From assembly GCF_000374105.1 (NCBI RefSeq), contig NZ_KB893650.1, positions 738,862-802,861 of the forward strand: a stretch of DNA of 64,000 nucleotides, written 5' to 3'. Shown one piece after another: positions 1-64,000 of this stretch; position 1 is the stretch's first letter; each line of letters starts with the position of its first letter. Under the pieces are notes generated by a model. It searched no databases. It was not told the origin of the DNA and saw only the letters and a list, made by a program, of their open reading frames with translations. The position numbers and the translations under genes were made by a program. The DNA comes from Kangiella aquimarina DSM 16071 (GTDB lineage Bacteria > Pseudomonadota > Gammaproteobacteria > Enterobacterales > Kangiellaceae).

Positions 1-656
1 AGCTCACCGGTTGCCAGCTGTGCATTTTGACTACTGACCGCAGCATTCACTTCCGCAGGCGTTATGCCGTAGGCGGCCATCTGTTTCGGATCGAGCCACA
101 CACGCATGGCGTAACGTGAGCCAAATTGCTGAGCACTGCCTACGCCATCAATACGGCGAATGTCACTTAAAATCGCGCGATCCAGATAGTCACCAAGGTC
201 GGTGCTGTTGAAAGTACCATTCGGTGAATAGAGCGAAACAACCATCAGGAAGTCGCGACGTGCCTTGTCCACCGCAACACCCTGAGTGCGCACGGAGGAG
301 GGTAAACGAGCCTCCACCCGCTTAAGCCGGTTCTGAACCTCAACTCCGGCGATGTCAATATCGGTGCCCGTATCAAACGTCAGGTTGATGGTGCCGGTAC
401 CGGTTCGGGAACTTTCAGAGCGAATGTATTTCAGACCTTCGATACCATTCATCTCTTCTTCGATGATGGTCGTGACCGTGTCCTCAATGACTTGCGCCGA
501 AGCTCCCGGATAGGATGCGGTTACCGAAATTTGCGGTGGTGAAATGTCCGGGTATGACATAACGGGCAACTGCTGGATCGCCAGTGTACCGCCAAGCAAA
601 ATAAGTAACGCAATAACCCAGGCAAAAATGGGACGGTTAATAAAAAACTGAGCCAT
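1..656 (-). CDS. RND efflux pump inner-membrane transporter (AcrB/MexB-like), N-terminal part
   Basis: This is the proton-driven inner-membrane pump of a tripartite drug/solute exporter. The frame opens with an ATG at 656 and stays open to the left edge, so only about 218 N-terminal residues are present. They begin MAQFFINRPIFAWVIALLIL, the first membrane helix typical of RND pumps, followed by the conserved SYPGASAQVIEDTV stretch of the porter domain and the region around residues 90-130 typical of HAE1-type pumps. It starts 3 bp after the adaptor gene and is the last visible gene of a tetR-adaptor-pump operon. The HAE1 family is clear; the substrate cannot be told from sequence. Confidence 0.93.
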   Translation of the reverse strand, partial: MAQFFINRPIFAWVIALLILLGGTLAIQQLPVMSYPDISPPQISVTASYPGASAQVIEDTVTTIIEEEMNGIEGLKYIRSESSRTGTGTINLTFDTGTDIDIAGVEVQNRLKRVEARLPSSVRTQGVAVDKARRDFLMVVSLYSPNGTFNSTDLGDYLDRAILSDIRRIDGVGSAQQFGSRYAMRVWLDPKQMAAYGITPAEVNAAVSSQNAQLATGE

Positions 657-659
657 GAA

Positions 660-1850
660 TTACTCCTGAGTCTGATTCTGGGCATTGCCAGAAGGCTGGT
701 TCATTGCTGTGACAGGAGTTCCCGGTTGTAGAAATTGGGTGTTACTTACAATAACCTGGTCACCGCGTTGCAGTCCGCTTTTGACCACCCAGTTTGGGCC
801 TACCATTGGTCCTAATTCAACTGGCTGAACTGCCAACTTACCATCTTTAATTAACTTTACGGTTGCACCATTGGCTGACATGGTCACTGCTTTCTGGGGA
901 ACCTGAAGCAGGCTGTCAGATTCACCCACCGGCAGCTTGACCCGGACAAACATACCTGGCAGCAATAAATGGTCTGGATTATCAACAATAGCTCTTAATT
1001 GAACCGAGCCAGTATCGGGTTCAACTGACCAGCTGGAAAATTCAAGATTGCCAGAACCAGGGTATTGAGTGCCGTCATTATAGAAAATCTGCACGGTGGA
1101 TGAGCTGGCGTTAGAACTTTGACCGGATTCGAATAGTTTGCGCAACTGCATCATTTCTGAACTTGAGCGAGTGAAATCAACATAAACTTTATCCAACTGC
1201 TCAATGGTGGCCAGGTGAGTTGATTCTGCAGCTCGAACAAGCGCGCCTTCGGTGACCATAGCACGACCGATGCGACCTGATATTGGTGCCGTTACGGTTG
1301 CGTACTCAAGTTGGATTTGCGCATTTCTAAGGTTAGATTTGGCCAGTTCGACACGAGCCTTGGCCTGTTCATTCTGCGCTGCAAACGTATCAAACTCCTG
1401 CTGACTGACGGCTCCCAGTTCAAGCAGGGTGGTATAGCGTTCCAGCGTTTGCTGATTCAGCTTTTGCTGGGCTATGGCATCATTGAGATTAGCACGTTCT
1501 GCTTGTACATCGGCCTGTAACTGACGCTTGTCAATTTGAAACAGCACGTCACCCTGCTTCACCATGTCGCCTTCGGTGAAGACTCTTTTCTCAAGAATAC
1601 CATCGACACGGGCACGAACTTCCGCTGTACGAATGGCATTAACTCGACCAGGTAAATCCTGTGTAAAGGTAGTGATACCTTCAGAAACAGTGCTGACTTC
1701 AACAGGTACGGGTTGCTCACCCTGTTCGGCAGCAAAGCTGCTTAATGTCAGGGTTGAAGCAAACAAACCCAATAGTGTGCTTTTTAAGAGTGTATGGGTC
1801 GTCATGAGATTCTTTTTCATAAAACTCTTCTTAATAAGGTTCTGGTTCAT
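660..1850 (-). CDS. RND efflux periplasmic adaptor (membrane fusion protein, AcrA/MexA-like)
   Basis: This periplasmic adaptor bridges the RND pump encoded just downstream and an outer-membrane channel. The 396 residues fit the family. An N-terminal hydrophobic stretch (about residues 17-40) acts as signal peptide or anchor, followed by a lipoyl-like half (RVDGILEKRVFTEGDMVKQG), a coiled-coil hairpin (about 110-175), the second lipoyl half (TAPISGRIGRAMVTEGALV) and a beta-barrel. No lipobox cysteine is obvious, unlike E. coli AcrA. The start at 1850 has a GGATT sequence 7 bp ahead, overlapping the end of tetR; in-frame methionines at residues 11 and 16 are alternatives. No outer-membrane channel gene is visible, so a shared TolC-like protein is likely. 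Confidence 0.93.
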   Translation of the reverse strand: MNQNLIKKSFMKKNLMTTHTLLKSTLLGLFASTLTLSSFAAEQGEQPVPVEVSTVSEGITTFTQDLPGRVNAIRTAEVRARVDGILEKRVFTEGDMVKQGDVLFQIDKRQLQADVQAERANLNDAIAQQKLNQQTLERYTTLLELGAVSQQEFDTFAAQNEQAKARVELAKSNLRNAQIQLEYATVTAPISGRIGRAMVTEGALVRAAESTHLATIEQLDKVYVDFTRSSSEMMQLRKLFESGQSSNASSSTVQIFYNDGTQYPGSGNLEFSSWSVEPDTGSVQLRAIVDNPDHLLLPGMFVRVKLPVGESDSLLQVPQKAVTMSANGATVKLIKDGKLAVQPVELGPMVGPNWVVKSGLQRGDQVIVSNTQFLQPGTPVTAMNQPSGNAQNQTQE

Positions 1851-1859
1851 AAAGTAATC

Positions 1860-2432
1860 CTAAAGAGTATTGGTGGGACTTTTGATTGCATCCCAGGCAA
1901 ATTCAATCATTTCCTCAATCAGTTGCTCATCCACGGTGTTGTGATTGACAAACTGCCAATGGATGAAATAACTGAAACCGCCGTAAATCTGAATGTTTAC
2001 GTCGGGGATTCGTATATTTTTTAAAACTCCAGCTGCTTTGGCGTCCTGGTAGAGCTTAATAAAAGGCTCAAACACGATATGTAACTTTTCACGAGTCTGA
2101 TCTTCTATTGCTGAAGAGAAGCCATACAGGTGACTGAAGCGAAAATACAGGCAATTATCCAGCATAAACCGGATACCGGCCCGTAGAAGAGCCTTGATGG
2201 CCTCTTCGTAACTGCTATCGGGCTTGTGATTCTCAAGTAAAAAATCAGCTTCCTTTTGTTTTACATACAAAAAGATTTCATTAATCAGCTGCTCTTTACT
2301 TTCAAAGTAGTTGTAGACACTGCCAGTCGCGACATTGGCTTCCTTGGCCAGAAGCGACATGGAGGTGCCCTGCAGGCCTCGTTCAACAAATAAACGAATC
2401 CCTGCCTCAAGAATTTGGGCTCTTTTGGACAT
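1860..2432 (-). CDS. TetR/AcrR-family transcriptional regulator of the efflux operon
   Basis: A 190-residue repressor-type regulator. The N-terminal helix-turn-helix covers about residues 5-50 and contains the signature GSVYNYFESKEQLINEI; the rest is a helical ligand-binding and dimer domain that resembles no specific subfamily I can name. It is the first gene of its operon: the adaptor starts 9 bp downstream, then the pump. A perfect inverted repeat just upstream of its start (2448-2465) is well placed as operator, so autoregulation with co-repression of the pump genes is the simplest model. The inducing ligand is unknown. Confidence 0.92.
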   Translation of the reverse strand: MSKRAQILEAGIRLFVERGLQGTSMSLLAKEANVATGSVYNYFESKEQLINEIFLYVKQKEADFLLENHKPDSSYEEAIKALLRAGIRFMLDNCLYFRFSHLYGFSSAIEDQTREKLHIVFEPFIKLYQDAKAAGVLKNIRIPDVNIQIYGGFSYFIHWQFVNHNTVDEQLIEEMIEFAWDAIKSPTNTL

Positions 2433-2447
2433 AGAGGTATTTTTTGA

Positions 2448-2465
2448 AATGAATGTTCATTCATT
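2448..2465. promoter_or_regulatory. Probable TetR operator palindrome
   Basis: A perfect inverted repeat AATGAATG-TT-CATTCATT lies 15 bp upstream of the tetR start codon. Its core TGAATG-N2-CATTCA has the form of many TetR-family operators. Position and symmetry support a self-regulated operon; binding is inferred. Confidence 0.7.
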
Positions 2466-2673
2466 TTACGTGATCAAAGCAACTGGAAACAAGGTCTGAA
2501 CCAAAAAACAAATGTAAAAAATTATTAATTTGCGCTCTCAATACCTTTTCAAGGTAACTACTTGGTGTCTTAGACGCTGAATTACATAAATAAAAAGCTC
2601 CTGTGACAGAGCCACATTATGGTACGGTTATCCGATTCTGTATGAGTAGGTGAAATCACTTTAGGGGAAAAGC

Positions 2674-4044
2674 ATGACAATGGTTTTACGATTGATAGTT
2701 GGATTTGGTGCCTGGGTACTACTGATATTGGCTATCAGCAACAGCGCTCAGGCGAAAAACTCTGAGCAGGGCGTGAATGACATTAAGGTGCCTCAGGTAT
2801 TGGCGCATCGTGACAGAGCTGAGCCGATAAACCGGATCTTAAAGCACCGATTGGACGTTCTGTTACCGGAGTTGATGGCTGAGTCAGAGCTGGATATGTG
2901 GCTGGTCATCAATCGCGAATATGGCGAGGATGCACTTTTTTATACGCTGGTTCCCGAGCCGACCTTCGCAGCGCGACGAACAACTCTGCTGGTGTTTGTC
3001 AGAAATGAAGAGGGAGTCGAGCGCTTTAGTGTCAGCCGTTATCCGATAGCCGGATTTTATGAAAGCCGCTGGCAGGGTGGTACCGATCAGCAGCAATGGC
3101 AGCGACTGGTTGAGATCATTAAAGATTATGACCCACAGAAAATTGGCATTAATGTCAGTGAAGAATGGGCGGTTGCAGATGGTTTATCGCAGGGCCTTTA
3201 TTCAACTTTAATGAGTCACCTGCCGGAAGAGCTGCAAAAAAGAGTGGTAAGCTCTGAAGAATTGGTTGTACGCTGGTTCGAAACACGAACCAAACCAGAA
3301 AAAGAGGTTTATCCGCAGATTGTGGCAATTGCCCGTGGCGTGATTGCGGAAGCTTTCTCCTCAAAGGTGATTACGCCGGGTGTGACAACCGATAAAGATA
3401 TTGCCTGGTATATCCGTGAGCGATTTGAAGAGCTGGGTGTTAAACCCTGGTTTCAGCCTTATGTGACGGTACAGCGTAAGGGTGATACCAATGATCCTGA
3501 ATCACCCTTTTTCGGCAGAAGTGATCGCGTCATAATGCCTGGTGATATTATCCATACTGATGTGGGCTTGTGTTATTTGAAGCTGTGTACCGACACACAG
3601 GAAATGGGCTATGTCGCTCGCTTTGGAGAATATGAGGTGCCCAAAGGTTTAAAAGAAGCATTGGCAAAGGGCAATCAATGGCAGGATATTCTTACTTCGC
3701 AATATAAAACGGGCCGCACCGGTAATGAGATTCTGAAAGCCACTCAGGTTGCCGCTAAAAAGCAAAAACTCAATTCCAGTACCTATACACATCCTCTTGG
3801 GTTTGTAGGACATGCGGTAGGGCCGACCATAGGCATGTGGGATAACCAGGGGCCAACACCAGTTAAAGGCGATCGAAAACTGTATCCCAACACTGCGTAT
3901 GCCATTGAAGGTAATGTTAAAGTGAAGTTACCGGAGTGGGATAACCAGCTAATACAAATCATGCTTGAGCAGTCAGCCCTGTTTGATGGCGAGAGGGTCA
4001 TCTATCTCGCTGGCAGACAGACTGAGTGGCATTTTATTCGTTAG
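2674..4044 (+). CDS. Secreted M24-family metallopeptidase (Xaa-Pro aminopeptidase-like)
   Basis: A probable exported dinuclear-metal aminopeptidase or proline dipeptidase of 456 residues. A signal peptide (about residues 1-28, ending NSAQA-KN) points to the periplasm or beyond. The pita-bread fold ligands are recognisable in order: Asp in IIHTDVGL, Asp in CTDTQEMG, His in GFVGHAVG, Glu in AIEGNV and a final Glu in QIMLEQSAL. An AGGGGA ribosome site about 7 bp ahead supports the start at 2674. It stands alone, divergent from the tetR operon and convergent with the tat cluster, separated by a shared terminator. Substrate specificity cannot be assigned. Confidence 0.85.
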   Translation: MTMVLRLIVGFGAWVLLILAISNSAQAKNSEQGVNDIKVPQVLAHRDRAEPINRILKHRLDVLLPELMAESELDMWLVINREYGEDALFYTLVPEPTFAARRTTLLVFVRNEEGVERFSVSRYPIAGFYESRWQGGTDQQQWQRLVEIIKDYDPQKIGINVSEEWAVADGLSQGLYSTLMSHLPEELQKRVVSSEELVVRWFETRTKPEKEVYPQIVAIARGVIAEAFSSKVITPGVTTDKDIAWYIRERFEELGVKPWFQPYVTVQRKGDTNDPESPFFGRSDRVIMPGDIIHTDVGLCYLKLCTDTQEMGYVARFGEYEVPKGLKEALAKGNQWQDILTSQYKTGRTGNEILKATQVAAKKQKLNSSTYTHPLGFVGHAVGPTIGMWDNQGPTPVKGDRKLYPNTAYAIEGNVKVKLPEWDNQLIQIMLEQSALFDGERVIYLAGRQTEWHFIR

Positions 4045-4061
4045 TTACTGACCCTTAATTG

Positions 4062-4092
4062 AAAAAGCCGACTGAAGAAGAGTCGGCTTTTT
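4062..4092. terminator. Bidirectional rho-independent terminator
   Basis: A 12-bp perfect stem AAAAAGCCGACT / AGTCGGCTTTTT with loop GAAGAAG, with U-tracts on both strands, lies between the convergent peptidase and thioesterase genes. Confidence 0.9.
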
Positions 4093-4552
4093 ATTTGGTA
4101 GATTCTTTTCTAGCAATATGGATAGTTTTCCAGACCTTGGCAATCAGCTGGCCATCTTCATCGTGAATATCGACTTCGAAAACAGGTTCAATAACATCCT
4201 GATCCTTTAATTGCAGGTTAATGTCCAGCAGGTCCTGTTCGCTGAGTTTGAATTCAGCATAGACATCTTTGCGACCAGGCTTGATGAATTTAATTTCTGC
4301 TTTTTTATCCCATACTACATAGTCGCGCCCAAGTTTATGCAACAGCAGTAGCATATAGAATGGGTCGGTCATCGAAAATAGCGCACCACCGTAGTGAGTA
4401 TTGACATAATTACGGTTGAACCAATATTTGCGTAGCCTGATTTTAGCGTATTGCCAGTTTTCATCGAGTTCCAGAACCCTGATACCTGAGCCCCAGAATG
4501 GAGGCCAGAGATTCATCACTAATTTGAGTCTTTTGGCGGTTAACTGCTTCAT
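4091..4552 (-). CDS. DUF4442/hotdog-fold thioesterase-like protein
   Basis: About 153 residues with the features of the DUF4442 (YiiD/PaaI-like) hotdog family: a helical start, NRNYVNTHYGGALFSMTDPF (the hot-dog helix region) and a beta-rich C-terminus. Such proteins usually act as acyl-CoA thioesterases, but the substrate is unknown. The frame is open up to 4663, which would overlap the end of tatC by about 100 bp. The ATG at 4552 is preferred: it has AGG 4-7 bp ahead, lies 10 bp beyond the tatC stop, and removes a non-family N-terminus. It is probably the last gene of the tat transcript. Confidence 0.75.
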   Translation of the reverse strand: MKQLTAKRLKLVMNLWPPFWGSGIRVLELDENWQYAKIRLRKYWFNRNYVNTHYGGALFSMTDPFYMLLLLHKLGRDYVVWDKKAEIKFIKPGRKDVYAEFKLSEQDLLDINLQLKDQDVIEPVFEVDIHDEDGQLIAKVWKTIHIARKESTK

Positions 4553-4562
4553 AAGAACCTGT

Positions 4563-5339
4563 TTAGACGTTGGAATCGTCGGCAGTTTGCTGCTCGTCAT
4601 TCTGTGCCGCCGACTCAGCAGCTTTAGGAGCATAAACTCTAGCAAAGATGAGGCCCAGCTCAAATAGAATCCACATTGGGATACCGAGCAGTACCTGTGA
4701 AATCACATCAGGTGGCGTCAGTAGCATGGCAAAGATAAATATAGCAACGACGATGTAAGGTCTTTTGTCACTGAGGGAGCGATGACTGATCATTCCTGAC
4801 CAAATCAACAGCATGGTAGCAATTGGAATTTCAAACGCTAAGCCAAAGGCAAAGAATAGCTTGAGTGCAATGGAAAGAACGCTGTTGATATCGGGTAAAT
4901 AGTTGATGCCTTCAGGTCCGATCCCTGAGAGAAATCCAAATATAATCGGGAATATCAGATAGTAGGCAAAAGCGATGCCGGCATAGAAGAGAATGATGCT
5001 GGATAACAGTAATGGGATGGCGAAGCGCTTTTCATGTTGATAAAGACCTGGTGAAATAAACATCCAGACTTGATGTAGAACATAAGGCATAGCAATAAAA
5101 AAAGCCGCTACAAATGCCAGTTTAAATGGCGCAAATAATGGCGAGGTGACATCGGTAGCTATTAAGCTGGAGCCTATGGGTAATTGCTCAATCAATGGCT
5201 TTGCCAGCCACAGATAAAGCTCATTGGCTACAAAAGCCAGCCCAACGAAAATACAGACAATCACCAGGACAATCCGTAACAGGCGATTACGAAGTTCCAG
5301 CAGGTGCGCTATCAGTGGTTGTTCCGAATCTTGGCTCAT
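4563..5339 (-). CDS. tatC: Sec-independent protein translocase TatC
   Basis: The multi-spanning receptor subunit of the twin-arginine translocase, which binds RR signal peptides in the inner membrane. The 258 residues match the family, with six hydrophobic segments, an N-terminal cytoplasmic region (HLLELRNRLLRIVLV), and the conserved FAFGLAFEIP and LTPPDVISQVLLGIP motifs. Its start overlaps the tatB stop by one base (TGATG), indicating coupled translation. A Tat-type signal is present on the protein at 37843-38433, a likely client. Confidence 0.97.
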   Translation of the reverse strand: MSQDSEQPLIAHLLELRNRLLRIVLVIVCIFVGLAFVANELYLWLAKPLIEQLPIGSSLIATDVTSPLFAPFKLAFVAAFFIAMPYVLHQVWMFISPGLYQHEKRFAIPLLLSSIILFYAGIAFAYYLIFPIIFGFLSGIGPEGINYLPDINSVLSIALKLFFAFGLAFEIPIATMLLIWSGMISHRSLSDKRPYIVVAIFIFAMLLTPPDVISQVLLGIPMWILFELGLIFARVYAPKAAESAAQNDEQQTADDSNV

Positions 5340-5713
5340 CAGGAAGACTTGTCTGGACTAGCAGTGGATGATTGAAGTTTGTCTTGCTCATTGGCTAAAG
5401 CCTGTTCGCTTTGCTTTAAGGCCTGTTCTGCTTTGGCAATGGTAGCCTGGGCTTCTTCTCGCAGCCGTTTGAGTTCTTCATCGGCTTCAGCCTGCTCCAT
5501 GATCATTTTCTCATGTTCGGCAATCCGCTTCTTCATTTCTTCAAGCTCCAGCTCACGCGTGACCTGTTGATTAAATTGGCTAAAGCCACGCTTGGCTTTG
5601 CCGATCCAACGACCAACAGTATGCATGGCTTTGGGCAGTCGCTCGGGCCCCAGTACCACCAGGGCTATAACCACGATCAGCAATAGTTCGAAGAAACCAA
5701 TATCAAAAGGCAT
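5339..5713 (-). CDS. tatB: Sec-independent protein translocase TatB
   Basis: The TatB subunit, partner of TatC in the Tat receptor complex. It has one N-terminal membrane helix (residues 6-21), the LGPERLPKA hinge characteristic of TatB, an amphipathic helix (GRWIGKAKRG) and a long charged, coiled-coil-prone tail rich in Glu, Ala and Gln (about residues 50-115). The 124-residue length is at the short end of the usual range. It lies between tatA and tatC in the standard order. Confidence 0.95.
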   Translation of the reverse strand: MPFDIGFFELLLIVVIALVVLGPERLPKAMHTVGRWIGKAKRGFSQFNQQVTRELELEEMKKRIAEHEKMIMEQAEADEELKRLREEAQATIAKAEQALKQSEQALANEQDKLQSSTASPDKSS

Positions 5714-5733
5714 AGTAACTTAAGAAAGGATGA

Positions 5734-5976
5734 CTATTTTTTTGAGTCTGTTGCTTCAGAGCTTTGCTCTGACTTTTGTTTTTGGCTTTGTTCAGTGCTA
5801 TCAAAGTCAGCATCTTTAGACTTGTCTTCGACCTGCTTATCGTCGTCTTTAACTGCTTTTTTGAAGTTCTTGAAGGCTGAGCCAATGTCGCCACCGGCAT
5901 TGCGCAATTTTTTTGTGCCAAATAACAACAAAATAATAACTAAGAGTATGAGTAATTCCCAAATACCAGGTTTCAT
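5734..5976 (-). CDS. tatA: Sec-independent protein translocase TatA
   Basis: The pore-forming subunit of the Tat translocase; 80 residues. It has one transmembrane helix (about residues 5-20), then the hinge [10 protein letters not shown] and an amphipathic helix [13 protein letters not shown], with an acidic, Lys/Gln/Ser-rich tail. The FGTKKL version of the hinge separates it from TatB. It is the first tat gene, 20 bp ahead of tatB and 23 bp after hinT. Confidence 0.95.
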
Positions 5977-5999
5977 GCTTTTACCTCAAGCGTTAATGC

Positions 6000-6338
6000 T
6001 TATGCAAATGGCAGCCGACCACCGCCACCTACGATGTGAATATGAATATGATACACTTCCTGACCGCCATCATCACCTGTATTTATGATCGTTCTGAATC
6101 CATTGCTAAGCCCTGCCTCTTTGGCAAGTTGCGGAACTTTAGTCATCATATATCCCATGATGTCGGCATCCTGCTCTGTGACTTCCGCTAAACTTGCTAT
6201 GTGCTGCTTAGGAATCATTAGCAGATGGGTCGGAGCTTTAGGAGCAATATCCTTAAAAACCAGAATTTTATCGTCTTCGTAAACTTTATCGCTTGGAATG
6301 TCTCCAGCAATAATTTTGCAAAAAATACAGTCGCTCAT
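6000..6338 (-). CDS. hinT: HIT-family purine nucleoside phosphoramidase HinT
   Basis: A cytoplasmic histidine-triad hydrolase of AMP-lysine and related phosphoramidates. The 112 residues carry the N-terminal CIFCKIIAGDIPS motif and the catalytic HIHIHIVGGG near the C-terminus (about residues 97-106). It sits between ubiB and tatA on the same strand, an arrangement seen in other proteobacteria, and is probably co-transcribed with them. Confidence 0.95.
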   Translation of the reverse strand: MSDCIFCKIIAGDIPSDKVYEDDKILVFKDIAPKAPTHLLMIPKQHIASLAEVTEQDADIMGYMMTKVPQLAKEAGLSNGFRTIINTGDDGGQEVYHIHIHIVGGGGRLPFA

Positions 6339-6373
6339 AACTTCTCCTTGAGTTGCAATTGAAAAGCGGCCAG

Positions 6374-8020
6374 TTATTTAGTTGGCCAGAGACTTTTAAT
6401 CAGGAACCAGCCAGCACCTGCTCCTAAAATAGCAGCCGGCCACCAGTCTGTAGGTACCGCAAGATAGCTAATACCACTTAATATTGCCAGGGAGCCGCCA
6501 ATAAATGCGTGCTTAAGTGCATATTGTTGCTGAAGCTTGTGTCTTTCAAGCTCTGTGAACTGGCTTTTAAGTTGCTCGAACTGATTAAGTGAATGACCAA
6601 CCCTGTGCAGGTTATCAAACAACAGTCCTGGGAGCTTAGGTGCTTTGTTCAGCCAGTCTGGGAATTGACGTTTAATGTCTTCGAACATGGCTTTAGGGCC
6701 AATCTGCTCGCGTACCCACTGCTTTAGGTAAGGTTGTGCGGTCTGCCATAAATCAAGTTGTGGATAGAGCTGACGACCCAGGCCCTCAATGTAAAGCAGA
6801 GTTTTTTGCAGAAGAACCAACTGTGGTTGAACCTGCATATTAAAGCGGCGTGCAGTTTGAAATAGTTGAATCAAGAAATGACCAAATGAAATCTCCGCCA
6901 ATGACTTGCCAAAAATAGGTTCGCATGCGGCACGGATAGCAGATTCAAACTCAGGGATGGAAACATCCGCATCAATCCAGCCCGATTCAACGTGTAGCTC
7001 AGCAATGCGTCTGTAATTACGATCAAAGAATGCCAGAAAATTGTCGGCCAGATAGCGCTTATCGTTTTCATCAAGAGTGCCCATAATACCGCAGTCAATG
7101 GCAATGTATTGGGGAGCACCGGGGTTGCTGACATTAACAAAAATGTTGCCGGGATGCATATCCGCATGGAAAAAACTGTCGCGGAATACCTGAGTGAAGA
7201 AAATCTCTACTCCACGATCAGCCAAAGCTTTCATATCAACCCCGCTGGTACGCAGAGCCTCAATGTTACCAATAGGTATGCCTGAGATTTTTTCCATGAC
7301 CAGCATTTTTACTCGGGTGTAATCCCAGTAAATTTTAGGCACATAGAGTAAGTCTGAGTTTTCAAAATTGTGGCGTAAGTGTGAAGTATTAGCTGCTTCA
7401 ATTCTTAAATCGATTTCTCGCGCCAAGGTGCTGTCATATTCCTTAACCACTTCGATAGCTCGCAAGCGACGTGCTTCGCTGGAATACTTTTCAGCCCAGC
7501 GTGCCATGGAATGCATCATCTGCATGTCACGCATGATCTTTTGACGAATTCCTGGACGTAGAATTTTTACCACCACTTCTTCGCCACTGTTTAATGTGGC
7601 TTCATGGACCTGAGCGATTGAAGCAGAAGCCAGCGGCGTATCATTGAAGTTGGAAAATACATCATCTATTGCTGTAGCCAGCTGCTTCTCAACAATTGAG
7701 CGAGCAATGTTAGAATCGAAGGGAGGAACCTGATCTTGCAGTTTTGCCAGTTCGTCTGCTATGTCAGGTGGGACAAGGTCGCGACGAGTAGAAAGCATTT
7801 GTCCGAGTTTGACGTAAATGGGGCCAAGTTCAGTTAAGGCAAGCCTTAAACGTTCACCTCGTGATTTATCTTTAGCTTTACGGCGTAAGCTCAAAGAGAA
7901 GAGTTTAGCCAGAGGTCTGAAGCGGGCCAGAGGAGTTGGAGCAAGAAATTCGTCCAAGCCATAGTGAACCAGTGTGCGATTTATTTTGAGCGCATGGTGT
8001 AATTGTCTAATGGCGTTCAT
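6374..8020 (-). CDS. ubiB: Ubiquinone biosynthesis kinase-like protein UbiB
   Basis: An ABC1/ADCK-type atypical kinase-like ATPase needed for ubiquinone biosynthesis at the inner membrane. The 548 residues include the family KxGQ motif (VKLGQMLSTRRDLVP, about residue 72), an Ala-rich nucleotide loop (SASIAQVHEA), the catalytic FFHADMHPGNIFV region and a DCGIMG metal-binding motif. Two hydrophobic segments at the C-terminus (about 500-545) form the membrane anchor. It follows ubiJ by 30 bp in a ubiE-ubiJ-ubiB operon. Confidence 0.95.
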   Translation of the reverse strand: MNAIRQLHHALKINRTLVHYGLDEFLAPTPLARFRPLAKLFSLSLRRKAKDKSRGERLRLALTELGPIYVKLGQMLSTRRDLVPPDIADELAKLQDQVPPFDSNIARSIVEKQLATAIDDVFSNFNDTPLASASIAQVHEATLNSGEEVVVKILRPGIRQKIMRDMQMMHSMARWAEKYSSEARRLRAIEVVKEYDSTLAREIDLRIEAANTSHLRHNFENSDLLYVPKIYWDYTRVKMLVMEKISGIPIGNIEALRTSGVDMKALADRGVEIFFTQVFRDSFFHADMHPGNIFVNVSNPGAPQYIAIDCGIMGTLDENDKRYLADNFLAFFDRNYRRIAELHVESGWIDADVSIPEFESAIRAACEPIFGKSLAEISFGHFLIQLFQTARRFNMQVQPQLVLLQKTLLYIEGLGRQLYPQLDLWQTAQPYLKQWVREQIGPKAMFEDIKRQFPDWLNKAPKLPGLLFDNLHRVGHSLNQFEQLKSQFTELERHKLQQQYALKHAFIGGSLAILSGISYLAVPTDWWPAAILGAGAGWFLIKSLWPTK

Positions 8021-8050
8021 GCTGTCTTCTCGTAATTAATTTCATGGCGA

Positions 8051-8689
8051 TTAATTGGTATTGTTGTTCGCAGAAGCTTTTTGTTCTACTTTCTGTGTGA
8101 GTCGGTCAATTCTCTGCTTGAGTCTCTCGGCATCCGATTTGAGATCCGCAATAGCATCATAAAAGTTTTCAAGCTCGATTGAGGCTGGAGACAGTTTTGC
8201 TTCAAATCGAATATATTCACTGAAATTCTGCTTTCCAGTATTTACCGTTTTTTGCAACCAGTCGCCAACTTTTCTACCACTGGTAATCATATGATGAGCC
8301 AGAATATCTCCAGTATACTGCGATAAATGCTCTTCCCAATCAATGTCGAGTTGCTTGAAGAAGTTCTGGAAGCTTTGTGCAGTGCCAATTTCTCCAGCAA
8401 AATGAACTTCGCCTTTAAAAATTGAGTCGGAGCCTTTTTCGTTCATGGCTAAATTGAAAAAGCTGGCTGCTGAGCCTTTTAATTCCGCATTCGGGTTTTT
8501 ATCTAACTCTGTCTTAACCAAAATCAGACTATCTTCGATAACAATATAAAAGTCGCTATTAAGATCGGTAAGAATGATTTTAATGATTTTTCCTTCCAGT
8601 GACTTAAGCCTGGACTGGGCATCAGGATCAAGCTTGATTGCTTGATTGACGAGCAGTTCGATGGGAGGGGTTAATAGCGATATCATCAT
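8051..8689 (-). CDS. ubiJ: Ubiquinone biosynthesis accessory factor UbiJ (SCP2 domain)
   Basis: An accessory lipid-binding protein of the soluble Ubi complex. The 212 residues comprise an N-terminal SCP2-type sterol-carrier fold (about residues 10-115) and a C-terminal coiled coil (AIADLKSDAERLKQRIDRL). Sequence similarity in this family is low, and the call rests strongly on its place between ubiE and ubiB, the same as in E. coli. No catalytic residues are expected. Confidence 0.9.
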   Translation of the reverse strand: MMISLLTPPIELLVNQAIKLDPDAQSRLKSLEGKIIKIILTDLNSDFYIVIEDSLILVKTELDKNPNAELKGSAASFFNLAMNEKGSDSIFKGEVHFAGEIGTAQSFQNFFKQLDIDWEEHLSQYTGDILAHHMITSGRKVGDWLQKTVNTGKQNFSEYIRFEAKLSPASIELENFYDAIADLKSDAERLKQRIDRLTQKVEQKASANNNTN

Positions 8690-8713
8690 TTGTCGTGTTA
8701 TTAACAGAAGCCG

Positions 8714-9481
8714 TTAGAACTTTTTCCCAATATGCAGCGCGACGATGCCACCGGTTAAGTTGGTATATTCTACTTCATCAAACCCAGCCTCTGACATCAT
8801 CTGTTTTAGAGTCTCCTGATCGGGATGCATACGAATTGACTCAGCCAGATACTTATAACTTTCAGAGTCATTGGCGACAACTTTACCCATCGCCGGTAGA
8901 AGAGAGAAAGAATAGACATCATAGACTTTAGATAGGGCTGGCAATACTGGTTTAGAAAACTCAAGCACTAACAGCTTGCCACCCGGCTTTAGAATTCGAT
9001 ACATGGATTCAAGCGCTTTTTCCTTCTCGGTAACGTTACGAAGACCAAAAGCTATCGTGATGCGATCAAAATAATTATCCGGGAAAGGTAGGCACTCGGC
9101 GTTAGCCTGAACATACTCCACATTACCGACGATACCGCTATCGACAAGTTTGTTGCGCCCGACTTTAAGCATCGATTCATTGATATCTGCTAAAACCACT
9201 TTACCGCTTGGACCAACGATTTTTGAAAACTTGGCAGTGAGATCACCGGTACCACCGGCTATATCAAGAATAGTCTGGCCGCTGCGTGCTGCAGCGCGTT
9301 CTATGGTGTAACGCTTCCAGACTCTGTGCACACCGAATGACATGAGATCATTCATAACATCATATTTGGCTGCTACCGAGTGAAATACCTCAGCAACTTT
9401 AGCCGCTTTCTGGCTTTTATCCACAGTTTGATAACCAAAATGGGTCGTATTATCTGAAGTGTTCTTATCGTGCTCTGTCAT
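8714..9481 (-). CDS. ubiE: Ubiquinone/menaquinone C-methyltransferase UbiE
   Basis: A SAM-dependent methyltransferase adding the C2 methyl group of ubiquinone (and of menaquinone where made). The 255 residues show the SAM-binding motif [11 protein letters not shown] (about residues 72-82), an acidic motif II region ([11 protein letters not shown]) and the family signatures [17 protein letters not shown] and [17 protein letters not shown]. It is the first of three ubi genes and follows the DUF971 gene by 18 bp. Confidence 0.96.
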
Positions 9482-9499
9482 AGTATTGGGCTTTGTTAA

Positions 9500-9904
9500 T
9501 TAATCGCTGTGCTTTGGATCGAAAGTGTTTACCGATGTATCTTTGCTACGCGTTAGTCCGGCGGCTTCCAGTCGCATTAAATACTGTTGCCAGTTGGTCT
9601 GATGGTCGCGTCCGAGCTCATAAAGTGTTTGCCAAGTATACAGTCCACTGTCATGTCCGTCATCAAATGTGAGCTTGATGGCGTACCGACCAACTGCCTC
9701 AATATTGGTAATTTGGACGTTCTTTTTGCCACCAATGATGGTCATTTCCTGATTACCGTGGCCTCTCACTTCTGCTGAAGGTGAAAATACTCGAAGATAT
9801 TCATAGGGTAGGAAATAAGTATTACCTGGAAAGGCGACTTCGAGTTGTTGGCTTTTTTGATGCAGCTTGATGGCTGTGGGTATTGGTGAACCTTCTGGCG
9901 GCAT
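9500..9904 (-). CDS. DUF971-domain protein (gamma-butyrobetaine hydroxylase N-terminal-like)
   Basis: A small protein of 134 residues made almost entirely of the DUF971 domain, which is also found at the N-terminus of gamma-butyrobetaine hydroxylases. The hallmark motifs are present: LPYEYLRVFSPSAEVRGHG, VGRYAIKLTFDDGHDSGLY and WQTLYELG. Standalone members are widespread beside hslVU and ubiE in proteobacteria, but no molecular function is established. Here it leads the ubi block, and a subtilase gene separates it from hslU. Confidence 0.85.
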   Translation of the reverse strand: MPPEGSPIPTAIKLHQKSQQLEVAFPGNTYFLPYEYLRVFSPSAEVRGHGNQEMTIIGGKKNVQITNIEAVGRYAIKLTFDDGHDSGLYTWQTLYELGRDHQTNWQQYLMRLEAAGLTRSKDTSVNTFDPKHSD

Positions 9905-10026
9905 ATTGCTTACTGAACAAGGGCTAAGTTGCTCCGATTGTAACAGAAATGATGAGGTGGGTTATAAGGTTATATACAGATTTGTTGTTTTATCACTGAG
10001 AAATTGAGCAAACTCATCAGGCATAA

Positions 10027-10054
10027 AAAAAGCTGACCCGAAGGTCAGCTTTTT
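10027..10054. terminator. Rho-independent terminator after the subtilase gene
   Basis: A 12-bp stem AAAAAGCTGACC / GGTCAGCTTTTT with a CGAA tetraloop and a U-tract on the minus strand, 22 bp past the subtilase stop codon. Confidence 0.85.
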
Positions 10055-10057
10055 AAG

Positions 10058-10075
10058 TTATCGCCAAAGCGATAA
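10058..10075 (-). repeat. Inverted repeat directly after the subtilase stop codon
   Basis: A perfect 7-bp inverted repeat (TTATCGC / GCGATAA) around a 4-base loop immediately follows the stop codon and precedes the terminator by 3 bp. The two hairpins in tandem may protect the 3' end of an abundant mRNA; that role is an inference. Confidence 0.5.
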
Positions 10076-11926
10076 TTACTGCCAGTCAACCTGTAGAGTT
10101 ACACCTGAGTAAGAAGAGTAACCACGGATGCTGATGTACCAACGATCTTGAGCTGGGTTAGAGAAAGAACAAGATTCATTGTTACCATACTTATATGGAC
10201 GGCAATCGTAACTTGATGTAGTAGGCTGTGAACCACGACGTACATACAAGTCTGCGTCACCTGAGCCACCACTCATTTGAACATTCAAGCTGCTCATGCC
10301 AGCAGGAATATCAACATAGTAGTGAGTGAAGCTACCTGAAGCACCTGATAGGTTTTCAAGAGTTGCACTACCGCCTGCTGGAGGAGGGTTTGTACCACCG
10401 CCATCGTGAGTTGCTACTAAGTTAACGTTAGAATAGCTAGTGTAACCACGAACCATTACATAGTAAGTACCAGCTTGTGCTGAGAAGTCACAAGACTCGG
10501 TATTACCATTACGGTACGGACGACAGTCATAGCTAGAAGTAGTAGGCGCGCTACCGAATTTAACGTAGATATCAGCATCACCAGTACCACCTGACATATC
10601 GAAACTTACGTTTGAAGCACTTGATGGTACATCAAAAGTGAAGTCAGTTTCTGAGCCTTGAGCACCAGAGAAAGTTACCGATACGCCATTTTCTAGCTCA
10701 TTGCCACCTGGAGGTGGTGGTGGAGGAGGAGTTGAACCATCAAACAAGCTGTACAACAACAAGTTTGGAGAACCAGATTTAGCATCGCTAACTTTGCCTG
10801 AAGTTGCAGCATTTTCGATAGCCGCTTCAACTTGAGCAGGAGTAGCGTTAGGGTTGTTTGCCAAGTAAAGAGCAGCAACACCAGCTACGTGTGGAGAGGC
10901 CATTGAAGTACCACTGATAGTGTTAGTACCACCATTTGACCATGCTGAAGTGATGCTAGAACCTGGAGCATAGATGTCTAGGCAAGAACCGTAGTTTGAG
11001 AAGCTTGAACGTGAATCGCTTGAAGTTGTAGAACCTACAGTAATTGCACTTGGCTCACGAGCTGGCGAGTAGTTACAAGCGTTGCTGTTATCGTTACCAG
11101 CAGCAACTGCAACAGTTACACCAGAAGCAACAAGGTTAGCAACCGCGTTATCTGTAGCAGATGAAGCACCGCCACCTAAGCTCATGTTAGCAACAGCAGG
11201 TTTAACGTGGTTGTTAGCAACCCAGTCAATACCAGCGATTACGCCAGAGTTAGTACCGCTACCGTTACAGCCTAGAACTTTCAAACCATAAAGCTTAACG
11301 CCTTTAGCTACACCGTAAGTAGAACCACCTACAGTACCTGCTACGTGCGTACCGTGACCATTACAGTCATTTGGATTGCTGTCGTTATCAACGAAGTCAT
11401 AACCACCCATAAAGCGACCGCTGAACTCACTGTGTGAGCCTAGGATACCGGTATCGATGATGTATGCATTAACGTTACTAGCAGTTGTGTTGTAAGTGTA
11501 AGAACCACTTAAAGGAAGGTTACGCTGATCAATGCGGTCAAGGCCCCAAGTGGCATTGTTTTGAGTAGCATTGATGCTAACGATTTGGTCTTCCTCAACT
11601 AGAAGTACGTTAGGATCCTGAGCAAGCTTTTGTGCTGCTTTCTCAGACATATTGAATACGCCGCCTTTAACGGCTTTGGTAAAGGTGCGCTGAACTTGAG
11701 CCTGATATTTACGGCTTAAGTTATCGCTTACCATAGCAATAGCTTGTTCAGAAGCATTGCTAGAGAATAGTCCCATATTAGCTGTCACCGCATCATCCTT
11801 TAGAACAACAATGTATTGTCCTTTTACGGCTTTTTCAGGTTGAGCTGCTGCTTTGAACTCACCAGCATATGCGCCGGTTACGCCCGTCGCCAGCAAAACA
11901 CCTGCGACTACTTGGTTTAGTTTCAT
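10076..11926 (-). CDS. Secreted subtilisin-like serine protease (S8) with I9 propeptide and two PPC domains
   Basis: An extracellular protease of 616 residues. The order is signal peptide (1-21), inhibitor I9 propeptide (about 37-119), proteinase-K-like S8 domain (about 127-395) with catalytic Asp158 (IIDTG), His191 (NGHGTHVAG), oxyanion Asn278 (AAGND) and Ser341 (GTSMASPHV), a proline linker, then two bacterial pre-peptidase C-terminal (PPC) domains (about 410-507 and 520-616). Each PPC carries the same [10 protein letters not shown] motif and paired cysteines. An AAGGGG ribosome site lies 9 bp before the start. PPC domains are commonly removed on or after secretion. The gene sits alone between hslU and the DUF971/ubi block, so it looks like an insertion into conserved gene order. 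Confidence 0.95.
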
Positions 11927-12311
11927 GTTAAAACACCCCTTAGTGTTGTTTATTTTATGGTCCTCGAAGATCGAGGCTCTAGGACTCTACTAAAAATTAT
12001 CACTTCGGAACAATAATATTTATGCATTTAGGCGGTTTTGATAAGTAAATTTTGACGGCTGTCTAATTTGTACAGAGCGTTACAAAACAAATACAAATCA
12101 CGATGTTAGTGTTTACTATCATCAAAATCCTTTGTTTTAATGCGTTTGCGCTTTACAGCTAAGTTGTTTTTGAAGTGCCGGAGGATTTTAGAAGGTTTTT
12201 GTATTTATCTTAGATATCTTCTATTGTTCTTTTTTTTGCACTTAAAAATCTAATGGATAATAAAAGCCTTGAGAATCAATGTGTTGAGTAGTTTATTCGT
12301 TAAAAAAGCAT
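11927..12311 (-). promoter_or_regulatory. Intergenic region upstream of the subtilase gene
   Basis: An AT-rich stretch with no supportable gene, presumed to hold the protease promoter. I could not fix a convincing -35/-10 pair. A small perfect hairpin (CCTCGA / TCGAGG, 11962-11976) falls in the likely 5' untranslated region about 35 bp upstream of the start codon. The strong ribosome site AAGGGG is next to the gene. Confidence 0.4.
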
Positions 12312-12338
12312 AAAAAAGCCCGAAATTCTTCGGGCTTT
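12312..12338 (-). terminator. Rho-independent terminator after hslU
   Basis: Stem AAAGCCCGAA / TTCGGGCTTT with a 4-base loop and a U-run on the minus strand, 23 bp beyond the hslU stop. It ends the hslVU transcript and separates it from the subtilase gene. Confidence 0.88.
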
Positions 12339-12360
12339 GATTCATAGACTGAATTAATGG

Positions 12361-13695
12361 TTAAAGAATGAAACGGCTGAGATCTTCATCGTCCGCTAAT
12401 TCCGATAATTGCTTAGTGACATAAGCTTCATCAATGATCAAGGGTTCCAAATTCTCACTGGCGTCAAAGGAAACCTCATCTAACAGACGCTCCATCACTG
12501 TATGCAAGCGGCGAGCACCAATGTTTTCTGTGGTTTCATTCACCTGGAATGCATATTCTGCGATTTTTGCGATACCGCTTTCGGCAAACTCTATCTTTTT
12601 GCCTTCAGTTTCAAGTAGCGCTTGATACTGTTTGGTCAAAGCTGCGTCCGGTTCGGTCAGGATGCGCTTAAAGTCATCAGGTGTTAAGGCTCGTAGTTCG
12701 ACACGAATTGGTAGGCGGCCCTGAAGCTCCGGAATCAGATCAGAAGGTTTAGACAGGTGGAATGCACCTGAGGCAATAAACAGAATATGGTCAGTTTTTA
12801 ACATGCCATACTTGGTATTAACGGTGCAGCCTTCCACTAATGGGAGCAGGTCTCTTTGAACACCTTCGCGTGATACACCGCCATCGTTATGTTCGCCCCG
12901 TTTGGCTACCTTATCGATTTCATCAAGAAAGACGATGCCGTGTTGTTCTACCGCTTCTACCGCCTTAATCTTCAGTTCTTCCTGATCAATCAATTTGGCA
13001 GCTTCTTCCTCGGTCAGCATTTTCAGAGCATCTTTAACTTTGAGTTTGCGTTTCTTACTTTTACTTGGCGCCATGTTCTGGAACATGGACTGCAACTGAC
13101 TGGTCATATCTTCCATACCCGGAGGAGCCATAATATCGATACCAACGGCCATCTGGGCAACATCGATTTCAATATCTTTGTCATCCAGCTCGCCCTGGCG
13201 CAATTTCTTGCGGAAGATCTGACGAGCGGAAGAATCCTGAGATTCTGCTGGCTGATCCCAGTCACTATCGCTGGATTTGCGAGGAGGGGGTAATAGTGCA
13301 TCAAGAACTTTTTCTTCAGCTGCATCCTGAGCACGGTTTTGAACTTTTGCCATTTCCTGCTCACGTAGCATTTTAAAAGCGGCATCGACCAAATCGCGAA
13401 TAATGGATTCGACATCACGGCCGACATAGCCCACTTCAGTGAACTTGGTGGCTTCGACTTTAATAAAGGGAGCGTTGGCCAATTTCGCCAGGCGGCGGGC
13501 AATTTCAGTTTTACCCACACCGGTAGGGCCAATCATCAGGATGTTTTTGGGAGTGATTTCGTTGCGCAGATCTTCGCTGACCTGCATTCTACGCCAGCGA
13601 TTACGCAGGGCGATGGCCACGGAGCGTTTAGCATCTTTCTGACCAATGATGTGTTTATCCAGTTCATGGACAATTTCACGAGGTGTCATAGACAT
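12361..13695 (-). CDS. hslU: ATP-dependent protease ATPase subunit HslU
   Basis: The AAA+ unfoldase of the HslUV (ClpYQ) protease, feeding unfolded substrates to HslV in the cytoplasm. The 444 residues match the family. Visible motifs are [21 protein letters not shown] (start of the N-domain), Walker [16 protein letters not shown] (about residues 54-68), the pore loop in [12 protein letters not shown], an inserted I-domain rich in charged residues (about 110-245), Walker B VFLDEIDK and the C-terminal sequence ending DEDLSRFIL, whose tail docks into HslV. It lies 71 bp after hslV. A second methionine at residue 3 is an alternative start. Confidence 0.98.
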
Positions 13696-13766
13696 AATGT
13701 TGTACTCTTTTGTAAATACTTTAATTCAGCTTCAGTCACTAGTAATTGTTAGTAGGCAGGTACTAC

Positions 13767-14306
13767 TTAATAACTAAGCTCTTCAATGGTCTGGTTGTGA
13801 TTGGTGTAAATGCAGACATCACCGGCGATTGTTAGACCTGTCTCGACAATTTCTCGAGCGCTTAAATCGGTTTTCTGTAACAGGGCCTTAGCTGCAGATT
13901 GTGCGAAGGGGCCACCAGAGCCAATGGCTATCAAGTCATCTTCAGGCTGTATCACATCGCCATTACCAGTAATAATCAGAGAGTTCTCTTTATCGGCCAC
14001 TGCAAGTAGTGCTTCCAGGCGACGCAATGCCCGATCAGTTCGCCAGTCTTTCGCTAGTTCGACAGCGGCGCGCATCAGCTTTCCGCCATGGGCTTCCAGC
14101 TTCTTTTCAAAGCGCTCAAACAAGGTAAAGGCATCTGCGGTTCCGCCGGCAAAGCCAGCGATCACCTGGTCGTTATAGAGACGGCGGACTTTGCGGGCAT
14201 TCCCTTTCATGATGGTGTTACCGAGCGACACCTGGCCATCACCGCCAATCACAACAGTACCATTGCGACGTACTGATAAAATAGTTGTTCCACGATATTG
14301 TTCCAA
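13767..14306 (-). CDS. hslV: ATP-dependent protease peptidase subunit HslV, TTG start
   Basis: The N-terminal-threonine peptidase core of HslUV. The mature enzyme should begin at the [10 protein letters not shown] threonine, matching the family's TTI(V)xVRR start, followed by [20 protein letters not shown]. There is no ATG in frame near the start. I place it at a TTG at 14306, giving 179 residues and a 6-residue propeptide, because a GGAG ribosome site lies about 7 bp ahead. A further upstream TTG (14339) lacks such a site. Family members are about 175-185 residues. It is followed by hslU and preceded by a terminator that isolates it from the SPOR gene. Confidence 0.95.
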
Positions 14307-14410
14307 AATATTCTCCGGAGTCAGTCTTATTCTTGGCAATAGTGGCTAGATGGGGGCTGGGGCAGTAAATTCAAGGAGGAATACAGCAATTACAGTAGCA
14401 GTTCGAAAAA

Positions 14411-14438
14411 AGAAAAAGCCCGAATGATTCGGGCTTTT
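14411..14438 (-). terminator. Rho-independent terminator after the ftsN-like gene
   Basis: Stem AAAAGCCCGAA / TTCGGGCTTTT with a 3-base loop and a long U-rich tract on the minus strand. It sits between the ftsN-like gene and hslV, implying that hslVU has its own promoter between 14307 and 14410. Confidence 0.88.
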
Positions 14439-14476
14439 GAGGTAGAGGTGAGCTCAGATGTTTATGATGTACTGGT

Positions 14477-15037
14477 TTACCAAATCCGACAATCCTGATA
14501 ATTATTGTCCTGCAATTTGTGGCGATCACTTTCTGCGGCACGCTTCGAATTGTATGGCCCCAGGCGTACTCGGTACCAACCATCTTTTTCTTCAACATTG
14601 GCCTGAAAGCCAATGAAAGCCATTTCCACCTTCATGGACTCTGCATCATCCTGCTTGCGGAATGCTCCACACTGCATAATGTAGGTTTTGTTACTGTCCG
14701 TGTTTGTAACTCGGGTTGCATCAACTTTGATTTCTTTATTAGTCAAAGTTTCATGATAGGTAAACTTAGGCTCCGAAGTCTCATTCTCCGCTGACTCTGA
14801 TGTTTGAGTTGTTTTCGAGTCAACTTTTTCTGCCTGCTCCTTTACTGGAATGACTTCTTTAATCATTTCAGGCTTTTTGACCAGTACCCACAGGAATACT
14901 GCGAATAAGGTGATGAGAACGCCACCAATGAAAACCAGAACCGGGGATAATGGTTTGCGGGAAGGTGTGTTTTGACGGGGGCTGCGCTTATTGCTTTTGC
15001 GTGCTGTCTTACGTTTCTTGGCGTAATCCTTGGTCAT
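14477..15037 (-). CDS. ftsN: SPOR-domain cell division protein (FtsN-like)
   Basis: A bitopic inner-membrane protein of 186 residues. It has a very basic cytoplasmic N-terminus (KKRKTARKSNKRSPRQ), one membrane helix (about residues 32-52), a Glu/Lys-rich periplasmic linker and a C-terminal SPOR domain (about 110-186, with YIMQCGAFRKQDDAES and WYRVRLGPYNSKRAAE) that binds denuded peptidoglycan at the septum. Position between priA and hslVU is the classical place of ftsN. It is shorter than E. coli FtsN (319 residues), but this is common outside the enterics. No functional proof is available from sequence. Confidence 0.8.
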   Translation of the reverse strand: MTKDYAKKRKTARKSNKRSPRQNTPSRKPLSPVLVFIGGVLITLFAVFLWVLVKKPEMIKEVIPVKEQAEKVDSKTTQTSESAENETSEPKFTYHETLTNKEIKVDATRVTNTDSNKTYIMQCGAFRKQDDAESMKVEMAFIGFQANVEEKDGWYRVRLGPYNSKRAAESDRHKLQDNNYQDCRIW

Positions 15038-15205
15038 TCTTATACTCTTAACAAACTGCGGCTAAAAAATTATCAATGGTGAAGCCAAATATCAGGCCCA
15101 TTGGGCAATGTTGCTATTGTATGTGGTATTGGCTGCTTAGCCAACTGAGAAAGACGACAAAGTGTGAGATGGTGACGGAAGCGGCTCACAAAAGATTTGC
15201 ATGAG

Positions 15206-17431
15206 CTAGAAGGGATCCTGCGGATCAATATCAATTGACCAGCGAACCTTACGAGCGCTGGGCAGTTGTTCAATATTGGAAATTACTGGCTTTAAGGCCC
15301 TTTGAATTAAGCCTCGTTGTTGCGCCTGACATAAAAGCTGTGCCCGCATCTTACCGGCGCGTTTAGCCATCGGAGCAGGGAAGGGGCCAAAGCAGTCAAG
15401 GCCCGTTATCTGATGTAATGACTGGCTGACATCTTTTAAAAACTGCATTGGATATTGCAAGGTCGTGGCTTCTGCACGAAACAATGCCATTGAGGCATAG
15501 GGAGGCAACATTCCTGCTTCGCGCTCCGCTAATATTTGCTGACTGAGAGATTGGTAATCCTGAGTAAAGAGGTTTAGCAACAATGGGTGCTCAGGGTGAT
15601 GGGTTTGTATCACTACCTCACCAGGCTGATCGGCTCGCCCTGCCCGACCGGCGACCTGAGTTAATAGCTGTGCGGTTCTTTCGGTCGCTCTGAAGTCCGC
15701 ACTGAAAAGGCAGCCATCTATGTCTACTACTGCCACCATGGTCAGGTTAGGGAAGTGATGTCCTTTGGCCAGCATTTGAGTACCGACGAGAATATCGACT
15801 TCGTTATTTTTTATAGCCGTCACATAGTCCTGCATTGCCTGTTTACGTCGTGTGCTGTCCCGGTCAATTCTGACTACTTTCTTATTGGGGAAGGCATTGA
15901 TCAAGGCTTGCTCAAGTCGTTCGGTTCCCAGCCCAACAGGAAATAAATCCTCAGCTCCGCATTCTGGACATTGTTTCGGCATAAATACCTGTTTATCACA
16001 ATGATGACAATGCAGGCGTTTCTGCTGTAAATGAAGAGTCATATGCTTGTCGCAGCGTTGGCAGTCCGCAATCCAGCCGCAGCCATGACACATCAGGCTT
16101 GGAGCAAAACCGCGTCGATTGAGGAACACCAGGCATTGATTGCCGTTATCAAGGTGACGCTGCATATTGTCTAATAATGGTTGCGACAATCCGTTATTAA
16201 GGTGGCGTTGGCGTATGTCGAGCACTTTGATATGAGGCGGCTTGGCATTGGCTGCCCTTTTGCGTAATGTCAGATGAACCAACTTACCCTGATTAACATT
16301 GTACATTGACTCCATTGACGGGGTGGCGCTGCCCAATACCACCGGAGTCTGCTCGTCTCTGGCTCGCAGAATAGCTAAATCACGCGCTGAATAACGAAAA
16401 CCTTCCTGCTGTTTATAGGAAACATCATGCTCTTCATCGACTACGATAAGTCCAAGATTTGCGAAAGGCGTAAATAAAGAAGAGCGCGTTCCAATTACGA
16501 TTGAAGTAAGTCCTTGCTTCGCTTTTAGCCAAATATTTAAGCGCTGTCTGTCAGTAAGACCCGAGTGAAGCATGGCAATATCGCAGTCAAAACGGCGTTT
16601 AAATCGCTGTACGGTTTGCGGTGTCAGACCAATTTCTGGAACCAGCACCAAAACCTGTTGTTGATTGGTTAAGACCTTTTCAATCAGTTGCAAGTACACT
16701 TCTGTCTTTCCGCTGCCAGTTACTCCATCCAGTAGGAATCCCTGAAACTGACCAATAGATTTTTGCATGGATTCAACGGCATGGCGTTGCTCCGGATTTA
16801 GGTCTAACGAGTTAGAAGTTTGGCCATGAGAAGTTGGAGTTGGTTTAATCACTTCTTTTTGTAACCAGCCTTTTTCGACCAATGGCTTAAGTTGACTGGG
16901 AGTTAGCTCAAGCTGCTCGAGATCGGAGGCTTGAATTGTCCCTTGATGGTCGATTGCCCACAGTAGAATCTTGTGCTGCTTAACTGCATTCTTATTTAAG
17001 TCAGGAAAGGCGGACTGTCCATCAGCTGTCAGCTTCCAACAGTATTCAGGCTCAAGTTGTGCTGGCTCACCTTTATTCAACAGGCTTGGTAGGCAGGTGG
17101 TAAAAACATCGCCGATCGGATGCATATAATAGTCAGCTGCCCACAATAACAGTTTGAATAAATGGTTCGGTAGTAAAGGCTCGCTATCAATGACTTCCAG
17201 TATGGCCTTGAGTTTGTTTTGCGGTGTTGAAGATATTTCAGTATGTGCAACCACAATACCAACCAACTGCTGACGTCCAAAGGACACCCTCACTCTCGAG
17301 CCAATGGGCGGAGTCGCATGCTGACCCACCAGGTAATCGAAACTACGGCGCAATGGCGTGGGAACAGCGACTTTTAATATAGGCTTAGACTGAGGCATGG
17401 ATGCACAATTGATTAAAGTTGGGCTAAGCAT
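15206..17431 (-). CDS. priA: Primosomal replication restart helicase PriA
   Basis: A 3'-5' superfamily 2 helicase that reloads the replisome at stalled forks. It has an N-terminal DNA-binding domain (KVAVPTPLRRSFDYLV, PPIGSRVRVSFGRQQLVGIV), Walker A GVTGSGKTEVYLQ (about residue 237), a DEEH box (about 333), a zinc-binding module with eight cysteines (about 435-485, motifs CHGCGWIADCQRCD and CHHCDKQVFMPKQCPECG) and helicase motifs V-VI (VDILVGTQMLAKGHHFP, TQVAGRAGRAD). The start could be the ATG at 17398 (MPQSKPILKV), which fits family N-termini better than 17431; neither has a strong ribosome site. Normally priA adjoins rpmE, but here an island lies between them. Confidence 0.97.
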   Translation of the reverse strand: MLSPTLINCASMPQSKPILKVAVPTPLRRSFDYLVGQHATPPIGSRVRVSFGRQQLVGIVVAHTEISSTPQNKLKAILEVIDSEPLLPNHLFKLLLWAADYYMHPIGDVFTTCLPSLLNKGEPAQLEPEYCWKLTADGQSAFPDLNKNAVKQHKILLWAIDHQGTIQASDLEQLELTPSQLKPLVEKGWLQKEVIKPTPTSHGQTSNSLDLNPEQRHAVESMQKSIGQFQGFLLDGVTGSGKTEVYLQLIEKVLTNQQQVLVLVPEIGLTPQTVQRFKRRFDCDIAMLHSGLTDRQRLNIWLKAKQGLTSIVIGTRSSLFTPFANLGLIVVDEEHDVSYKQQEGFRYSARDLAILRARDEQTPVVLGSATPSMESMYNVNQGKLVHLTLRKRAANAKPPHIKVLDIRQRHLNNGLSQPLLDNMQRHLDNGNQCLVFLNRRGFAPSLMCHGCGWIADCQRCDKHMTLHLQQKRLHCHHCDKQVFMPKQCPECGAEDLFPVGLGTERLEQALINAFPNKKVVRIDRDSTRRKQAMQDYVTAIKNNEVDILVGTQMLAKGHHFPNLTMVAVVDIDGCLFSADFRATERTAQLLTQVAGRAGRADQPGEVVIQTHHPEHPLLLNLFTQDYQSLSQQILAEREAGMLPPYASMALFRAEATTLQYPMQFLKDVSQSLHQITGLDCFGPFPAPMAKRAGKMRAQLLCQAQQRGLIQRALKPVISNIEQLPSARKVRWSIDIDPQDPF

Positions 17432-17549
17432 AGAAAGACTGTGCTGTTAAGGCAACTTTAAAATTGAACTTGTTGGTTAACTGGTACGACTTGTGTTCAA
17501 GAAAAAGTCTGCTAATGTAGCAATGGTTACAAGATTTGCTAACAATAAC

Positions 17550-17565
17550 GTTGTGTTAACACAAC
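17550..17565. promoter_or_regulatory. Perfect 16-bp palindrome upstream of the small membrane protein gene
   Basis: GTTGTGTTAACACAAC is a perfect palindrome 40 bp upstream of the start at 17606, in the divergent spacer with priA. It may be an operator or overlap the promoter of the membrane protein gene. The regulator is unknown. Confidence 0.45.
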
Positions 17566-17605
17566 ATATATGTAACAAAAACATCAATACAAATGGGGGT
17601 AATCT

Positions 17606-17917
17606 ATGAAAATCGGTACTTTAGCCTTTTTAGCTGGCCTGGTCATCGCTGTTATTGGAGCATTCGTCAATGTTGAATGGTTTCCTTGGGTATTAGCTGC
17701 TTTAGGTTTGGTTGTGGGCTTTTTGAATATCTCAGGTGGTGAAACTCGTCGCTTCCTGATTGCTGCAATCGCATTCATGATGTCAGCATATTCATTAGAC
17801 ACGCTACCAATGGTTGGCGAAATGATCGGCAATATCATGCACAATATTGGCTATTTCGTCGGTTCAGCAGCCTTACTGGTAGCAATTAAAGCACTATTTG
17901 AGCTCAGCAAGGATTAA
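17606..17917 (+). CDS. Small multi-spanning membrane protein of unknown function
   Basis: I do not recognise this 103-residue protein. It is very hydrophobic, with about four membrane segments (around residues 4-22, 27-44, 50-63 and 82-98), a short polar turn NISGGETRRF, and a charged end ELSKD. A good ribosome site (GGGGG) sits 8-10 bp ahead of the ATG. It is a single-gene unit: the perfect palindrome at 17550-17565 lies upstream and a strong terminator follows. It is the first gene of the accessory island between priA and rpmE, but the terminator suggests it is not part of the fimbrial operon. Confidence 0.75.
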   Translation: MKIGTLAFLAGLVIAVIGAFVNVEWFPWVLAALGLVVGFLNISGGETRRFLIAAIAFMMSAYSLDTLPMVGEMIGNIMHNIGYFVGSAALLVAIKALFELSKD

Positions 17918-17977
17918 TTCGAATTCCTGAGTTTTACTTAATTGTTCTTATAATAGTAATAATTGTACATAACTTTT

Positions 17978-18002
17978 AACGACCCAAATGGGTCGTTTTT
18001 TT
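17978..18002 (+). terminator. Rho-independent terminator
   Basis: Stem AACGACCC / GGGTCGTT with an AAAT loop and a run of seven U, 60 bp after the small membrane protein gene. Confidence 0.9.
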
Positions 18003-18235
18003 ATGCTTTAACCTGTCAAGTAATTAGTTCTAAGTAATTCAAATTTAAAGAAATGACAAGTCATATATGCATTGCTTTGTTTAAAATATAACCAGTTGAT
18101 TTCTATTGATTGTATCAAAATGTATCAATTAATTGGTACAAAATGCATACAAAAAGTAATGCGGATCTGACTCGATCTTTTGTTTAATTTTGTGATACAG
18201 TTCGCACAACTCGAACTCGATAGAGGTTATCTCCC
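18003..18235 (+). promoter_or_regulatory. AT-rich leader of the chaperone-usher operon with palindromic motifs
   Basis: This gene-free stretch leads the fimbrial-type operon. It holds a near-perfect 20-bp palindrome at 18121-18140 (TGTATCAATT / AATTGGTACA, one mismatched pair), flanked by further copies of TGTATC or its complement (18112-18117, 18147-18152 in degenerate form, and GATACA at 18194-18199). This suggests a cooperative regulator-binding region. An AGAGG ribosome site lies 9 bp before the first gene. I could not assign -35 and -10 boxes with confidence. Confidence 0.45.
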
Positions 18236-18766
18236 ATGAATTATTTGAAAAGAACTGCTTTAGCTTTTGGTTTATTGCCAGCTTTTGCTGTTGCTCCTGT
18301 AGCCAATGCAGCATCATTAGACGTTGATGTAGACATCGCTCTACCAAACGTTGTTATTTTATATGGTTACACAGACATTGATTTGACCATGACTGCAGAT
18401 CAGTTTGGTCCTCTACTAGATTCAAACTGTACAGCTGATGACTGTTCAGTAGCTGATACAGCTCCAAAGTCGGGTGTTATTAACAACGGTTCAGTAGATC
18501 TTGCATTCACAAACAATGCAGCCGGTACTAATCCAACAATCACATTAGACAACAGCTGGGGTGTTCGTAGCTTCGGTTATACTGCTTTGTCACCAACTAT
18601 TACTGATAATGGTAGTGATGCACCAGTTGGCAACTTGGCTATTCAGCAAATTACTACCCCTTCTGCTTCACTACAAACTGGTTCTGTATCTTTTGATTTA
18701 GACTTGTCGCAAATCAGCACTAACAACGTGCGTGCTAGCTACACAATCACTGTAGTAGGCTCTTAA
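18236..18766 (+). CDS. Exported subunit-like protein, probable major pilin of a chaperone-usher system
   Basis: A 176-residue exported protein with a signal peptide (cleavage after VANA, about residue 23). The mature part is acidic, lacks lysine-rich regions and is rich in Asn, Thr, Ser, Ala and Asp, with two cysteines close together (NCTADDC) and a beta-strand pattern ending in SYTITVVGS. It is not recognisable as a named pilin family. The pilin role is inferred from order (first gene of an operon with a chaperone and an usher), export, small size and beta-rich composition. A strong terminator-like hairpin begins 38 bp after its stop, consistent with excess production of this subunit over the downstream genes. 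Confidence 0.6.
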   Translation: MNYLKRTALAFGLLPAFAVAPVANAASLDVDVDIALPNVVILYGYTDIDLTMTADQFGPLLDSNCTADDCSVADTAPKSGVINNGSVDLAFTNNAAGTNPTITLDNSWGVRSFGYTALSPTITDNGSDAPVGNLAIQQITTPSASLQTGSVSFDLDLSQISTNNVRASYTITVVGS

Positions 18767-18790
18767 TATCGAGTTTGCAGGTCTATTCAA

Positions 18791-19429
18791 ATGTTTGCCT
18801 GTGCAAAAAAGCCGAGCATGAGTTGTTCGGCTTTTTTTGTCTTAAGCCTTGTATCGGCGATCGGTTTACTGTGCGCCGGTAAGGCTGGCGCTGCACAGCA
18901 GGAAACTGCGCGCTGCGAATCATCGCGACTATCGATTCAGCTTAGACGTGGTGACTTAGCCGGAACAGGTAACAATAGCGCTTCGCAATCCATTGGTATC
19001 AATACCACCAAAACTGGCCAGGTAACGATTGGTACCCCAATTGATTTAAATATCGCTGCTGATGTTGGTAGCAACTTTAATGGTATTGTCACAACTGACA
19101 CCAGTGACTGGGTGTGGAGAGCAACAGCTACCAATGGTGGTGGCTTTAAAGGTTTTTTGACAGCCCAATTTGTTTTTAGTGGTCTGGCAATTGGCGACAA
19201 TAAAATATGTAGTGGTCCAAACTCATGCCTGACGGTGACTAATGTTGAAAGCATTGTTACCAACCTTGAATATAAGCAGGGTAGTGGCAAGTTACTGTCA
19301 GCTGAGGGCCGAGTAAGACTGACCGTCGATGTCAGTCAGGCCAATGAGTCGGGTAATTATCGATCAAATCTATCGGTCAGTATTTATGATAATTGGAACG
19401 GTAACCAAGCGCTGATAGACTGTATTTAG
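18791..19429 (+). CDS. Exported subunit-like protein, possible minor pilin or tip subunit
   Basis: A 212-residue exported protein of unknown family. The signal peptide includes SAFFVLSLVSAIGLL and ends near GKAGA. The mature protein begins with a cysteine-containing strand (ARCESSRLSIQL), contains ICSGPNSC and ends ALIDCI, so it has four cysteines able to form disulfides. Gly, Asn, Thr and Ser are abundant, typical of secreted beta proteins. The start at 18791 has GCAGG 9 bp ahead; an alternative ATG at 18818 lies inside the hairpin that spans 18805-18838 and has no ribosome site. In either case its first codons are built from a terminator-like structure. Tip or minor subunit is inferred from context only. 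Confidence 0.55.
   Translation: MFACAKKPSMSCSAFFVLSLVSAIGLLCAGKAGAAQQETARCESSRLSIQLRRGDLAGTGNNSASQSIGINTTKTGQVTIGTPIDLNIAADVGSNFNGIVTTDTSDWVWRATATNGGGFKGFLTAQFVFSGLAIGDNKICSGPNSCLTVTNVESIVTNLEYKQGSGKLLSAEGRVRLTVDVSQANESGNYRSNLSVSIYDNWNGNQALIDCI
18805..18838 (+). terminator. Terminator-like hairpin overlapping the start of the second subunit gene
   Basis: AAAAAAGCCGAGCA / TGTTCGGCTTTTTT forms a 14-bp stem (one G-U pair) around a TGAGT loop and ends in seven U. By form it is an intrinsic terminator. It lies within codons 5-16 of the frame beginning at 18791, after the putative major pilin gene, so it should attenuate transcription into the second subunit, chaperone and usher genes. Confidence 0.75.
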
Positions 19430-19453
19430 TTTTCAGCATAAAAAGAGCCCGCT

Positions 19454-20305
19454 ATGAACTCTCAATCTCACCCTTGTAACCTGTTAAAAATATTGGCTTT
19501 TGTGTTTTTTCTTCTTCTGTCGGAAAGCGCTGTTGCTGCTCAAAATTTAGAGCCAAAGTTAGCCATTTCACCATCACGCATCGAAATGTCGCCAGAGAAA
19601 AAAGCGACAGAAAGTATTACGGTACTGAACCTTGGCAGTAGCCCAATGCAAGTAGAAGTCTATATCCAAAACTGGGACTTTGACGCTAATAACAACTATC
19701 GTGCATTACCGCCTAATGAACAAAGCCTTGATCAATGGCTGATCATTAATCCTGTTCGACTAACCATTCCAGCCAAAAGCCAGCAGACCGTGCGTCTGGC
19801 TGTGCGCCCAAGAGTTAAACCTGAAGATGGTGAGCATCGAGCGATGGTTTTTTTCCGTCAGCTCAATGATCAGGGTAAGGGGCTGAATTATAAGTTTAAT
19901 GTAGGTGTTCCGATTTATGCTTATTTTGGTGAAGTTAAACGTGAATCGGAGCTTCTTGGAATGGACTTTGATCCAATCAAGTTGCAATTTGTTTTCGATA
20001 TTGCCAACAAAGGTAATGCCTATGTGCGCCCTGAAGGTGTCTTCATAGCCATGAAAGCAACTGATGCAGGTTCTGACGCCGACATACTAAAGAAACTCGA
20101 CCTGGAAAAAATGACAGTTGATGGTCTGGGAGCTCTTGCCAGCGGCAAGCTTGCTGCAAAACCTGTTTTCGCTGGTACGCGTCGTCAGGTGCTTTCAGCT
20201 GTGCCAATTAAAGAAATATTAAATGAGTCCTATGTAGTTGCTATCAAAGCCAAAATAGGACAACAAACTTTTACAGAAGTCTATCGCATTAACATTGGGG
20301 AATAA
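19454..20305 (+). CDS. Periplasmic fimbrial chaperone-like protein (PapD-type fold)
   Basis: A 283-residue exported protein, likely the chaperone that donates a strand to pilus subunits. It has a signal peptide (about residues 1-28, ending AVAA), then an immunoglobulin-like N-domain with family marks: ISPSRIEMSP carrying the conserved Arg, TESITVLNLGSSPMQVEVYI, and RLTIPAKSQQTVRLAVRP, the G1-strand type of region. The second domain (about 150-283) is poorly conserved. It is longer than FimC or PapD (about 230) and only distantly similar, resembling the alternate/alpha chaperones. It sits between two subunit-like genes and the usher, 8 bp before the usher start. Confidence 0.78.
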   Translation: MNSQSHPCNLLKILAFVFFLLLSESAVAAQNLEPKLAISPSRIEMSPEKKATESITVLNLGSSPMQVEVYIQNWDFDANNNYRALPPNEQSLDQWLIINPVRLTIPAKSQQTVRLAVRPRVKPEDGEHRAMVFFRQLNDQGKGLNYKFNVGVPIYAYFGEVKRESELLGMDFDPIKLQFVFDIANKGNAYVRPEGVFIAMKATDAGSDADILKKLDLEKMTVDGLGALASGKLAAKPVFAGTRRQVLSAVPIKEILNESYVVAIKAKIGQQTFTEVYRINIGE

Positions 20306-20313
20306 GTTTCACA

Positions 20314-22992
20314 TTGAAAACGATTTTATGGACAAAATTGCTTTTGTCAGGGCTACTATTGTGCTTGCCCCTGGCTGCTTATTCTCAAACATCTTCTTCA
20401 GCACAGACACAAATACAAAGTAATCCTTTTCCTGAAAAACAGCAGAAAGACTCGCTGGATTTACACCGTCCGGTTGATGTACAGACTGCTTATTTTGACG
20501 CTGCAAGTTCTGGCTATGGTGGTGGTCGTTCCTATGGCTTCCGCAAGATTCTGGTTGGTCTTGAGGTTAACAATAAAGAAGTTCTGGTTCTCGACATCGT
20601 TCAGACTGAAAGTGATTACCTGGTGCCTATCAAGGAAGTCTTTCCTGTCATTCAAGCAAGTTATACTCTTGAGCATGGTGTTTTAACCATACGAGTTCCT
20701 GGCAGTGAAGTTGAAATGTCTTCGCGGGTAACTTACCGAATTGATGGTGAGTTATGGGCGTCGCTTGGAACCCTCAACGAATACCTAAAAGTTAATGCCC
20801 GTTTTGATCCGGCAAAGTATGCAGTAACCTTTCTACCACCCTGGCAGGAAGAAACCAAAAAGACTGATGCTCCTGCTGAATCTCTAGAGGTTGAGTTTGG
20901 ACCAGACCCTTTCAGTCTGCGTCAGATTCGTTTAACTCATGAAGTCCAGGGCGTGGAAAAAGATGACGAAGCATTAGAGTTTGATATCTTAACTGAGCGC
21001 AGTGAGTTGGTAGCAACAGGATCAGCTGCAGAAGGGTCATGGCTAATTGATGCCGAGAAAGTGAATGACGAAAGCTGGAAGCTTGACGATTATTTCTGGA
21101 CTAAAAGAAGTGATCATCACCAGTGGCTGATTGGTAAACAGACAGTCAGTCCATCGGTTATTTCACCTGCGGTGACCATGACGGGGGGGCAATATTTCTA
21201 TAGTAATCAGGCCATTCCATACAACGCTTATCAGGATATTTCCCAGTCCAGCTTTTTTCGCGAATTAGGTAATTCTGTACAGCGTATTCGAGGTACTGCA
21301 GAACCGGGTGCAATTGCCGAACTTTATGTTAATAATCAATTGGTTGGTGAAACATTTGTGCGGCTCGATGGGACCTATGATTTCGGAGAGTTTAGAACCG
21401 AATCAAGCCTGTTTAATGAAATTGAAGTGGTCATTCTTGACCCGGTGAATCGCTCTGAACTGGAAAGGCAGCTAAAAACCCGAGCAAGCTCAGATTATCT
21501 GCTAAATGAAGGACAAGTAGTTACCAGTGTGGCGCTCGGCAGAAAGGGAAACTGGCTTGACCCAGATTATGTCAATCAGGGCAATGCAGGTATGTTTCTT
21601 TATCGCTACGGTATTTCTGATAGTACGACCGTCGAGGCCGGATATTTACTTGATGACACCTCTGTAACTACTACCGGAATTGTTTCATCTCTGGGTAATA
21701 ACTTTGTTGGGGCAATGCGTGTTGCCGACAGAAATAATGCCATTGCAACACAGTTAGAACTGGATGGTTTTGGTAAACATTGGCGTTTGTCGACCTTTGT
21801 ACGCCAGGAAGAAGCTAACTTTTATGAAGGGCGTGACGAGAAAGTCACCTCGGCCAATGGTTATTATTACTATACCCCCGACCCTTCCTTACGATTAGAG
21901 CTTTTGGGGCGTTACCAAGAAACGGGAGATAAGGTCAGCTATGTCAAACCGGGTATTTTTTACAGTCCCAGTTACAATTTTTCGGTAGGAACACGCCCTG
22001 ATGCGGATGGCGATTATCGTACCGAGCTTTTTTACCGACCTTCTCAGGATGCGCGTTTTCGTATCACTCACAAACCTGATGAGCAAACGGGGCGATTTGA
22101 GTGGAATGCATCTGATAATGTGAATGGTTATATGTCGGGTCGTATGTATAAAGATACCATTGGTAACCAAACTTACGAAAATACCATTATTGAGAAGGCC
22201 GTTGGTTTTTATTGGTACCCTGATAGTTGGACTGACTACCGTCAGTTTCGATTTGAGCTGAATCATTCGAATGAATACGGTGTGGGAGTATTTACGGAGT
22301 ATCGTACTCAGTTAATGCCCGGAGTTTATTTTGATCTAAGATTACGTGATGCTGATCCACAGTTTGATGGTGGGTTATCTGCGTTTGCGCGAATTTCAAT
22401 GGACTTTGCAGTGGCTAAAGGCAGCCTGGTCCCGAGTAGCAACCGACTGGCTTACAATACAGCGGGCACCATTGCTGGAACCATCAAAACCGATGGAGAC
22501 TGTTCTGAACTTGAACATGTTAGTCTGTTATTAAATGGGGTCGCATACAAGGTTCCGGTGAAAGCCTGTACCTTCTACCTCGATTATGTGACTCCAGGTC
22601 TCTACAAGGTCATGCTGGATGGAGAATTTATGCCGATTGATATGGTGCCGGAAGGCAAGAGTCATGTGATAAAGGTTGCGCCATCCTCTGTGACAAATGT
22701 GGATTTTGTCGTTAATTCAGAATACAGCGCTATGGGGCAGCTCAAATCTGCAACGGGGCAGGCTTTATCCAATGTCAGATTAACTCTGTTTAACGAGAAG
22801 GGGGAAATCATGACAGAAACTCTGACTGATCAGTTTGGCTATTACAGAGTTGATGGTCTGGTGAATGGCAACTACACCATTAGTGTTGTGGGAATTGGTG
22901 GTCAAAAACTTGCAGAGCGAACTTTTAGCATTGATGGTGACTTCCTGTTTGGTGTTGATATCATCATGCCGCCATCACTGCCACGACAATAG
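20314..22992 (+). CDS. Outer-membrane usher-like protein with C-terminal carboxypeptidase-regulatory domain
   Basis: An 892-residue secreted beta-barrel protein, probably the usher that assembles and exports the subunits. A signal peptide (about 1-25) is followed by an N-terminal domain (about 60-165: KILVGLEVNNKEVLVL, LVPIKEVFPVI) resembling a periplasmic amidase-N/Cu-amine-oxidase-N type fold. A plug-like segment (about 320-380) has VQRIRGTAEPGAIAELYVNN, then come many beta strands (about 395-740) and a C-terminal carboxypeptidase-regulatory-like domain (about 805-880, YYRVDGLVNGNYTISVVG). Start is a TTG; no ATG or GTG is in frame before the upstream stop. GGGGA lies 12 bp away. It is clearly usher-like but does not match classical FimD or PapC in detail. 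Confidence 0.78.
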   Translation: MKTILWTKLLLSGLLLCLPLAAYSQTSSSAQTQIQSNPFPEKQQKDSLDLHRPVDVQTAYFDAASSGYGGGRSYGFRKILVGLEVNNKEVLVLDIVQTESDYLVPIKEVFPVIQASYTLEHGVLTIRVPGSEVEMSSRVTYRIDGELWASLGTLNEYLKVNARFDPAKYAVTFLPPWQEETKKTDAPAESLEVEFGPDPFSLRQIRLTHEVQGVEKDDEALEFDILTERSELVATGSAAEGSWLIDAEKVNDESWKLDDYFWTKRSDHHQWLIGKQTVSPSVISPAVTMTGGQYFYSNQAIPYNAYQDISQSSFFRELGNSVQRIRGTAEPGAIAELYVNNQLVGETFVRLDGTYDFGEFRTESSLFNEIEVVILDPVNRSELERQLKTRASSDYLLNEGQVVTSVALGRKGNWLDPDYVNQGNAGMFLYRYGISDSTTVEAGYLLDDTSVTTTGIVSSLGNNFVGAMRVADRNNAIATQLELDGFGKHWRLSTFVRQEEANFYEGRDEKVTSANGYYYYTPDPSLRLELLGRYQETGDKVSYVKPGIFYSPSYNFSVGTRPDADGDYRTELFYRPSQDARFRITHKPDEQTGRFEWNASDNVNGYMSGRMYKDTIGNQTYENTIIEKAVGFYWYPDSWTDYRQFRFELNHSNEYGVGVFTEYRTQLMPGVYFDLRLRDADPQFDGGLSAFARISMDFAVAKGSLVPSSNRLAYNTAGTIAGTIKTDGDCSELEHVSLLLNGVAYKVPVKACTFYLDYVTPGLYKVMLDGEFMPIDMVPEGKSHVIKVAPSSVTNVDFVVNSEYSAMGQLKSATGQALSNVRLTLFNEKGEIMTETLTDQFGYYRVDGLVNGNYTISVVGIGGQKLAERTFSIDGDFLFGVDIIMPPSLPRQ

Positions 22993-23127
22993 CCCTATAA
23001 ATACGGGCTTTGGGCTTGATCTAAAGGGGTTGTAAGCGTATGATCGCGCTTCTTTAAATCTTGAGTGGTGTTTGGCGCAGTTTAGGTCTGTTGCCCGAAT
23101 GGCGACTCGCAACAAGAGAGCACTATT

Positions 23128-23337
23128 ATGAAGCAAGGTATTCACCCAGAATATAAAACTGTAACTGCAACTTGCAGCTGCGGTAATGTTATCGAAGTTG
23201 GTTCTACAGGCTCAGACGTTAACTTAGACGTTTGTTCAGCTTGCCACCCATTCTATACAGGTAAGCAGAAGATTGTTGACTCAGGTGGCCGTGTAGACCG
23301 TTTCCGTAAGCGTTTCGGTAGCCGTAAATTGAAATAA
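23128..23337 (+). CDS. rpmE: 50S ribosomal protein L31 (zinc-binding type)
   Basis: Ribosomal protein L31, 69 residues. The cysteine pattern CSC (residues 16 and 18) and CSAC (37 and 40) marks the zinc-containing C+ form. It begins [19 protein letters not shown] and has the [17 protein letters not shown] signature. A ribosome site (AGAG) sits about 8 bp ahead. It is a single-gene unit closed by a strong terminator, and normally neighbours priA. Confidence 0.98.
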
Positions 23338-23365
23338 GCAATCGATACATTTACGCGATAGATAT

Positions 23366-23397
23366 AAAAAAGGCACTTTCGAAAAGTGCCTTTTTTT
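23366..23397. terminator. Bidirectional rho-independent terminator
   Basis: Stem AAAAAGGCACTTT / AAAGTGCCTTTTT with a CGA loop, with U-runs in both directions, between convergent rpmE and mrcA. Confidence 0.92.
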
Positions 23398-23429
23398 ATG
23401 GCTGCTATTTATAAGCTAGTTACTAGAAG

Positions 23430-26072
23430 TTAGAAAATAGAGCCAGGATCAGTTGTCTGCTCCTGCTCCTCTTCCTGTTCAGATTGATTCTGCAACTGCT
23501 TTAGCTCTTCATCCAGTTGCTTCTCCAGAGCCTCTCTGGAAGACTCGCCATTGGTTTCACTGTCAGTAGAAGACTTTTCCAAAAGACGCATCAATTCATC
23601 ATCAAACAGCTCATCAATCGGCTCTTCGCGCTGCTGCGTATTATAGATGGTATTGAAGTCTTCCTGATCCTGCTGCGCTACTTCAGTCGGTACATTATCA
23701 TCACGGAAGTATTCAAATATGGCATTGGTCTGGCCAAGTGCTGCAAGTTTACCTGTTTCTGGATCAATCTTAGTCGAAACTACGCCTGGAGGCTGGATCA
23801 TTTCTTTTGAAGGAGTACCTTCAAGAACTTGCTCCATGAAAGTTGCCCAGATCGGCAAGGCTGCTCGTCCGCCATATTCGTATTGGCCAAGACTGCGTCG
23901 GTGGTCAGAAAAACCTACCCATGCGCTAGCTACCAGGTCTCGATTAAAACCAGAGAACCAGGCATCTTTATAATCATTGGCTGTACCGGTTTTTCCCGCA
24001 AGATCGCTGCGCTTAAGTAAGGAGCTATTACGACGGGCCAACTGAGTAGTGGCGGTTCCGCTGTGAATGACATCCTTCATCATGTCGTAAATTATGAAAG
24101 CATCCCTTGGGTCGACCACTTGCTTTGCAATTCTATCTTCAGGCATTGGCAAAGCAGGCTCATTACGAATTTCAGGGGAGAATTTCTGCTCACGAATCTG
24201 GTTTTCGATGCGCATCTGCTCGCACTCATCACAAACCAGCATTGGGCTGGCCTGATATAAGATATCTCCTACAGAGGAGCTGATTTCTTTAATGTAGTAG
24301 GGTTCGACCTGATAGCCGCCATTTGCCAGAACTGCGTATGCGGAAGCCATCTCAAGAGGAGTGAAGCTCGCGGTTCCAAGAGCCAAAGACTGGTATGGGT
24401 CCATATGTTCATCGGGTAAGCCGAGGTTAACCAGAAACTGCTCGGCGTAATCGGCACCGATGGCATCAATAAGGCGAGTAGAAATGGTATTAATTGAACG
24501 CTTAAGACCAATTCTCAGGCGAGTTGGACCATTGTATTTCAAGTTGTCATTTTGTGGACGCCATACTTCATCGATAGACTCATTAACTCTAACGAAAGGG
24601 GCATCATTAACCAGACTCGCAGCGGTAAAGCCTTTAGAAAATGCTGCGGCATAAATAAAGGGCTTTATGTTAGAGCCTGGTTGGCGGCGAGCCTGAGTGA
24701 CCAGGTTAAATTTATTGGAGGCAAAATCGAAACCGCCCACCAGAGCCGTAATCGAACCATCGTGTGGACTCAAGGCTACAAATCCAGCAGATGCTTCGGG
24801 TATTTGTGAAAGATGCCATTGGTCTTCTGCAACCTTAAGAATACGGATGATACTGCCGGCACTGACAATATCTGAGGCTTTTTCAGGTTTGTTACCAATT
24901 CGTGAATCACTGATGAACTTTGCTGCCCATTCCAAGCCTGGCCATTCAATCTTCAGCAACTGATTGTCTTTGCTTAATACCTCAATCGATTTCTCATCAA
25001 CATTGAGCACGACCGCTGGCAAAAGTGGGCCAATGGTCGGAGTGCTATCCAGCAAAGTCAGCAGACCTTCTCTATCATTGGCATTGAATTCTTCAAGAAT
25101 AAGCTCAGGACCTTTGTAGCCATGACGACGGTCATACTCCAGCAGACCTTCGCGTAAGGCTTGGCTTGCCGCTTTTTGTTGCTGTGATTCAATGGTTGTT
25201 TGGACAATAAGCCCCTGATTATAGGCGACATCGCGTCCAAATTTTTCAATCACATCGAGACGCGCCATTTCTGCAACATACGGTGCTTCAAGATCGAGAT
25301 CTGCAGTGTGTTTTTTAGCTGATAATGGGGTCGCAATCGCTTCTTCATACTCCGCCTGGTCAATATAATTTTGCTCCACCATACGGCTGAGAACCAGATT
25401 ACGACGCTGGAATGCTCGCTCAGGATTTGAAATCGGATTGTATGCTGACTCACCCTTGAGTAGACCTGCCATCATTGCGGCCTGTGGAAGGGTCAATTCA
25501 GTCAGATCCTTGCCATAATAAACTTGAGCTGCAGCGCCAAGGCCATAAGCACGATGACTGAAATGAACTTTATTGACGTAAATTTCAAGGATTTCTTCTT
25601 TACTCAGCTCTTCTTCCATTTTGATGGCCAAGAACATCTCAACCAGTTTGCGCTGTAATCGTTGATCCCGAGTCAGGAACATATTACGGGCGGTCTGCAT
25701 GGTAAGAGTACTTGCCCCTTCAGAAAACTCGCCACTGAACAGGGCTACCTTGATCACGCGCAATAAACCTTGAATATCGACCCCGCCATGTTCAAAAAAA
25801 CGTTGATCTTCTGTGGCAATAAGCGCATTAATAAAGTCTTGAGGAACTTGCTCCAGTTCGACAGGAACTCGGCGGACGTCACCAAACTCACCGATTAGTT
25901 TCCCGTCAGCGGTATAAATTCTCATTGGAGTCTGAAATTTTACATTCTTGAGAGAATCGATTGCGGGTACTTGAGGCGCTGAAAAGAGGTAAGCTCCAAG
26001 AACGATTAAAACCATAAATATTGTGAGTAGACTCACAAAAAAGGCTATTTTCTTCAATATATTGATGGTCAT
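23430..26072 (-). CDS. mrcA: Penicillin-binding protein 1A
   Basis: A bifunctional class A peptidoglycan synthase of 880 residues. It has a membrane anchor (about 8-30), a glycosyltransferase domain with the catalytic Glu in ATEDQRFFEHGGVD (about 87) and GASTLTMQTARN, an OB-like insertion (about 320-420), and a transpeptidase domain with SNIK (about 465), an SxN-type motif and KTGTANDYKDAWF (about 697). The tail (about 800-880) is acidic and Glu/Gln-rich. It is divergent from pilM with a 242-bp spacer, as in Pseudomonas and Vibrio. Confidence 0.97.
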   Translation of the reverse strand: MTINILKKIAFFVSLLTIFMVLIVLGAYLFSAPQVPAIDSLKNVKFQTPMRIYTADGKLIGEFGDVRRVPVELEQVPQDFINALIATEDQRFFEHGGVDIQGLLRVIKVALFSGEFSEGASTLTMQTARNMFLTRDQRLQRKLVEMFLAIKMEEELSKEEILEIYVNKVHFSHRAYGLGAAAQVYYGKDLTELTLPQAAMMAGLLKGESAYNPISNPERAFQRRNLVLSRMVEQNYIDQAEYEEAIATPLSAKKHTADLDLEAPYVAEMARLDVIEKFGRDVAYNQGLIVQTTIESQQQKAASQALREGLLEYDRRHGYKGPELILEEFNANDREGLLTLLDSTPTIGPLLPAVVLNVDEKSIEVLSKDNQLLKIEWPGLEWAAKFISDSRIGNKPEKASDIVSAGSIIRILKVAEDQWHLSQIPEASAGFVALSPHDGSITALVGGFDFASNKFNLVTQARRQPGSNIKPFIYAAAFSKGFTAASLVNDAPFVRVNESIDEVWRPQNDNLKYNGPTRLRIGLKRSINTISTRLIDAIGADYAEQFLVNLGLPDEHMDPYQSLALGTASFTPLEMASAYAVLANGGYQVEPYYIKEISSSVGDILYQASPMLVCDECEQMRIENQIREQKFSPEIRNEPALPMPEDRIAKQVVDPRDAFIIYDMMKDVIHSGTATTQLARRNSSLLKRSDLAGKTGTANDYKDAWFSGFNRDLVASAWVGFSDHRRSLGQYEYGGRAALPIWATFMEQVLEGTPSKEMIQPPGVVSTKIDPETGKLAALGQTNAIFEYFRDDNVPTEVAQQDQEDFNTIYNTQQREEPIDELFDDELMRLLEKSSTDSETNGESSREALEKQLDEELKQLQNQSEQEEEQEQTTDPGSIF

Positions 26073-27381
<1,309 letters not shown>

Positions 27382-27382
<1 letters not shown>

Positions 27383-27957
27383 TGGCACGCATTAACTTAC
27401 TCGACTGGCGTGAGGAACTGCGTCAGGAGCGACAAAAAGAATTCTTTATTACTTTATTTTTAATGGCAATTCTTGCTGGCCTGATTTGGTTCTTGGTGCA
27501 TTCAGTTATGGCGTCAAGAATTGAGAGTCAGCAAGCCAGAAATCAGTTTCTGGAAACTGAATTAAGACAGCTTGATCGTCAAATTGCTGAAATTAATAAG
27601 TTGGAGAAACAACGTGAAGAATTAATCAAGCGTATGGATCTGATTCAGGGGTTGCAGCAAAGCCGTCCAGAGGTGGTACGTATGTTTGATGAGTTAGTGA
27701 ACGTTGTTCCGGAGGGTATCAATTTAACAACTTGGGAGAGGAAAGGTACAAACCTAACTTTTACCGGGCAGGCGGAAACAACACCTCGTATATCGGAGTT
27801 TATGCGTAAAATGGACGCTGCAGAGCGTTTAAAAACCCAAGCTTTAAGAGATGTTAATAAAGATGATAAAGGTATGCCAGCCCAAAACTTTGTTTTAGAT
27901 GCTGAGCAAATAACCCCAGGCCTTGAAAATAATGGCCAGCAGGAAGGAGGTCAATAA
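27382..27957 (+). CDS. pilN: Type IV pilus assembly protein PilN
   Basis: An inner-membrane alignment-complex protein of 191 residues. The N-terminus (ARINLLDWREELR) is the conserved PilM-binding motif (INLLxWR). One membrane helix (about 23-42) is followed by a coiled coil (about 45-90) and a ferredoxin-like periplasmic domain. It forms a heterodimer with PilO. Translation is coupled to pilM and pilO through TAATG overlaps. Confidence 0.95.
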
Positions 27958-28586
27958 TGGCTGATTTAAGTCAATATCAAGACTTTAATAATATTGGGTC
28001 GTGGCCTCTTCCAGGCAAAATCTTTGTTATCGTGGCTGTGATGCTGGTAGTGCTAGGTCTAGGTTATTACCTTGATACGAAAGATCAGGTTAGTGCCCTA
28101 GAGTCCGCACAGGTCAAAGAAACTCAATTAATTGAAGAGTTTAAGACAAAGTATAAGAAGGCTGCGAATTTACAGGCTTATCGTGATCAAATGGCTGAAA
28201 TGCAGGAAACCTTTAAAGGGTTATTGCAGCAGCTGCCACGAAATACAGAGATTCCAGGGTTGCTTGATGAAATATCATATGCGGCTACAGGTGCCGGGGT
28301 CGAACTTCTGTCACACAAGTACTTAGATGAAGTAAAGCAGGAGTTTTACATCGAGAAGCCAATTCAAATTTTAGCGACTGGAAGTTACCACCAAATTGCT
28401 GACTTTGTCAGTCGCATTTCTGGTTTGCCTCGAATTGTGACTTTGCATGATTTTAAAATTGAACCTGCACGTTCAGCTGCAAATAACAGAAGAGGCGCGC
28501 AACCGGATTCTGAGGGGGCAGAGCGCTTAAGCTTCAGTGTACTTGCCAAAACTTATCGTTATGAATCAGAGGATGAGCAGCAGTGA
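27957..28586 (+). CDS. pilO: Type IV pilus assembly protein PilO
   Basis: The partner of PilN in the inner-membrane alignment complex; 209 residues. There is one membrane helix (about 23-41), a coiled coil, then a periplasmic ferredoxin-like domain with LPRNTEIPGLLDEIS and the YHQIADFVSRISGLPRIVTL motif typical of the family. It overlaps pilN and pilP by 1-4 bases. Confidence 0.95.
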   Translation: MADLSQYQDFNNIGSWPLPGKIFVIVAVMLVVLGLGYYLDTKDQVSALESAQVKETQLIEEFKTKYKKAANLQAYRDQMAEMQETFKGLLQQLPRNTEIPGLLDEISYAATGAGVELLSHKYLDEVKQEFYIEKPIQILATGSYHQIADFVSRISGLPRIVTLHDFKIEPARSAANNRRGAQPDSEGAERLSFSVLAKTYRYESEDEQQ

Positions 28587-29143
28587 GTTACCGTAATAAC
28601 AAAATAGCAACCCTACTGGGGTTATCAGTAATGATGGGGATGCTTGCAGGTTGCGAGGATGCTGACTTGTCCAGCCTACAGGCACAGGTTCAACAGATAA
28701 AGAATGATACACCAACGAGTGTGCCACCGTTGCCGGAAGTGAAGCCCTATGAGCCATTCACATATTCTGCATCGGATATGCGTAGCCCGTTTGCTAGGCT
28801 TGATCCTGAGTTTGAAAGCAGATTACTGCAGATTGATGCGGACTGTGTTTCTGACGTTAAGCCGGATCCAAATAGGCGTAAAGATGAATTAGAAAAATAT
28901 GGTCTTGATGCATTGCAATATGTAGGCCTGATTTCCAATAACAAAGAGCACCGCGGTCTAGTTAAGATTTTGAGTGGTGACAGTGCAGGCGTAATACAAC
29001 CTGTTCATGAAGGTGAGTATCTTGGCTTAGATGATGGTCGCATCACTAAGATTGATAGCAACCAAATCACCATTGAAGCCATAGTTCCCAATGGTCGTGG
29101 GTGTTGGGAAGCTCGCACACAATACCTTGTCTTAGGGCAGTAG
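28583..29143 (+). CDS. pilP: Type IV pilus assembly lipoprotein PilP, GTG start
   Basis: A periplasmic inner-membrane lipoprotein connecting PilNO to the PilQ secretin. The 186 residues start with a GTG that overlaps the pilO stop (GTGA). A lipoprotein signal ends MLAGC (cysteine about residue 24), followed by a flexible stretch and a beta-domain containing RSPFARLD and a YVGLISNNKEHRGLVKI region like other PilP proteins. It is fourth in the pilMNOPQ order. Confidence 0.93.
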   Translation: MSYRNNKIATLLGLSVMMGMLAGCEDADLSSLQAQVQQIKNDTPTSVPPLPEVKPYEPFTYSASDMRSPFARLDPEFESRLLQIDADCVSDVKPDPNRRKDELEKYGLDALQYVGLISNNKEHRGLVKILSGDSAGVIQPVHEGEYLGLDDGRITKIDSNQITIEAIVPNGRGCWEARTQYLVLGQ

Positions 29144-29154
29144 GGGGCTGGACT

Positions 29155-31245
29155 ATGAAAAATACAAACCATTTATGGACAAACAAGTCACAATTGGGTA
29201 AATCGACTATGTTGACAAAGACTACTACATTTATGAAAAGTTGCTCGGTTTTTGCTTTCGCGATGCTTGCATCGTGGGGAGTGCACGCCAGCCAACTTGA
29301 AGCCATTAACTACAACGTGCTTCCAGGGGACAAGGTTCAGCTGAGAATGACTTACTCAGACGTTCCACCAACACCTCAGGAGTTTACAACTGCAAACCCT
29401 GCCAGAATCTCAATGGATTTTGAAGGTGTTGACTCAGGACTAGATTTTAAAACAAAGGAAATTGGTGTCGGCGTTGTTAACTCTGTAACCGCTATCCAGG
29501 CTCAAAATAGAACTCGAGTAGTTATTAATTTGTCTGAACTAGTTTCTTATAACAGCCAAATAGAAGGTTCTGATTATGTCATTACCTTGGAACAAGGTAG
29601 TGTTGCCTCAAATAGTGGTACAAAGCCCAGCCGGACATCAAGTTATAGCACAGATTCAGGTTATGATATCTCAAGCATAGATTTCCGTCGTGGAGTGAAT
29701 GGTGAAGGCCGAGTTCTTGTAAACCTTGGTAACCCAAGTGTTTCTGTAGACTTGCGTCAAGAAGGACGAACTGTAATTGCAGATTTCATGGGTGCAGATA
29801 TAGATCCAGCATTCATTCGTAGGTTAGATGTAATTGATTTTGGAACTCCTGCACAAATAGTCGAAACCACTTCTCGCGGTAATGCTGTTCGTTTAGCCAT
29901 TCGAGCAAATGATACTTTTGAATATTTGGCTTATCAGGCAAATAATCAATATACAATTGAATTGAAGCCTCTCACCCAGAAGGAAATTGAAAAACGTGAA
30001 CGTGAACAGCCTAAATATTCAGGTGAAAGACTCACGCTTCAGTTCCAGGATATGGATCTAAAGGCTATCTTACACACTTTGGGTGACTTTGCGGGTATCA
30101 ACATCGTTATCAGTGATGATGTCCAAGGCTCAATGGCTCTAAATTTGGTTAATGTACCTTGGGATCAGGCTTTGGATATTATCCTTAAATCGAAAGGTTT
30201 GGGTAAGCGACAAGATGGCAACGTCATGATGATTGCTCCTGCTGACGTAATTGCAGAACGCGAGCAACAGGAACTTGAGGCTAACAAGCAACAGGAAGAA
30301 CTGGCTCCACTTCGTACTGAGCTTATCCAAGTCAATTACGCCAAAGCACCAGAAATAGCCGCTATCTTAAAGTCCGGACTGGGTTCGGATGAAGGGCAGT
30401 CTGTTGGAGTTCTATCTGAGCGTGGCTCCGTGTCAGTTGATCAAAGAACTAACACTATATTAGTTCAAGACGTAGCAACCAAGTTGGAAGATGTTCGCCG
30501 TTTAGTCGCGCAGCTAGATATCCCGGTAAGACAAGTACTAATTGAAGCAAGAATTGTAACCGCAGATGATGGATTCGCTCGTGACCTTGGTTCTCGTTTT
30601 GGAGTCAGTGATGTCATGAACTCTGGTGAAGTTAATAGTGACTTTAATGTTAACTTACCAATTGCTAATCCTGCTGGCTCTTTAGGTCTGTCATTTGCTC
30701 GCTTACAAGACGGAATCGTAGTAGATATGGAGCTTTCGGCTCTTGAGTCCGAGAATCGTGGTGAAGTGGTAGCAAGTCCAAAGGTAATCACGGCGAATCA
30801 AAAAGAAGCATATATAAAAGCTGGTGAAGAGATTCCTTATCAGCAGAGCTCAGGTGGTGCTGGTGGTCAAACCACGATTCAATTCAAAGAAGCAGTACTT
30901 GAATTAAGAGTGACTCCTCAAATTACACCTGATGGGAATGTAATCTTAGACTTGAGAATCATTCAGGATACAAGAGGTGAGTCTTTAATTTTTGATGGTG
31001 TTGCCGCCGCTCCTGCAATTAATACTCAAGAAGTAGGTACTCAAGTGTTAGTTGAGAATGGTGAAACCATTGTTCTTGGTGGTATTTTCCAACACAGAAC
31101 GACTTACGACGAGTCTAAAGTACCATTGCTGGGTGATATACCTTTGCTGGGCTGGTTGTTCAAAAACACTCAGCGTGAGGACACCAAGCAAGAGCTGCTC
31201 ATATTCGTAACACCAAAAATTATTGAGCAGGGCTTGAAAAACTAA
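29155..31245 (+). CDS. pilQ: Type IV pilus secretin PilQ
   Basis: The outer-membrane secretin through which the pilus exits. From the ATG at 29155 it has 696 residues; this start has AGGGGG about 8 bp ahead, whereas the frame is open further up into pilP. The signal peptide hydrophobic core sits at about residues 30-44 after an unusually long n-region, so an internal ATG at 29209 is also possible. Two AMIN domains (about 50-260), a secretin/TonB short N-terminal domain (about 285-335), an N1 domain and the C-terminal secretin barrel (about 450-690, VPLLGDIPLLGWLF) follow. Confidence 0.96.
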   Translation: MKNTNHLWTNKSQLGKSTMLTKTTTFMKSCSVFAFAMLASWGVHASQLEAINYNVLPGDKVQLRMTYSDVPPTPQEFTTANPARISMDFEGVDSGLDFKTKEIGVGVVNSVTAIQAQNRTRVVINLSELVSYNSQIEGSDYVITLEQGSVASNSGTKPSRTSSYSTDSGYDISSIDFRRGVNGEGRVLVNLGNPSVSVDLRQEGRTVIADFMGADIDPAFIRRLDVIDFGTPAQIVETTSRGNAVRLAIRANDTFEYLAYQANNQYTIELKPLTQKEIEKREREQPKYSGERLTLQFQDMDLKAILHTLGDFAGINIVISDDVQGSMALNLVNVPWDQALDIILKSKGLGKRQDGNVMMIAPADVIAEREQQELEANKQQEELAPLRTELIQVNYAKAPEIAAILKSGLGSDEGQSVGVLSERGSVSVDQRTNTILVQDVATKLEDVRRLVAQLDIPVRQVLIEARIVTADDGFARDLGSRFGVSDVMNSGEVNSDFNVNLPIANPAGSLGLSFARLQDGIVVDMELSALESENRGEVVASPKVITANQKEAYIKAGEEIPYQQSSGGAGGQTTIQFKEAVLELRVTPQITPDGNVILDLRIIQDTRGESLIFDGVAAAPAINTQEVGTQVLVENGETIVLGGIFQHRTTYDESKVPLLGDIPLLGWLFKNTQREDTKQELLIFVTPKIIEQGLKN

Positions 31246-31265
31246 TCCCTCGTACCCAATTACTG

Positions 31266-31299
31266 AAAACCCAGGTATAATTCGCACGCCTGGGTTTTT
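31266..31299 (+). terminator. Terminator-like hairpin between pilQ and aroK
   Basis: Stem AAAACCCAGG / CCTGGGTTTT with a 13-base loop and U-run, 20 bp after pilQ. The loop contains TATAAT, which might serve as the -10 box of an aroK promoter, though no good -35 is visible. Confidence 0.7.
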
Positions 31300-31341
31300 G
31301 GTTTTTATCTGTTTTGGTAATCGAAGAGTTCAAAAAATACA

Positions 31342-31866
31342 ATGAAAGGTAAGCGCAATATCTTTTTAGTGGGACCAATGGGTGCCGGTAAAACAACAAT
31401 TGGCAAGCAGTTGGCCGAAATTCTTAAGCTTGAGTTTGTGGATAGTGACCATGAGCTTGAGGAACGTACGGGTGCGCCTATTGATTGGATCTTTGATATC
31501 GAAGGTGAAGATGGCTTTCGTAAAAGAGAAGAGGCCATACTGGAAGAGTTAACACAGCGTCAAGGCATTGTTCTAGCCACTGGAGGTGGTGCCATTGTTT
31601 CAGATAAGAGCCGAAACTTCCTGGCTGCAAGAGGCGTTGTTGTATATCTTGAGACATCAATTGAGCAGCAATTAGAAAGAACTCGTCGCGATAAACGTAG
31701 ACCATTAATTCAAAATGATAATCCACGCGAAACATTAGAAAGTCTGATGAAAGAGCGTGAGCCACTTTATCTGGAAATTGCAGATTTAACCGTAGCTACC
31801 AATATTAGCTCCGTGAAATCAGTGGCAAAAGAAATTGTTGAGTTAATGGAACAACCTATTGCTTAA
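31342..31866 (+). CDS. aroK: Shikimate kinase
   Basis: Phosphorylates shikimate at O3 in aromatic amino acid synthesis. The 174 residues contain Walker [15 protein letters not shown] (about 9-22), the shikimate-binding [18 protein letters not shown], the GGGA motif (ATGGGAIVS) and the lid RRDKRRPL. It is 12 bp ahead of aroB and follows pilQ, the standard gammaproteobacterial order. Confidence 0.97.
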
Positions 31867-31878
31867 AGTCATAAGCCA

Positions 31879-32961
31879 TTGAAATATATTGACTTATCTT
31901 TCGATTCAGAACCATTCACTTATAAGATTCTTATAGGCAAAGATCTTTTCAATAAAAAGGTCTTTGCTGATTCCTTAAAGGGCAACTCAGTTTTCATCGT
32001 TTCCAACGAAACGGTTGCACCACTTTATCTAGACCAGCTTAAACTTGCTCTATCCGACTATTCTGTATTTACCTATTTACTACCTGATGGAGAGCAGTAC
32101 AAGAGTTTAGAAGCCTGGCAAGAGCTGTTAAACGGCATGATTTCTGTAGGGCTACGTCGCAATGACACCATTGTGGCGCTTGGCGGAGGTGTTGTGGGAG
32201 ATATGGCAGGTTTTGCTGCAGCATGTCTCAATCGTGGTATGTCCATTATTCAGGTTCCTACAACTTTGCTGTCCCAGGTTGACTCTTCAGTGGGTGGAAA
32301 AACGGCAGTTAATCACCCGCTTGGTAAAAACCTGATTGGAGCTTTTCATCAACCTAGCCTGGTAGTATCTGATATCAAAACATTGGACACGCTCCCAGAG
32401 AGGGAGTTTTTAGCTGGTATTAGTGAAATCATTAAAGCAGCAATCATTGCTGACAGTGCCTTTTTTGAGTGGCTTGAAGAAAATGCGTTTCACATACTAG
32501 AGCATGATGAAAGTGCCTTGGTGACTATGATTGAAACCTCCTGTCGAATTAAAGCAGAGATAGTCGCAAAGGATGCTAAAGAAAAAGGTATTAGAGCCTG
32601 GTTAAATTTGGGGCATACCTTTGGTCATGCCATTGAAACATGTGCCGGATACGGCAAGCTATTACATGGCGAAGCGGTTGCCATTGGTATATGTCTGGCA
32701 GCAAAATTTAGTTCGTTTAAAAATAGCTTATCGGAAACAGATTTCGAACGAATAGTGGTAGTCATTCAAAAATTCGGTCTGCCAACCAAAATTCCTGGAT
32801 ATCTCAATGCAGCTGAATTAACCAGCGCCATGCGACTAGATAAAAAAAATACCAGTGAAAGCATTACCTTAGTTTTGCCAGAGAAAGTTGGTCAGGTTAT
32901 GATTGATAAAAATGTTTCTCTAAATGAGATCAATGAGTTTTTAACACAAGCGATGGATTAA
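31879..32961 (+). CDS. aroB: 3-dehydroquinate synthase, TTG start
   Basis: Converts DAHP to 3-dehydroquinate using NAD and a divalent metal. The 360 residues show DGEQYKSLEAWQ, the NAD-binding GGGVVGDMAGFAAA, and metal ligands in GISEIIKAA and LNLGHTFGHAIE plus HGEAVAIG. The start codon is TTG with a weak ribosome site, so expression may depend on coupling with aroK 12 bp upstream. Confidence 0.97.
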   Translation: MKYIDLSFDSEPFTYKILIGKDLFNKKVFADSLKGNSVFIVSNETVAPLYLDQLKLALSDYSVFTYLLPDGEQYKSLEAWQELLNGMISVGLRRNDTIVALGGGVVGDMAGFAAACLNRGMSIIQVPTTLLSQVDSSVGGKTAVNHPLGKNLIGAFHQPSLVVSDIKTLDTLPEREFLAGISEIIKAAIIADSAFFEWLEENAFHILEHDESALVTMIETSCRIKAEIVAKDAKEKGIRAWLNLGHTFGHAIETCAGYGKLLHGEAVAIGICLAAKFSSFKNSLSETDFERIVVVIQKFGLPTKIPGYLNAAELTSAMRLDKKNTSESITLVLPEKVGQVMIDKNVSLNEINEFLTQAMD

Positions 32962-32972
32962 TCCTAAAGACC

Positions 32973-34229
32973 ATGACACTCCAACTGGCAAAAAATAATA
33001 ATCCGTTTACTGCAGAACGCAGAGTTTTATTTCTTCCAGAGAGCTGGAAGAGATTGATTTCAGTGGTTCGACATAAGGCATTGAATGGCGGTTATACCCT
33101 AGTGGAAGGCGATTTTGGAGCTGGCAAAAGTACTTTTGGTTTAATTCTTGAAAAGCGACTTTTGCTCGATGAGTCTGTTGAATGTCAGCGAGTTCAGGTA
33201 CACCCATTAAGTACATTTGAGCAGATATATAATCAATTACCTGAAGAACGAACTAAGCCTTTAATTGTTGTAGTCGATGATGCACATGAGGCATCAACTA
33301 GCCTGTTAGTCCATCTGACAAAGCCGACCGACAATGTTTTCTGGTTATTATTAGGCGAAATAGGAACCAGTGAACGCTTATCTGATTTCTTTAATAACCA
33401 TGTCACACTGCCGCTATTCACAAAGCAGGACTGTTACCAATTCCTGCTAAAACAATTACATGATCAGCCTAAAATGATGCAGCTGTCGCAAATGCAGAGC
33501 GATACTATCTGGTATGCGTCAAAAGGTCTGCCAAAGCTGATAGTGGAAAATGCTGAAAAAAGCATGAAAAAGCTGGTAAGTGGTTATGAAAGCAATGAGT
33601 CTTTTGAGAAGGCAAGTAAAGGTTGGTGGACAACCGCAATACTAGCCGTTGCAGCTGTTGTCTTCATAATTGCACTAATTGTTACAGACTCTGATGAGCC
33701 ACAAAGCAATGACTTGCAAAACCAGCGATTGGAAGTGGTTCAAGAAAAGGTTACTGTTGAGGAGGACAAAATCGCAGAGTCGCCTCAAATAGACAGCAAA
33801 GAGAGTGAACCTTCTCTTGATGCAGAAAGTTCAGAAGAACAGCAGTTGGCTGAGGATAATCCGGTGAAAGACCCAATTGCTGAAATTGCATTATCTGAAC
33901 CGGAGCCTGCGACAGCAGAACTTGTTGTTGCTTCAAAACCAACTTTTGAACAATGGTTTGATGCACAATCCAGGGATCACTACAGTGTGCAGCTATATTC
34001 CAATACCCAGCGCGAGGCTGCAACTGAGTTTCAAAAAGCTTTAGACCTTGCCGATAGCTATGTATACAAAGCTAATGTCAACAATGAAGTGCGCTATAGA
34101 GTGCTGTGGGGCTCATACCTGACCCGTGCCGAAGCTGAGCAGGCTATCCTGTCACTACCGCCGCATATATTAAATCAGCAGCCCTGGATTAGACCTTTTT
34201 CTGCAATTGCGGCTGAGATAAGTCAGTAA
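32973..34229 (+). CDS. damX: SPOR-domain protein with AAA-type ATPase domain (DamX-like)
   Basis: A 418-residue bitopic membrane protein. The N-terminal half is a P-loop ATPase domain with Walker A GDFGAGKST (about 46-54) and a Walker B-like LIVVVDDAHE. A membrane helix (about 218-238) follows, then an acidic low-complexity linker (about 240-315) and a C-terminal SPOR domain (about 330-415) that would bind septal peptidoglycan. DamX in E. coli follows aroB, as here, and takes part in division. The intact Walker A suggests nucleotide binding. Confidence 0.85.
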   Translation: MTLQLAKNNNPFTAERRVLFLPESWKRLISVVRHKALNGGYTLVEGDFGAGKSTFGLILEKRLLLDESVECQRVQVHPLSTFEQIYNQLPEERTKPLIVVVDDAHEASTSLLVHLTKPTDNVFWLLLGEIGTSERLSDFFNNHVTLPLFTKQDCYQFLLKQLHDQPKMMQLSQMQSDTIWYASKGLPKLIVENAEKSMKKLVSGYESNESFEKASKGWWTTAILAVAAVVFIIALIVTDSDEPQSNDLQNQRLEVVQEKVTVEEDKIAESPQIDSKESEPSLDAESSEEQQLAEDNPVKDPIAEIALSEPEPATAELVVASKPTFEQWFDAQSRDHYSVQLYSNTQREAATEFQKALDLADSYVYKANVNNEVRYRVLWGSYLTRAEAEQAILSLPPHILNQQPWIRPFSAIAAEISQ

Positions 34230-34304
34230 AATATCATATTGGGCTGTTTTAGGTGTTTATAACCTTTATAATGGCGGCCATGACAACGGCTAACTGAAAA
34301 GACT

Positions 34305-35372
34305 ATGAGCCACCCGCTAAAAAACGATCGTTATATTAAAGCCTGTTTACAACAACCCGTTGATAGAACACCAATCTGGATGATGCGCCAGGCTGGACGC
34401 TATTTGCCAGAGTATCGTCAACTGAGAGCAGAAGCAGGCAGTTTCATGGACCTGTGTACCAATCCTGAATTGGCCTGTGAAGTCACGCTGCAACCACTTC
34501 GTCGTTACCCTTTAGATGCCGCCATTCTATTTTCAGATATTCTAACTATCCCTGACGCAATGGGCTTAGGTTTGTATTTTACGCCGGGTGAAGGTCCAGC
34601 TTTTCGCAAGCCCGTTAGAAGTGAAGCGGATGTCAAAGCATTGCCAATCCCTGACCCGTATCAGGAGTTGAAGTATGTGACTGATGCCGTATCAACCATT
34701 CGTCGTGAACTCAAGGGCGAAGTCCCCTTAATTGGTTTCTCAGGCAGCCCCTGGACGCTGGCAACTTACATGGTGGAAGGTGGCACTACTAAAAACTTCT
34801 CAGAAGTTAAAGGCTTAATGTACAAAGAGCCTGCGATTATGCATCAGCTTCTTGATAAGTTGGCAGACTCGATTATTGTATATTTGAATGCACAGGTTGA
34901 GTCAGGTGCTCAGGCGCTCATGATTTTTGATACCTGGGGTGGTGTTTTGAGTCCAAGGGATTATCAGGAATTTTCGTTACGCTATATGCAAAAAATTGTC
35001 GATGGCCTTAAGCGTGAACATGAGGGTCAACAGATACCTGTGACCTTATTTACTAAAGGTGGTGGAGCCTGGCTCGATATTATGGCGGCAACTGGTTGTG
35101 ACTGTCTTGGTGTTGACTGGACAACTGATCTGGCTGATGCGCGTGCTAAAGTTGCTGGAAAAGTTGCATTGCAAGGTAATATGGATCCCTCCATACTGTA
35201 TGCATCAGATGAACGAATTCGTGAAGAAGTAGCTACCATTTTGGCAAGTTACGGTAAAGGTTCTGGGCATGTATTTAACCTGGGCCATGGTATTCATCAA
35301 ACGGTAGAGCCAGAAAAAGCTGGCGTATTCATTCAATCAGTACATGAGTTGAGCAAGGCCTATCACACATAA
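34305..35372 (+). CDS. hemE: Uroporphyrinogen decarboxylase
   Basis: Decarboxylates uroporphyrinogen III to coproporphyrinogen III in heme synthesis. The 355 residues carry the signature [18 protein letters not shown] near the N-terminus, [15 protein letters not shown] with the catalytic Asp, and [26 protein letters not shown] and FNLGHGIHQ further along. It lies 75 bp after the damX-like gene, so it may be part of the same transcript or have its own promoter. Confidence 0.98.
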
Positions 35373-35389
35373 AAGCAAAGTGAAGTATT

Positions 35390-36364
35390 ATGCGCAAGGA
35401 AAGTGACTTTAACCCGCCATGGTGGCTCAGTAATCGTCACCTGCAAACATTCTGGGCTCCCTTGAGCCCGAAAATTCCTCTGCCCAATTTAGAGCGGCAA
35501 AGAGTTGAGCTTGATGATGGTGATTTTATAGATATCGACTGGCTCAATCCAAGCCGCCATGCACCAACTGTAGTACTGTTGCATGGCTTGGAAGGCGGAA
35601 TAGACTCTCCCTATTTACGCCGTATGCTGTTTAAAATTCACCAAAGACGCTGGCGAGGCGTTTTGGTTTATTGGCGTGGCTGTAGTGGTGAAATGAATCG
35701 ACTGGATAAAACCTATCATTCTGGTCGAAGTGAAGACCTGCATCAGGTTATGCAGCATATTCAGAATGAAAAAAATCCTGAAAAGCTATTTGTAGCGGGC
35801 TACTCATTAGGGGCGAACATTCTTTTGAAATGGCTTGGTGAGCAGGGTGATAGAGCCAATATCACTGCCGGTTGTGCGGTATCTACTCCGTTTAATTTAT
35901 CCGTTTGTGCTGACTCCATTGATCAGGGATTTTCAAAAATCTATAAGCATTACCTGTTGACCGCACTAAAACGGAAGATTGCCAGCAAGTTTACTGCTGA
36001 TGAATTGTTGAAAAAGCTTAATCTGACGCTGAAGGATTTGATGCTAATCGGTTCGTTCAGAGAGTTCGACAATCGAGTAACCTCACGATTAAACGAGTTC
36101 GACGATGCTGAGGATTATTACCGCACAGCATCCAGTATTTATTACTTGAAAACCATTACTAAGCCAGCTTTGGTGCTACATGCTGAAGATGATCCTTTCA
36201 TGTCGCCAGAAATCATTCCCAAAGATAAGCAGATGTCAGAAAGTCTTGAGCTAAGAGTCAGTGCTCATGGTGGTCATGTTGGGTTTGTTAATGAAGCTAG
36301 TCTATCGAACGCTAGTTTTTTCCTTGAAAAGACCATCCTCGATTACTTTGATCGGTTTCTGTAA
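35390..36364 (+). CDS. YheT-family alpha/beta hydrolase
   Basis: A 324-residue cytoplasmic alpha/beta hydrolase of the YheT/ABHD1-3-like family. It has an oxyanion region LLHGLEGGIDSPY, the nucleophile elbow GYSLGANIL (catalytic Ser about residue 143), an Asp in HAEDDPFM and a His in SAHGGHVGF, completing the triad. The N-terminal WWLSNRHLQTFW motif is typical of the family. The natural substrate is not established. It begins 17 bp after hemE. Confidence 0.88.
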   Translation: MRKESDFNPPWWLSNRHLQTFWAPLSPKIPLPNLERQRVELDDGDFIDIDWLNPSRHAPTVVLLHGLEGGIDSPYLRRMLFKIHQRRWRGVLVYWRGCSGEMNRLDKTYHSGRSEDLHQVMQHIQNEKNPEKLFVAGYSLGANILLKWLGEQGDRANITAGCAVSTPFNLSVCADSIDQGFSKIYKHYLLTALKRKIASKFTADELLKKLNLTLKDLMLIGSFREFDNRVTSRLNEFDDAEDYYRTASSIYYLKTITKPALVLHAEDDPFMSPEIIPKDKQMSESLELRVSAHGGHVGFVNEASLSNASFFLEKTILDYFDRFL

Positions 36365-36460
36365 GGACTGATATCTAAATCTGAAGTCTGAAAATTGCTT
36401 ATAGATTTCCATTCAAAATTTGCTATGCTGAATCCTCGACAAATAAGATGACGCAAGGCA

Positions 36461-37843
36461 ATGGAACAAGTCTTCAAAAATTTAAAACAAAAAGCATTTG
36501 AGCAGCCCTATCCAGAAGTTAAAGAGCGCCGTAAAGTCTTAAAGCAAATTAAGAAAATGCTCCTTAAAAATGAGGCAGTAATTATTGAAGCGATTAATAA
36601 AGACTTTTCCTATCGCGAACCATTCGAAACGCAAATTGCCGAGCTATTCCCGTCCATAAAAACCATTCAGCATGCCAGTAAACATTTATCTTCATGGGTA
36701 ATACCTGAGAAACGGAAAGTGAGTCTCTGGTTTAAACCAGCAACGGCTAAAGTTATGTATCAACCACTAGGGCTAGTTGGCGTTATAGTGCCCTGGAACT
36801 ATCCACTTTATTTAGCCATAGGCCCAATAGTCGCTGCTATTGCTGCTGGCAATCGAGTCATGACAAAGATGTCTGAGTTTACTCCCCATTTTAGTCAGCT
36901 GTTTGCTGAGTTGTGCGATAAATATGTTGATAATGATTGGCTGAATGTTGTGAACGGTGATGCACAGGTGGCCGCAGATTTTGCTGCTCTTCCCTTCGAC
37001 CATCTTCTGTTTACTGGTTCTACCGATATCGGAAAAAAAGTTATGGCAGCGGCCAGTAAAAATTTAACGCCTGTAACATTAGAGCTTGGTGGAAAATCAC
37101 CGACTATTATCGATCAGGGTTACCCTATAGAAAAAGCGGTTGAAAAGTTACTGTTTGGAAAGCTATTAAATTCAGGACAGACCTGCCTGGCTCCGGATTA
37201 CGTCTTTGTCCATAGTTCACATAAAAATTCATTTGTTAAAACTTGTCAGGACGTCGCCCAGAAATTTTATCCCGACTGGAAACGCGCACATTACACTGCA
37301 ATGATCAATAACAAACAGTGGGAGCGTCATCAGCAATTACTGGATGATGCTAAGGAAAAAGGCGCTGACTTGATTCCTCTGTTTCAAGAATCAGAAACAA
37401 CCGGACGAAAACAGCCTCCTCATCTGGTGTTGGGGGTTAATGATCAAATGTTAATCATGCAGCAGGAGATTTTTGGACCATCATTACCGGTAATATTTTT
37501 TGATTCTATAGATGGTGTTATAAAGTCCATCAATAGCCGTCCACGCCCATTGGCGCTCTATCTGTTATCTTATGACAAGAACCACTTCAAACGCCTGATG
37601 ATTGAGACCCACTCAGGGGGCGTGACGGTTAATGATACGATATTACATGTGAGTCAGGAAAACCTGCCATTCGGCGGTATAGGCCCTAGTGGTATGGGGC
37701 ATTACCACGGTATTGAAGGCTTCAAAACTTTTTCCCACGCTAAAAGTATCTTTAAGCAGTCTCGTATCGCCAGTTCCAAATTGATTTACCCGCCTTATGG
37801 CAAACTGAGCAAGTTTTTATATCGACTGATGAGAGGTCGATAA
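36461..37843 (+). CDS. Aldehyde dehydrogenase (coniferyl aldehyde dehydrogenase/ALDH3-like)
   Basis: An NAD(P)-dependent oxidation enzyme turning aldehydes into acids. The 460 residues resemble ALDH3/CalB-type enzymes. Seen are the cofactor motif GVIVPWNYPLYLAIGP, FTGSTDIGKKV, general base Glu in LELGGKSPTI (about 208) and nucleophile Cys in NSGQTCLAPDYV (about 242). Its basic C-terminal tail (YRLMRGR) may associate with the membrane, as in some long-chain ALDHs. It is translationally coupled (TAATG) to the Tat-type small subunit and then the GMC oxidase, so the three probably oxidise an alcohol through an aldehyde to an acid. Confidence 0.92.
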   Translation: MEQVFKNLKQKAFEQPYPEVKERRKVLKQIKKMLLKNEAVIIEAINKDFSYREPFETQIAELFPSIKTIQHASKHLSSWVIPEKRKVSLWFKPATAKVMYQPLGLVGVIVPWNYPLYLAIGPIVAAIAAGNRVMTKMSEFTPHFSQLFAELCDKYVDNDWLNVVNGDAQVAADFAALPFDHLLFTGSTDIGKKVMAAASKNLTPVTLELGGKSPTIIDQGYPIEKAVEKLLFGKLLNSGQTCLAPDYVFVHSSHKNSFVKTCQDVAQKFYPDWKRAHYTAMINNKQWERHQQLLDDAKEKGADLIPLFQESETTGRKQPPHLVLGVNDQMLIMQQEIFGPSLPVIFFDSIDGVIKSINSRPRPLALYLLSYDKNHFKRLMIETHSGGVTVNDTILHVSQENLPFGGIGPSGMGHYHGIEGFKTFSHAKSIFKQSRIASSKLIYPPYGKLSKFLYRLMRGR

Positions 37844-38433
37844 TGAAAAAAGAATCAGGTGATAAATCCATTCAAAGTACAGCGCGGCGAAAAATACTAA
37901 AAGGCGCCTTATGGGGAAGCTTTGCCATCGCCTCAGGTGTGAGCCTATGGCAGCTGTCGCTAACGGAGTCTGTAGAAGTTGTCGAAGCTGATCAATACCC
38001 CTATCGCTTTTTAACCTTGGATGAACGGCTTCTGCTTTGGGCCATCATACCTGCGTACCTTTATCCTGCTCTGGATAAAGATGATGAAGCATCAAGATTC
38101 CTGGTTCTAAGAAACATTGATGGAGCCATTAGTGGTCTTCCCCAATCAACACAGGATGAGTTACGTCAACTGTTCAGCCTGCTCAGTTTTCAGCTAAGTA
38201 AAGCTTTGGTGGCAGGTATCTGGACTCGATGGAATCAGGCTGATATAGATTCTCTTCAATCATTCCTGTCGTCGTGGCGAGAAAGCTATGTCGCATTATT
38301 GAGAGTTGGATATCTTGGTTTGCATCAAATCATTGTGGGTTCATTTTATGGCGAGCCGATAAGCTGGCAAAATATTGGTTATCCAGGACCACCGCAAATG
38401 AATTTACCCGAGTCGTTCTATGAAGACCTCTAA
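37843..38433 (+). CDS. Tat-signal small subunit for the GMC oxidoreductase (gluconate dehydrogenase subunit 3-like)
   Basis: A 196-residue protein with a twin-arginine signal: STARRKILKG followed by a hydrophobic stretch (WGSFAIASGVSLW, about residues 26-38). The remainder is helical and resembles the small subunits that accompany membrane-bound GMC dehydrogenases (DUF5987/gluconate 2-dehydrogenase subunit 3 type). It overlaps the GMC gene by 14 bp. The GMC protein has no signal of its own, so hitchhiker export through Tat is the likely role. It is a probable client of the tatABC genes in this window. Confidence 0.78.
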   Translation: MKKESGDKSIQSTARRKILKGALWGSFAIASGVSLWQLSLTESVEVVEADQYPYRFLTLDERLLLWAIIPAYLYPALDKDDEASRFLVLRNIDGAISGLPQSTQDELRQLFSLLSFQLSKALVAGIWTRWNQADIDSLQSFLSSWRESYVALLRVGYLGLHQIIVGSFYGEPISWQNIGYPGPPQMNLPESFYEDL

Positions 38434-39970
38434 TACCTATGATGCAGCCACATTGCAGAAGAAAACACTGACTGCTGATGTCGTAATTGTGGGAACAGGT
38501 GCCGGTGGTGGAGTCAGTGCCGAGATTTTTGCAGAAGCTGGCTACAAAGTTTTGTTGATAGAAGAGGGGCCTTTGAAAACTGCGCGCGATTTCAACATGC
38601 GCGAAAAAGAAGCTTACCCTCAACTGTATCAGGAATCTGCTGGGCGCAAGACGTTAGACAAGGCAATCAATATTCTGCAGGGGCGAGCTGTTGGTGGTTC
38701 GACGACAGTAAACTGGACCACCAGTTTCCGAACACCAGAACAGACCTTAAAGCATTGGCGAACCCATTTCGAGATTGCAGCCCATAGCAAAGAGTCACTG
38801 GCTCCCTGGTTTGCCAAGATGGAACAACGGTTAAATATCGAACCATGGCAGATACCAGCCAATCCAAACAATCGAACGATAGCTAATGGTGCTGAAAAGC
38901 TTGGTTGGTCACATGCAACCATTGCCCGCAATGTAAAAGGCTGTGCCAATCTTGGTTACTGTGGTTTGGGCTGTCCCATCAACGCTAAACAATCCATGCT
39001 GGTCACTACAATTCCGACTGCACTCAAGGCTGGCGCGAGACTTATTTATAAAGCGCGGGTAGAACGGATAACCTATAGCAACGAGGCCGTAACAGGTTGT
39101 GAACTGATTGCAATGGATGAATTTGGTCAGCCGCTAGCTAAGACTACTATCTCAGTTCAAGCTCCATTAATTATATTGAGTGCCGGAGCGATTGGTTCGC
39201 CAGCCGTACTGTTACGCTCAAAGGTTCCCGATCCAAACAATCTAATTGGCAAGAGAACATTTCTACATCCTACCGTCATCAGTGCGGCGGTAATGCCGGA
39301 AGCAATCAATGGATACGCTGGAGCCCCACAAAGCATTTACAGCGATCATTTCTTATGGCCTGATAATGATGAAATCGGCTTTAAAATTGAAGCTGCTCCA
39401 CTTCATCCGCTGCTAACTTCAACAGTTTTGACCAGCTTCGGGCAGGAACACTTTGCCTTGATGAAACAATTTCCAAATATACAGGGCTCAATCGCTTTAC
39501 TGCGTGACGGTTTTAGTAAACAAAGTGTCGGTGGTGAGGTGGTACTGGATGACTATGGCTATCCAAAGGTGAAGTATGAATTAAATGACTATTTCTGGAA
39601 AAGTGCGCAAAAGGCACTGCTGGCAATGGCTGAAATGCAGTTTGCAGCAGGCGCAAAACAGGTGCTACCCATTCATCTATACGCACAACCTTATCGAAGT
39701 TGGAAAAAAGCCAAAACAGCAATCGAGCAGTTATCCATGAAGCCGTTGGAAGCATTGGTTTTCAGTGCCCATGTAATGGGAGGCTGTGCAATGGGCGGTG
39801 ATGAAAAACGATCAGTAGTTGATGAATCTGGTCGATATCGTCATCTGGAAGGGCTCTATATATTTGATGGATCGATATTCCCAACCAGTATTGGAGCTAA
39901 CCCCCAGCTTTCTATATACGGACTAGTTGCTAAACTGGCCAGTCAGTTGGCGGCAGGCTCTAGGATTTGA
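38420..39970 (+). CDS. GMC-family FAD-dependent oxidoreductase (fatty-alcohol-oxidase-like)
   Basis: A 516-residue flavoprotein oxidising alcohols. The dinucleotide-binding motif VVIVGTGAGGGVSAE lies at about residues 24-38, and RAVGGSTTVNWTTSF is the FAD-binding GMC signature. Cysteines in GCANLGYCGLGCPINAK are like those of long-chain alcohol oxidases. The C-terminal AHVMGGCAMGG and GANPQLSIYGLVAKLA regions carry the catalytic His and flavin contacts. No signal peptide is present. The electron acceptor is unknown; no cytochrome subunit is encoded nearby. Confidence 0.88.
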   Translation: MKTSNTYDAATLQKKTLTADVVIVGTGAGGGVSAEIFAEAGYKVLLIEEGPLKTARDFNMREKEAYPQLYQESAGRKTLDKAINILQGRAVGGSTTVNWTTSFRTPEQTLKHWRTHFEIAAHSKESLAPWFAKMEQRLNIEPWQIPANPNNRTIANGAEKLGWSHATIARNVKGCANLGYCGLGCPINAKQSMLVTTIPTALKAGARLIYKARVERITYSNEAVTGCELIAMDEFGQPLAKTTISVQAPLIILSAGAIGSPAVLLRSKVPDPNNLIGKRTFLHPTVISAAVMPEAINGYAGAPQSIYSDHFLWPDNDEIGFKIEAAPLHPLLTSTVLTSFGQEHFALMKQFPNIQGSIALLRDGFSKQSVGGEVVLDDYGYPKVKYELNDYFWKSAQKALLAMAEMQFAAGAKQVLPIHLYAQPYRSWKKAKTAIEQLSMKPLEALVFSAHVMGGCAMGGDEKRSVVDESGRYRHLEGLYIFDGSIFPTSIGANPQLSIYGLVAKLASQLAAGSRI

Positions 39971-39999
39971 TAGCGCTTTTCAGTAAGATGGCTTTTTAA

Positions 40000-40497
<498 letters not shown>

Positions 40498-40587
40498 GTT
40501 GAGCTTGTAGCATTAAAAATATTCTGGCTTGAATACTCGAACTTGAGAGATATATAGGCGATAATAGCAAAGCGATTTGCGTAATAG

Positions 40588-40863
<276 letters not shown>

Positions 40864-40884
40864 GACCTGTTTACAGTCTAGCTT

Positions 40885-40908
40885 AAGGCGACGAAAGTCG
40901 CCTTTTTT
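40885..40908 (+). terminator. Rho-independent terminator after the ferredoxin gene
   Basis: Stem AAGGCGAC / GTCGCCTT with a GAAA tetraloop and a run of six U, 22 bp after the stop codon. Confidence 0.9.
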
Positions 40909-40922
40909 ATCCCACTCATTCC

Positions 40923-41687
40923 ATGTCTAGAACCCTACTCAGAGAGTGGCTTGCAGAAGAGCCTTTTACCTTAACCTTATCCTCAGGATTTTTTGGTTTT
41001 TTCGCTCATGCCGGAGTAGTAAAGGCGTTAGAGGAAGCTGATTTATTACCTCGGAAACTAACTGGTTCGAGCGCTGGGGCACTAATTGCCGGATGCTGGG
41101 CTGGAGGTATGAGTGCACAAGATATCAAGGAGCTGTTGTTTAGACTTAGAAGGCAGGATTTCTGGGACCCCGGTTTTGGTCAGGGTTTACTGAAAGGCGA
41201 TAAATTTCGTCAGCTGCTAGCTGATTCTTTAACAGTAAATAATTTCTCAGACTGTCGCGCAGAACTGTGTTTGTCTGCTTACTCAATGGATAGCAAACAA
41301 ACTATTATCCTGAATGAAGGCGATCTGGTTTCTGCCATTTACGCATCGTGCGCCATCCCCGTGATGTTTCAGCCTATAACGATTAATAATCATCGCCTTC
41401 TGGATGGCGGTATTAAAGATAGACCGGCTTTAGATGCAACTGAGCCCGGAGAACGAATTTTTTATCATCACATTGCCTCTAAATCACCCTGGCGACGCAA
41501 AAACTCATCAGCCATACAAGTTCCTAAGCGTGACAATTTAACCAGCCTGGTAATCCACGATCTTCCACGTTCTGGACCCTTTAAACTGGATATCGGTCAA
41601 GTTGCCTATCAGAAAGCGTATCAGGCTGCTCAAAAGGCTCTGCATCGGACTGTGGTCGATGGCTCTGTCAGCGTGAACTCTGAGTGA
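40923..41687 (+). CDS. Patatin-like phospholipase family protein
   Basis: A 254-residue protein with a patatin fold. It has the glycine-rich oxyanion region (LTLSSGFFGFFAHAG), the GxSxG nucleophile motif GSSAGALIAG (Ser about residue 47) and the DGG motif with the catalytic Asp (LLDGGIKDRPAL, about residue 160). These make a Ser-Asp lipid acyl hydrolase likely, but the substrate is unknown. It is probably cytoplasmic, as no signal peptide is seen. It starts 15 bp after the terminator of the ferredoxin gene, so its promoter may overlap that hairpin. Confidence 0.85.
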   Translation: MSRTLLREWLAEEPFTLTLSSGFFGFFAHAGVVKALEEADLLPRKLTGSSAGALIAGCWAGGMSAQDIKELLFRLRRQDFWDPGFGQGLLKGDKFRQLLADSLTVNNFSDCRAELCLSAYSMDSKQTIILNEGDLVSAIYASCAIPVMFQPITINNHRLLDGGIKDRPALDATEPGERIFYHHIASKSPWRRKNSSAIQVPKRDNLTSLVIHDLPRSGPFKLDIGQVAYQKAYQAAQKALHRTVVDGSVSVNSE

Positions 41688-41793
41688 GATTAGATTCAGG
41701 CTTTAACCTGTAAAGATTGGTAGACAAGCTTCTTTAAGCTCAATTAGAATATGCGTTCTTTTGTTGTGTGACTGTTTGGCGTCCTGTTGAGCG

Positions 41794-42171
41794 ATGAGCA
41801 CGAATTCTAATCCTTGTATTACCTGCGGCGCATGCTGTGCAACCTATCGCGTATCTTTTTATTGGGGTGAAACCACTCTGGCTCCTTATGGCCAAGTTCC
41901 TGCTGAATTAACTGAGAAAATTAGTCCGCAGAGAGTTTGCATGTCTGGAACTCAGGGAACAGAGCCTCGTTGCGTTGCACTTAAGGGTACAGTTGGTCAG
42001 GATGCAACCTGTAGTATCTATAGTGACAGACCAAGCCCCTGCAGAGACTTTGAGGTTAACTTCGATGGCGTCAATCCTGGCTGCGATAGAGCGCGAGCGC
42101 GTTACGGGTTAGTCCCAATCCATATTGTGCAGCTTGAGCCAGATAATGCTGATATTGAAATTGTGGCTTAG
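41794..42171 (+). CDS. YkgJ-family cysteine cluster protein
   Basis: A 125-residue protein of the YkgJ/UPF0153 group, which carries a putative Fe or Zn-binding cysteine cluster. The N-terminal CITCGACCATYRVSFYWGE contains four cysteines (CxxCxxCC), with more at RCVALKG, TCSIYSDRPSPCRDFEVNF and GCDRARARYGL, the typical arrangement. The biochemical role of the family is not known. It is a single gene, convergent with the DUF3301 gene. Confidence 0.88.
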   Translation: MSTNSNPCITCGACCATYRVSFYWGETTLAPYGQVPAELTEKISPQRVCMSGTQGTEPRCVALKGTVGQDATCSIYSDRPSPCRDFEVNFDGVNPGCDRARARYGLVPIHIVQLEPDNADIEIVA

Positions 42172-42210
42172 GGATTGTTGCTCAAAGGCAGGCGCTTCAG
42201 CACGTAGCAA

Positions 42211-42522
42211 TTAAACGGGCTCCTGCGGAGACTCCATCTCAACAATAATAGGCCAACGGCCCTGCATGATGACGTGGCCAACATAGCGTTTAGCGCCATC
42301 AGTGGCAAATTCAAATTGATAGCGTCTGAGGAAGCGCCATTTACCGTCAGGAGTCTTATCAAAATAGACTTTTTTTAAGGCGACATACCCATCCAGATTC
42401 TGCACATAGGCATCCTGACAGGCTTTGAGAGCTGTTTTGTGGGCCTGCTCACTGATTCGGCTATTGTAGAGCCAGAAGCCCAGAGCAAGAGCGATCGCTA
42501 AAATAATGAGTAAGTTGGCCAT
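42211..42522 (-). CDS. DUF3301-domain membrane-anchored protein
   Basis: About 103 residues from the ATG at 42522: one N-terminal membrane helix (LLIILAIALALGFWLYNS), then a small domain with KACQDAYVQNLDGYVALKK and FLRRYQFEFATDG, the pattern of DUF3301 proteins, which have no known function. The frame is open up to 42582, but that would place the start inside a hairpin following the exbD gene and add a non-family N-terminus, so the shorter form is preferred; its ribosome site is weak. Confidence 0.72.
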   Translation of the reverse strand: MANLLIILAIALALGFWLYNSRISEQAHKTALKACQDAYVQNLDGYVALKKVYFDKTPDGKWRFLRRYQFEFATDGAKRYVGHVIMQGRWPIIVEMESPQEPV

Positions 42523-42570
42523 GAATGGGTTAGTCGTTTTGCGGTAATAAATTAATCGTCCGGATAAGAT

Positions 42571-42592
42571 AAAGGCGGCCAAAGCCGCCTTT
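42571..42592. terminator. Hairpin after the second ExbD gene
   Basis: A 9-bp stem AAAGGCGGC / GCCGCCTTT with a CAAA loop, 23 bp beyond the exbD stop on the minus strand. The U-run on the minus strand is short and interrupted, so termination may be partial. Confidence 0.6.
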
Positions 42593-42614
42593 TCTCAATA
42601 GCTGTGTTCGATTG

Positions 42615-43028
42615 TTACTTTCCAACAATCCACTTAGCAACGTTGACTTTCTCAACGCCGGCTTCCTTGGCCTGGTCAACCGCAGCAATCAATACTTCGT
42701 TGTAAGCGTCTTCATGTACACGAACCAGAACCGGTGAACGTGGGTCAACGGCTAGCTGAGTTTCAATGTTTGCACGAATAGCTTCTTTATCAACAGTACG
42801 GTCATTGATAATGACATTGCTCGACTCATCGATTGATACAACAATCAATGGCGGAGGATTTTCCGGTGGCGTAGTGTCCTGGTTAGTCGTAGGACGCGCC
42901 AAATCAACAGCTGACTCTTTAACGAATGAGGTTGTTACGATGAAGAAAATCAACATGATAAACACGATGTCCAGCATCGGTGTCATATCAATGGAGGTTT
43001 CATCATCTTCTCTATTTTTTCTACGCAT
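42615..43028 (-). CDS. ExbD/TolR-family biopolymer transport protein (second copy)
   Basis: A 137-residue inner-membrane protein with one membrane helix (about residues 17-36). The helix contains the proton-path Asp in DMTPMLDIVFIMLIFF, followed by TTSFVKESAVDLARP. The periplasmic domain (about 60-137) has the family fold, ending AGVEKVNVAKW. ExbD works with an ExbB-type channel to power TonB or Tol systems. No ExbB/TolQ or TonB gene lies nearby. About 45% of its residues match the other ExbD gene 180 bp upstream, suggesting a duplication. Confidence 0.9.
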   Translation of the reverse strand: MRRKNREDDETSIDMTPMLDIVFIMLIFFIVTTSFVKESAVDLARPTTNQDTTPPENPPPLIVVSIDESSNVIINDRTVDKEAIRANIETQLAVDPRSPVLVRVHEDAYNEVLIAAVDQAKEAGVEKVNVAKWIVGK

Positions 43029-43208
43029 ATTTCTCTAATCCTATCGCTCTGCCTTTTGTTTGGCGGTTCTGGTTAATCCAGAAGTGGCCAACAAAGTTAC
43101 ATCTGGGCGACAATTTCACCAATTAAGTTAGTATAGCTGGCACATTAAATGTGATCCAGAGCTAAATGTCTAGTGTAAATTTAGCAAATTCCGATCAGAC
43201 TATCTTGA

Positions 43209-43625
43209 TTACCAGCGGGCAACGCTAACCTTTTGAATACCGGCCTGTTTTGCCTGGTCCAGAGTCCCAATCAGGGTCTCATGCAGAGCCATGTCATTCA
43301 CGCGGACTAATAATGTGGCGTCAGGAGAGTTAACCAGTTGTCCTTCGATATTGGCGCGAACCGCTTCTATGTCAATGATTCTATTATCAAAAATCACCTG
43401 GCTATCCTCATTAATGCTGACCAGTATGGGTTGACTGTCCTGTTCACAGCCGCCCTGACACTGATTGGTTGCCTTGGACACATCAATGGTTTGAGTTTTG
43501 ACAAAACTGGTGGTGACGATGAAGAAAAGCAGCATGATGAAGACGATGTCTAGTAGCGAAGTCATATCGACTTTTGCTTCTGCTGAAGTTACTTGCGCGG
43601 CATTAGATTTTGAATGCTTTAACAT
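43209..43625 (-). CDS. ExbD/TolR-family biopolymer transport protein (first copy)
   Basis: A 138-residue relative of the neighbouring ExbD, with the proton-path Asp in VDMTSLLDIVFIMLLFF (about residue 25) and the same TTSFVK junction. It differs in its periplasmic linker, which carries two cysteines in NQCQGGCEQDS that could form a disulfide. The order is this gene first, then the second copy after a 180-bp gap. The pair may belong to an ExbB-ExbD-ExbD energising unit whose ExbB is elsewhere. Confidence 0.9.
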   Translation of the reverse strand: MLKHSKSNAAQVTSAEAKVDMTSLLDIVFIMLLFFIVTTSFVKTQTIDVSKATNQCQGGCEQDSQPILVSINEDSQVIFDNRIIDIEAVRANIEGQLVNSPDATLLVRVNDMALHETLIGTLDQAKQAGIQKVSVARW

Positions 43626-43734
43626 GGCCAGCTCCTTATGATCTAAGTTATAGCAAAGCCTTCTGGACGTCTATTTGAAGGCTGCAGTTTTAACATAGCA
43701 GAACTAACCTCCTGATGCTAGCGAGAAGAAATAA

Positions 43735-44544
43735 CTATCGCTGGCATTTGGGGCAATAAAAACTCGAGCGTTGGCCAATAATTTGCTTCTTTATCAGAGA
43801 ACCACACTGGTTACACGGCAAATCTGCACGGCCATAGACATTGAGTTGTTGCGCAAAATAGCCTGGCGAGCCATCAGTTTGGGTAAAGTCCTTCAGGGTA
43901 GTGCCACCTTCACCAATCGCCTTTTCCAGAACGGCTTTAATAAAACCTGCCAGCAGGTTGCAGCGAGCAAGACTGACCTTGTTAGCCGCCCGCTTTGGAT
44001 GAATGCCGCTCATGAATAGCGACTCGCTGGCATAGATGTTACCGACGCCAACCACTACTTTATTGTCCATGATGGCATTTTTAATGGCACCCTTGCGCTT
44101 GGATAGGGCGGTGTGGAGATACTTTCCGTCAAAGTCATCGCTCAGCGGCTCTGGTCCCAGCTGGCTTAAAACACTCAGTGTTTCACCTGCTGGTTGCCAC
44201 AAAATGGCTCCGAAGCGCCGCGGGTCGTTAAATCGCAGGGCGCTACCATCCTCAAACACCACTTCAAAGTGGTCATGCTTTTTCAGTGCTGTCTGAGCGC
44301 TGACGACACGCATGGTGCCCGACATGCCCAGATGCATAACCAGGCTGCCGCTGGGGAATTCCCAGAGCATATATTTGGCACGGCGACGAATCTCGCCTGA
44401 TGTTATCCCTACCAGTGCTTTTGCTTCTACTGCTATTGGCCAGCGTAGCTGTGGTTGGTAGATATTCACGGCTTTGATGGGTTTGCCGACTATGTGTGGT
44501 GCGAGGCCATTTTTGGTGGTTTCGACTTCGGGTAACTCAGGCAT
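43735..44544 (-). CDS. mutM: Formamidopyrimidine-DNA glycosylase
   Basis: A bifunctional base-excision repair enzyme removing 8-oxoguanine and Fapy lesions. The N-terminus PELPEVETTKNGL provides the catalytic Pro2 and Glu3 after Met removal. The helix-two-turn-helix region contains VVGVGNIYASESLF, and a C-terminal zinc finger has CNQCG and YCPKCQR. 269 residues is standard. It lies downstream of rpmB-rpmG but beyond a terminator. Confidence 0.97.
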   Translation of the reverse strand: MPELPEVETTKNGLAPHIVGKPIKAVNIYQPQLRWPIAVEAKALVGITSGEIRRRAKYMLWEFPSGSLVMHLGMSGTMRVVSAQTALKKHDHFEVVFEDGSALRFNDPRRFGAILWQPAGETLSVLSQLGPEPLSDDFDGKYLHTALSKRKGAIKNAIMDNKVVVGVGNIYASESLFMSGIHPKRAANKVSLARCNLLAGFIKAVLEKAIGEGGTTLKDFTQTDGSPGYFAQQLNVYGRADLPCNQCGSLIKKQIIGQRSSFYCPKCQR

Positions 44545-44600
44545 TGGAATTTAAAAGAATGGGCAGTTTGAAAGTGTGTCTAATATTATCGATTACAACG

Positions 44601-44630
44601 CAAAAAGCCCAGAGTTAACTGGGCTTTTTG
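44601..44630 (-). terminator. Rho-independent terminator after rpmG
   Basis: A 12-bp stem CAAAAAGCCCAG / CTGGGCTTTTTG with a 6-base loop, about 100 bp past the rpmG stop. It separates the ribosomal protein operon from mutM. Confidence 0.88.
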
Positions 44631-44730
44631 ATTACATAGAAGCGTTTTCTTGGAGGCAGAAAACTTAAAGTCTTTAAACCATCTATTGGAACAAGTTTTT
44701 CAAAAAAACTGAAAAGATGGCTAAATAAAA

Positions 44731-44886
44731 TTACTTAATTTTAGCTTCTTTGTAGATAACATGCTTGCGAATGGTTGGATCAAATTTTTTGATTTCCATT
44801 TTGCCTGGCATGTTTTTCTTGTTTTTGTCTGTAGTGTAGAAGTGACCAGTACCGGCACTTGATACTAAACGGATTTTATCGCGCAT
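44731..44886 (-). CDS. rpmG: 50S ribosomal protein L33
   Basis: A 51-residue ribosomal protein read directly from the minus strand. It begins [20 protein letters not shown] and contains [20 protein letters not shown], the standard L33 sequence. It lacks the cysteine pairs, so it is the zinc-free form, while L31 in this window has its zinc cysteines. An AAGGAG ribosome site sits 8 bp ahead. It follows rpmB by 12 bp, as in most gammaproteobacteria. Confidence 0.96.
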
Positions 44887-44898
44887 CTCTATCGCTCC

Positions 44899-45156
<258 letters not shown>

Positions 45157-45344
45157 TCAAATAAAACGGTTTAAGGGCACGATGTTGGTAATTGGAACAT
45201 CGCAGCTCTTCAAATTGGGCGCACTTTATACCAGAAAGCAGCCTGCTTGACAACAAAACTCATAGCAAATGGCCTGTTTCTGGCGTAATTTGTTGAATTT
45301 GGGTGTTTACAGCTGATTTGAAGCTGAGTAACGGCCGGACGACA

Positions 45345-46040
45345 TTATAATAGCCCATGCTCAGCAAAGGAATAGCTTCCTCCCTGTGCGACGATGATAT
45401 GGTCTAGCGTGCGGATATCCAATAAGCCCAGAGCTTCCTGAATTTTATCCGTGATATGGCGGTCAGATGGGCTGGGTTCGAGAGAGCCACTGGGGTGATT
45501 ATGGGCGAGGATAACTGCCGCGGAGTGATAGGTCAGGGCTTTCTCCACGACTACTCTGGGGTGGACTTCTGAGCTATTAATGGTGCCCTGGAATAGGGTT
45601 TCTGTGGCCAATAGTTGATGTTGATTATTGAGGAACAGCACCACAAACTGTTCTCGCTTTTGGTGACCTAGCAGACTTTTTAAATAGAGTTTGACGTCAT
45701 TAGGATTGGTAAATGACTGGCTGTGTTGCAGGCTTTCCTGCAAATAGCGCTTTGATAGCTCGAGACAGGCCTGCAATTGACAATATTTGGCACTGCCCAG
45801 ACCGAGGTGGCTGGTGAACTTTTTGAGGTCTGCTTCAAGCAGTGCACGTAAACTACCAAATTCACCGAGTAAATGACGAGCCAGATCGACTGCATTGAGC
45901 CCCTGAGTTCCGGTGCGCAGAAAAATAGCCAGCAGCTCAGCGTCGGATAGGCTTTGTGGTCCCTGCCGCAACAGTCTTTCTCTTGGCCGTTCTTCCTGAG
46001 GCCATTCCATTATTTTCATATTCTTCCCTGTTTCACTCAC
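45345..46040 (-). CDS. radC: RadC-family JAB1/MPN-domain protein
   Basis: A 231-residue protein of the RadC family. It has an N-terminal helix-hairpin-helix-like region (QSLSDAELLAIFLRTGTQG) and a C-terminal JAMM metalloprotease-like domain with Glu in EVHP and the HNHPSGSLEPSPSD motif. Despite the name, a repair role is doubtful; DNA interaction is likely but its function is unsettled. It is divergent from coaBC, the classical arrangement. Confidence 0.94.
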   Translation of the reverse strand: MSETGKNMKIMEWPQEERPRERLLRQGPQSLSDAELLAIFLRTGTQGLNAVDLARHLLGEFGSLRALLEADLKKFTSHLGLGSAKYCQLQACLELSKRYLQESLQHSQSFTNPNDVKLYLKSLLGHQKREQFVVLFLNNQHQLLATETLFQGTINSSEVHPRVVVEKALTYHSAAVILAHNHPSGSLEPSPSDRHITDKIQEALGLLDIRTLDHIIVAQGGSYSFAEHGLL

Positions 46041-46162
46041 AATGAGTCAGAAATGTTAGAAGGCTAGCACCCAAGTGTAATTAGGATTTTCGCTATAAAT
46101 TTTGTGCGTAAAGGCGTAAACTGTGCCAAATATTATAAGTTAAGTTAAATCAACCGGTTAGC

Positions 46163-47362
46163 ATGAAGTTGCAAGGTAAAAAAGTCCTTCTGGGTATTAC
46201 AGGTGGTATCGCTGCGTACAAGAGTGCGGAGCTATGTCGTAATCTAAAAAAAGCAGGTGCCGAAGTCAGAGTTGTCATGACTAAAGGGGCGCAGGCATTT
46301 ATTACGCCACTGACACTACAGGCGCTAAGTGGCAATCCGGTGCATCATGATCTGCTTGACCCAAATGCAGAAGCTGCGATGGGGCACATTGAACTGGCTA
46401 GATGGTCAGATTTTGTTGTGGTAGCACCTGCTTCAGCAGATTTTATGGCCCGTTTAAATGCGGGTATGGCTGATGATCTACTGACGACTCTGTGTCTTGC
46501 AACGGCCAGTCCGATAGCCGTGGCTCCTGCCATGAATCAGCAAATGTGGGCTAATCCGGCAACTCAGCACAATGTGCAGCAGCTGATGTTAAAAGGTATT
46601 GAAATTTGGGGACCTGACGAAGGAGATCAGGCCTGTGGTGATGTGGGGCCTGGTCGCATGTTGGAACCTTCGGATTTATTAAATCGAATTGATGACCACT
46701 TTAACGATAAGCCACTAAAAGGCCAGCATTGGCTCATTACCGCAGGACCAACGGTTGAACCGATTGATCCGGTACGGTATCTGGCCAATCGTAGCTCCGG
46801 CAAAATGGGCTTTGCTATTGCTGAAGCAGCGGCCAGAGCCGGTGCTGAGGTGACTCTGGTAACTGGGCCAGTGAATCTTACTGTAAGTGGCTCAATAAAG
46901 CGCATTGACGTGCAAACTGCGCAACAGATGTTTGAGGCTGTACAGAGTCAGTTTAAGGGGGTAGATACCTTCGTTGCCTGCGCCGCAGTGTCTGATTATC
47001 GTCCCAAAGTGGCTGCGCAACAAAAACTGAAAAAACAATCTGATGATGGGCTGACCATTGAGTTAACTCAGAACCCGGATATTTTGAGATGGGCGGCAGA
47101 GCAAAATACCGCATTTTGCGTGGGTTTCGCTGCAGAAACCAACAATATCGAAGAATATGCCGAGGCTAAAATGACCAAAAAGGGAATCAATGTCATTTGC
47201 GCCAATGATGTCAGTCGAAAAGACATTGGTTTTTCAAGTGACAATAATGAAGTGAGTGTTTACTATAAAAAAGACGGAGCGTTGCAGGTGCAGCAATTAG
47301 GGCCTGCTTTAAAATCAGTCATAGCACACCAGCTGGTGAATTTTTTACCCGGTATTAAATAG
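46163..47362 (+). CDS. coaBC: Bifunctional phosphopantothenoylcysteine decarboxylase/phosphopantothenate-cysteine ligase
   Basis: Carries out two steps of coenzyme A synthesis. The N-terminal FMN-dependent CoaC domain (about 1-185) contains LLGITGGIAAYKSAELCR and the PAMNQQMWANPATQHN motif with the active-site region. The C-terminal CoaB domain (about 187-399) has ITAGPTVEPIDPVRYLANRSSGKMG and a VACAAVSDYRPK motif. 399 residues is typical. In most relatives the next gene is dut, which is absent here. Confidence 0.97.
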   Translation: MKLQGKKVLLGITGGIAAYKSAELCRNLKKAGAEVRVVMTKGAQAFITPLTLQALSGNPVHHDLLDPNAEAAMGHIELARWSDFVVVAPASADFMARLNAGMADDLLTTLCLATASPIAVAPAMNQQMWANPATQHNVQQLMLKGIEIWGPDEGDQACGDVGPGRMLEPSDLLNRIDDHFNDKPLKGQHWLITAGPTVEPIDPVRYLANRSSGKMGFAIAEAAARAGAEVTLVTGPVNLTVSGSIKRIDVQTAQQMFEAVQSQFKGVDTFVACAAVSDYRPKVAAQQKLKKQSDDGLTIELTQNPDILRWAAEQNTAFCVGFAAETNNIEEYAEAKMTKKGINVICANDVSRKDIGFSSDNNEVSVYYKKDGALQVQQLGPALKSVIAHQLVNFLPGIK

Positions 47363-47372
47363 TTTTTGGATG

Positions 47373-47393
47373 TCAGGACGATCAGCGTCCTGA
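47373..47393 (+). repeat. Perfect inverted repeat between coaBC and algC
   Basis: TCAGGACG / CGTCCTGA with a 5-base ATCAG loop begins 10 bp after coaBC. It has no U-tract, so it is not a clear intrinsic terminator. It sits where dut is usually found. Confidence 0.45.
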
Positions 47394-47462
47394 ATATCTG
47401 GCAAAGGCTGATTGCTTTACAGTGCAAATTAATAGACCGCGAAGGATCTACAAGGGGGATGC

Positions 47463-49883
47463 ATGGGGAAAGGTAAAAGTCTGGTTAGCTTTTTTTTACT
47501 ACCACTAATCATAGGCTTGGCTTTGTTATGCGTGGTTGGCGCAGTTCTTTACTATTTGGGAATCCAGCAACCGCTGGAAACTCAGGCCAAACAATTAATT
47601 GGTTCGCAGATTGAAGAGCGTGCCGATCTCATCGAGCAAAAAATTAGTCAAATCCAGAAGACCATTTCCGTGGCGGCTCAAACAGGTGGGCAATCTGACG
47701 AAGCTCAACTGGTACGTGATATCAAATCATCTACTCCACAGATCGATCAGGTGCAGTTTTTTTCGCCTGAGGATTTGCAGGTCAACCTGGATAACAGACC
47801 GGTCATCACCCATGTCGTTGTTGATTTGCTCAGAAAAGCATTGGCAGGGGAGGACGTTCCTCCTGAACTGATATTGAATAAAGGGCAGGCGGATTATGTT
47901 GCTTTTGTACATAAGCTAAATGATCAGCGTGCATTAATGGCGACCGTTCAACCGAGTCAGATGGCTGGCCTTATGGGTGGAGCGGATCCTGGCACCTACT
48001 TTGAGCTGCGCCAAAGCTTTGCTGAATCCAATCACACTATTGCTTCCGCCGGAACCAACCCCGGAGCAGGCCAGCCGCTAGTCGTGTCTCCTGCATTTGG
48101 AGCAAACTGGACGGTTGCATTCTGGCAGGGAACCGGTAATTTTTTAGCGACTGCTGGTTTGCTACCCATTTTATTGATGCTGGGAGCTGTTATTGCATTA
48201 TTAATTGCTGCCTTGATGCCGATGGTTAGTTTGCAGCGATTATTAAATAAAGATGCTCGTGAGTTTATTCAAGGCATTAATGACCAGCACATGCCTAATC
48301 ATTTTAGCCTCAAGTTTTTTAACGATATGGCTTCAAGCTATCGTAGAGTAGTTGGCTTAAAGGAGCCTGTTGCGCCATCTCAAAGTGCTGAAGAGATTGA
48401 AGAAAGTGGCCTGCAGGTTGAGGATGATGCCAGTGATGACAACGAGACGAGTGTATCTGCTACGAAGACAGTAGCAAGTTCTGGTCAATTCGATCTTGAA
48501 ACCATCAGCCATTCAATCAGTGCCGATATATTCCGAGAGTATGATGTGCGCGGGCGTGTCGATAAAGATTTTGACGCTGGCGTTGTTTATGCCCTCGGCT
48601 TAGCAATTGGTAGCGAAGCTTATGGTAGAGGTGAGCAGAAAGTGGTGGTCGCCAGAGATGGTCGGATTTCCAGCCCAGAGCTACATGAGGCGCTCAAACA
48701 GGGACTGGTGGACAGTGGCCGAGATGTTATTGATTTAGGCATGGTACCTACTCCACTACTGTATTTCGCGACGCATAAGCTGGATACTCACTCTGGAGTA
48801 ATGCTAACCGGAAGCCATAATCCAACTAATCATAATGGTTTGAAAGTTGTGTTAGCCGGTGAAACCATTCATGGCAAAGATGTAAAGACGCTTTATACAC
48901 GAATCCGTGAGCAGGACTTCCTGAGCGGTCATGGTCAGATAACGGATTATCAAATAGAGCAACAATATCTTGAAGAAGTTGCCTCTAATATCAAAGTGGA
49001 TAAACCACTAAAAATTGTTATTGATAGTGGTAATGGTGTGACAGGAAATATAGCCCCTCGTCTGTTTCAGGCTCTGGGCTGTGATGTTATTGGCTTACAT
49101 ACCAAGATCGATGGAAATTTCCCGAATCATCATCCCGATCCAAATCATGCCAAGAATCTGCAAGATGTGATTGCAATGGTATTGCAGGAGAAGGCTGATG
49201 TTGGTTTGGCTTTTGATGGAGACGGTGATCGTCTCGGGGTGATTGACAACCAAGGCAATGTTATCTGGACAGATCGGTTAATGATGTTACTGGCAATGGA
49301 TATTCTATCGCGCAAAAACGGTGCTGAAATCGTGTATGACGTTAAGTGTACCCGTCACTTGCCAGACATGATTAAAAAGCATGGTGGTCATCCAATTATC
49401 TGGAAAACGGGTCATTCTTTAATGAAGGCCAAAATGCAGGAAACTGGTGCCCAACTGGGTGGCGAGGGAAGTGGTCATATTTATTTCAAAGAGCGCTGGT
49501 ATGGTTTTGATGATGCGCTGTATGCTGCGGGTCGTTTATTGGAGATATTGGGTAAGGATCCACGCTCCTTGGCTGAAATCTTTGAACAGCTACCTCAAAG
49601 TCTGGAAACTGAAGAAATTAATGTCCCGGTTGCAGATAAAATCAAATTCAAATTGATTGAGGTACTTATTAAAAAAGGTCAGTTTGGTGACGGCAAGGTT
49701 TCAACGATAGACGGAATCAGAGTAGAGTACCCGGATCGTTGGTTATTGGCACGGGCTTCAAATACCACGCCAAGTATTGTGGTTAAGTTCGAGGCTGACT
49801 CAAGTGAAGCATTGGAGCAAGTCAAGACGCTGCTGAGGGAGCAGTTATTGGCAATAGCACCTAAGTTAAAAGTAAATTTTTAA
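47463..49883 (+). CDS. algC: Membrane-anchored phosphomannomutase/phosphoglucomutase (AlgC, long form)
   Basis: Interconverts hexose 6- and 1-phosphates for exopolysaccharide and LPS precursors. The catalytic core (about 357-806) has the phosphoserine in MLTGSHNPTNHNGLK (about 451), a metal loop DGDGDR (about 585) and sugar-binding GGEGSGHIYF. It is preceded by about 350 extra residues: a membrane helix (about 9-30), an extracytoplasmic domain (about 35-225), a second helix (about 232-256) and an acidic linker. This long form occurs in Pseudomonas and relatives. The periplasmic part looks like a sensor or localisation module. Confidence 0.95.
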   Translation: MGKGKSLVSFFLLPLIIGLALLCVVGAVLYYLGIQQPLETQAKQLIGSQIEERADLIEQKISQIQKTISVAAQTGGQSDEAQLVRDIKSSTPQIDQVQFFSPEDLQVNLDNRPVITHVVVDLLRKALAGEDVPPELILNKGQADYVAFVHKLNDQRALMATVQPSQMAGLMGGADPGTYFELRQSFAESNHTIASAGTNPGAGQPLVVSPAFGANWTVAFWQGTGNFLATAGLLPILLMLGAVIALLIAALMPMVSLQRLLNKDAREFIQGINDQHMPNHFSLKFFNDMASSYRRVVGLKEPVAPSQSAEEIEESGLQVEDDASDDNETSVSATKTVASSGQFDLETISHSISADIFREYDVRGRVDKDFDAGVVYALGLAIGSEAYGRGEQKVVVARDGRISSPELHEALKQGLVDSGRDVIDLGMVPTPLLYFATHKLDTHSGVMLTGSHNPTNHNGLKVVLAGETIHGKDVKTLYTRIREQDFLSGHGQITDYQIEQQYLEEVASNIKVDKPLKIVIDSGNGVTGNIAPRLFQALGCDVIGLHTKIDGNFPNHHPDPNHAKNLQDVIAMVLQEKADVGLAFDGDGDRLGVIDNQGNVIWTDRLMMLLAMDILSRKNGAEIVYDVKCTRHLPDMIKKHGGHPIIWKTGHSLMKAKMQETGAQLGGEGSGHIYFKERWYGFDDALYAAGRLLEILGKDPRSLAEIFEQLPQSLETEEINVPVADKIKFKLIEVLIKKGQFGDGKVSTIDGIRVEYPDRWLLARASNTTPSIVVKFEADSSEALEQVKTLLREQLLAIAPKLKVNF

Positions 49884-49915
49884 ATTAAAAAATAAGTTGG
49901 AAAATTGAGAGTATT

Positions 49916-50509
49916 ATGACAACCAAAAAGAATACAAAGCGCAAAGAAGAAATCTTGCAAGCTTTGGCCTTAATGTTGGAAAAAGGTCCCGGGGAGCGAA
50001 TTACGACCGCAAAGTTGGCACAGGAAGTGGGTGTTTCAGAAGCGGCCTTATATCGACACTTTCCAAGCAAGGCTCGGATGTTTGAGGGGCTGATTGAATT
50101 TACTGAAGAGGCCTTGTTCTCACGTATTAATCGGATAGCAAAAGAGCAGGAAGATATTAGAGAGCAGTGCTTCCAGATCATGACGCTGGTTCTAACCTTT
50201 GCCAGCAAGAATCCAGGTATTTGTCGCTTGTTAACAGGAGAGGCATTGGCTGGTGAAAATGAGCGTTTAAGAGGCCGCATTAGTCAGTTGTTTAATCGTA
50301 TCGAAACCCAACTGAAACAACAGCTCAGGCAGCATGAAGTGGCAGTGAGTGGCAAATTTAATCCTGACGTAGCAAGCCGTGCCAATTTATTGATGGCTGT
50401 TGTCGAGGGCCGAATTCAGCAATATGTACGCACAGATTTTCTGCAGTCGCCATTAGCAAGCTGGGACCAGCAATGGCCCCTGCTCAATAATATGGTTTCT
50501 CTAAACTAG
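49916..50509 (+). CDS. slmA: Nucleoid occlusion factor SlmA (TetR-like fold)
   Basis: A DNA-binding inhibitor of FtsZ assembly over the nucleoid. The 197 residues have a TetR-type helix-turn-helix with [23 protein letters not shown] (about residues 27-49), and the C-terminal region with [20 protein letters not shown] conserved in SlmA. Position after algC and near pyrE matches its usual neighbourhood (dut-slmA-pyrE in E. coli). The first methionine is used; the gene starts 33 bp after algC. Confidence 0.9.
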
Positions 50510-50520
50510 AAAAGAAATTG

Positions 50521-51486
50521 TTATAGAGATTCTCTTTCGGTCAGGTAGTCGACAAACTGGTTTTTGAGGTTTGTGACTTCCTGACTGGCACACAGCTTTT
50601 CACCGGCTTCTGAGCTATGACAGCTCACTTCCATGACGATTTGCATACTTTCATTCTCACCGGGTATGCGTGTGATTGACAATGAAATTTGATTTTCTGA
50701 CTGCGCTTTGCCTGTCACGATTAAGGTATCGGTAACAATTTCCAGTTTATTTGAGGCATTTTCATGGGCAAATATCTGGGTAAATTTCCATGCTTTGTCA
50801 CATGACCCTCGATCCGGACAGCTATAAACAGCACCGAGATTGGTCGCATCACCACCGCTACGATTTCGCTCGATTAGCTGTTGTGCCTGAAGCTCTTTAA
50901 AACGAACCAAGTCGCTCCGGAACTGTTGCTCAATACTTGTTATCTTTTCTTCGTAGCGAGATATTGAAGCGTTATTGGTTTGAATTTGTGACTTTGTTGC
51001 ATCTATCTCTTTAAGCGTGTTTGCAGGAACGGCTTTGCCCTGACGCTCGAAGTTTGCCGCACGATTTTGTAACTCCTGTAATTTATTGTTGAGGCTAGCG
51101 ATGTGTCCATTGAGAAGATCTATATTGGCTCTTAGAGCAGCCGTTTGGTTTTTCTCAGTACGTTTTATGTCTTCAATGGTTTTGTACTGACGCATTAAGA
51201 GAATATCGCGACGTCTTTCTTCCATTTGCTTTTTTCGCTGTGCTTCGAGTTGCTCTTCCTTGATACGGGCCGCTTCTTTTTCTTCGGACGTCATTTCTGG
51301 AGGGACAACTTCTAAAATACGTCCCTGCTCATTAATAACCTCGTAGCCTGCAATAACAGCCTCATCCGGCAAATAATCTTTGACGATAAGTCGTCCATCG
51401 TTATCTTTATAACGATAAAAGTTTTTGCCTAAAGCAGCTTGGCTTACAAGCAATAATGTGAGAACAAGAAGCAGTGATTTTTTCAT
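50521..51486 (-). CDS. Exported DUF4124-domain coiled-coil protein
   Basis: A 321-residue exported protein. A signal peptide (about 1-20, ending AALG) precedes a DUF4124 domain (KNFYRYKDNDGRLIVKDYLP, about 21-60), then a long coiled coil (about 70-215) rich in Glu, Lys, Gln and Arg, and a C-terminal beta-rich domain with four cysteines (YSCPDRGSCDKAW, VSCHSSEAGEKLC). Function is unknown. It follows pyrE on the same strand, 21 bp away, and is convergent with slmA. Confidence 0.75.
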   Translation of the reverse strand: MKKSLLLVLTLLLVSQAALGKNFYRYKDNDGRLIVKDYLPDEAVIAGYEVINEQGRILEVVPPEMTSEEKEAARIKEEQLEAQRKKQMEERRRDILLMRQYKTIEDIKRTEKNQTAALRANIDLLNGHIASLNNKLQELQNRAANFERQGKAVPANTLKEIDATKSQIQTNNASISRYEEKITSIEQQFRSDLVRFKELQAQQLIERNRSGGDATNLGAVYSCPDRGSCDKAWKFTQIFAHENASNKLEIVTDTLIVTGKAQSENQISLSITRIPGENESMQIVMEVSCHSSEAGEKLCASQEVTNLKNQFVDYLTERESL

Positions 51487-51507
51487 AAAGCTCCAATAAT
51501 TAATCGG

Positions 51508-52155
51508 TTAAGAAGAGACGCCGTATGTTTGACGATATGCCAGCACTTTATCATAGAAGTCGCCAAATTCTGTGTTCTGTTGCAGATAGTTCACTAGATC
51601 ATCCAGCTTGATGATTGAATAAACTGGTATACCGTAATCTCTCTCGACTTCTTGAACCGCCGAAAGTTCACCCTGTCCACGCTCCTGTCGGTCCAGGGCG
51701 ATAAGCACACCACAGGGCTCAGCACCGTTATTTTTTATGATATCAATTGATTCACGAATGGCCGTACCAGCAGAAATAACATCATCAATAATCAGCACTT
51801 TGCCGTGCAACGCACTACCCACAATATTACCGCCTTCTCCATGGTCTTTCTTCTCTTTGCGGTTAAAGCTGTAAGGCGTGTTGATGTTATGGTGTTCGGA
51901 TAGAGCTACCGATGCTGTGCTTACTAGCGGAATACCTTTATAAGCAGGACCAAACAGCAGATCAAACGCAATCTTATTTTCAACGATGGTTTGAGCGTAG
52001 CAACGGCCCAGCTGGGCAAGGTCATAGCCGCTATCAAATAATCCGGTATTGAAGAAATAAGGACTTTTACGACCACTTTTTAGAGTGAACTCACCAAATT
52101 TCAGAACATTCTTGCTAAGCGCCAGCTCAATAAATTGTTTTTGATAATCTTGCAT
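51508..52155 (-). CDS. pyrE: Orotate phosphoribosyltransferase
   Basis: Adds ribose 5-phosphate to orotate in pyrimidine synthesis. The 215 residues show [16 protein letters not shown], the PRPP-binding motif [17 protein letters not shown] and the flexible loop [11 protein letters not shown]. Its location near slmA is standard. The 137-bp upstream spacer presumably holds its promoter, though no attenuator is evident. Confidence 0.97.
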
Positions 52156-52292
52156 TGAGGTTGTATAGAAGGATAGTGGTTAATGTGAGCATGATAGCCC
52201 GTACCGATTTAAAAAAAAAGCATCGGTCAGCAAGAAGCTAGCATTGAAGCAGGGAGGAGAGGTACTTTAAGGGGATTAAGCAAGCGACGATA

Positions 52293-52586
52293 TTACACAA
52301 ATTCCAAGGCAATTTTTTCATCGTCAACGCGTACAACGCGCATTGCATGGAGAATCATTTTGCTTTCATCTTCGCCAAGAATACCTTCAATATGAACTTT
52401 CACTACATCGCCTGAATTGACTCTGTCGCCAAGGTTATTCTTGATTAATACACCGCCCTCTGAAATATCGAGGCTTTCAGTTAAAAACACTTGCGAGTCA
52501 TGCTGACGAACTGCGACAGGCAGGTGAACGGTTACGCGGCAAAAACGACGTGCATCTTCCATATACGATACTGTGTTAGATTTCAT
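52293..52586 (-). CDS. PilZ-domain protein (predicted cyclic-di-GMP receptor)
   Basis: About 97 residues from the ATG at 52586, preceded by AAGGA about 8 bp ahead. The upstream frame is open to 52655 but adds an unlikely N-terminus. The cyclic-di-GMP motif RRFCRV (an RxxxR-like site) is followed by the second motif region ESLDISEGGVLIKN (D/NxSxxG). It probably acts as a small cytoplasmic receptor. It follows rsmA on the same strand. Type IV pilus motility, encoded in this window, is a possible target, but that is inference. Confidence 0.85.
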   Translation of the reverse strand: MKSNTVSYMEDARRFCRVTVHLPVAVRQHDSQVFLTESLDISEGGVLIKNNLGDRVNSGDVVKVHIEGILGEDESKMILHAMRVVRVDDEKIALEFV

Positions 52587-52676
52587 ACCCATATCCTTGA
52601 GTGATTTCCATGAAATTCCATGATAATTAAAGAAGCCAGTAGTGTAAAGGGGCAAAATCGTTGGTCAAACAAGCAC

Positions 52677-53486
52677 TTAATCCGCTTGATTTTGTTCAAC
52701 TTTTCGACAGATATCAACAAACTGGGCCAATGATAGCTGCTCTGCTCGCTCGCTAGGCTTAATACCAAGTTGTTCCAGTCCCGCTTCATCAATGAAGTTT
52801 TTCAGGCTGTTACGTAAGGTTTTACGGCGTTGTCCGAAGGCAGCCGTAACTATCTGATTGAGTAGCTTCTCATCCTTAACTGGACTCGGAAGTGTGCTGT
52901 AGGGCTGCAGGCGTACAATCGCCGACTCAACTTTTGGCGGTGGCTGGAAAGCACCGGGAGGGACTAAAAACAGCATGTCTGCCTGGCAATAATATTGAGT
53001 CATAACGCTAAGGCGACCATATGAGCTGGTGCCAGGTTGAGCACAGATCCGTTCGACCACTTCCTTCTGAAGCATGAAGTACATGTCCTTGATGCTTTGA
53101 CGTTGGTTGAGCAGATGAAATATCAGAGGGGTCGAAATATTGTAGGGTAAATTACCGACAACTCTGATCTGTTGATTACCGGCCAGCTGCCCGAAATCGA
53201 ACTTAAGGGCATCACCGTGGTGGATAGTGAAGTTCTCACGGCTTGCAAATTTCTGCTCCAGACGAGGAATGAGGTCTCTATCCAGCTCCACAACGTGTAG
53301 CTCGGCAACCTTATCCACCAAGTGCTCGGTGATAGCGCCAAGCCCCGGGCCAATTTCAACCAGTCGATCATCTGACTGAGCAGCAACCGACTCTACAATA
53401 CGTTGAATATAGTGGTTATCGGATAGGAAATTCTGACCGAAACGTTTGCGGGCCTGATGACCCTGGACCATACGAGATTTTGACAT
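52677..53486 (-). CDS. rsmA: 16S rRNA (adenine1518/1519-N6)-dimethyltransferase RsmA/KsgA
   Basis: Dimethylates two adenosines in the 3' hairpin of 16S rRNA during small-subunit assembly. The 269 residues begin with RKRFGQNFLSDNHYIQRI, the SAM motif is VEIGPGLGAIT and the catalytic motif IV is NLPYNISTPLIF. It lies 20 bp after pdxA, the order seen in E. coli (lptD-surA-pdxA-rsmA). The apaG-apaH genes that often follow are absent. Confidence 0.97.
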   Translation of the reverse strand: MSKSRMVQGHQARKRFGQNFLSDNHYIQRIVESVAAQSDDRLVEIGPGLGAITEHLVDKVAELHVVELDRDLIPRLEQKFASRENFTIHHGDALKFDFGQLAGNQQIRVVGNLPYNISTPLIFHLLNQRQSIKDMYFMLQKEVVERICAQPGTSSYGRLSVMTQYYCQADMLFLVPPGAFQPPPKVESAIVRLQPYSTLPSPVKDEKLLNQIVTAAFGQRRKTLRNSLKNFIDEAGLEQLGIKPSERAEQLSLAQFVDICRKVEQNQAD

Positions 53487-53505
53487 GAGCTAGTAACTTA
53501 AGTGG

Positions 53506-54504
53506 TTAGTTCGATTTACTGTTACGAATCAATTGTTGGGTGAATTGTAGCGCATATTGCATGCTACCGATATCAGCAAGGTTCTTGCCAGCGATATCCA
53601 AACCGGTGCCATGATCAACCGATGTGCGAATGTAGGGCAGCCCAAGGGTTAGATTGATAGCCTTGCCAAACCCTTTATATTTTAGCGTAGGCAGCCCCTG
53701 GTCGTGATACATAGCAAGCACTGTATCGACCTGCTGCAAAAATTTGGGCTGGAATGCAGTATCAGCCGGCACTGGGCCGATCAATTCTGCATTAACCTCT
53801 GACCTCAATCGCTCGAGAGTAGGAATAATGGTTTCGATTTCTTCACTTCCCAGATGACCATCTTCGCCTGCATGTGGATTGAGTCCGCATACCAGAATCT
53901 TAGGTCGCTCAAGAGCAAATTTGCTTTGTAGATCCTGTATTAAAATCCGAATTATCTGTTGTAGCAGTTGTGGTGTGATGGCCTCAGGAACGGCTTTTAG
54001 CGGTAGATGAGTTGTAGCTAGAGCCACTCTCAGTCCTTCGGTTGCTAACATCATGACCACTTTATCTACATTGCTTTTCTCTGCAAAGAATTCCGTATGG
54101 CCGGTGAAAGCTAATCCTGCCTCGTTAATGATTCCTTTGTGAACAGGCCCTGTCAGGATTGCATCCACGGCTTTATCCTCGGACAGCTGATGGGCAATCT
54201 CCAATGTCCTGATAACATATCGTGCATTGGCCTGATTAAGACGGCCAGCAGTGGCGGGCGTTTCCAGTTCAACAGGAACGACCCATAGGTGTCCTTGCTG
54301 ATGAGTTGCAGGGGATTGCTTAGAGTCAAACTCTGTTAATGTCAGAGGAAGTTGCAGTTGTTGGGCGGTTTCTTTAAGTAAGGAAGGTGAGGCGCAGACG
54401 ATAAGTTGATCAGAATAATCCAGCTGCGCCAGTTTGATAACAATTTCAGGTCCAATTCCGGCAGGCTCACCTGCCGTAATCAGAATTCTTGCAGGTTTTA
54501 TCAA
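53506..54504 (-). CDS. pdxA: 4-hydroxythreonine-4-phosphate dehydrogenase PdxA, TTG start
   Basis: An NAD-dependent enzyme of pyridoxal phosphate synthesis. The 332 residues contain GEPAGIGPEI at the N-terminus and metal-binding His residues in LTGPVHKGIINEAG, AMYHDQGLPTLKYKG and RTSVDHGTGLDIAG. The start is a TTG that overlaps the surA stop (TTGA), so translation is likely coupled to surA. Confidence 0.96.
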   Translation of the reverse strand: MIKPARILITAGEPAGIGPEIVIKLAQLDYSDQLIVCASPSLLKETAQQLQLPLTLTEFDSKQSPATHQQGHLWVVPVELETPATAGRLNQANARYVIRTLEIAHQLSEDKAVDAILTGPVHKGIINEAGLAFTGHTEFFAEKSNVDKVVMMLATEGLRVALATTHLPLKAVPEAITPQLLQQIIRILIQDLQSKFALERPKILVCGLNPHAGEDGHLGSEEIETIIPTLERLRSEVNAELIGPVPADTAFQPKFLQQVDTVLAMYHDQGLPTLKYKGFGKAINLTLGLPYIRTSVDHGTGLDIAGKNLADIGSMQYALQFTQQLIRNSKSN

Positions 54505-55784
54505 GCGTCTTCTTCCACGATTTTCTTCACGTAAGCTTCGTCACGTAACTCGCGAATCCAGTTTTCAACTTCTTCACCAAATTTACGTTGTTGAAGGATC
54601 CGTAATGCTTGTTGACGTTTCATGGCATCGGTCTGGTCATCGGTGCGACGGCCTAATAGTTGAACGATATGCCAGCCAAAGCTTGACTGGAATGGTTCAC
54701 TGATTTCATTAACTTCAAGGTTCGCCAGGGTCTGCTCAAAAACAGGATCATAAACGCCAAGATTATTCCAGCCTAGGTCACCGCCTAGCTTGGCAGAACC
54801 TGGGTCATCAGAATGTTTCTTGGCTTCTTCGGCAAAGTCCGCGTCCCCAGCAAGCACTCGTTGACGAATATTGGAAAGCTGCTGTTTGGCGTCAGCTTCA
54901 GTAGTAATCGCGTCTGGGCGAATCAGGATATGTCGTGCATTAGTTTGTTGAACCAAGTGTTGTTGGTCACCACGCTTATCCTTGATTTTAAGAACGTGGA
55001 AACCCGATGGGCTGCGAATTGGTTGAGACACTTCTCCTTTTCGAAGAAAGCTAACAACATTGGCAAATAAGGTTGGCATGGTGCTTTCAGTGCGCCAGCC
55101 AAAATCCCCACCTTCAGCTGCATCTGGGCTACTAGAAACTGCTTTAGCTGTTTCAGCAAAGTCAGCACCAGCCTTTAGCTCTTTGATGACTGACAATGCT
55201 TTCTGTTTCGCTTGGCTTTCGGTCTGCTCATCTGCATTTTCAGGGACTGCGATCAGGATATGCCCAAGGTTATATTCGACCTGGTTCTGAGCATTCATTG
55301 ATTGAATCAATGAATCAATTTCTTTATCGCTAATTTTTATTCGACGAGCAACTAAAGCATCTCGTAACTGGCCCGTTAAAATTTCCTTACGGAGATCATT
55401 GAGGAATAACTCGTATGAAATACCTTGTTGTGCAAGGCTAAGACGGAATTCTTCGAGTGACATACCACTGTTTTTCGCTACTTGGTTCGCGTACTGCTGT
55501 AATTCAGCCGGCTGGATTTGCATGCCGGAGCGAAGAGCTATCTGGTATTGCAGGTTCTGAATAATCAGTTGCTCAAGTAGTTCTTTTCTGAGCACATCTT
55601 CTGGTGGTAGCTGGCCACCGCGAGAACGGATCTGTTGTTTGGCTTGGACAATTTTGCGATCGAGCTCGCTCTGTAGGATGACGTCTTCATCCACATGCGC
55701 AATAACTTTATCAATAACTTCTGCCTGAAGTGAAAATGCTGCAAGGCATAAAGTAAAACCAACTAATGCTTTTTTTAAAATCAT
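54501..55784 (-). CDS. surA: Periplasmic chaperone/peptidyl-prolyl isomerase SurA
   Basis: Folds outer-membrane beta-barrel proteins, including LptD encoded just upstream. The 427 residues have a signal peptide (about 1-21, ending SLQA), an N-terminal helical chaperone domain (about 22-165) and two parvulin domains (about 170-270 and 282-385, each with GGDFGW or GGDLGW and the FHVLKI or WHIVQL region). It begins 3 bp after lptD. Confidence 0.96.
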   Translation of the reverse strand: MILKKALVGFTLCLAAFSLQAEVIDKVIAHVDEDVILQSELDRKIVQAKQQIRSRGGQLPPEDVLRKELLEQLIIQNLQYQIALRSGMQIQPAELQQYANQVAKNSGMSLEEFRLSLAQQGISYELFLNDLRKEILTGQLRDALVARRIKISDKEIDSLIQSMNAQNQVEYNLGHILIAVPENADEQTESQAKQKALSVIKELKAGADFAETAKAVSSSPDAAEGGDFGWRTESTMPTLFANVVSFLRKGEVSQPIRSPSGFHVLKIKDKRGDQQHLVQQTNARHILIRPDAITTEADAKQQLSNIRQRVLAGDADFAEEAKKHSDDPGSAKLGGDLGWNNLGVYDPVFEQTLANLEVNEISEPFQSSFGWHIVQLLGRRTDDQTDAMKRQQALRILQQRKFGEEVENWIRELRDEAYVKKIVEEDA

Positions 55785-55787
55785 AGA

Positions 55788-58160
55788 TTATTTGCCTAAT
55801 AAATCTTCGTAACCGTAAATGCTGTCTTCTAAAAACTCTGTAGTACTGCCGCGCAGACTACCAATCCCTTTTAAGACAAACTGTAAAAAGACACCGGAGT
55901 TATGTTCATCTTCTTGCCCCGGCAAGATAAATCCTTCACTGTCGAGTTGGATGTTCAAATAACGTCGTGCCACTAATCGCACGGCCCAACAGCATGACTC
56001 ATACTCTAGACCAAGAAAGGAGTCATTGGTTCGATTTTCAATTAAATCCTGGTTATAACGGCCTAAAAGTCGCCAATTATCTTTGATCGGCCATGCAAAA
56101 GCCAGCTCTGCCTCTTCCTGCTTTCTATCGAGTCGCTCACGATAGCGATGGCCTAGATTGATAATATGATTAGGTTCTGGCTCATAGTGCATGTTGACCA
56201 GGCCGTGGGTCGTATTATTAGTCTGATCATCCCACTCAATAACTGACTTAAATTCGATAGAGTCGGTCCAGCGCCAGTTAACCTCTGCCAGCAGTCCTGA
56301 TTGCTTTTCAGTTTCACGCCCGATGGTATCAACCAGTTGAACCTGACGATCTGCCAGATAAACAATACGCCCCAGCGACATGGATACCTTTTCACGTCCC
56401 TGCGAGTCGAGTATACGGCTGGTCAAAGCGCCACTGATTTGATTGGCGTCGCCTATGCGGTCAATACCACTGAAGCGATTGCTGCTGAATAGCTGTGTGA
56501 AGTTGAACGTAGGCAAGCTGGTATCATAAACCCCAATCTCATTCTGCGCTTCATAGGGTGTATACAGATAAAAGAGGCGTGGCTCCAGAGTGTGGGTGTA
56601 ACGCTCGTCGTCACCTTCGATGAATCGCTCAAAATAAAGGCCTGTGTCCAGCGATGCTGTAGGCAAAGTTCGTGTCAGATGCTCAACATTGCCAGTAAGA
56701 TCTTCCTGTTGATAATGAGTTACCGAATATTTAAGTTGCGGGCGGAAGAAACTGTAAAGTGTTTCATGGCTCCAGCCAATATTGGGTTCCAGATGATAAC
56801 GATTGGCTGTAACGGCATTGTCTTTATCGAAACGGGTCAGCTCAGTATGGATATTAGCATGAAAACCATTTTCATCCGGCTCGAAGAAACGTGTCATCTG
56901 CATGCGTGGCGCAATGGTATAACGTTCTACAGGGCTATTCAGCAGCTGCCAGTCTTTATATTCGGTACGGAAGAACCAGTCCTTGCTACGATGCTGAATA
57001 TAGAGGTTTTGCGACAGAATATCCTGGTTACTGTTTTCAAGACTGCCACCAAAGTCCTGATAATAGCCATCATCACTGACCTTGCGTGCATTGACGCCCG
57101 TAGTCCAGTCGTCACCAAGATCAGTCAAATGCTTAACATCATACTGCCAGCGTTTGTCACCTAGTGCATCAGGATCCTTGTCATTGGGCAGAGCTTCAAA
57201 AAACAGTTCGCCATTGCTGGCTTCGGTTAAATAACGAAACTCAGTACCTAACATTGAACCACGCGAGGTCATGTAGCGAGGAGTCAGTGTCAGGTCATAG
57301 TTGGGTGCCAGATTAAAGTAATAAGGCACACTGACATCACGTCCATTGCGATCTGAGTTGCTGAAGGAGGGCGGAAGAATGCCGCTCTTGCGACGATCAT
57401 CAATCGGGAAAGTAATATAGGGTAACCAGAAAACTGGCACATCGGCGACTTTTACAACGCTGTTGTAGGCCTTACCCCAGCCACTTTCGCGATCAATCAC
57501 AATTTCATCGGACTCAAAGGCCCAGCTACGTTGATTGGTTGGGCAGGTTGAAAACTCTGAATTGGAAAGAGTCAGCAGCTGGTTATTATCAATGGTGATG
57601 GTCTCTGCTGAACCGTTACCGTTGTTACTGTAGAGGTGGAATCGAGTATTGCTGATTTCAGTGCTGCCCTCTACTGCCTGGTAAGTCAGGTAGTCTGCAC
57701 CCACCACAAAATTCTGATTAGTAAACAGCAAATCGCCTTCGGCTTTATAGCTTTGTGACAGGTTGTCTGCTGTCAGGCTATTGGCGGTCAATTGCTGGCC
57801 ATCCTGAGAGACCACCACATTACCGGTTAAATGGGCAGTATCGCCTTCGCGTATTGCCTGATCGGAATAAACTTTGATTGGCCCCTTTTCTTTACTTTGA
57901 ACTGCCTGATAGCGAATAGGCTCCATAGGCTGGCTAGGGCAGGTGTAAAACTCCGGAAACTTAAAGCCAACGTCTTTGCTGACAGAGTCATTATTCTCTT
58001 TCGATTCGTTCTGTGACTCGGTAATTGATGTAGACGGAGTTGCTTCGGGATTGCTTAACTGATTTTCAGCTGCAGAAACAGTTGCCGGCATGCTGGATGC
58101 GGCAAATAGAAAGCCTGTCGCTAAAAAAGGGTGTACCCAAGGAGTTTTCTTGCTTACCAT
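55788..58160 (-). CDS. lptD: LPS-assembly outer-membrane protein LptD
   Basis: Inserts lipopolysaccharide into the outer leaflet with LptE. The 790 residues have a signal peptide (about 1-30), a periplasmic OstA/LptA-like jellyroll (about 95-230, GDTAHLTGNVVVSQDGQQLTA) and a C-terminal barrel (about 235-790). The disulfide cysteines are visible at FYTCPSQP, FSTCPTNQR and the late pair YESCCWAVRL. It is the first gene of lptD-surA-pdxA-rsmA and diverges from amgK, as in Pseudomonas and Vibrio relatives. Confidence 0.96.
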   Translation of the reverse strand: MVSKKTPWVHPFLATGFLFAASSMPATVSAAENQLSNPEATPSTSITESQNESKENNDSVSKDVGFKFPEFYTCPSQPMEPIRYQAVQSKEKGPIKVYSDQAIREGDTAHLTGNVVVSQDGQQLTANSLTADNLSQSYKAEGDLLFTNQNFVVGADYLTYQAVEGSTEISNTRFHLYSNNGNGSAETITIDNNQLLTLSNSEFSTCPTNQRSWAFESDEIVIDRESGWGKAYNSVVKVADVPVFWLPYITFPIDDRRKSGILPPSFSNSDRNGRDVSVPYYFNLAPNYDLTLTPRYMTSRGSMLGTEFRYLTEASNGELFFEALPNDKDPDALGDKRWQYDVKHLTDLGDDWTTGVNARKVSDDGYYQDFGGSLENSNQDILSQNLYIQHRSKDWFFRTEYKDWQLLNSPVERYTIAPRMQMTRFFEPDENGFHANIHTELTRFDKDNAVTANRYHLEPNIGWSHETLYSFFRPQLKYSVTHYQQEDLTGNVEHLTRTLPTASLDTGLYFERFIEGDDERYTHTLEPRLFYLYTPYEAQNEIGVYDTSLPTFNFTQLFSSNRFSGIDRIGDANQISGALTSRILDSQGREKVSMSLGRIVYLADRQVQLVDTIGRETEKQSGLLAEVNWRWTDSIEFKSVIEWDDQTNNTTHGLVNMHYEPEPNHIINLGHRYRERLDRKQEEAELAFAWPIKDNWRLLGRYNQDLIENRTNDSFLGLEYESCCWAVRLVARRYLNIQLDSEGFILPGQEDEHNSGVFLQFVLKGIGSLRGSTTEFLEDSIYGYEDLLGK

Positions 58161-58288
58161 GTATCCGTTATTTTACCTTCCGCTACGCGCCACCATCGCT
58201 TTGTTTCCTAGGTATCAGAGCGCGGAAAGTGACCAAGTGATAGAATGGCACAATGATAAACGCTTATTTGCATAATTGAAAACGTATA

Positions 58289-59323
58289 ATGGAAAAAGAT
58301 AGCCGACAAGAAGCACTAAAACTCTGGGCCTACGCCAAAATTCGTCATTTAAATCCTCAAGTTGGGTCAATGCAATGGAGCATGGTGTCGGGTGATGCCA
58401 GCTTTCGTCGCTATTTTCGCTGGCAAAGTGATGATACCAGCTGGATTTGCGTTGACGCCCCGCCTGAACACGAAAACTCTGAGCAATTCATAAAAGTTGC
58501 CAACATGCTAAAAGTGGTCAATGCGCCACAGGTCATTGATTATGACCTTGGCGATGGCTTTATGCTGCTTTCCGATCTCGGCGACCAGCTCTATTTGCCT
58601 TTACTGCAAAATCCTTCTGATTCTGCATTGAGCGCTGATGTTCTCTATAAGGATGCGATTGATAGTCTGATTACCATGCAGGCCATAGGTGATGCAGACT
58701 CGCTACCGTCCTATGACAGTGCATTATTGAATACTGAGATGGAGCTGTTTCGCGAGTGGTTCCTGGGGCGTTATCTTAATTACCCACTGTCAGAGCAGGA
58801 GCATCAGCTGCTGGATGATACGTTTGTCAAGCTGAAGAATAGCGCATTAGAGCAGCCACAGGTGTTCGTGCATCGTGATTATCATTCGCGCAATATCATG
58901 TACGTCGAGGGCCAGCCCCCTGGAATTATAGACTTTCAGGATGCCGTTTACGGGCCAGTGACCTATGATTTACTGTCTCTGCTGCGTGACTGCTATATTC
59001 AGTGGCCACAGGACAAAGTCCAGGCGTGGGTTGGATATTTCATTGAGCAGTCCCCGCTATCGCTAGATAAACAAAAGTTTATGCAATGGTTTGACTGGAT
59101 GGGTTTGCAGCGCCATATCAAGGTTGCCGGTATCTTTTCCCGCTTAAATTTCCGCGATGGCAAGTCCGGTTACTTGAAAGATATCCCTTTAACCCTCAAC
59201 TATATACTTCAGCAAGCTGAAAACTATCCTCAAATGGCCAATTTCCATCAATGGTTAGCGGAAACCATAATGCCACTCTATCGCAAACGTATTGAAGAAG
59301 ATGCGTTGGGAGTCAGTGCATGA
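58289..59323 (+). CDS. amgK: Anomeric MurNAc/GlcNAc kinase AmgK
   Basis: Phosphorylates anomeric MurNAc in the peptidoglycan recycling bypass, feeding UDP-MurNAc without the de novo route. The 344 residues belong to the APH-like kinase fold: a Gly-rich start (MVSGDASFRRYFRW), the catalytic loop VFVHRDYHSRNIMY (Asp about 196) and the metal motif GIIDFQDAVYGPVTYDL. It overlaps murU by 4 bp (ATGA), matching the amgK-murU pair known from Pseudomonas putida. Confidence 0.92.
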   Translation: MEKDSRQEALKLWAYAKIRHLNPQVGSMQWSMVSGDASFRRYFRWQSDDTSWICVDAPPEHENSEQFIKVANMLKVVNAPQVIDYDLGDGFMLLSDLGDQLYLPLLQNPSDSALSADVLYKDAIDSLITMQAIGDADSLPSYDSALLNTEMELFREWFLGRYLNYPLSEQEHQLLDDTFVKLKNSALEQPQVFVHRDYHSRNIMYVEGQPPGIIDFQDAVYGPVTYDLLSLLRDCYIQWPQDKVQAWVGYFIEQSPLSLDKQKFMQWFDWMGLQRHIKVAGIFSRLNFRDGKSGYLKDIPLTLNYILQQAENYPQMANFHQWLAETIMPLYRKRIEEDALGVSA

Positions 59324-60024
59324 AAGCCATGATTCTGGCCGCTGGGCGTGGCGAGAGAATGCGCCCACTGACCGATGAGCGTCCTAAACCTTTATTAAAA
59401 GTAAATGGCAAGGCGCTGATCGAATGGCACATTGAGGCGCTTAAGGAAGCTGGCATTCGCGAGATCATCATCAATACCTCATGGTTGGGCGATCTCATTC
59501 CAGAGTACCTGGGGGATGGGGCCTATTGGGGCGTTAATTTAAGTTTTTCACCTGAAGAAGAGGCGCTGGAAACCGCCGGTGGCATTCGTAAAGCTTTGGA
59601 TTTTTTTGAAGACCAGCCCTTTATTGTTATTAATGGCGATGTCTGGACTGACATGGACTACACCAGAATAGCAAAAGCTCCAGAAAACAGTGCCCACATT
59701 GTGTTGGTGCCGAATCCTGAACATCATCCTGAAGGCGATTTCTGTGTCACTGAAGGCGGCAAGGTTAAGTCCGAAGGCGATCCTAAACTGACCTTTTCTG
59801 GAATTGGTGTTTACCACCCGCATATCTTTAAAGAGTTGCCAAAAGATGAAGCTTTTCCATTAGGACCACTGTTGCGAGAACTGATGGCGCAAGAAGAAGT
59901 AACTTATGATTTGTATGAAGGTCGCTGGCACGATATCGGTACACCCGAGCGTCTGCAAAAATTGAACGAAAGTTTCCAGCGAAAATTGAAGACCATTGAA
60001 TTTAATTTAGAGAACGATAAATAA
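59320..60024 (+). CDS. murU: N-acetylmuramate alpha-1-phosphate uridylyltransferase MurU
   Basis: A nucleotidyltransferase making UDP-MurNAc from MurNAc-1-phosphate. The 234 residues have the signature AMILAAGRGERMRPLTDERP with the following KPLLKV, the metal-binding NGDVWTDMD and a C-terminal DIGTPERLQKLN. Its partnership with amgK is the strongest support for this specific activity over other sugar uridylyltransferases. Confidence 0.92.
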   Translation: MKAMILAAGRGERMRPLTDERPKPLLKVNGKALIEWHIEALKEAGIREIIINTSWLGDLIPEYLGDGAYWGVNLSFSPEEEALETAGGIRKALDFFEDQPFIVINGDVWTDMDYTRIAKAPENSAHIVLVPNPEHHPEGDFCVTEGGKVKSEGDPKLTFSGIGVYHPHIFKELPKDEAFPLGPLLRELMAQEEVTYDLYEGRWHDIGTPERLQKLNESFQRKLKTIEFNLENDK

Positions 60025-60026
60025 AT

Positions 60027-60839
60027 ATGAGTTGGTTTGGAAAAGTATTAGGTGGTGTCATAGGTTTCTCCCTTGGGGGCCCGATTGGCGCCATTCTAGG
60101 TGGTGTTGTAGGCCACCAGATCGATAAGAAAAATGATGACGGGTTAGAGCCGGGTTCGCAGGAGCGAGTGCAGGCAGCATTTTTTACCGCGACATTTTCT
60201 GTGATGGGCCATATTGCCAAAGCGGATGGTCGAGTAACCGAAACCGAAATTCGGCATGCAGAAGAAGTCATGCGTCGCATGGGGCTCGATCAAACGGCCC
60301 GTAAGCTGGCAATTGATCTGTTCAGCCAGGGCAAAGAGCGAGATTTTGATCTGCATGGCGTGCTTGAGCAGTTTAAGCGCGAATGTCAGCGTCGACGTAA
60401 TCTGATGCAAATGTTCATGGAAGTTCAGATCAGCATGGCAATGGCTGATGGCGTTGTGCATCAACAGGAAAGAACCGTGTTGCATGAAGTGGGCAAGTCA
60501 CTTGGCTTCCCGGCCTTTATGATCGACCAGCTGATTAAAATGGTTCAGGCCCAACAACGATTCTATCAACATTCAAGACAGCAGGGCGGTGAACATGGCG
60601 GCCCAGGCTACCAACCAGCCAGTGGACCAAGTGTTGAGCAGGCCTATCAGGTCCTGGGCGTTAAATCGGGCGATGATCAGCAAACTGTAAAAAGGGCTTA
60701 CCGTCGGCTGATGTCACAGCATCATCCTGATAAACTGGTAGCGAAAGGGTTGCCCGAACAGATGATTAAAATGGCAACCGAAAAGACGCAGGAAATTAAA
60801 GCGGCTTATGAATTAATTAAACGCCATAAAAATTGGTAA
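60027..60839 (+). CDS. djlA: DnaJ-like co-chaperone DjlA
   Basis: A membrane-anchored J-domain protein of 270 residues that stimulates DnaK. A glycine-rich hydrophobic helix (KVLGGVIGFSLGGPIGAILG, about 5-30) anchors it, a TerB-like helical domain follows (about 55-170), and the C-terminal J-domain (about 200-270) carries the HPD motif in SQHHPDKLVAKG. It follows murU by 2 bp. Confidence 0.94.
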   Translation: MSWFGKVLGGVIGFSLGGPIGAILGGVVGHQIDKKNDDGLEPGSQERVQAAFFTATFSVMGHIAKADGRVTETEIRHAEEVMRRMGLDQTARKLAIDLFSQGKERDFDLHGVLEQFKRECQRRRNLMQMFMEVQISMAMADGVVHQQERTVLHEVGKSLGFPAFMIDQLIKMVQAQQRFYQHSRQQGGEHGGPGYQPASGPSVEQAYQVLGVKSGDDQQTVKRAYRRLMSQHHPDKLVAKGLPEQMIKMATEKTQEIKAAYELIKRHKNW

Positions 60840-60868
60840 AAATTACAGGAAGACTCAGGGGTAAGATT

Positions 60869-61510
60869 ATGCCAGACAAACATACAATGATTAGACAGAT
60901 TGCAGTGATGCTTGAAATGCAAAATGCCATGAACTCTAAAGTTCATGAACAATGGTTCGAGCAGGGTTTTGAGTGGTATCGCGCCATCTGGATTGAATGT
61001 GCTGAAATGTTGGAGCACTACGGCTGGAAATGGTGGAAACATCAAAAGCCAGACGCCGAACAGGTGAAGATGGAATTGGTTGATATTTTTCATTTTGGCT
61101 TAAGCTCTCGAATTGATGGTGAAGCTTCTTTTGAAGCTATTGCAGAAGAACTGGCCAATGAAATGTTAGAGCCAACCGTTAAAGATGACTTTAAGCAAAC
61201 GCTTGAAGTTATGGCAGGTCAGGCAGTGATGTATCAGCATTTTGATGGTTCCAGTTTTGCCGGCTGTATGCAACAAATGGAGATGCCATTTGAAGAGTTA
61301 TTTAAAAGCTATGTGGGTAAAAATACGCTGAACTTTTTCCGTCAGGATCATGGTTATAAAGAAGGTACTTACGTTAAAGAATGGCATGGCCGTGAAGATA
61401 ATGAAGTACTGGTAGAAATTCTCGACAAATTAGATTCATCGGAAGATGACTTTAGACATTTGCTGTATCAGGAACTAGCTGATAACTATCCACGTCCTGA
61501 CAGCAAATAA
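60869..61510 (+). CDS. Dimeric dUTPase (dUTPase_2, all-alpha NTP pyrophosphatase)
   Basis: Hydrolyses dUTP to dUMP to keep uracil out of DNA and feed dTMP synthesis. I recognise it as the dimeric, MazG-like family rather than the trimeric Dut. It has about 213 residues with the motif MLEMQNAMNSKVHEQWF, metal-binding acids E43 and E46 in WIECAEMLEHYGWKWWK, and E69 and D72 in ELVDIFHFG. The start at 60869 has AGGGG 8 bp ahead; the frame is open to 60833 but overlaps djlA. It lies between djlA and cobB. The usual dut site after coaBC is empty in this window. Confidence 0.8.
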   Translation: MPDKHTMIRQIAVMLEMQNAMNSKVHEQWFEQGFEWYRAIWIECAEMLEHYGWKWWKHQKPDAEQVKMELVDIFHFGLSSRIDGEASFEAIAEELANEMLEPTVKDDFKQTLEVMAGQAVMYQHFDGSSFAGCMQQMEMPFEELFKSYVGKNTLNFFRQDHGYKEGTYVKEWHGREDNEVLVEILDKLDSSEDDFRHLLYQELADNYPRPDSK

Positions 61511-61546
61511 CGGTTAATTAAGTCAACTTAAATAGAAATATAGTCA

Positions 61547-62281
61547 ATGCACATCGATCAGGAAGTTATCGACTGCATAAAAAACGCCAGACGCGTCTGT
61601 ATTCTAACAGGCGCAGGCGTTTCAGCTGAAAGTGGTATCGCCACCTTTCGCGACGCACAGGAAGGCAAAGGTCTTTGGAGTCAATACGACCCACAACAGC
61701 TGGCCAGTATTGATGGGTTTCTAAAAGATCCTCAAACCGTCTGGCAATGGTATCAATGGCGTCGCGACGTCAACAAAGATAAAGTACCCAATCCCGCCCA
61801 CCTCGCCATAGCGCGCTGGCAAAAAGAATCACAACAAAATGGTAATCAAGTTGTCAGCTTAATCACCCAAAATGTTGATGGCCTGCATCAAAAAGCCGGC
61901 TCCGATCCTGTCACCGAATTGCATGGCAACATCTGGCGCAATCATTGTCTTCAGTGTGGACAAACGCATCAGGAATCTGTTGAAGGAATCGAAAATGTTC
62001 CTCAGTGTTTGCAGTGTGGAGGTCAGGTGCGACCCTCCGTCGTCTGGTTTGGCGAAGCACTCCCCGATAAGGCCTGGCGTGAAGCAGAAAGTACTGCCTA
62101 TTCCTGCGACCTCTTTTTATCGGTAGGAACATCCAGTCAGGTCTATCCCGCCGCAGGTCTTGCCGCACTGGCCAAAAGCCAAGGCGCAACCGTCATCGAA
62201 ATCAATCCTGAACCCACTAATAGTTCGGTGGTGGATTATCAGATAGCAGGTAAGGCGGGAGAGGTTTTTAAAATACTTTAA
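61547..62281 (+). CDS. cobB: NAD-dependent protein deacylase (sirtuin, CobB-like)
   Basis: Removes acyl groups from lysines using NAD. The 244 residues contain LTGAGVSAESGIATFRD, the catalytic QNVDGLHQKAGS and ELHGN region (His about 125), and four zinc cysteines in two CxxC pairs (HCLQCGQ and QCLQCGGQ). The SVVWFGEALP and GTSSQVYPAAGL motifs complete the NAD fold. It is the last of the amgK-side operon before the REP-like region. Confidence 0.95.
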   Translation: MHIDQEVIDCIKNARRVCILTGAGVSAESGIATFRDAQEGKGLWSQYDPQQLASIDGFLKDPQTVWQWYQWRRDVNKDKVPNPAHLAIARWQKESQQNGNQVVSLITQNVDGLHQKAGSDPVTELHGNIWRNHCLQCGQTHQESVEGIENVPQCLQCGGQVRPSVVWFGEALPDKAWREAESTAYSCDLFLSVGTSSQVYPAAGLAALAKSQGATVIEINPEPTNSSVVDYQIAGKAGEVFKIL

Positions 62282-62291
62282 CTTTTGATCC

Positions 62292-62321
62292 GTCACCCCG
62301 CGATTTAATCGCGAGCTCCAG
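62292..62321 (+). repeat. REP-like palindrome, degenerate copy
   Basis: GTCACCCCGCGATTTAATCG and the following ten bases match the two perfect 30-bp elements at 62649 and 62775 at about 22 of 30 positions, with the same ends (GTCA and TCCAG) and a CCGCG/CGCG palindromic core. It lies 32 bp upstream of the GIY-YIG gene. Confidence 0.6.
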
Positions 62322-62353
62322 AGCTGTTTAATAAGGAAATATGAAGGATTGCA

Positions 62354-62644
62354 ATGGATAAGCAGTTTTACGTCTATATTTTGGCAAATCAAAGAAATGG
62401 AACATTGTATGTAGGTGTCACCTCTGATTTAGTTAAGCGAGTGTGGCAACACAAAAGTAATGTTGTAAAAGGTTTCACTCAAAAGTATGGGGTTCATCAG
62501 TTAGTTTATTATGAACAACATGGGAATTCTTATTCTGCGATTCAAAAAGAGAAGAGACTAAAAGAGTGGAAAAGAAAGTGGAAACTGGATTTGATTGAGG
62601 GAACGAATCCTGACTGGAAGGATTTGTATGATGAAATTATTTAA
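62354..62644 (+). CDS. GIY-YIG nuclease-domain protein (YhbQ/UPF0213-like)
   Basis: A 96-residue single-domain GIY-YIG endonuclease-like protein. The signature starts YVYILANQRNGTLYVGVTSD, with the conserved Arg in KRVWQHK, Tyr and His residues in QKYGVHQLVYYEQH, the Glu in YSAIQKEKRLKEWKRKWKL, and an end NPDWKDLYDEI typical of this subfamily. The start at 62354 has AAGGA 6 bp ahead. It is flanked by REP-like palindromes on both sides (62292, 62649, 62775). DNA cleavage by these proteins is plausible but unproven here. Confidence 0.9.
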   Translation: MDKQFYVYILANQRNGTLYVGVTSDLVKRVWQHKSNVVKGFTQKYGVHQLVYYEQHGNSYSAIQKEKRLKEWKRKWKLDLIEGTNPDWKDLYDEII

Positions 62645-62648
62645 TTGA

Positions 62649-62678
62649 CTGGATCCCGCGGTCAAGCCGCGGGATGAC
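62649..62678 (-). repeat. REP-like palindrome, copy 2 (inverted)
   Basis: A 30-bp element running from CTGGATCCCGCGGTCAAGCC to GCGGGATGAC, an exact reverse complement of the element at 62775-62804. Its core CCCGCGG / CCGCGGG can fold into a hairpin with a short TCAAG loop. It begins 4 bp after the GIY-YIG stop codon. Confidence 0.9.
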
Positions 62679-62774
62679 AGTATTTGTTATGGTTTAGTTT
62701 ACATTAGATCAAGTGTCGTTTGGTGCTACAAATAGCACTTTTTTTGAAGTTATACTCAGTGATTATTAATTTCC

Positions 62775-62804
62775 GTCATCCCGCGGCTTGACCGCGGGAT
62801 CCAG
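62775..62804 (+). repeat. REP-like palindrome, copy 3
   Basis: A 30-bp element from GTCATCCCGCGGCTTGACCG to GGGATCCAG, identical in reverse complement to the copy at 62649-62678 and 96 bp from it. The inverted pair could form a larger stem. Confidence 0.9.
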
Positions 62805-62836
62805 TAACTATGTCCGCGCTACCAAAGGCACTTCCT

Positions 62837-62860
62837 TCGGTCACTTACCGAGAGATCCAG
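62837..62860 (+). repeat. Partial REP-like element with hairpin
   Basis: TCGGT / ACCGA (62837-62851) forms a short hairpin and runs into AGATCCAGTGAC, resembling the GATCCAG end of the 30-bp elements. It is probably a decayed relative. With the other copies it fills the gap between the GIY-YIG gene and the purC terminator, where I see no gene. Confidence 0.45.
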
Positions 62861-62877
62861 TGACTTTAATTAGATAT

Positions 62878-62902
62878 AAAAAAGGCGGGATAACCCGCCT
62901 TT
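62878..62902 (-). terminator. Rho-independent terminator after purC
   Basis: Stem AAAGGCGGG / CCCGCCTTT with a 4-base loop and a six-U run on the minus strand, 25 bp past the purC stop. Confidence 0.9.
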
Positions 62903-62926
62903 AATTTAACCAGTTTTAAAAGCTCA

Positions 62927-64000
62927 TTAATCTACTAGCTTATACTCGTCTTTTAGAATCTTGATAATCTCTGCTTTTGGATTGTCCGATAATTCAATTT
63001 TCTTGCCGGTAATCTTTTCAGCAATGCCAATATAAGTTTTAGAAACGTCCATTAAAGCTTCAACGGGTAGCTCGTTGTCTCGAGCCAGAGCCTGACGTTC
63101 GTCCATGCGCTCTTTGTTTAGCAGGATGTCTGGATCCTCGAAATGATTCAACAGAAACTGACGGAAGCCTTCTTTAGAATTTTCGACAACTTTGCCTTCT
63201 TCTCGGAATGCTTTGCCGTCCCAGATGCGTGAAGAATCTGGTGTGCCGACTTCGTCCATGTAGATCAGTTTCTCGTTACCGTTTTTATCGGTCACATAAC
63301 CAAACTCGAACTTGGTATCGATAAATATCTGATCCAGTTTTTCAAGCTCGCCACTGATAACGTCAAAACCTTCTTTCAATAATTTTTCGTACAGTGCAAT
63401 GTCTTCTTTGCTGCGGAAATTGAAGGCTTGGTAATTGTCTTCAATGTTTTGGCGTGTGACATTAACATCATCCGCTTCGGGTACGCCCGGAATGCCTTTG
63501 AGGATGCCTTTGGTCGACGGTGTAATTAACAGGTCATCCAACTTCTGATTTTTCTCTAATCCATCGGGAAGCTGGATACCGCAAAATTCGCGCTCGCCTT
63601 TTTCGTAAGCTCGCCACATGGAGCCAGTGATATATTGACGCGCAATGGCTTCGATTTTAACAGCACTGGCTTTCTGAACTATCCAGACAAAAGGATGGGG
63701 GATTTCAAGGATGTGGCTGTCGGCCAGTCCATTTTCACGAAACAGTTTAAACCAATGGTTTGAGATGGCGTTTAAAGCTGCGCCTTTGCCCGGAACGCCA
63801 TTTAAGCCTTCTTCACCATGCCAGATAGCATCAAATGCAGAAATACGGTCGCTGATGACCATAATGGCCAATGGCGTTTCAGCGGGAACATTATAACCTC
63901 GCTCATGAATCAGGCGCTTGCTGTCCTCTTCGGTGAGCCAATACACGGATCTTACTTTACCGCTATGAACCGGCTGATTGGTACGTATTGGAAGGTCATT
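62927..64000 (-). CDS. purC: Phosphoribosylaminoimidazole-succinocarboxamide synthase, N-terminus off window
   Basis: Joins aspartate to CAIR in purine synthesis. The longer type of the enzyme is indicated by [31 protein letters not shown] (ATP and substrate site), [19 protein letters not shown] and [21 protein letters not shown] at 63946 could look like a start, but the frame stays open to the edge and encodes [20 protein letters not shown], the conserved start region of the family, so the true start is past position 64000. The C-terminus is complete. About 358 residues are visible. Confidence 0.95.

Follow-up and report, generated by a model that had tools for sequence, protein, structure and literature searches.

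A compact chaperone-usher cassette in Kangiella whose usher appears to branch outside the described classes

What kind of export system is encoded by four consecutive genes between priA and rpmE in Kangiella aquimarina DSM 16071, two of whose products belong to no recognised family? An initial annotation of the 64,000-nucleotide stretch analysed here (the window) read them as a chaperone-usher locus, acquired from elsewhere and possibly of the alternative or alpha type. PMC4654587 divides chaperone-usher systems into a classical, an alternative, and an archaic pathway; their clades are named from usher sequences (PMC9820224). The analysis presented below makes it probable that the four genes form one compact chaperone-usher operon whose products export subunits and build them into a surface fibre, with subunit S1 as the shaft, subunit S2 as the tip, and an usher whose clade stands apart from the archaic, classical, and alternative ones.

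Organization of the locus

Every open reading frame was found where the initial annotation had placed it (Table 1), and the genes of the cassette (18236-22992) are separated by gaps of 24, 24, and 8 bp. The flanking genes, identified by Pfam, encode PriA (15206-17431, minus strand) and ribosomal protein L31 (rpmE; 23128-23337, plus strand). The same interval holds a gene for a 103-aa membrane protein (17606-17917) that had previously gone unmentioned. A putative hairpin follows it, detected in a pattern scan that returned eight terminator-like hairpins versus 5.3 expected from shuffles. Hydrophobic N-termini, judged by eye, are present on all four translations, in agreement with the export signals noted earlier. 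Neither an Rfam search of the window nor a plasmid tblastn search gave a match.

Table 1. Features of the cassette and its upstream border, in window positions
Feature	Position	Strand	Basis
Putative terminator-like hairpin downstream of the 103-aa membrane-protein gene	17978..17997	+	Pattern scan
S1, exported subunit, 176 aa, putative polymerising pilin	18236..18766	+	ORF, family alignments, homology to S2, AF2 model
S1 residues 27-36, alternating Asp/aliphatic N-terminal strand, candidate donor strand	18314..18343	+	Alignment, AF2
S2, exported subunit, 212 aa, putative tip subunit without donor strand	18791..19429	+	ORF, alignments
PapD-like periplasmic chaperone, 283 aa	19454..20305	+	PapD_N match, hhalign, EcpB alignment
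Usher, 892 aa, TTG start	20314..22992	+	Profile comparison, AF2 model, Foldseek, trees
Usher N-domain, residues 77-173	20542..20832	+	AF2 secondary structure; hhalign to archaic ushers begins here
Usher barrel strands 1-6, residues 200-297	20911..21204	+	AF2 model
Usher plug domain, residues 322-387, following barrel strand 6	21277..21474	+	AF2 model, Foldseek
Remainder of usher barrel, residues 402-701	21517..22416	+	AF2 model
Usher C-terminal domain 1, residues 718-802	22465..22719	+	AF2 model
Usher C-terminal domain 2, residues 804-873, Pfam CarboxypepD_reg	22723..22932	+	Pfam, AF2 model

Predicted structure of the usher

The AF2 model of the usher (pLDDT 73.4, pTM 0.56) has FimD/PapC as its best Foldseek match (3rfz, E 3.9e-26, 888 columns). 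Its predicted domain order is that of FimD: an N-domain, a barrel with the plug after strand 6, and two C-domains. The plug of FimD and PapC is also inserted after the sixth barrel strand. Two details of the earlier reading give way here. A carboxypeptidase-regulatory domain had been proposed in place of the two C-domains; the model contains both (718-802 and 804-873), and the Pfam CarboxypepD_reg match at 808-874 is the second of them. EcpC carries a sub-cut-off match to this family at the same place, its own second C-domain. The N-domain had been likened to an amidase-N fold, yet it occupies the position of the FimD N-domain, and no amidase-N family was matched in Pfam.

NCBIfam returned sub-cut-off MSCRAMM matches at the C-terminal end of the usher only. 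PDB sequence searches with single proteins or profiles retrieved no usher or chaperone, and the PDB matches of the usher profile were C-domain-like folds and two reductases. As for other barrels, the identification as an usher withstood comparison with LptD: usher profiles were matched, as detailed below, whereas the one LptD sequence compared gave E 0.17 (0.079 in reverse). Secretins and autotransporters were absent from the 50 Foldseek matches listed for the model.

Chaperone

Pfam PapD_N matches the chaperone at E 1.7e-5 (25.2 bits against a cut-off of 23), and hhalign aligns it with alpha chaperones at E 8e-13. Residues P100, R129, and R192 align with P60, R89, and R148 of EcpB. The invariant proline of PapD-like chaperones, P100, occurs in 13 of 13 rows, and the strand F1 arginine, R129, is kept in 12 of 13. 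An F1-strand arginine that anchors the subunit carboxylate is given in PMC4654587 as a feature of alternative and archaic chaperones. The conserved arginine first pointed out, R42 in strand A1, is indeed present but kept in only 9 of the 12 rows that cover this segment, making it less conserved than R129 and R192. At the position of the second-domain tyrosine of EcpB (Y169) the chaperone has P237, and none of 12 rows has a tyrosine there. The G1 stretch contains no classical-type invariant lysine. PHROGs yielded one weak, unnamed match, to the chaperone only.

Subunits and proposed assembly

S1 and S2 match no Pfam or NCBIfam family, and their description as unrecognised subunits of a chaperone-usher locus is retained. 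The two are homologous (hhalign E 2.7e-7), and the S1 profile also has a match (E 1.7e-28) in the genome G853, which belongs to another class and lay outside the profile. The AF2 model of S1, of moderate quality and with middling fold matches, contains Ig-like strands over residues 39-175. Upstream of these, the alternation of residues 27-36 holds at all ten positions in 12 of 17 rows, at nine in four rows, and at eight in one; the segment is unpaired in the model and partly of low confidence. This N-terminal strand is present in S1 and missing from S2 in the profile alignment. The archaic subunit family SCPU (PF05229) has no Pfam match in S1, in S2, or elsewhere in the genome. DUF4402 likewise has no Pfam match in the two subunits, and hhalign gives 0.082 for S1 and 0.44 for S2.

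These features suggest the following route. S1 and S2 would reach the periplasm via their signal peptides, and the chaperone would cap each unfinished Ig-like subunit, holding the subunit C-terminus by R129 and R192. The usher N-domain would receive the chaperone-subunit complexes and the two C-domains would hold them; the plug would then move out and the growing fibre pass through the barrel. The Asp/aliphatic strand of S1 would fill the groove of the next subunit, which would make S1 the shaft. S2, having no such strand, could accept but not donate, and would therefore stand at the tip. We infer a fibre, donor-strand exchange, and the tip role of S2 on this basis.

Two other uses of the subunits deserve consideration. 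S1 and S2 might be exported and assembled as an amorphous coat or as short tips rather than as a pilus, an outcome that we regard as doubtful. Some FGL chaperone-usher systems form amorphous coats, and a cassette with just two subunits and no two-domain adhesin is compatible with such a product, whereas the non-classical F1 arginine of the chaperone argues against it. Within a fibre, S2 could instead terminate the base or be a minor component of the shaft. Fibre terminators exist, for example PapH and FimI, gene order is uninformative, and distant S2 proteins are too unlike S1 for comparison. Terminators need a donor strand, however, and S2 lacks one in the profile alignment. S2 is also more variable than S1 in seven Kangiella rows (33-36% versus 44-49%), a tip-like pattern, although not in the most distant row, G202 (32% versus 33%). 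A basal or shaft role is rather unlikely, and placement of S2 at the tip is preferred.

Position of the usher among chaperone-usher classes

Profile comparison by hhalign relates the usher to archaic ushers at E 1.1e-16, to alternative ushers at 5e-13, and to classical ushers at 1e-11, the last set being slightly mixed because L150, included with six K-12 ushers, later grouped with the archaic ones (a label taken from its tree position, not from SCPU neighbours). Reversed decoys gave 0.019 or worse. The clear relations came from alignments of several members; single-sequence comparisons were too weak to judge (E 3e-4 for the C-terminal half of EcpC, 0.06 for FimD). Pfam Usher (PF00577), for which L150 was the positive control, has no match in the family.

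In the usher tree, alternative ushers occupy one side of a branch that excludes the Kangiella family (support 100/99), and archaic and classical ushers group together, again without it (100/99). The Kangiella family joined the ushers of DUF4402 loci with support 95/92, a moderate placement in trees flagged for long branches and uneven residue composition. Another usher tree did not separate the order of the Kangiella family, L093, and the DUF4402 loci. Judged from these sequences, the usher and its relatives from two proteobacterial classes are a clade of their own, which probably adjoins loci with DUF4402 subunits, and this branch appears to lie outside the three described classes.

The alternative or alpha assignment suggested at first fares poorly against this topology. 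A distant CS1- or ECP-like member, too remote for Pfam models, would account for the non-classical arginine and the second-domain arginine common to EcpB and the Kangiella chaperone, the usher profile match to alpha ushers, the weak CarboxypepD_reg match in EcpC, and a faint match of S1 to alpha pilins over 25 N-terminal columns (E 0.0026). Yet TcfC and CooC_C have no match at E 1 in any of the 13 ushers of the family (EcpC being positive as a control), the alpha branch excludes them, and a forced joint clade is weakly rejected (p-AU 0.03, on a quick tree, with the group named afterwards and three long rows, L093_G442, alpha_0, and arch_L150, omitted). Such membership is accordingly improbable. 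For the broader proposal that the cassette and the DUF4402 loci constitute a fourth major lineage, we see the chances as evenly balanced. The branch to which the Kangiella cassette belongs would be a minimal fibre builder, consisting of a self-polymerising S1 whose Asp/aliphatic donor strand is strongly conserved, a strand-less tip derived from S1, a long chaperone in which the carboxylate anchor is modified, and the usher.

Distribution and history in Kangiella

Twelve of 20 Kangiella genomes carry the cassette, always at this one site, and in them the four frames are conserved as proteins and are therefore not chance ORFs. The site is empty in six genomes, and two were left uncalled. Usher and PriA distances are strongly correlated (r = 0.956; 0 of 2000 permutations as high), so an old resident sometimes lost is likelier than a recent arrival. 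The usher of G202 is as divergent as its host species (ratio 1.19 versus 0.94 for deep pairs). The cassette is thus more likely ancestral in Kangiella, with losses, than acquired as first annotated. Recent horizontal transfer into the priA-rpmE gap is highly improbable: patchy presence, fewer events on the PriA tree (two gains versus three losses), and a GC dip of 0.36-0.40 just upstream of and at S1 speak for it, whereas the distances above, a usher-body GC of 0.44-0.45 near that of the flanks, and neighbours that are housekeeping genes by Pfam speak against it.

Significance and comparison with known systems

No such chaperone-usher class appeared among the literature matches listed (titles and abstract openings, with subscription papers and preprints thinly covered). 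With the same thin coverage nothing was found for DUF4402; the matches for Kangiella ushers or fimbriae were unrelated by title. If the proposed reading holds, standard family models miss a lineage, and counts of such fibres among environmental proteobacteria are too low. With just two subunits, the tip resembling a subunit minus its donor strand, the system would also provide a simple model for how a minimal donor-strand polymer starts and extends.

Classical FimD/PapC systems share the predicted usher domain order and fold, and differ in PF00577, the chaperone G1 lysine, and a FimH-like adhesin gene, none of which occurs in the Kangiella cassette. Archaic (sigma) systems of the Csu type are alike in an usher alignment that runs from the N-domain on and includes the barrel; their subunits are SCPU proteins, and their ushers group with classical ones. 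The alternative systems (ECP, CS1/CFA-I) have in common the chaperone signature arginine and proline and an usher profile match, but their ushers are of the TcfC/CooC_C kind and form a separate clade, and their subunits are different. EcpB is also shorter than the Kangiella chaperone by about 60 aa (222 versus 283), and ECP includes an EcpD-type adhesin gene that the cassette lacks. The DUF4402 loci (L094 and L148, with L146 contributing usher and chaperone only) differ in their subunits, which are DUF4402 proteins without a match to S1 or S2 (E 0.08 or worse). Their usher and chaperone profiles match those of Kangiella at 2e-18 and 2e-14, and their ushers likewise have no Pfam Usher or TcfC match at E 0.1 and carry CarboxypepD_reg/SdrD_B at the C-terminal end.

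Genomic setting of the cassette

The cassette comprises two exported subunits (S1 and S2), a PapD-like chaperone (283 aa) and an usher (892 aa). Pfam assigns PriA to its upstream flank and L31 together with a penicillin-binding protein to its downstream flank. The 103-aa membrane protein encoded beside it matches no family above cut-off in Pfam or NCBIfam, and its gene is kept, with the cassette present or absent, in Kangiella loci spanning both sides. A subtilase is also encoded in the window. The usher is the single match in its own genome, and no PF00577 usher was found there (2.68 Mb searched). Relatives of the usher are encoded in two Kangiella MAG loci at 89 and 86% identity, located by a pattern search of genome contigs.

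Features of the window and of related loci (L-numbers)
Feature	Locus	Position	Strand	Remarks
Cassette, four ORFs head to tail	window	18236-22992	+	gaps 24, 24, 8 bp
Terminator-like hairpin, 5' of cassette	window	17978-17997	+	pattern scan
rpmE, start 3' of cassette	window	23128	+	L31 by Pfam
103-aa membrane protein	window	17606-17917	+	between priA and rpmE
Subtilase (Peptidase_S8), 616 aa	window	10076-11926	-	I9 propeptide, two PPC domains
G392 chaperone, single domain	L077	8025-8516	+	no second domain, no F1 Arg column
Second S1-like ORF of G775, 224 aa	L145	10732-11406	-	E 8.8e-12, upstream of S1
238-aa ORF	L169	10265-10981		same place as second S1-like ORF of L145
DUF4402-type locus	L148	3277-9207	+	two DUF4402 subunits, 312-aa chaperone, 1285-aa usher
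Three-gene locus	L093	5756-9909	-	180-aa subunit, chaperone, usher

Class of the usher and chaperone

A tree of 34 ushers combined 11 from the cassette clade, 8 alternative (alpha), 6 classical (FimD/PapC), 5 archaic (sigma, Csu-type; four from SCPU loci plus L150), 3 from loci with DUF4402 subunits, and L093. Each named group was split off from all other ushers by a single branch. Archaic ushers joined the classical ones (100/99) and alpha ushers stood separate (100/99), while the cassette ushers were joined to L093 (98/94) and to the DUF4402 type (95/92). The latter grouping was retained in a reduced 31-row tree (SH-aLRT 96), in which forcing the cassette and alpha ushers together cost 8.9 log-units (p-AU 0.03). 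The cassette ushers form a firm clade of their own (99/99 in the 34-usher tree, 100/99 in another usher tree); its exact neighbours are placed less firmly.

The chaperone exceeds the Pfam PapD_N cut-off (25.2 vs 23 bits), and its profile matches DUF4402-type chaperones at 2e-14, alpha chaperones at 8e-13 and, weakly, classical ones at 2.8e-5. An excerpt of PMC4654587 describes a Pro common to all chaperone-usher chaperones, and a strand F1 Arg that, with a second-domain Tyr and Arg, marks the archaic and alternative classes. Across 13 aligned chaperones (6 Kangiella, 7 far), the Pro is kept in all, and the F1 Arg (R129) and second-domain Arg (R192) in 12 each; the Tyr occurs in none of the 12 having that stretch. 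The classical A1 Arg is present in 9/12. By this residue pattern the chaperone is of a non-classical kind with an altered anchor. The exception for both R129 and R192 is the 163-aa chaperone of G392, which lies beside a 967-aa usher with extra CarboxypepD_reg domains, followed by a 280-aa ORF (L077, 11414-12256).

Two related subunit families

Neither S1 nor S2 matches Pfam or NCBIfam. Profile comparison links the two to each other (E 2.7e-7, against 0.2 for the decoy); four far S2 sequences alone match Kangiella S2 at 5.5e-10 and give 0.019, no match, against S1. The aligned region opens with residue 46 of S1 and residue 45 of S2, leaving about 20 mature residues ahead of it in S1 and about 7 in S2, with signal peptides judged by eye. 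The extra S1 residues read ASLDVDVDIALP in the window and ASLDIDVDIELP in G853, a genome of another class. Strict alternation over 10 residues scores 10/10 in 12 of 17 S1 rows, 9/10 in four and 8/10 in one. This N-terminal score carries a small bias, being the maximum over a few starting positions. In 11/17 rows, every stretch of 10 residues elsewhere in the protein scores lower. An S1 model (pLDDT 69, pTM 0.58) leaves this stretch unpaired and the remainder Ig-like; its fold matches are middling, with 22 chaperone-usher subunits among the 50 matches listed. S2 is the more variable subunit in seven Kangiella rows (L013-L018, L052), sharing 33-36% identity with its window counterpart vs 44-49% for S1. 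In the most distant row, L055, the values are 32 vs 33%, so S2 is not more variable there.

Distribution within and beyond Kangiella

Twenty Kangiella genomes were searched for PriA, and the site between the 103-aa gene and rpmE was compared. S1-S2-chaperone-usher occupies it in 12 (G000, G195, G184, G161, G107, G148, G135, G122, G197, G203, G202 and G201). It is empty in six (G199, G053, G091, G032, G007 and G073), where the two flanking genes adjoin with 175-263 bp between ORF ends. G200 (contig end at the site) and G198 (incomplete genome, no PriA match) are counted in neither group. A search of 197 order genomes found near full-length usher relatives in 8/13 Kangiella genomes and none outside the genus, where one match covered the C-terminal domain only.

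A class profile scan (369 genomes, own included) returned usher matches of E 1.3e-15 or better in four other genomes (G218, G567, G491 and G392); seven more had weaker matches only (E 1.4e-5 to 6.9e-4), all in the C-terminal domain. At phylum level, 30/299 genomes had any usher match. Strong ones besides the own genome were G567, itself a member of the profile, and G775, from another class and not in the profile (E 3.9e-153). Among 150 genomes from the order to which G775 belongs, three had strong matches (G775, G828 and G853).

All seven far ushers have a chaperone of the cassette family beside them, and S1 is present in six; the G828 contig ends inside the chaperone gene. S2 was detected by profile in G218 (weakly, E 0.0037), G491 (2.9e-5), G828 (6e-12) and G853 (5e-4), the profile for the last two already including G775 S2. 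The G775 S2, without a match to the Kangiella S2 profile, was assigned by position, as was that of G567 on position alone; the G392 cassette has no S2. Gene order is S1-S2-chaperone-usher in the window, G218, G567 and G491, S1-chaperone-S2-usher in G775 and G853, and chaperone-S2-usher in G828. An S1 profile search of 266 class genomes found S1 in three (G000, G218 and G392), each with an usher, and no orphan S1; all three are profile members and thus not independent finds.

History of the cassette

The usher tree broadly follows the PriA tree, except that G122 is placed differently. Usher and PriA patristic distances correlate at 0.956 over 11 species, a value reached in 0/2000 permutations. 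G202 carries the cassette yet falls among empty-site genomes, and its usher is as divergent from other ushers as its species (ratio 1.19 vs 0.94 for other deep pairs). We interpret this pattern as a cassette that the ancestor of the genus already carried and that was later lost three times. By event count alone two gains would suffice, but both would have to hit one and the same site, and the gain in G202 would need a donor outside the sample.

Proposed assembly and comparison with known systems

In the established mechanism, as described in an excerpt of PMC4654587, the chaperone complements subunits by donor strand, followed by exchange at the usher. All cassette parts are compatible with this scheme, in which S1 and S2 would be complemented by the chaperone and exchanged at the usher. 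S2 is predicted to be the tip subunit because it lacks the N-terminal strand. By analogy with the family, one may guess at a role in attachment or biofilm.

L148 represents a larger relative of the cassette lineage. The L093 usher branches beside the cassette family, but its subunit is of another type. The chaperone-usher kind of system is already known; as far as the titles and abstract openings listed extend, what is new is the cassette clade, its two subunit families and the separation of the clade from the three described classes.
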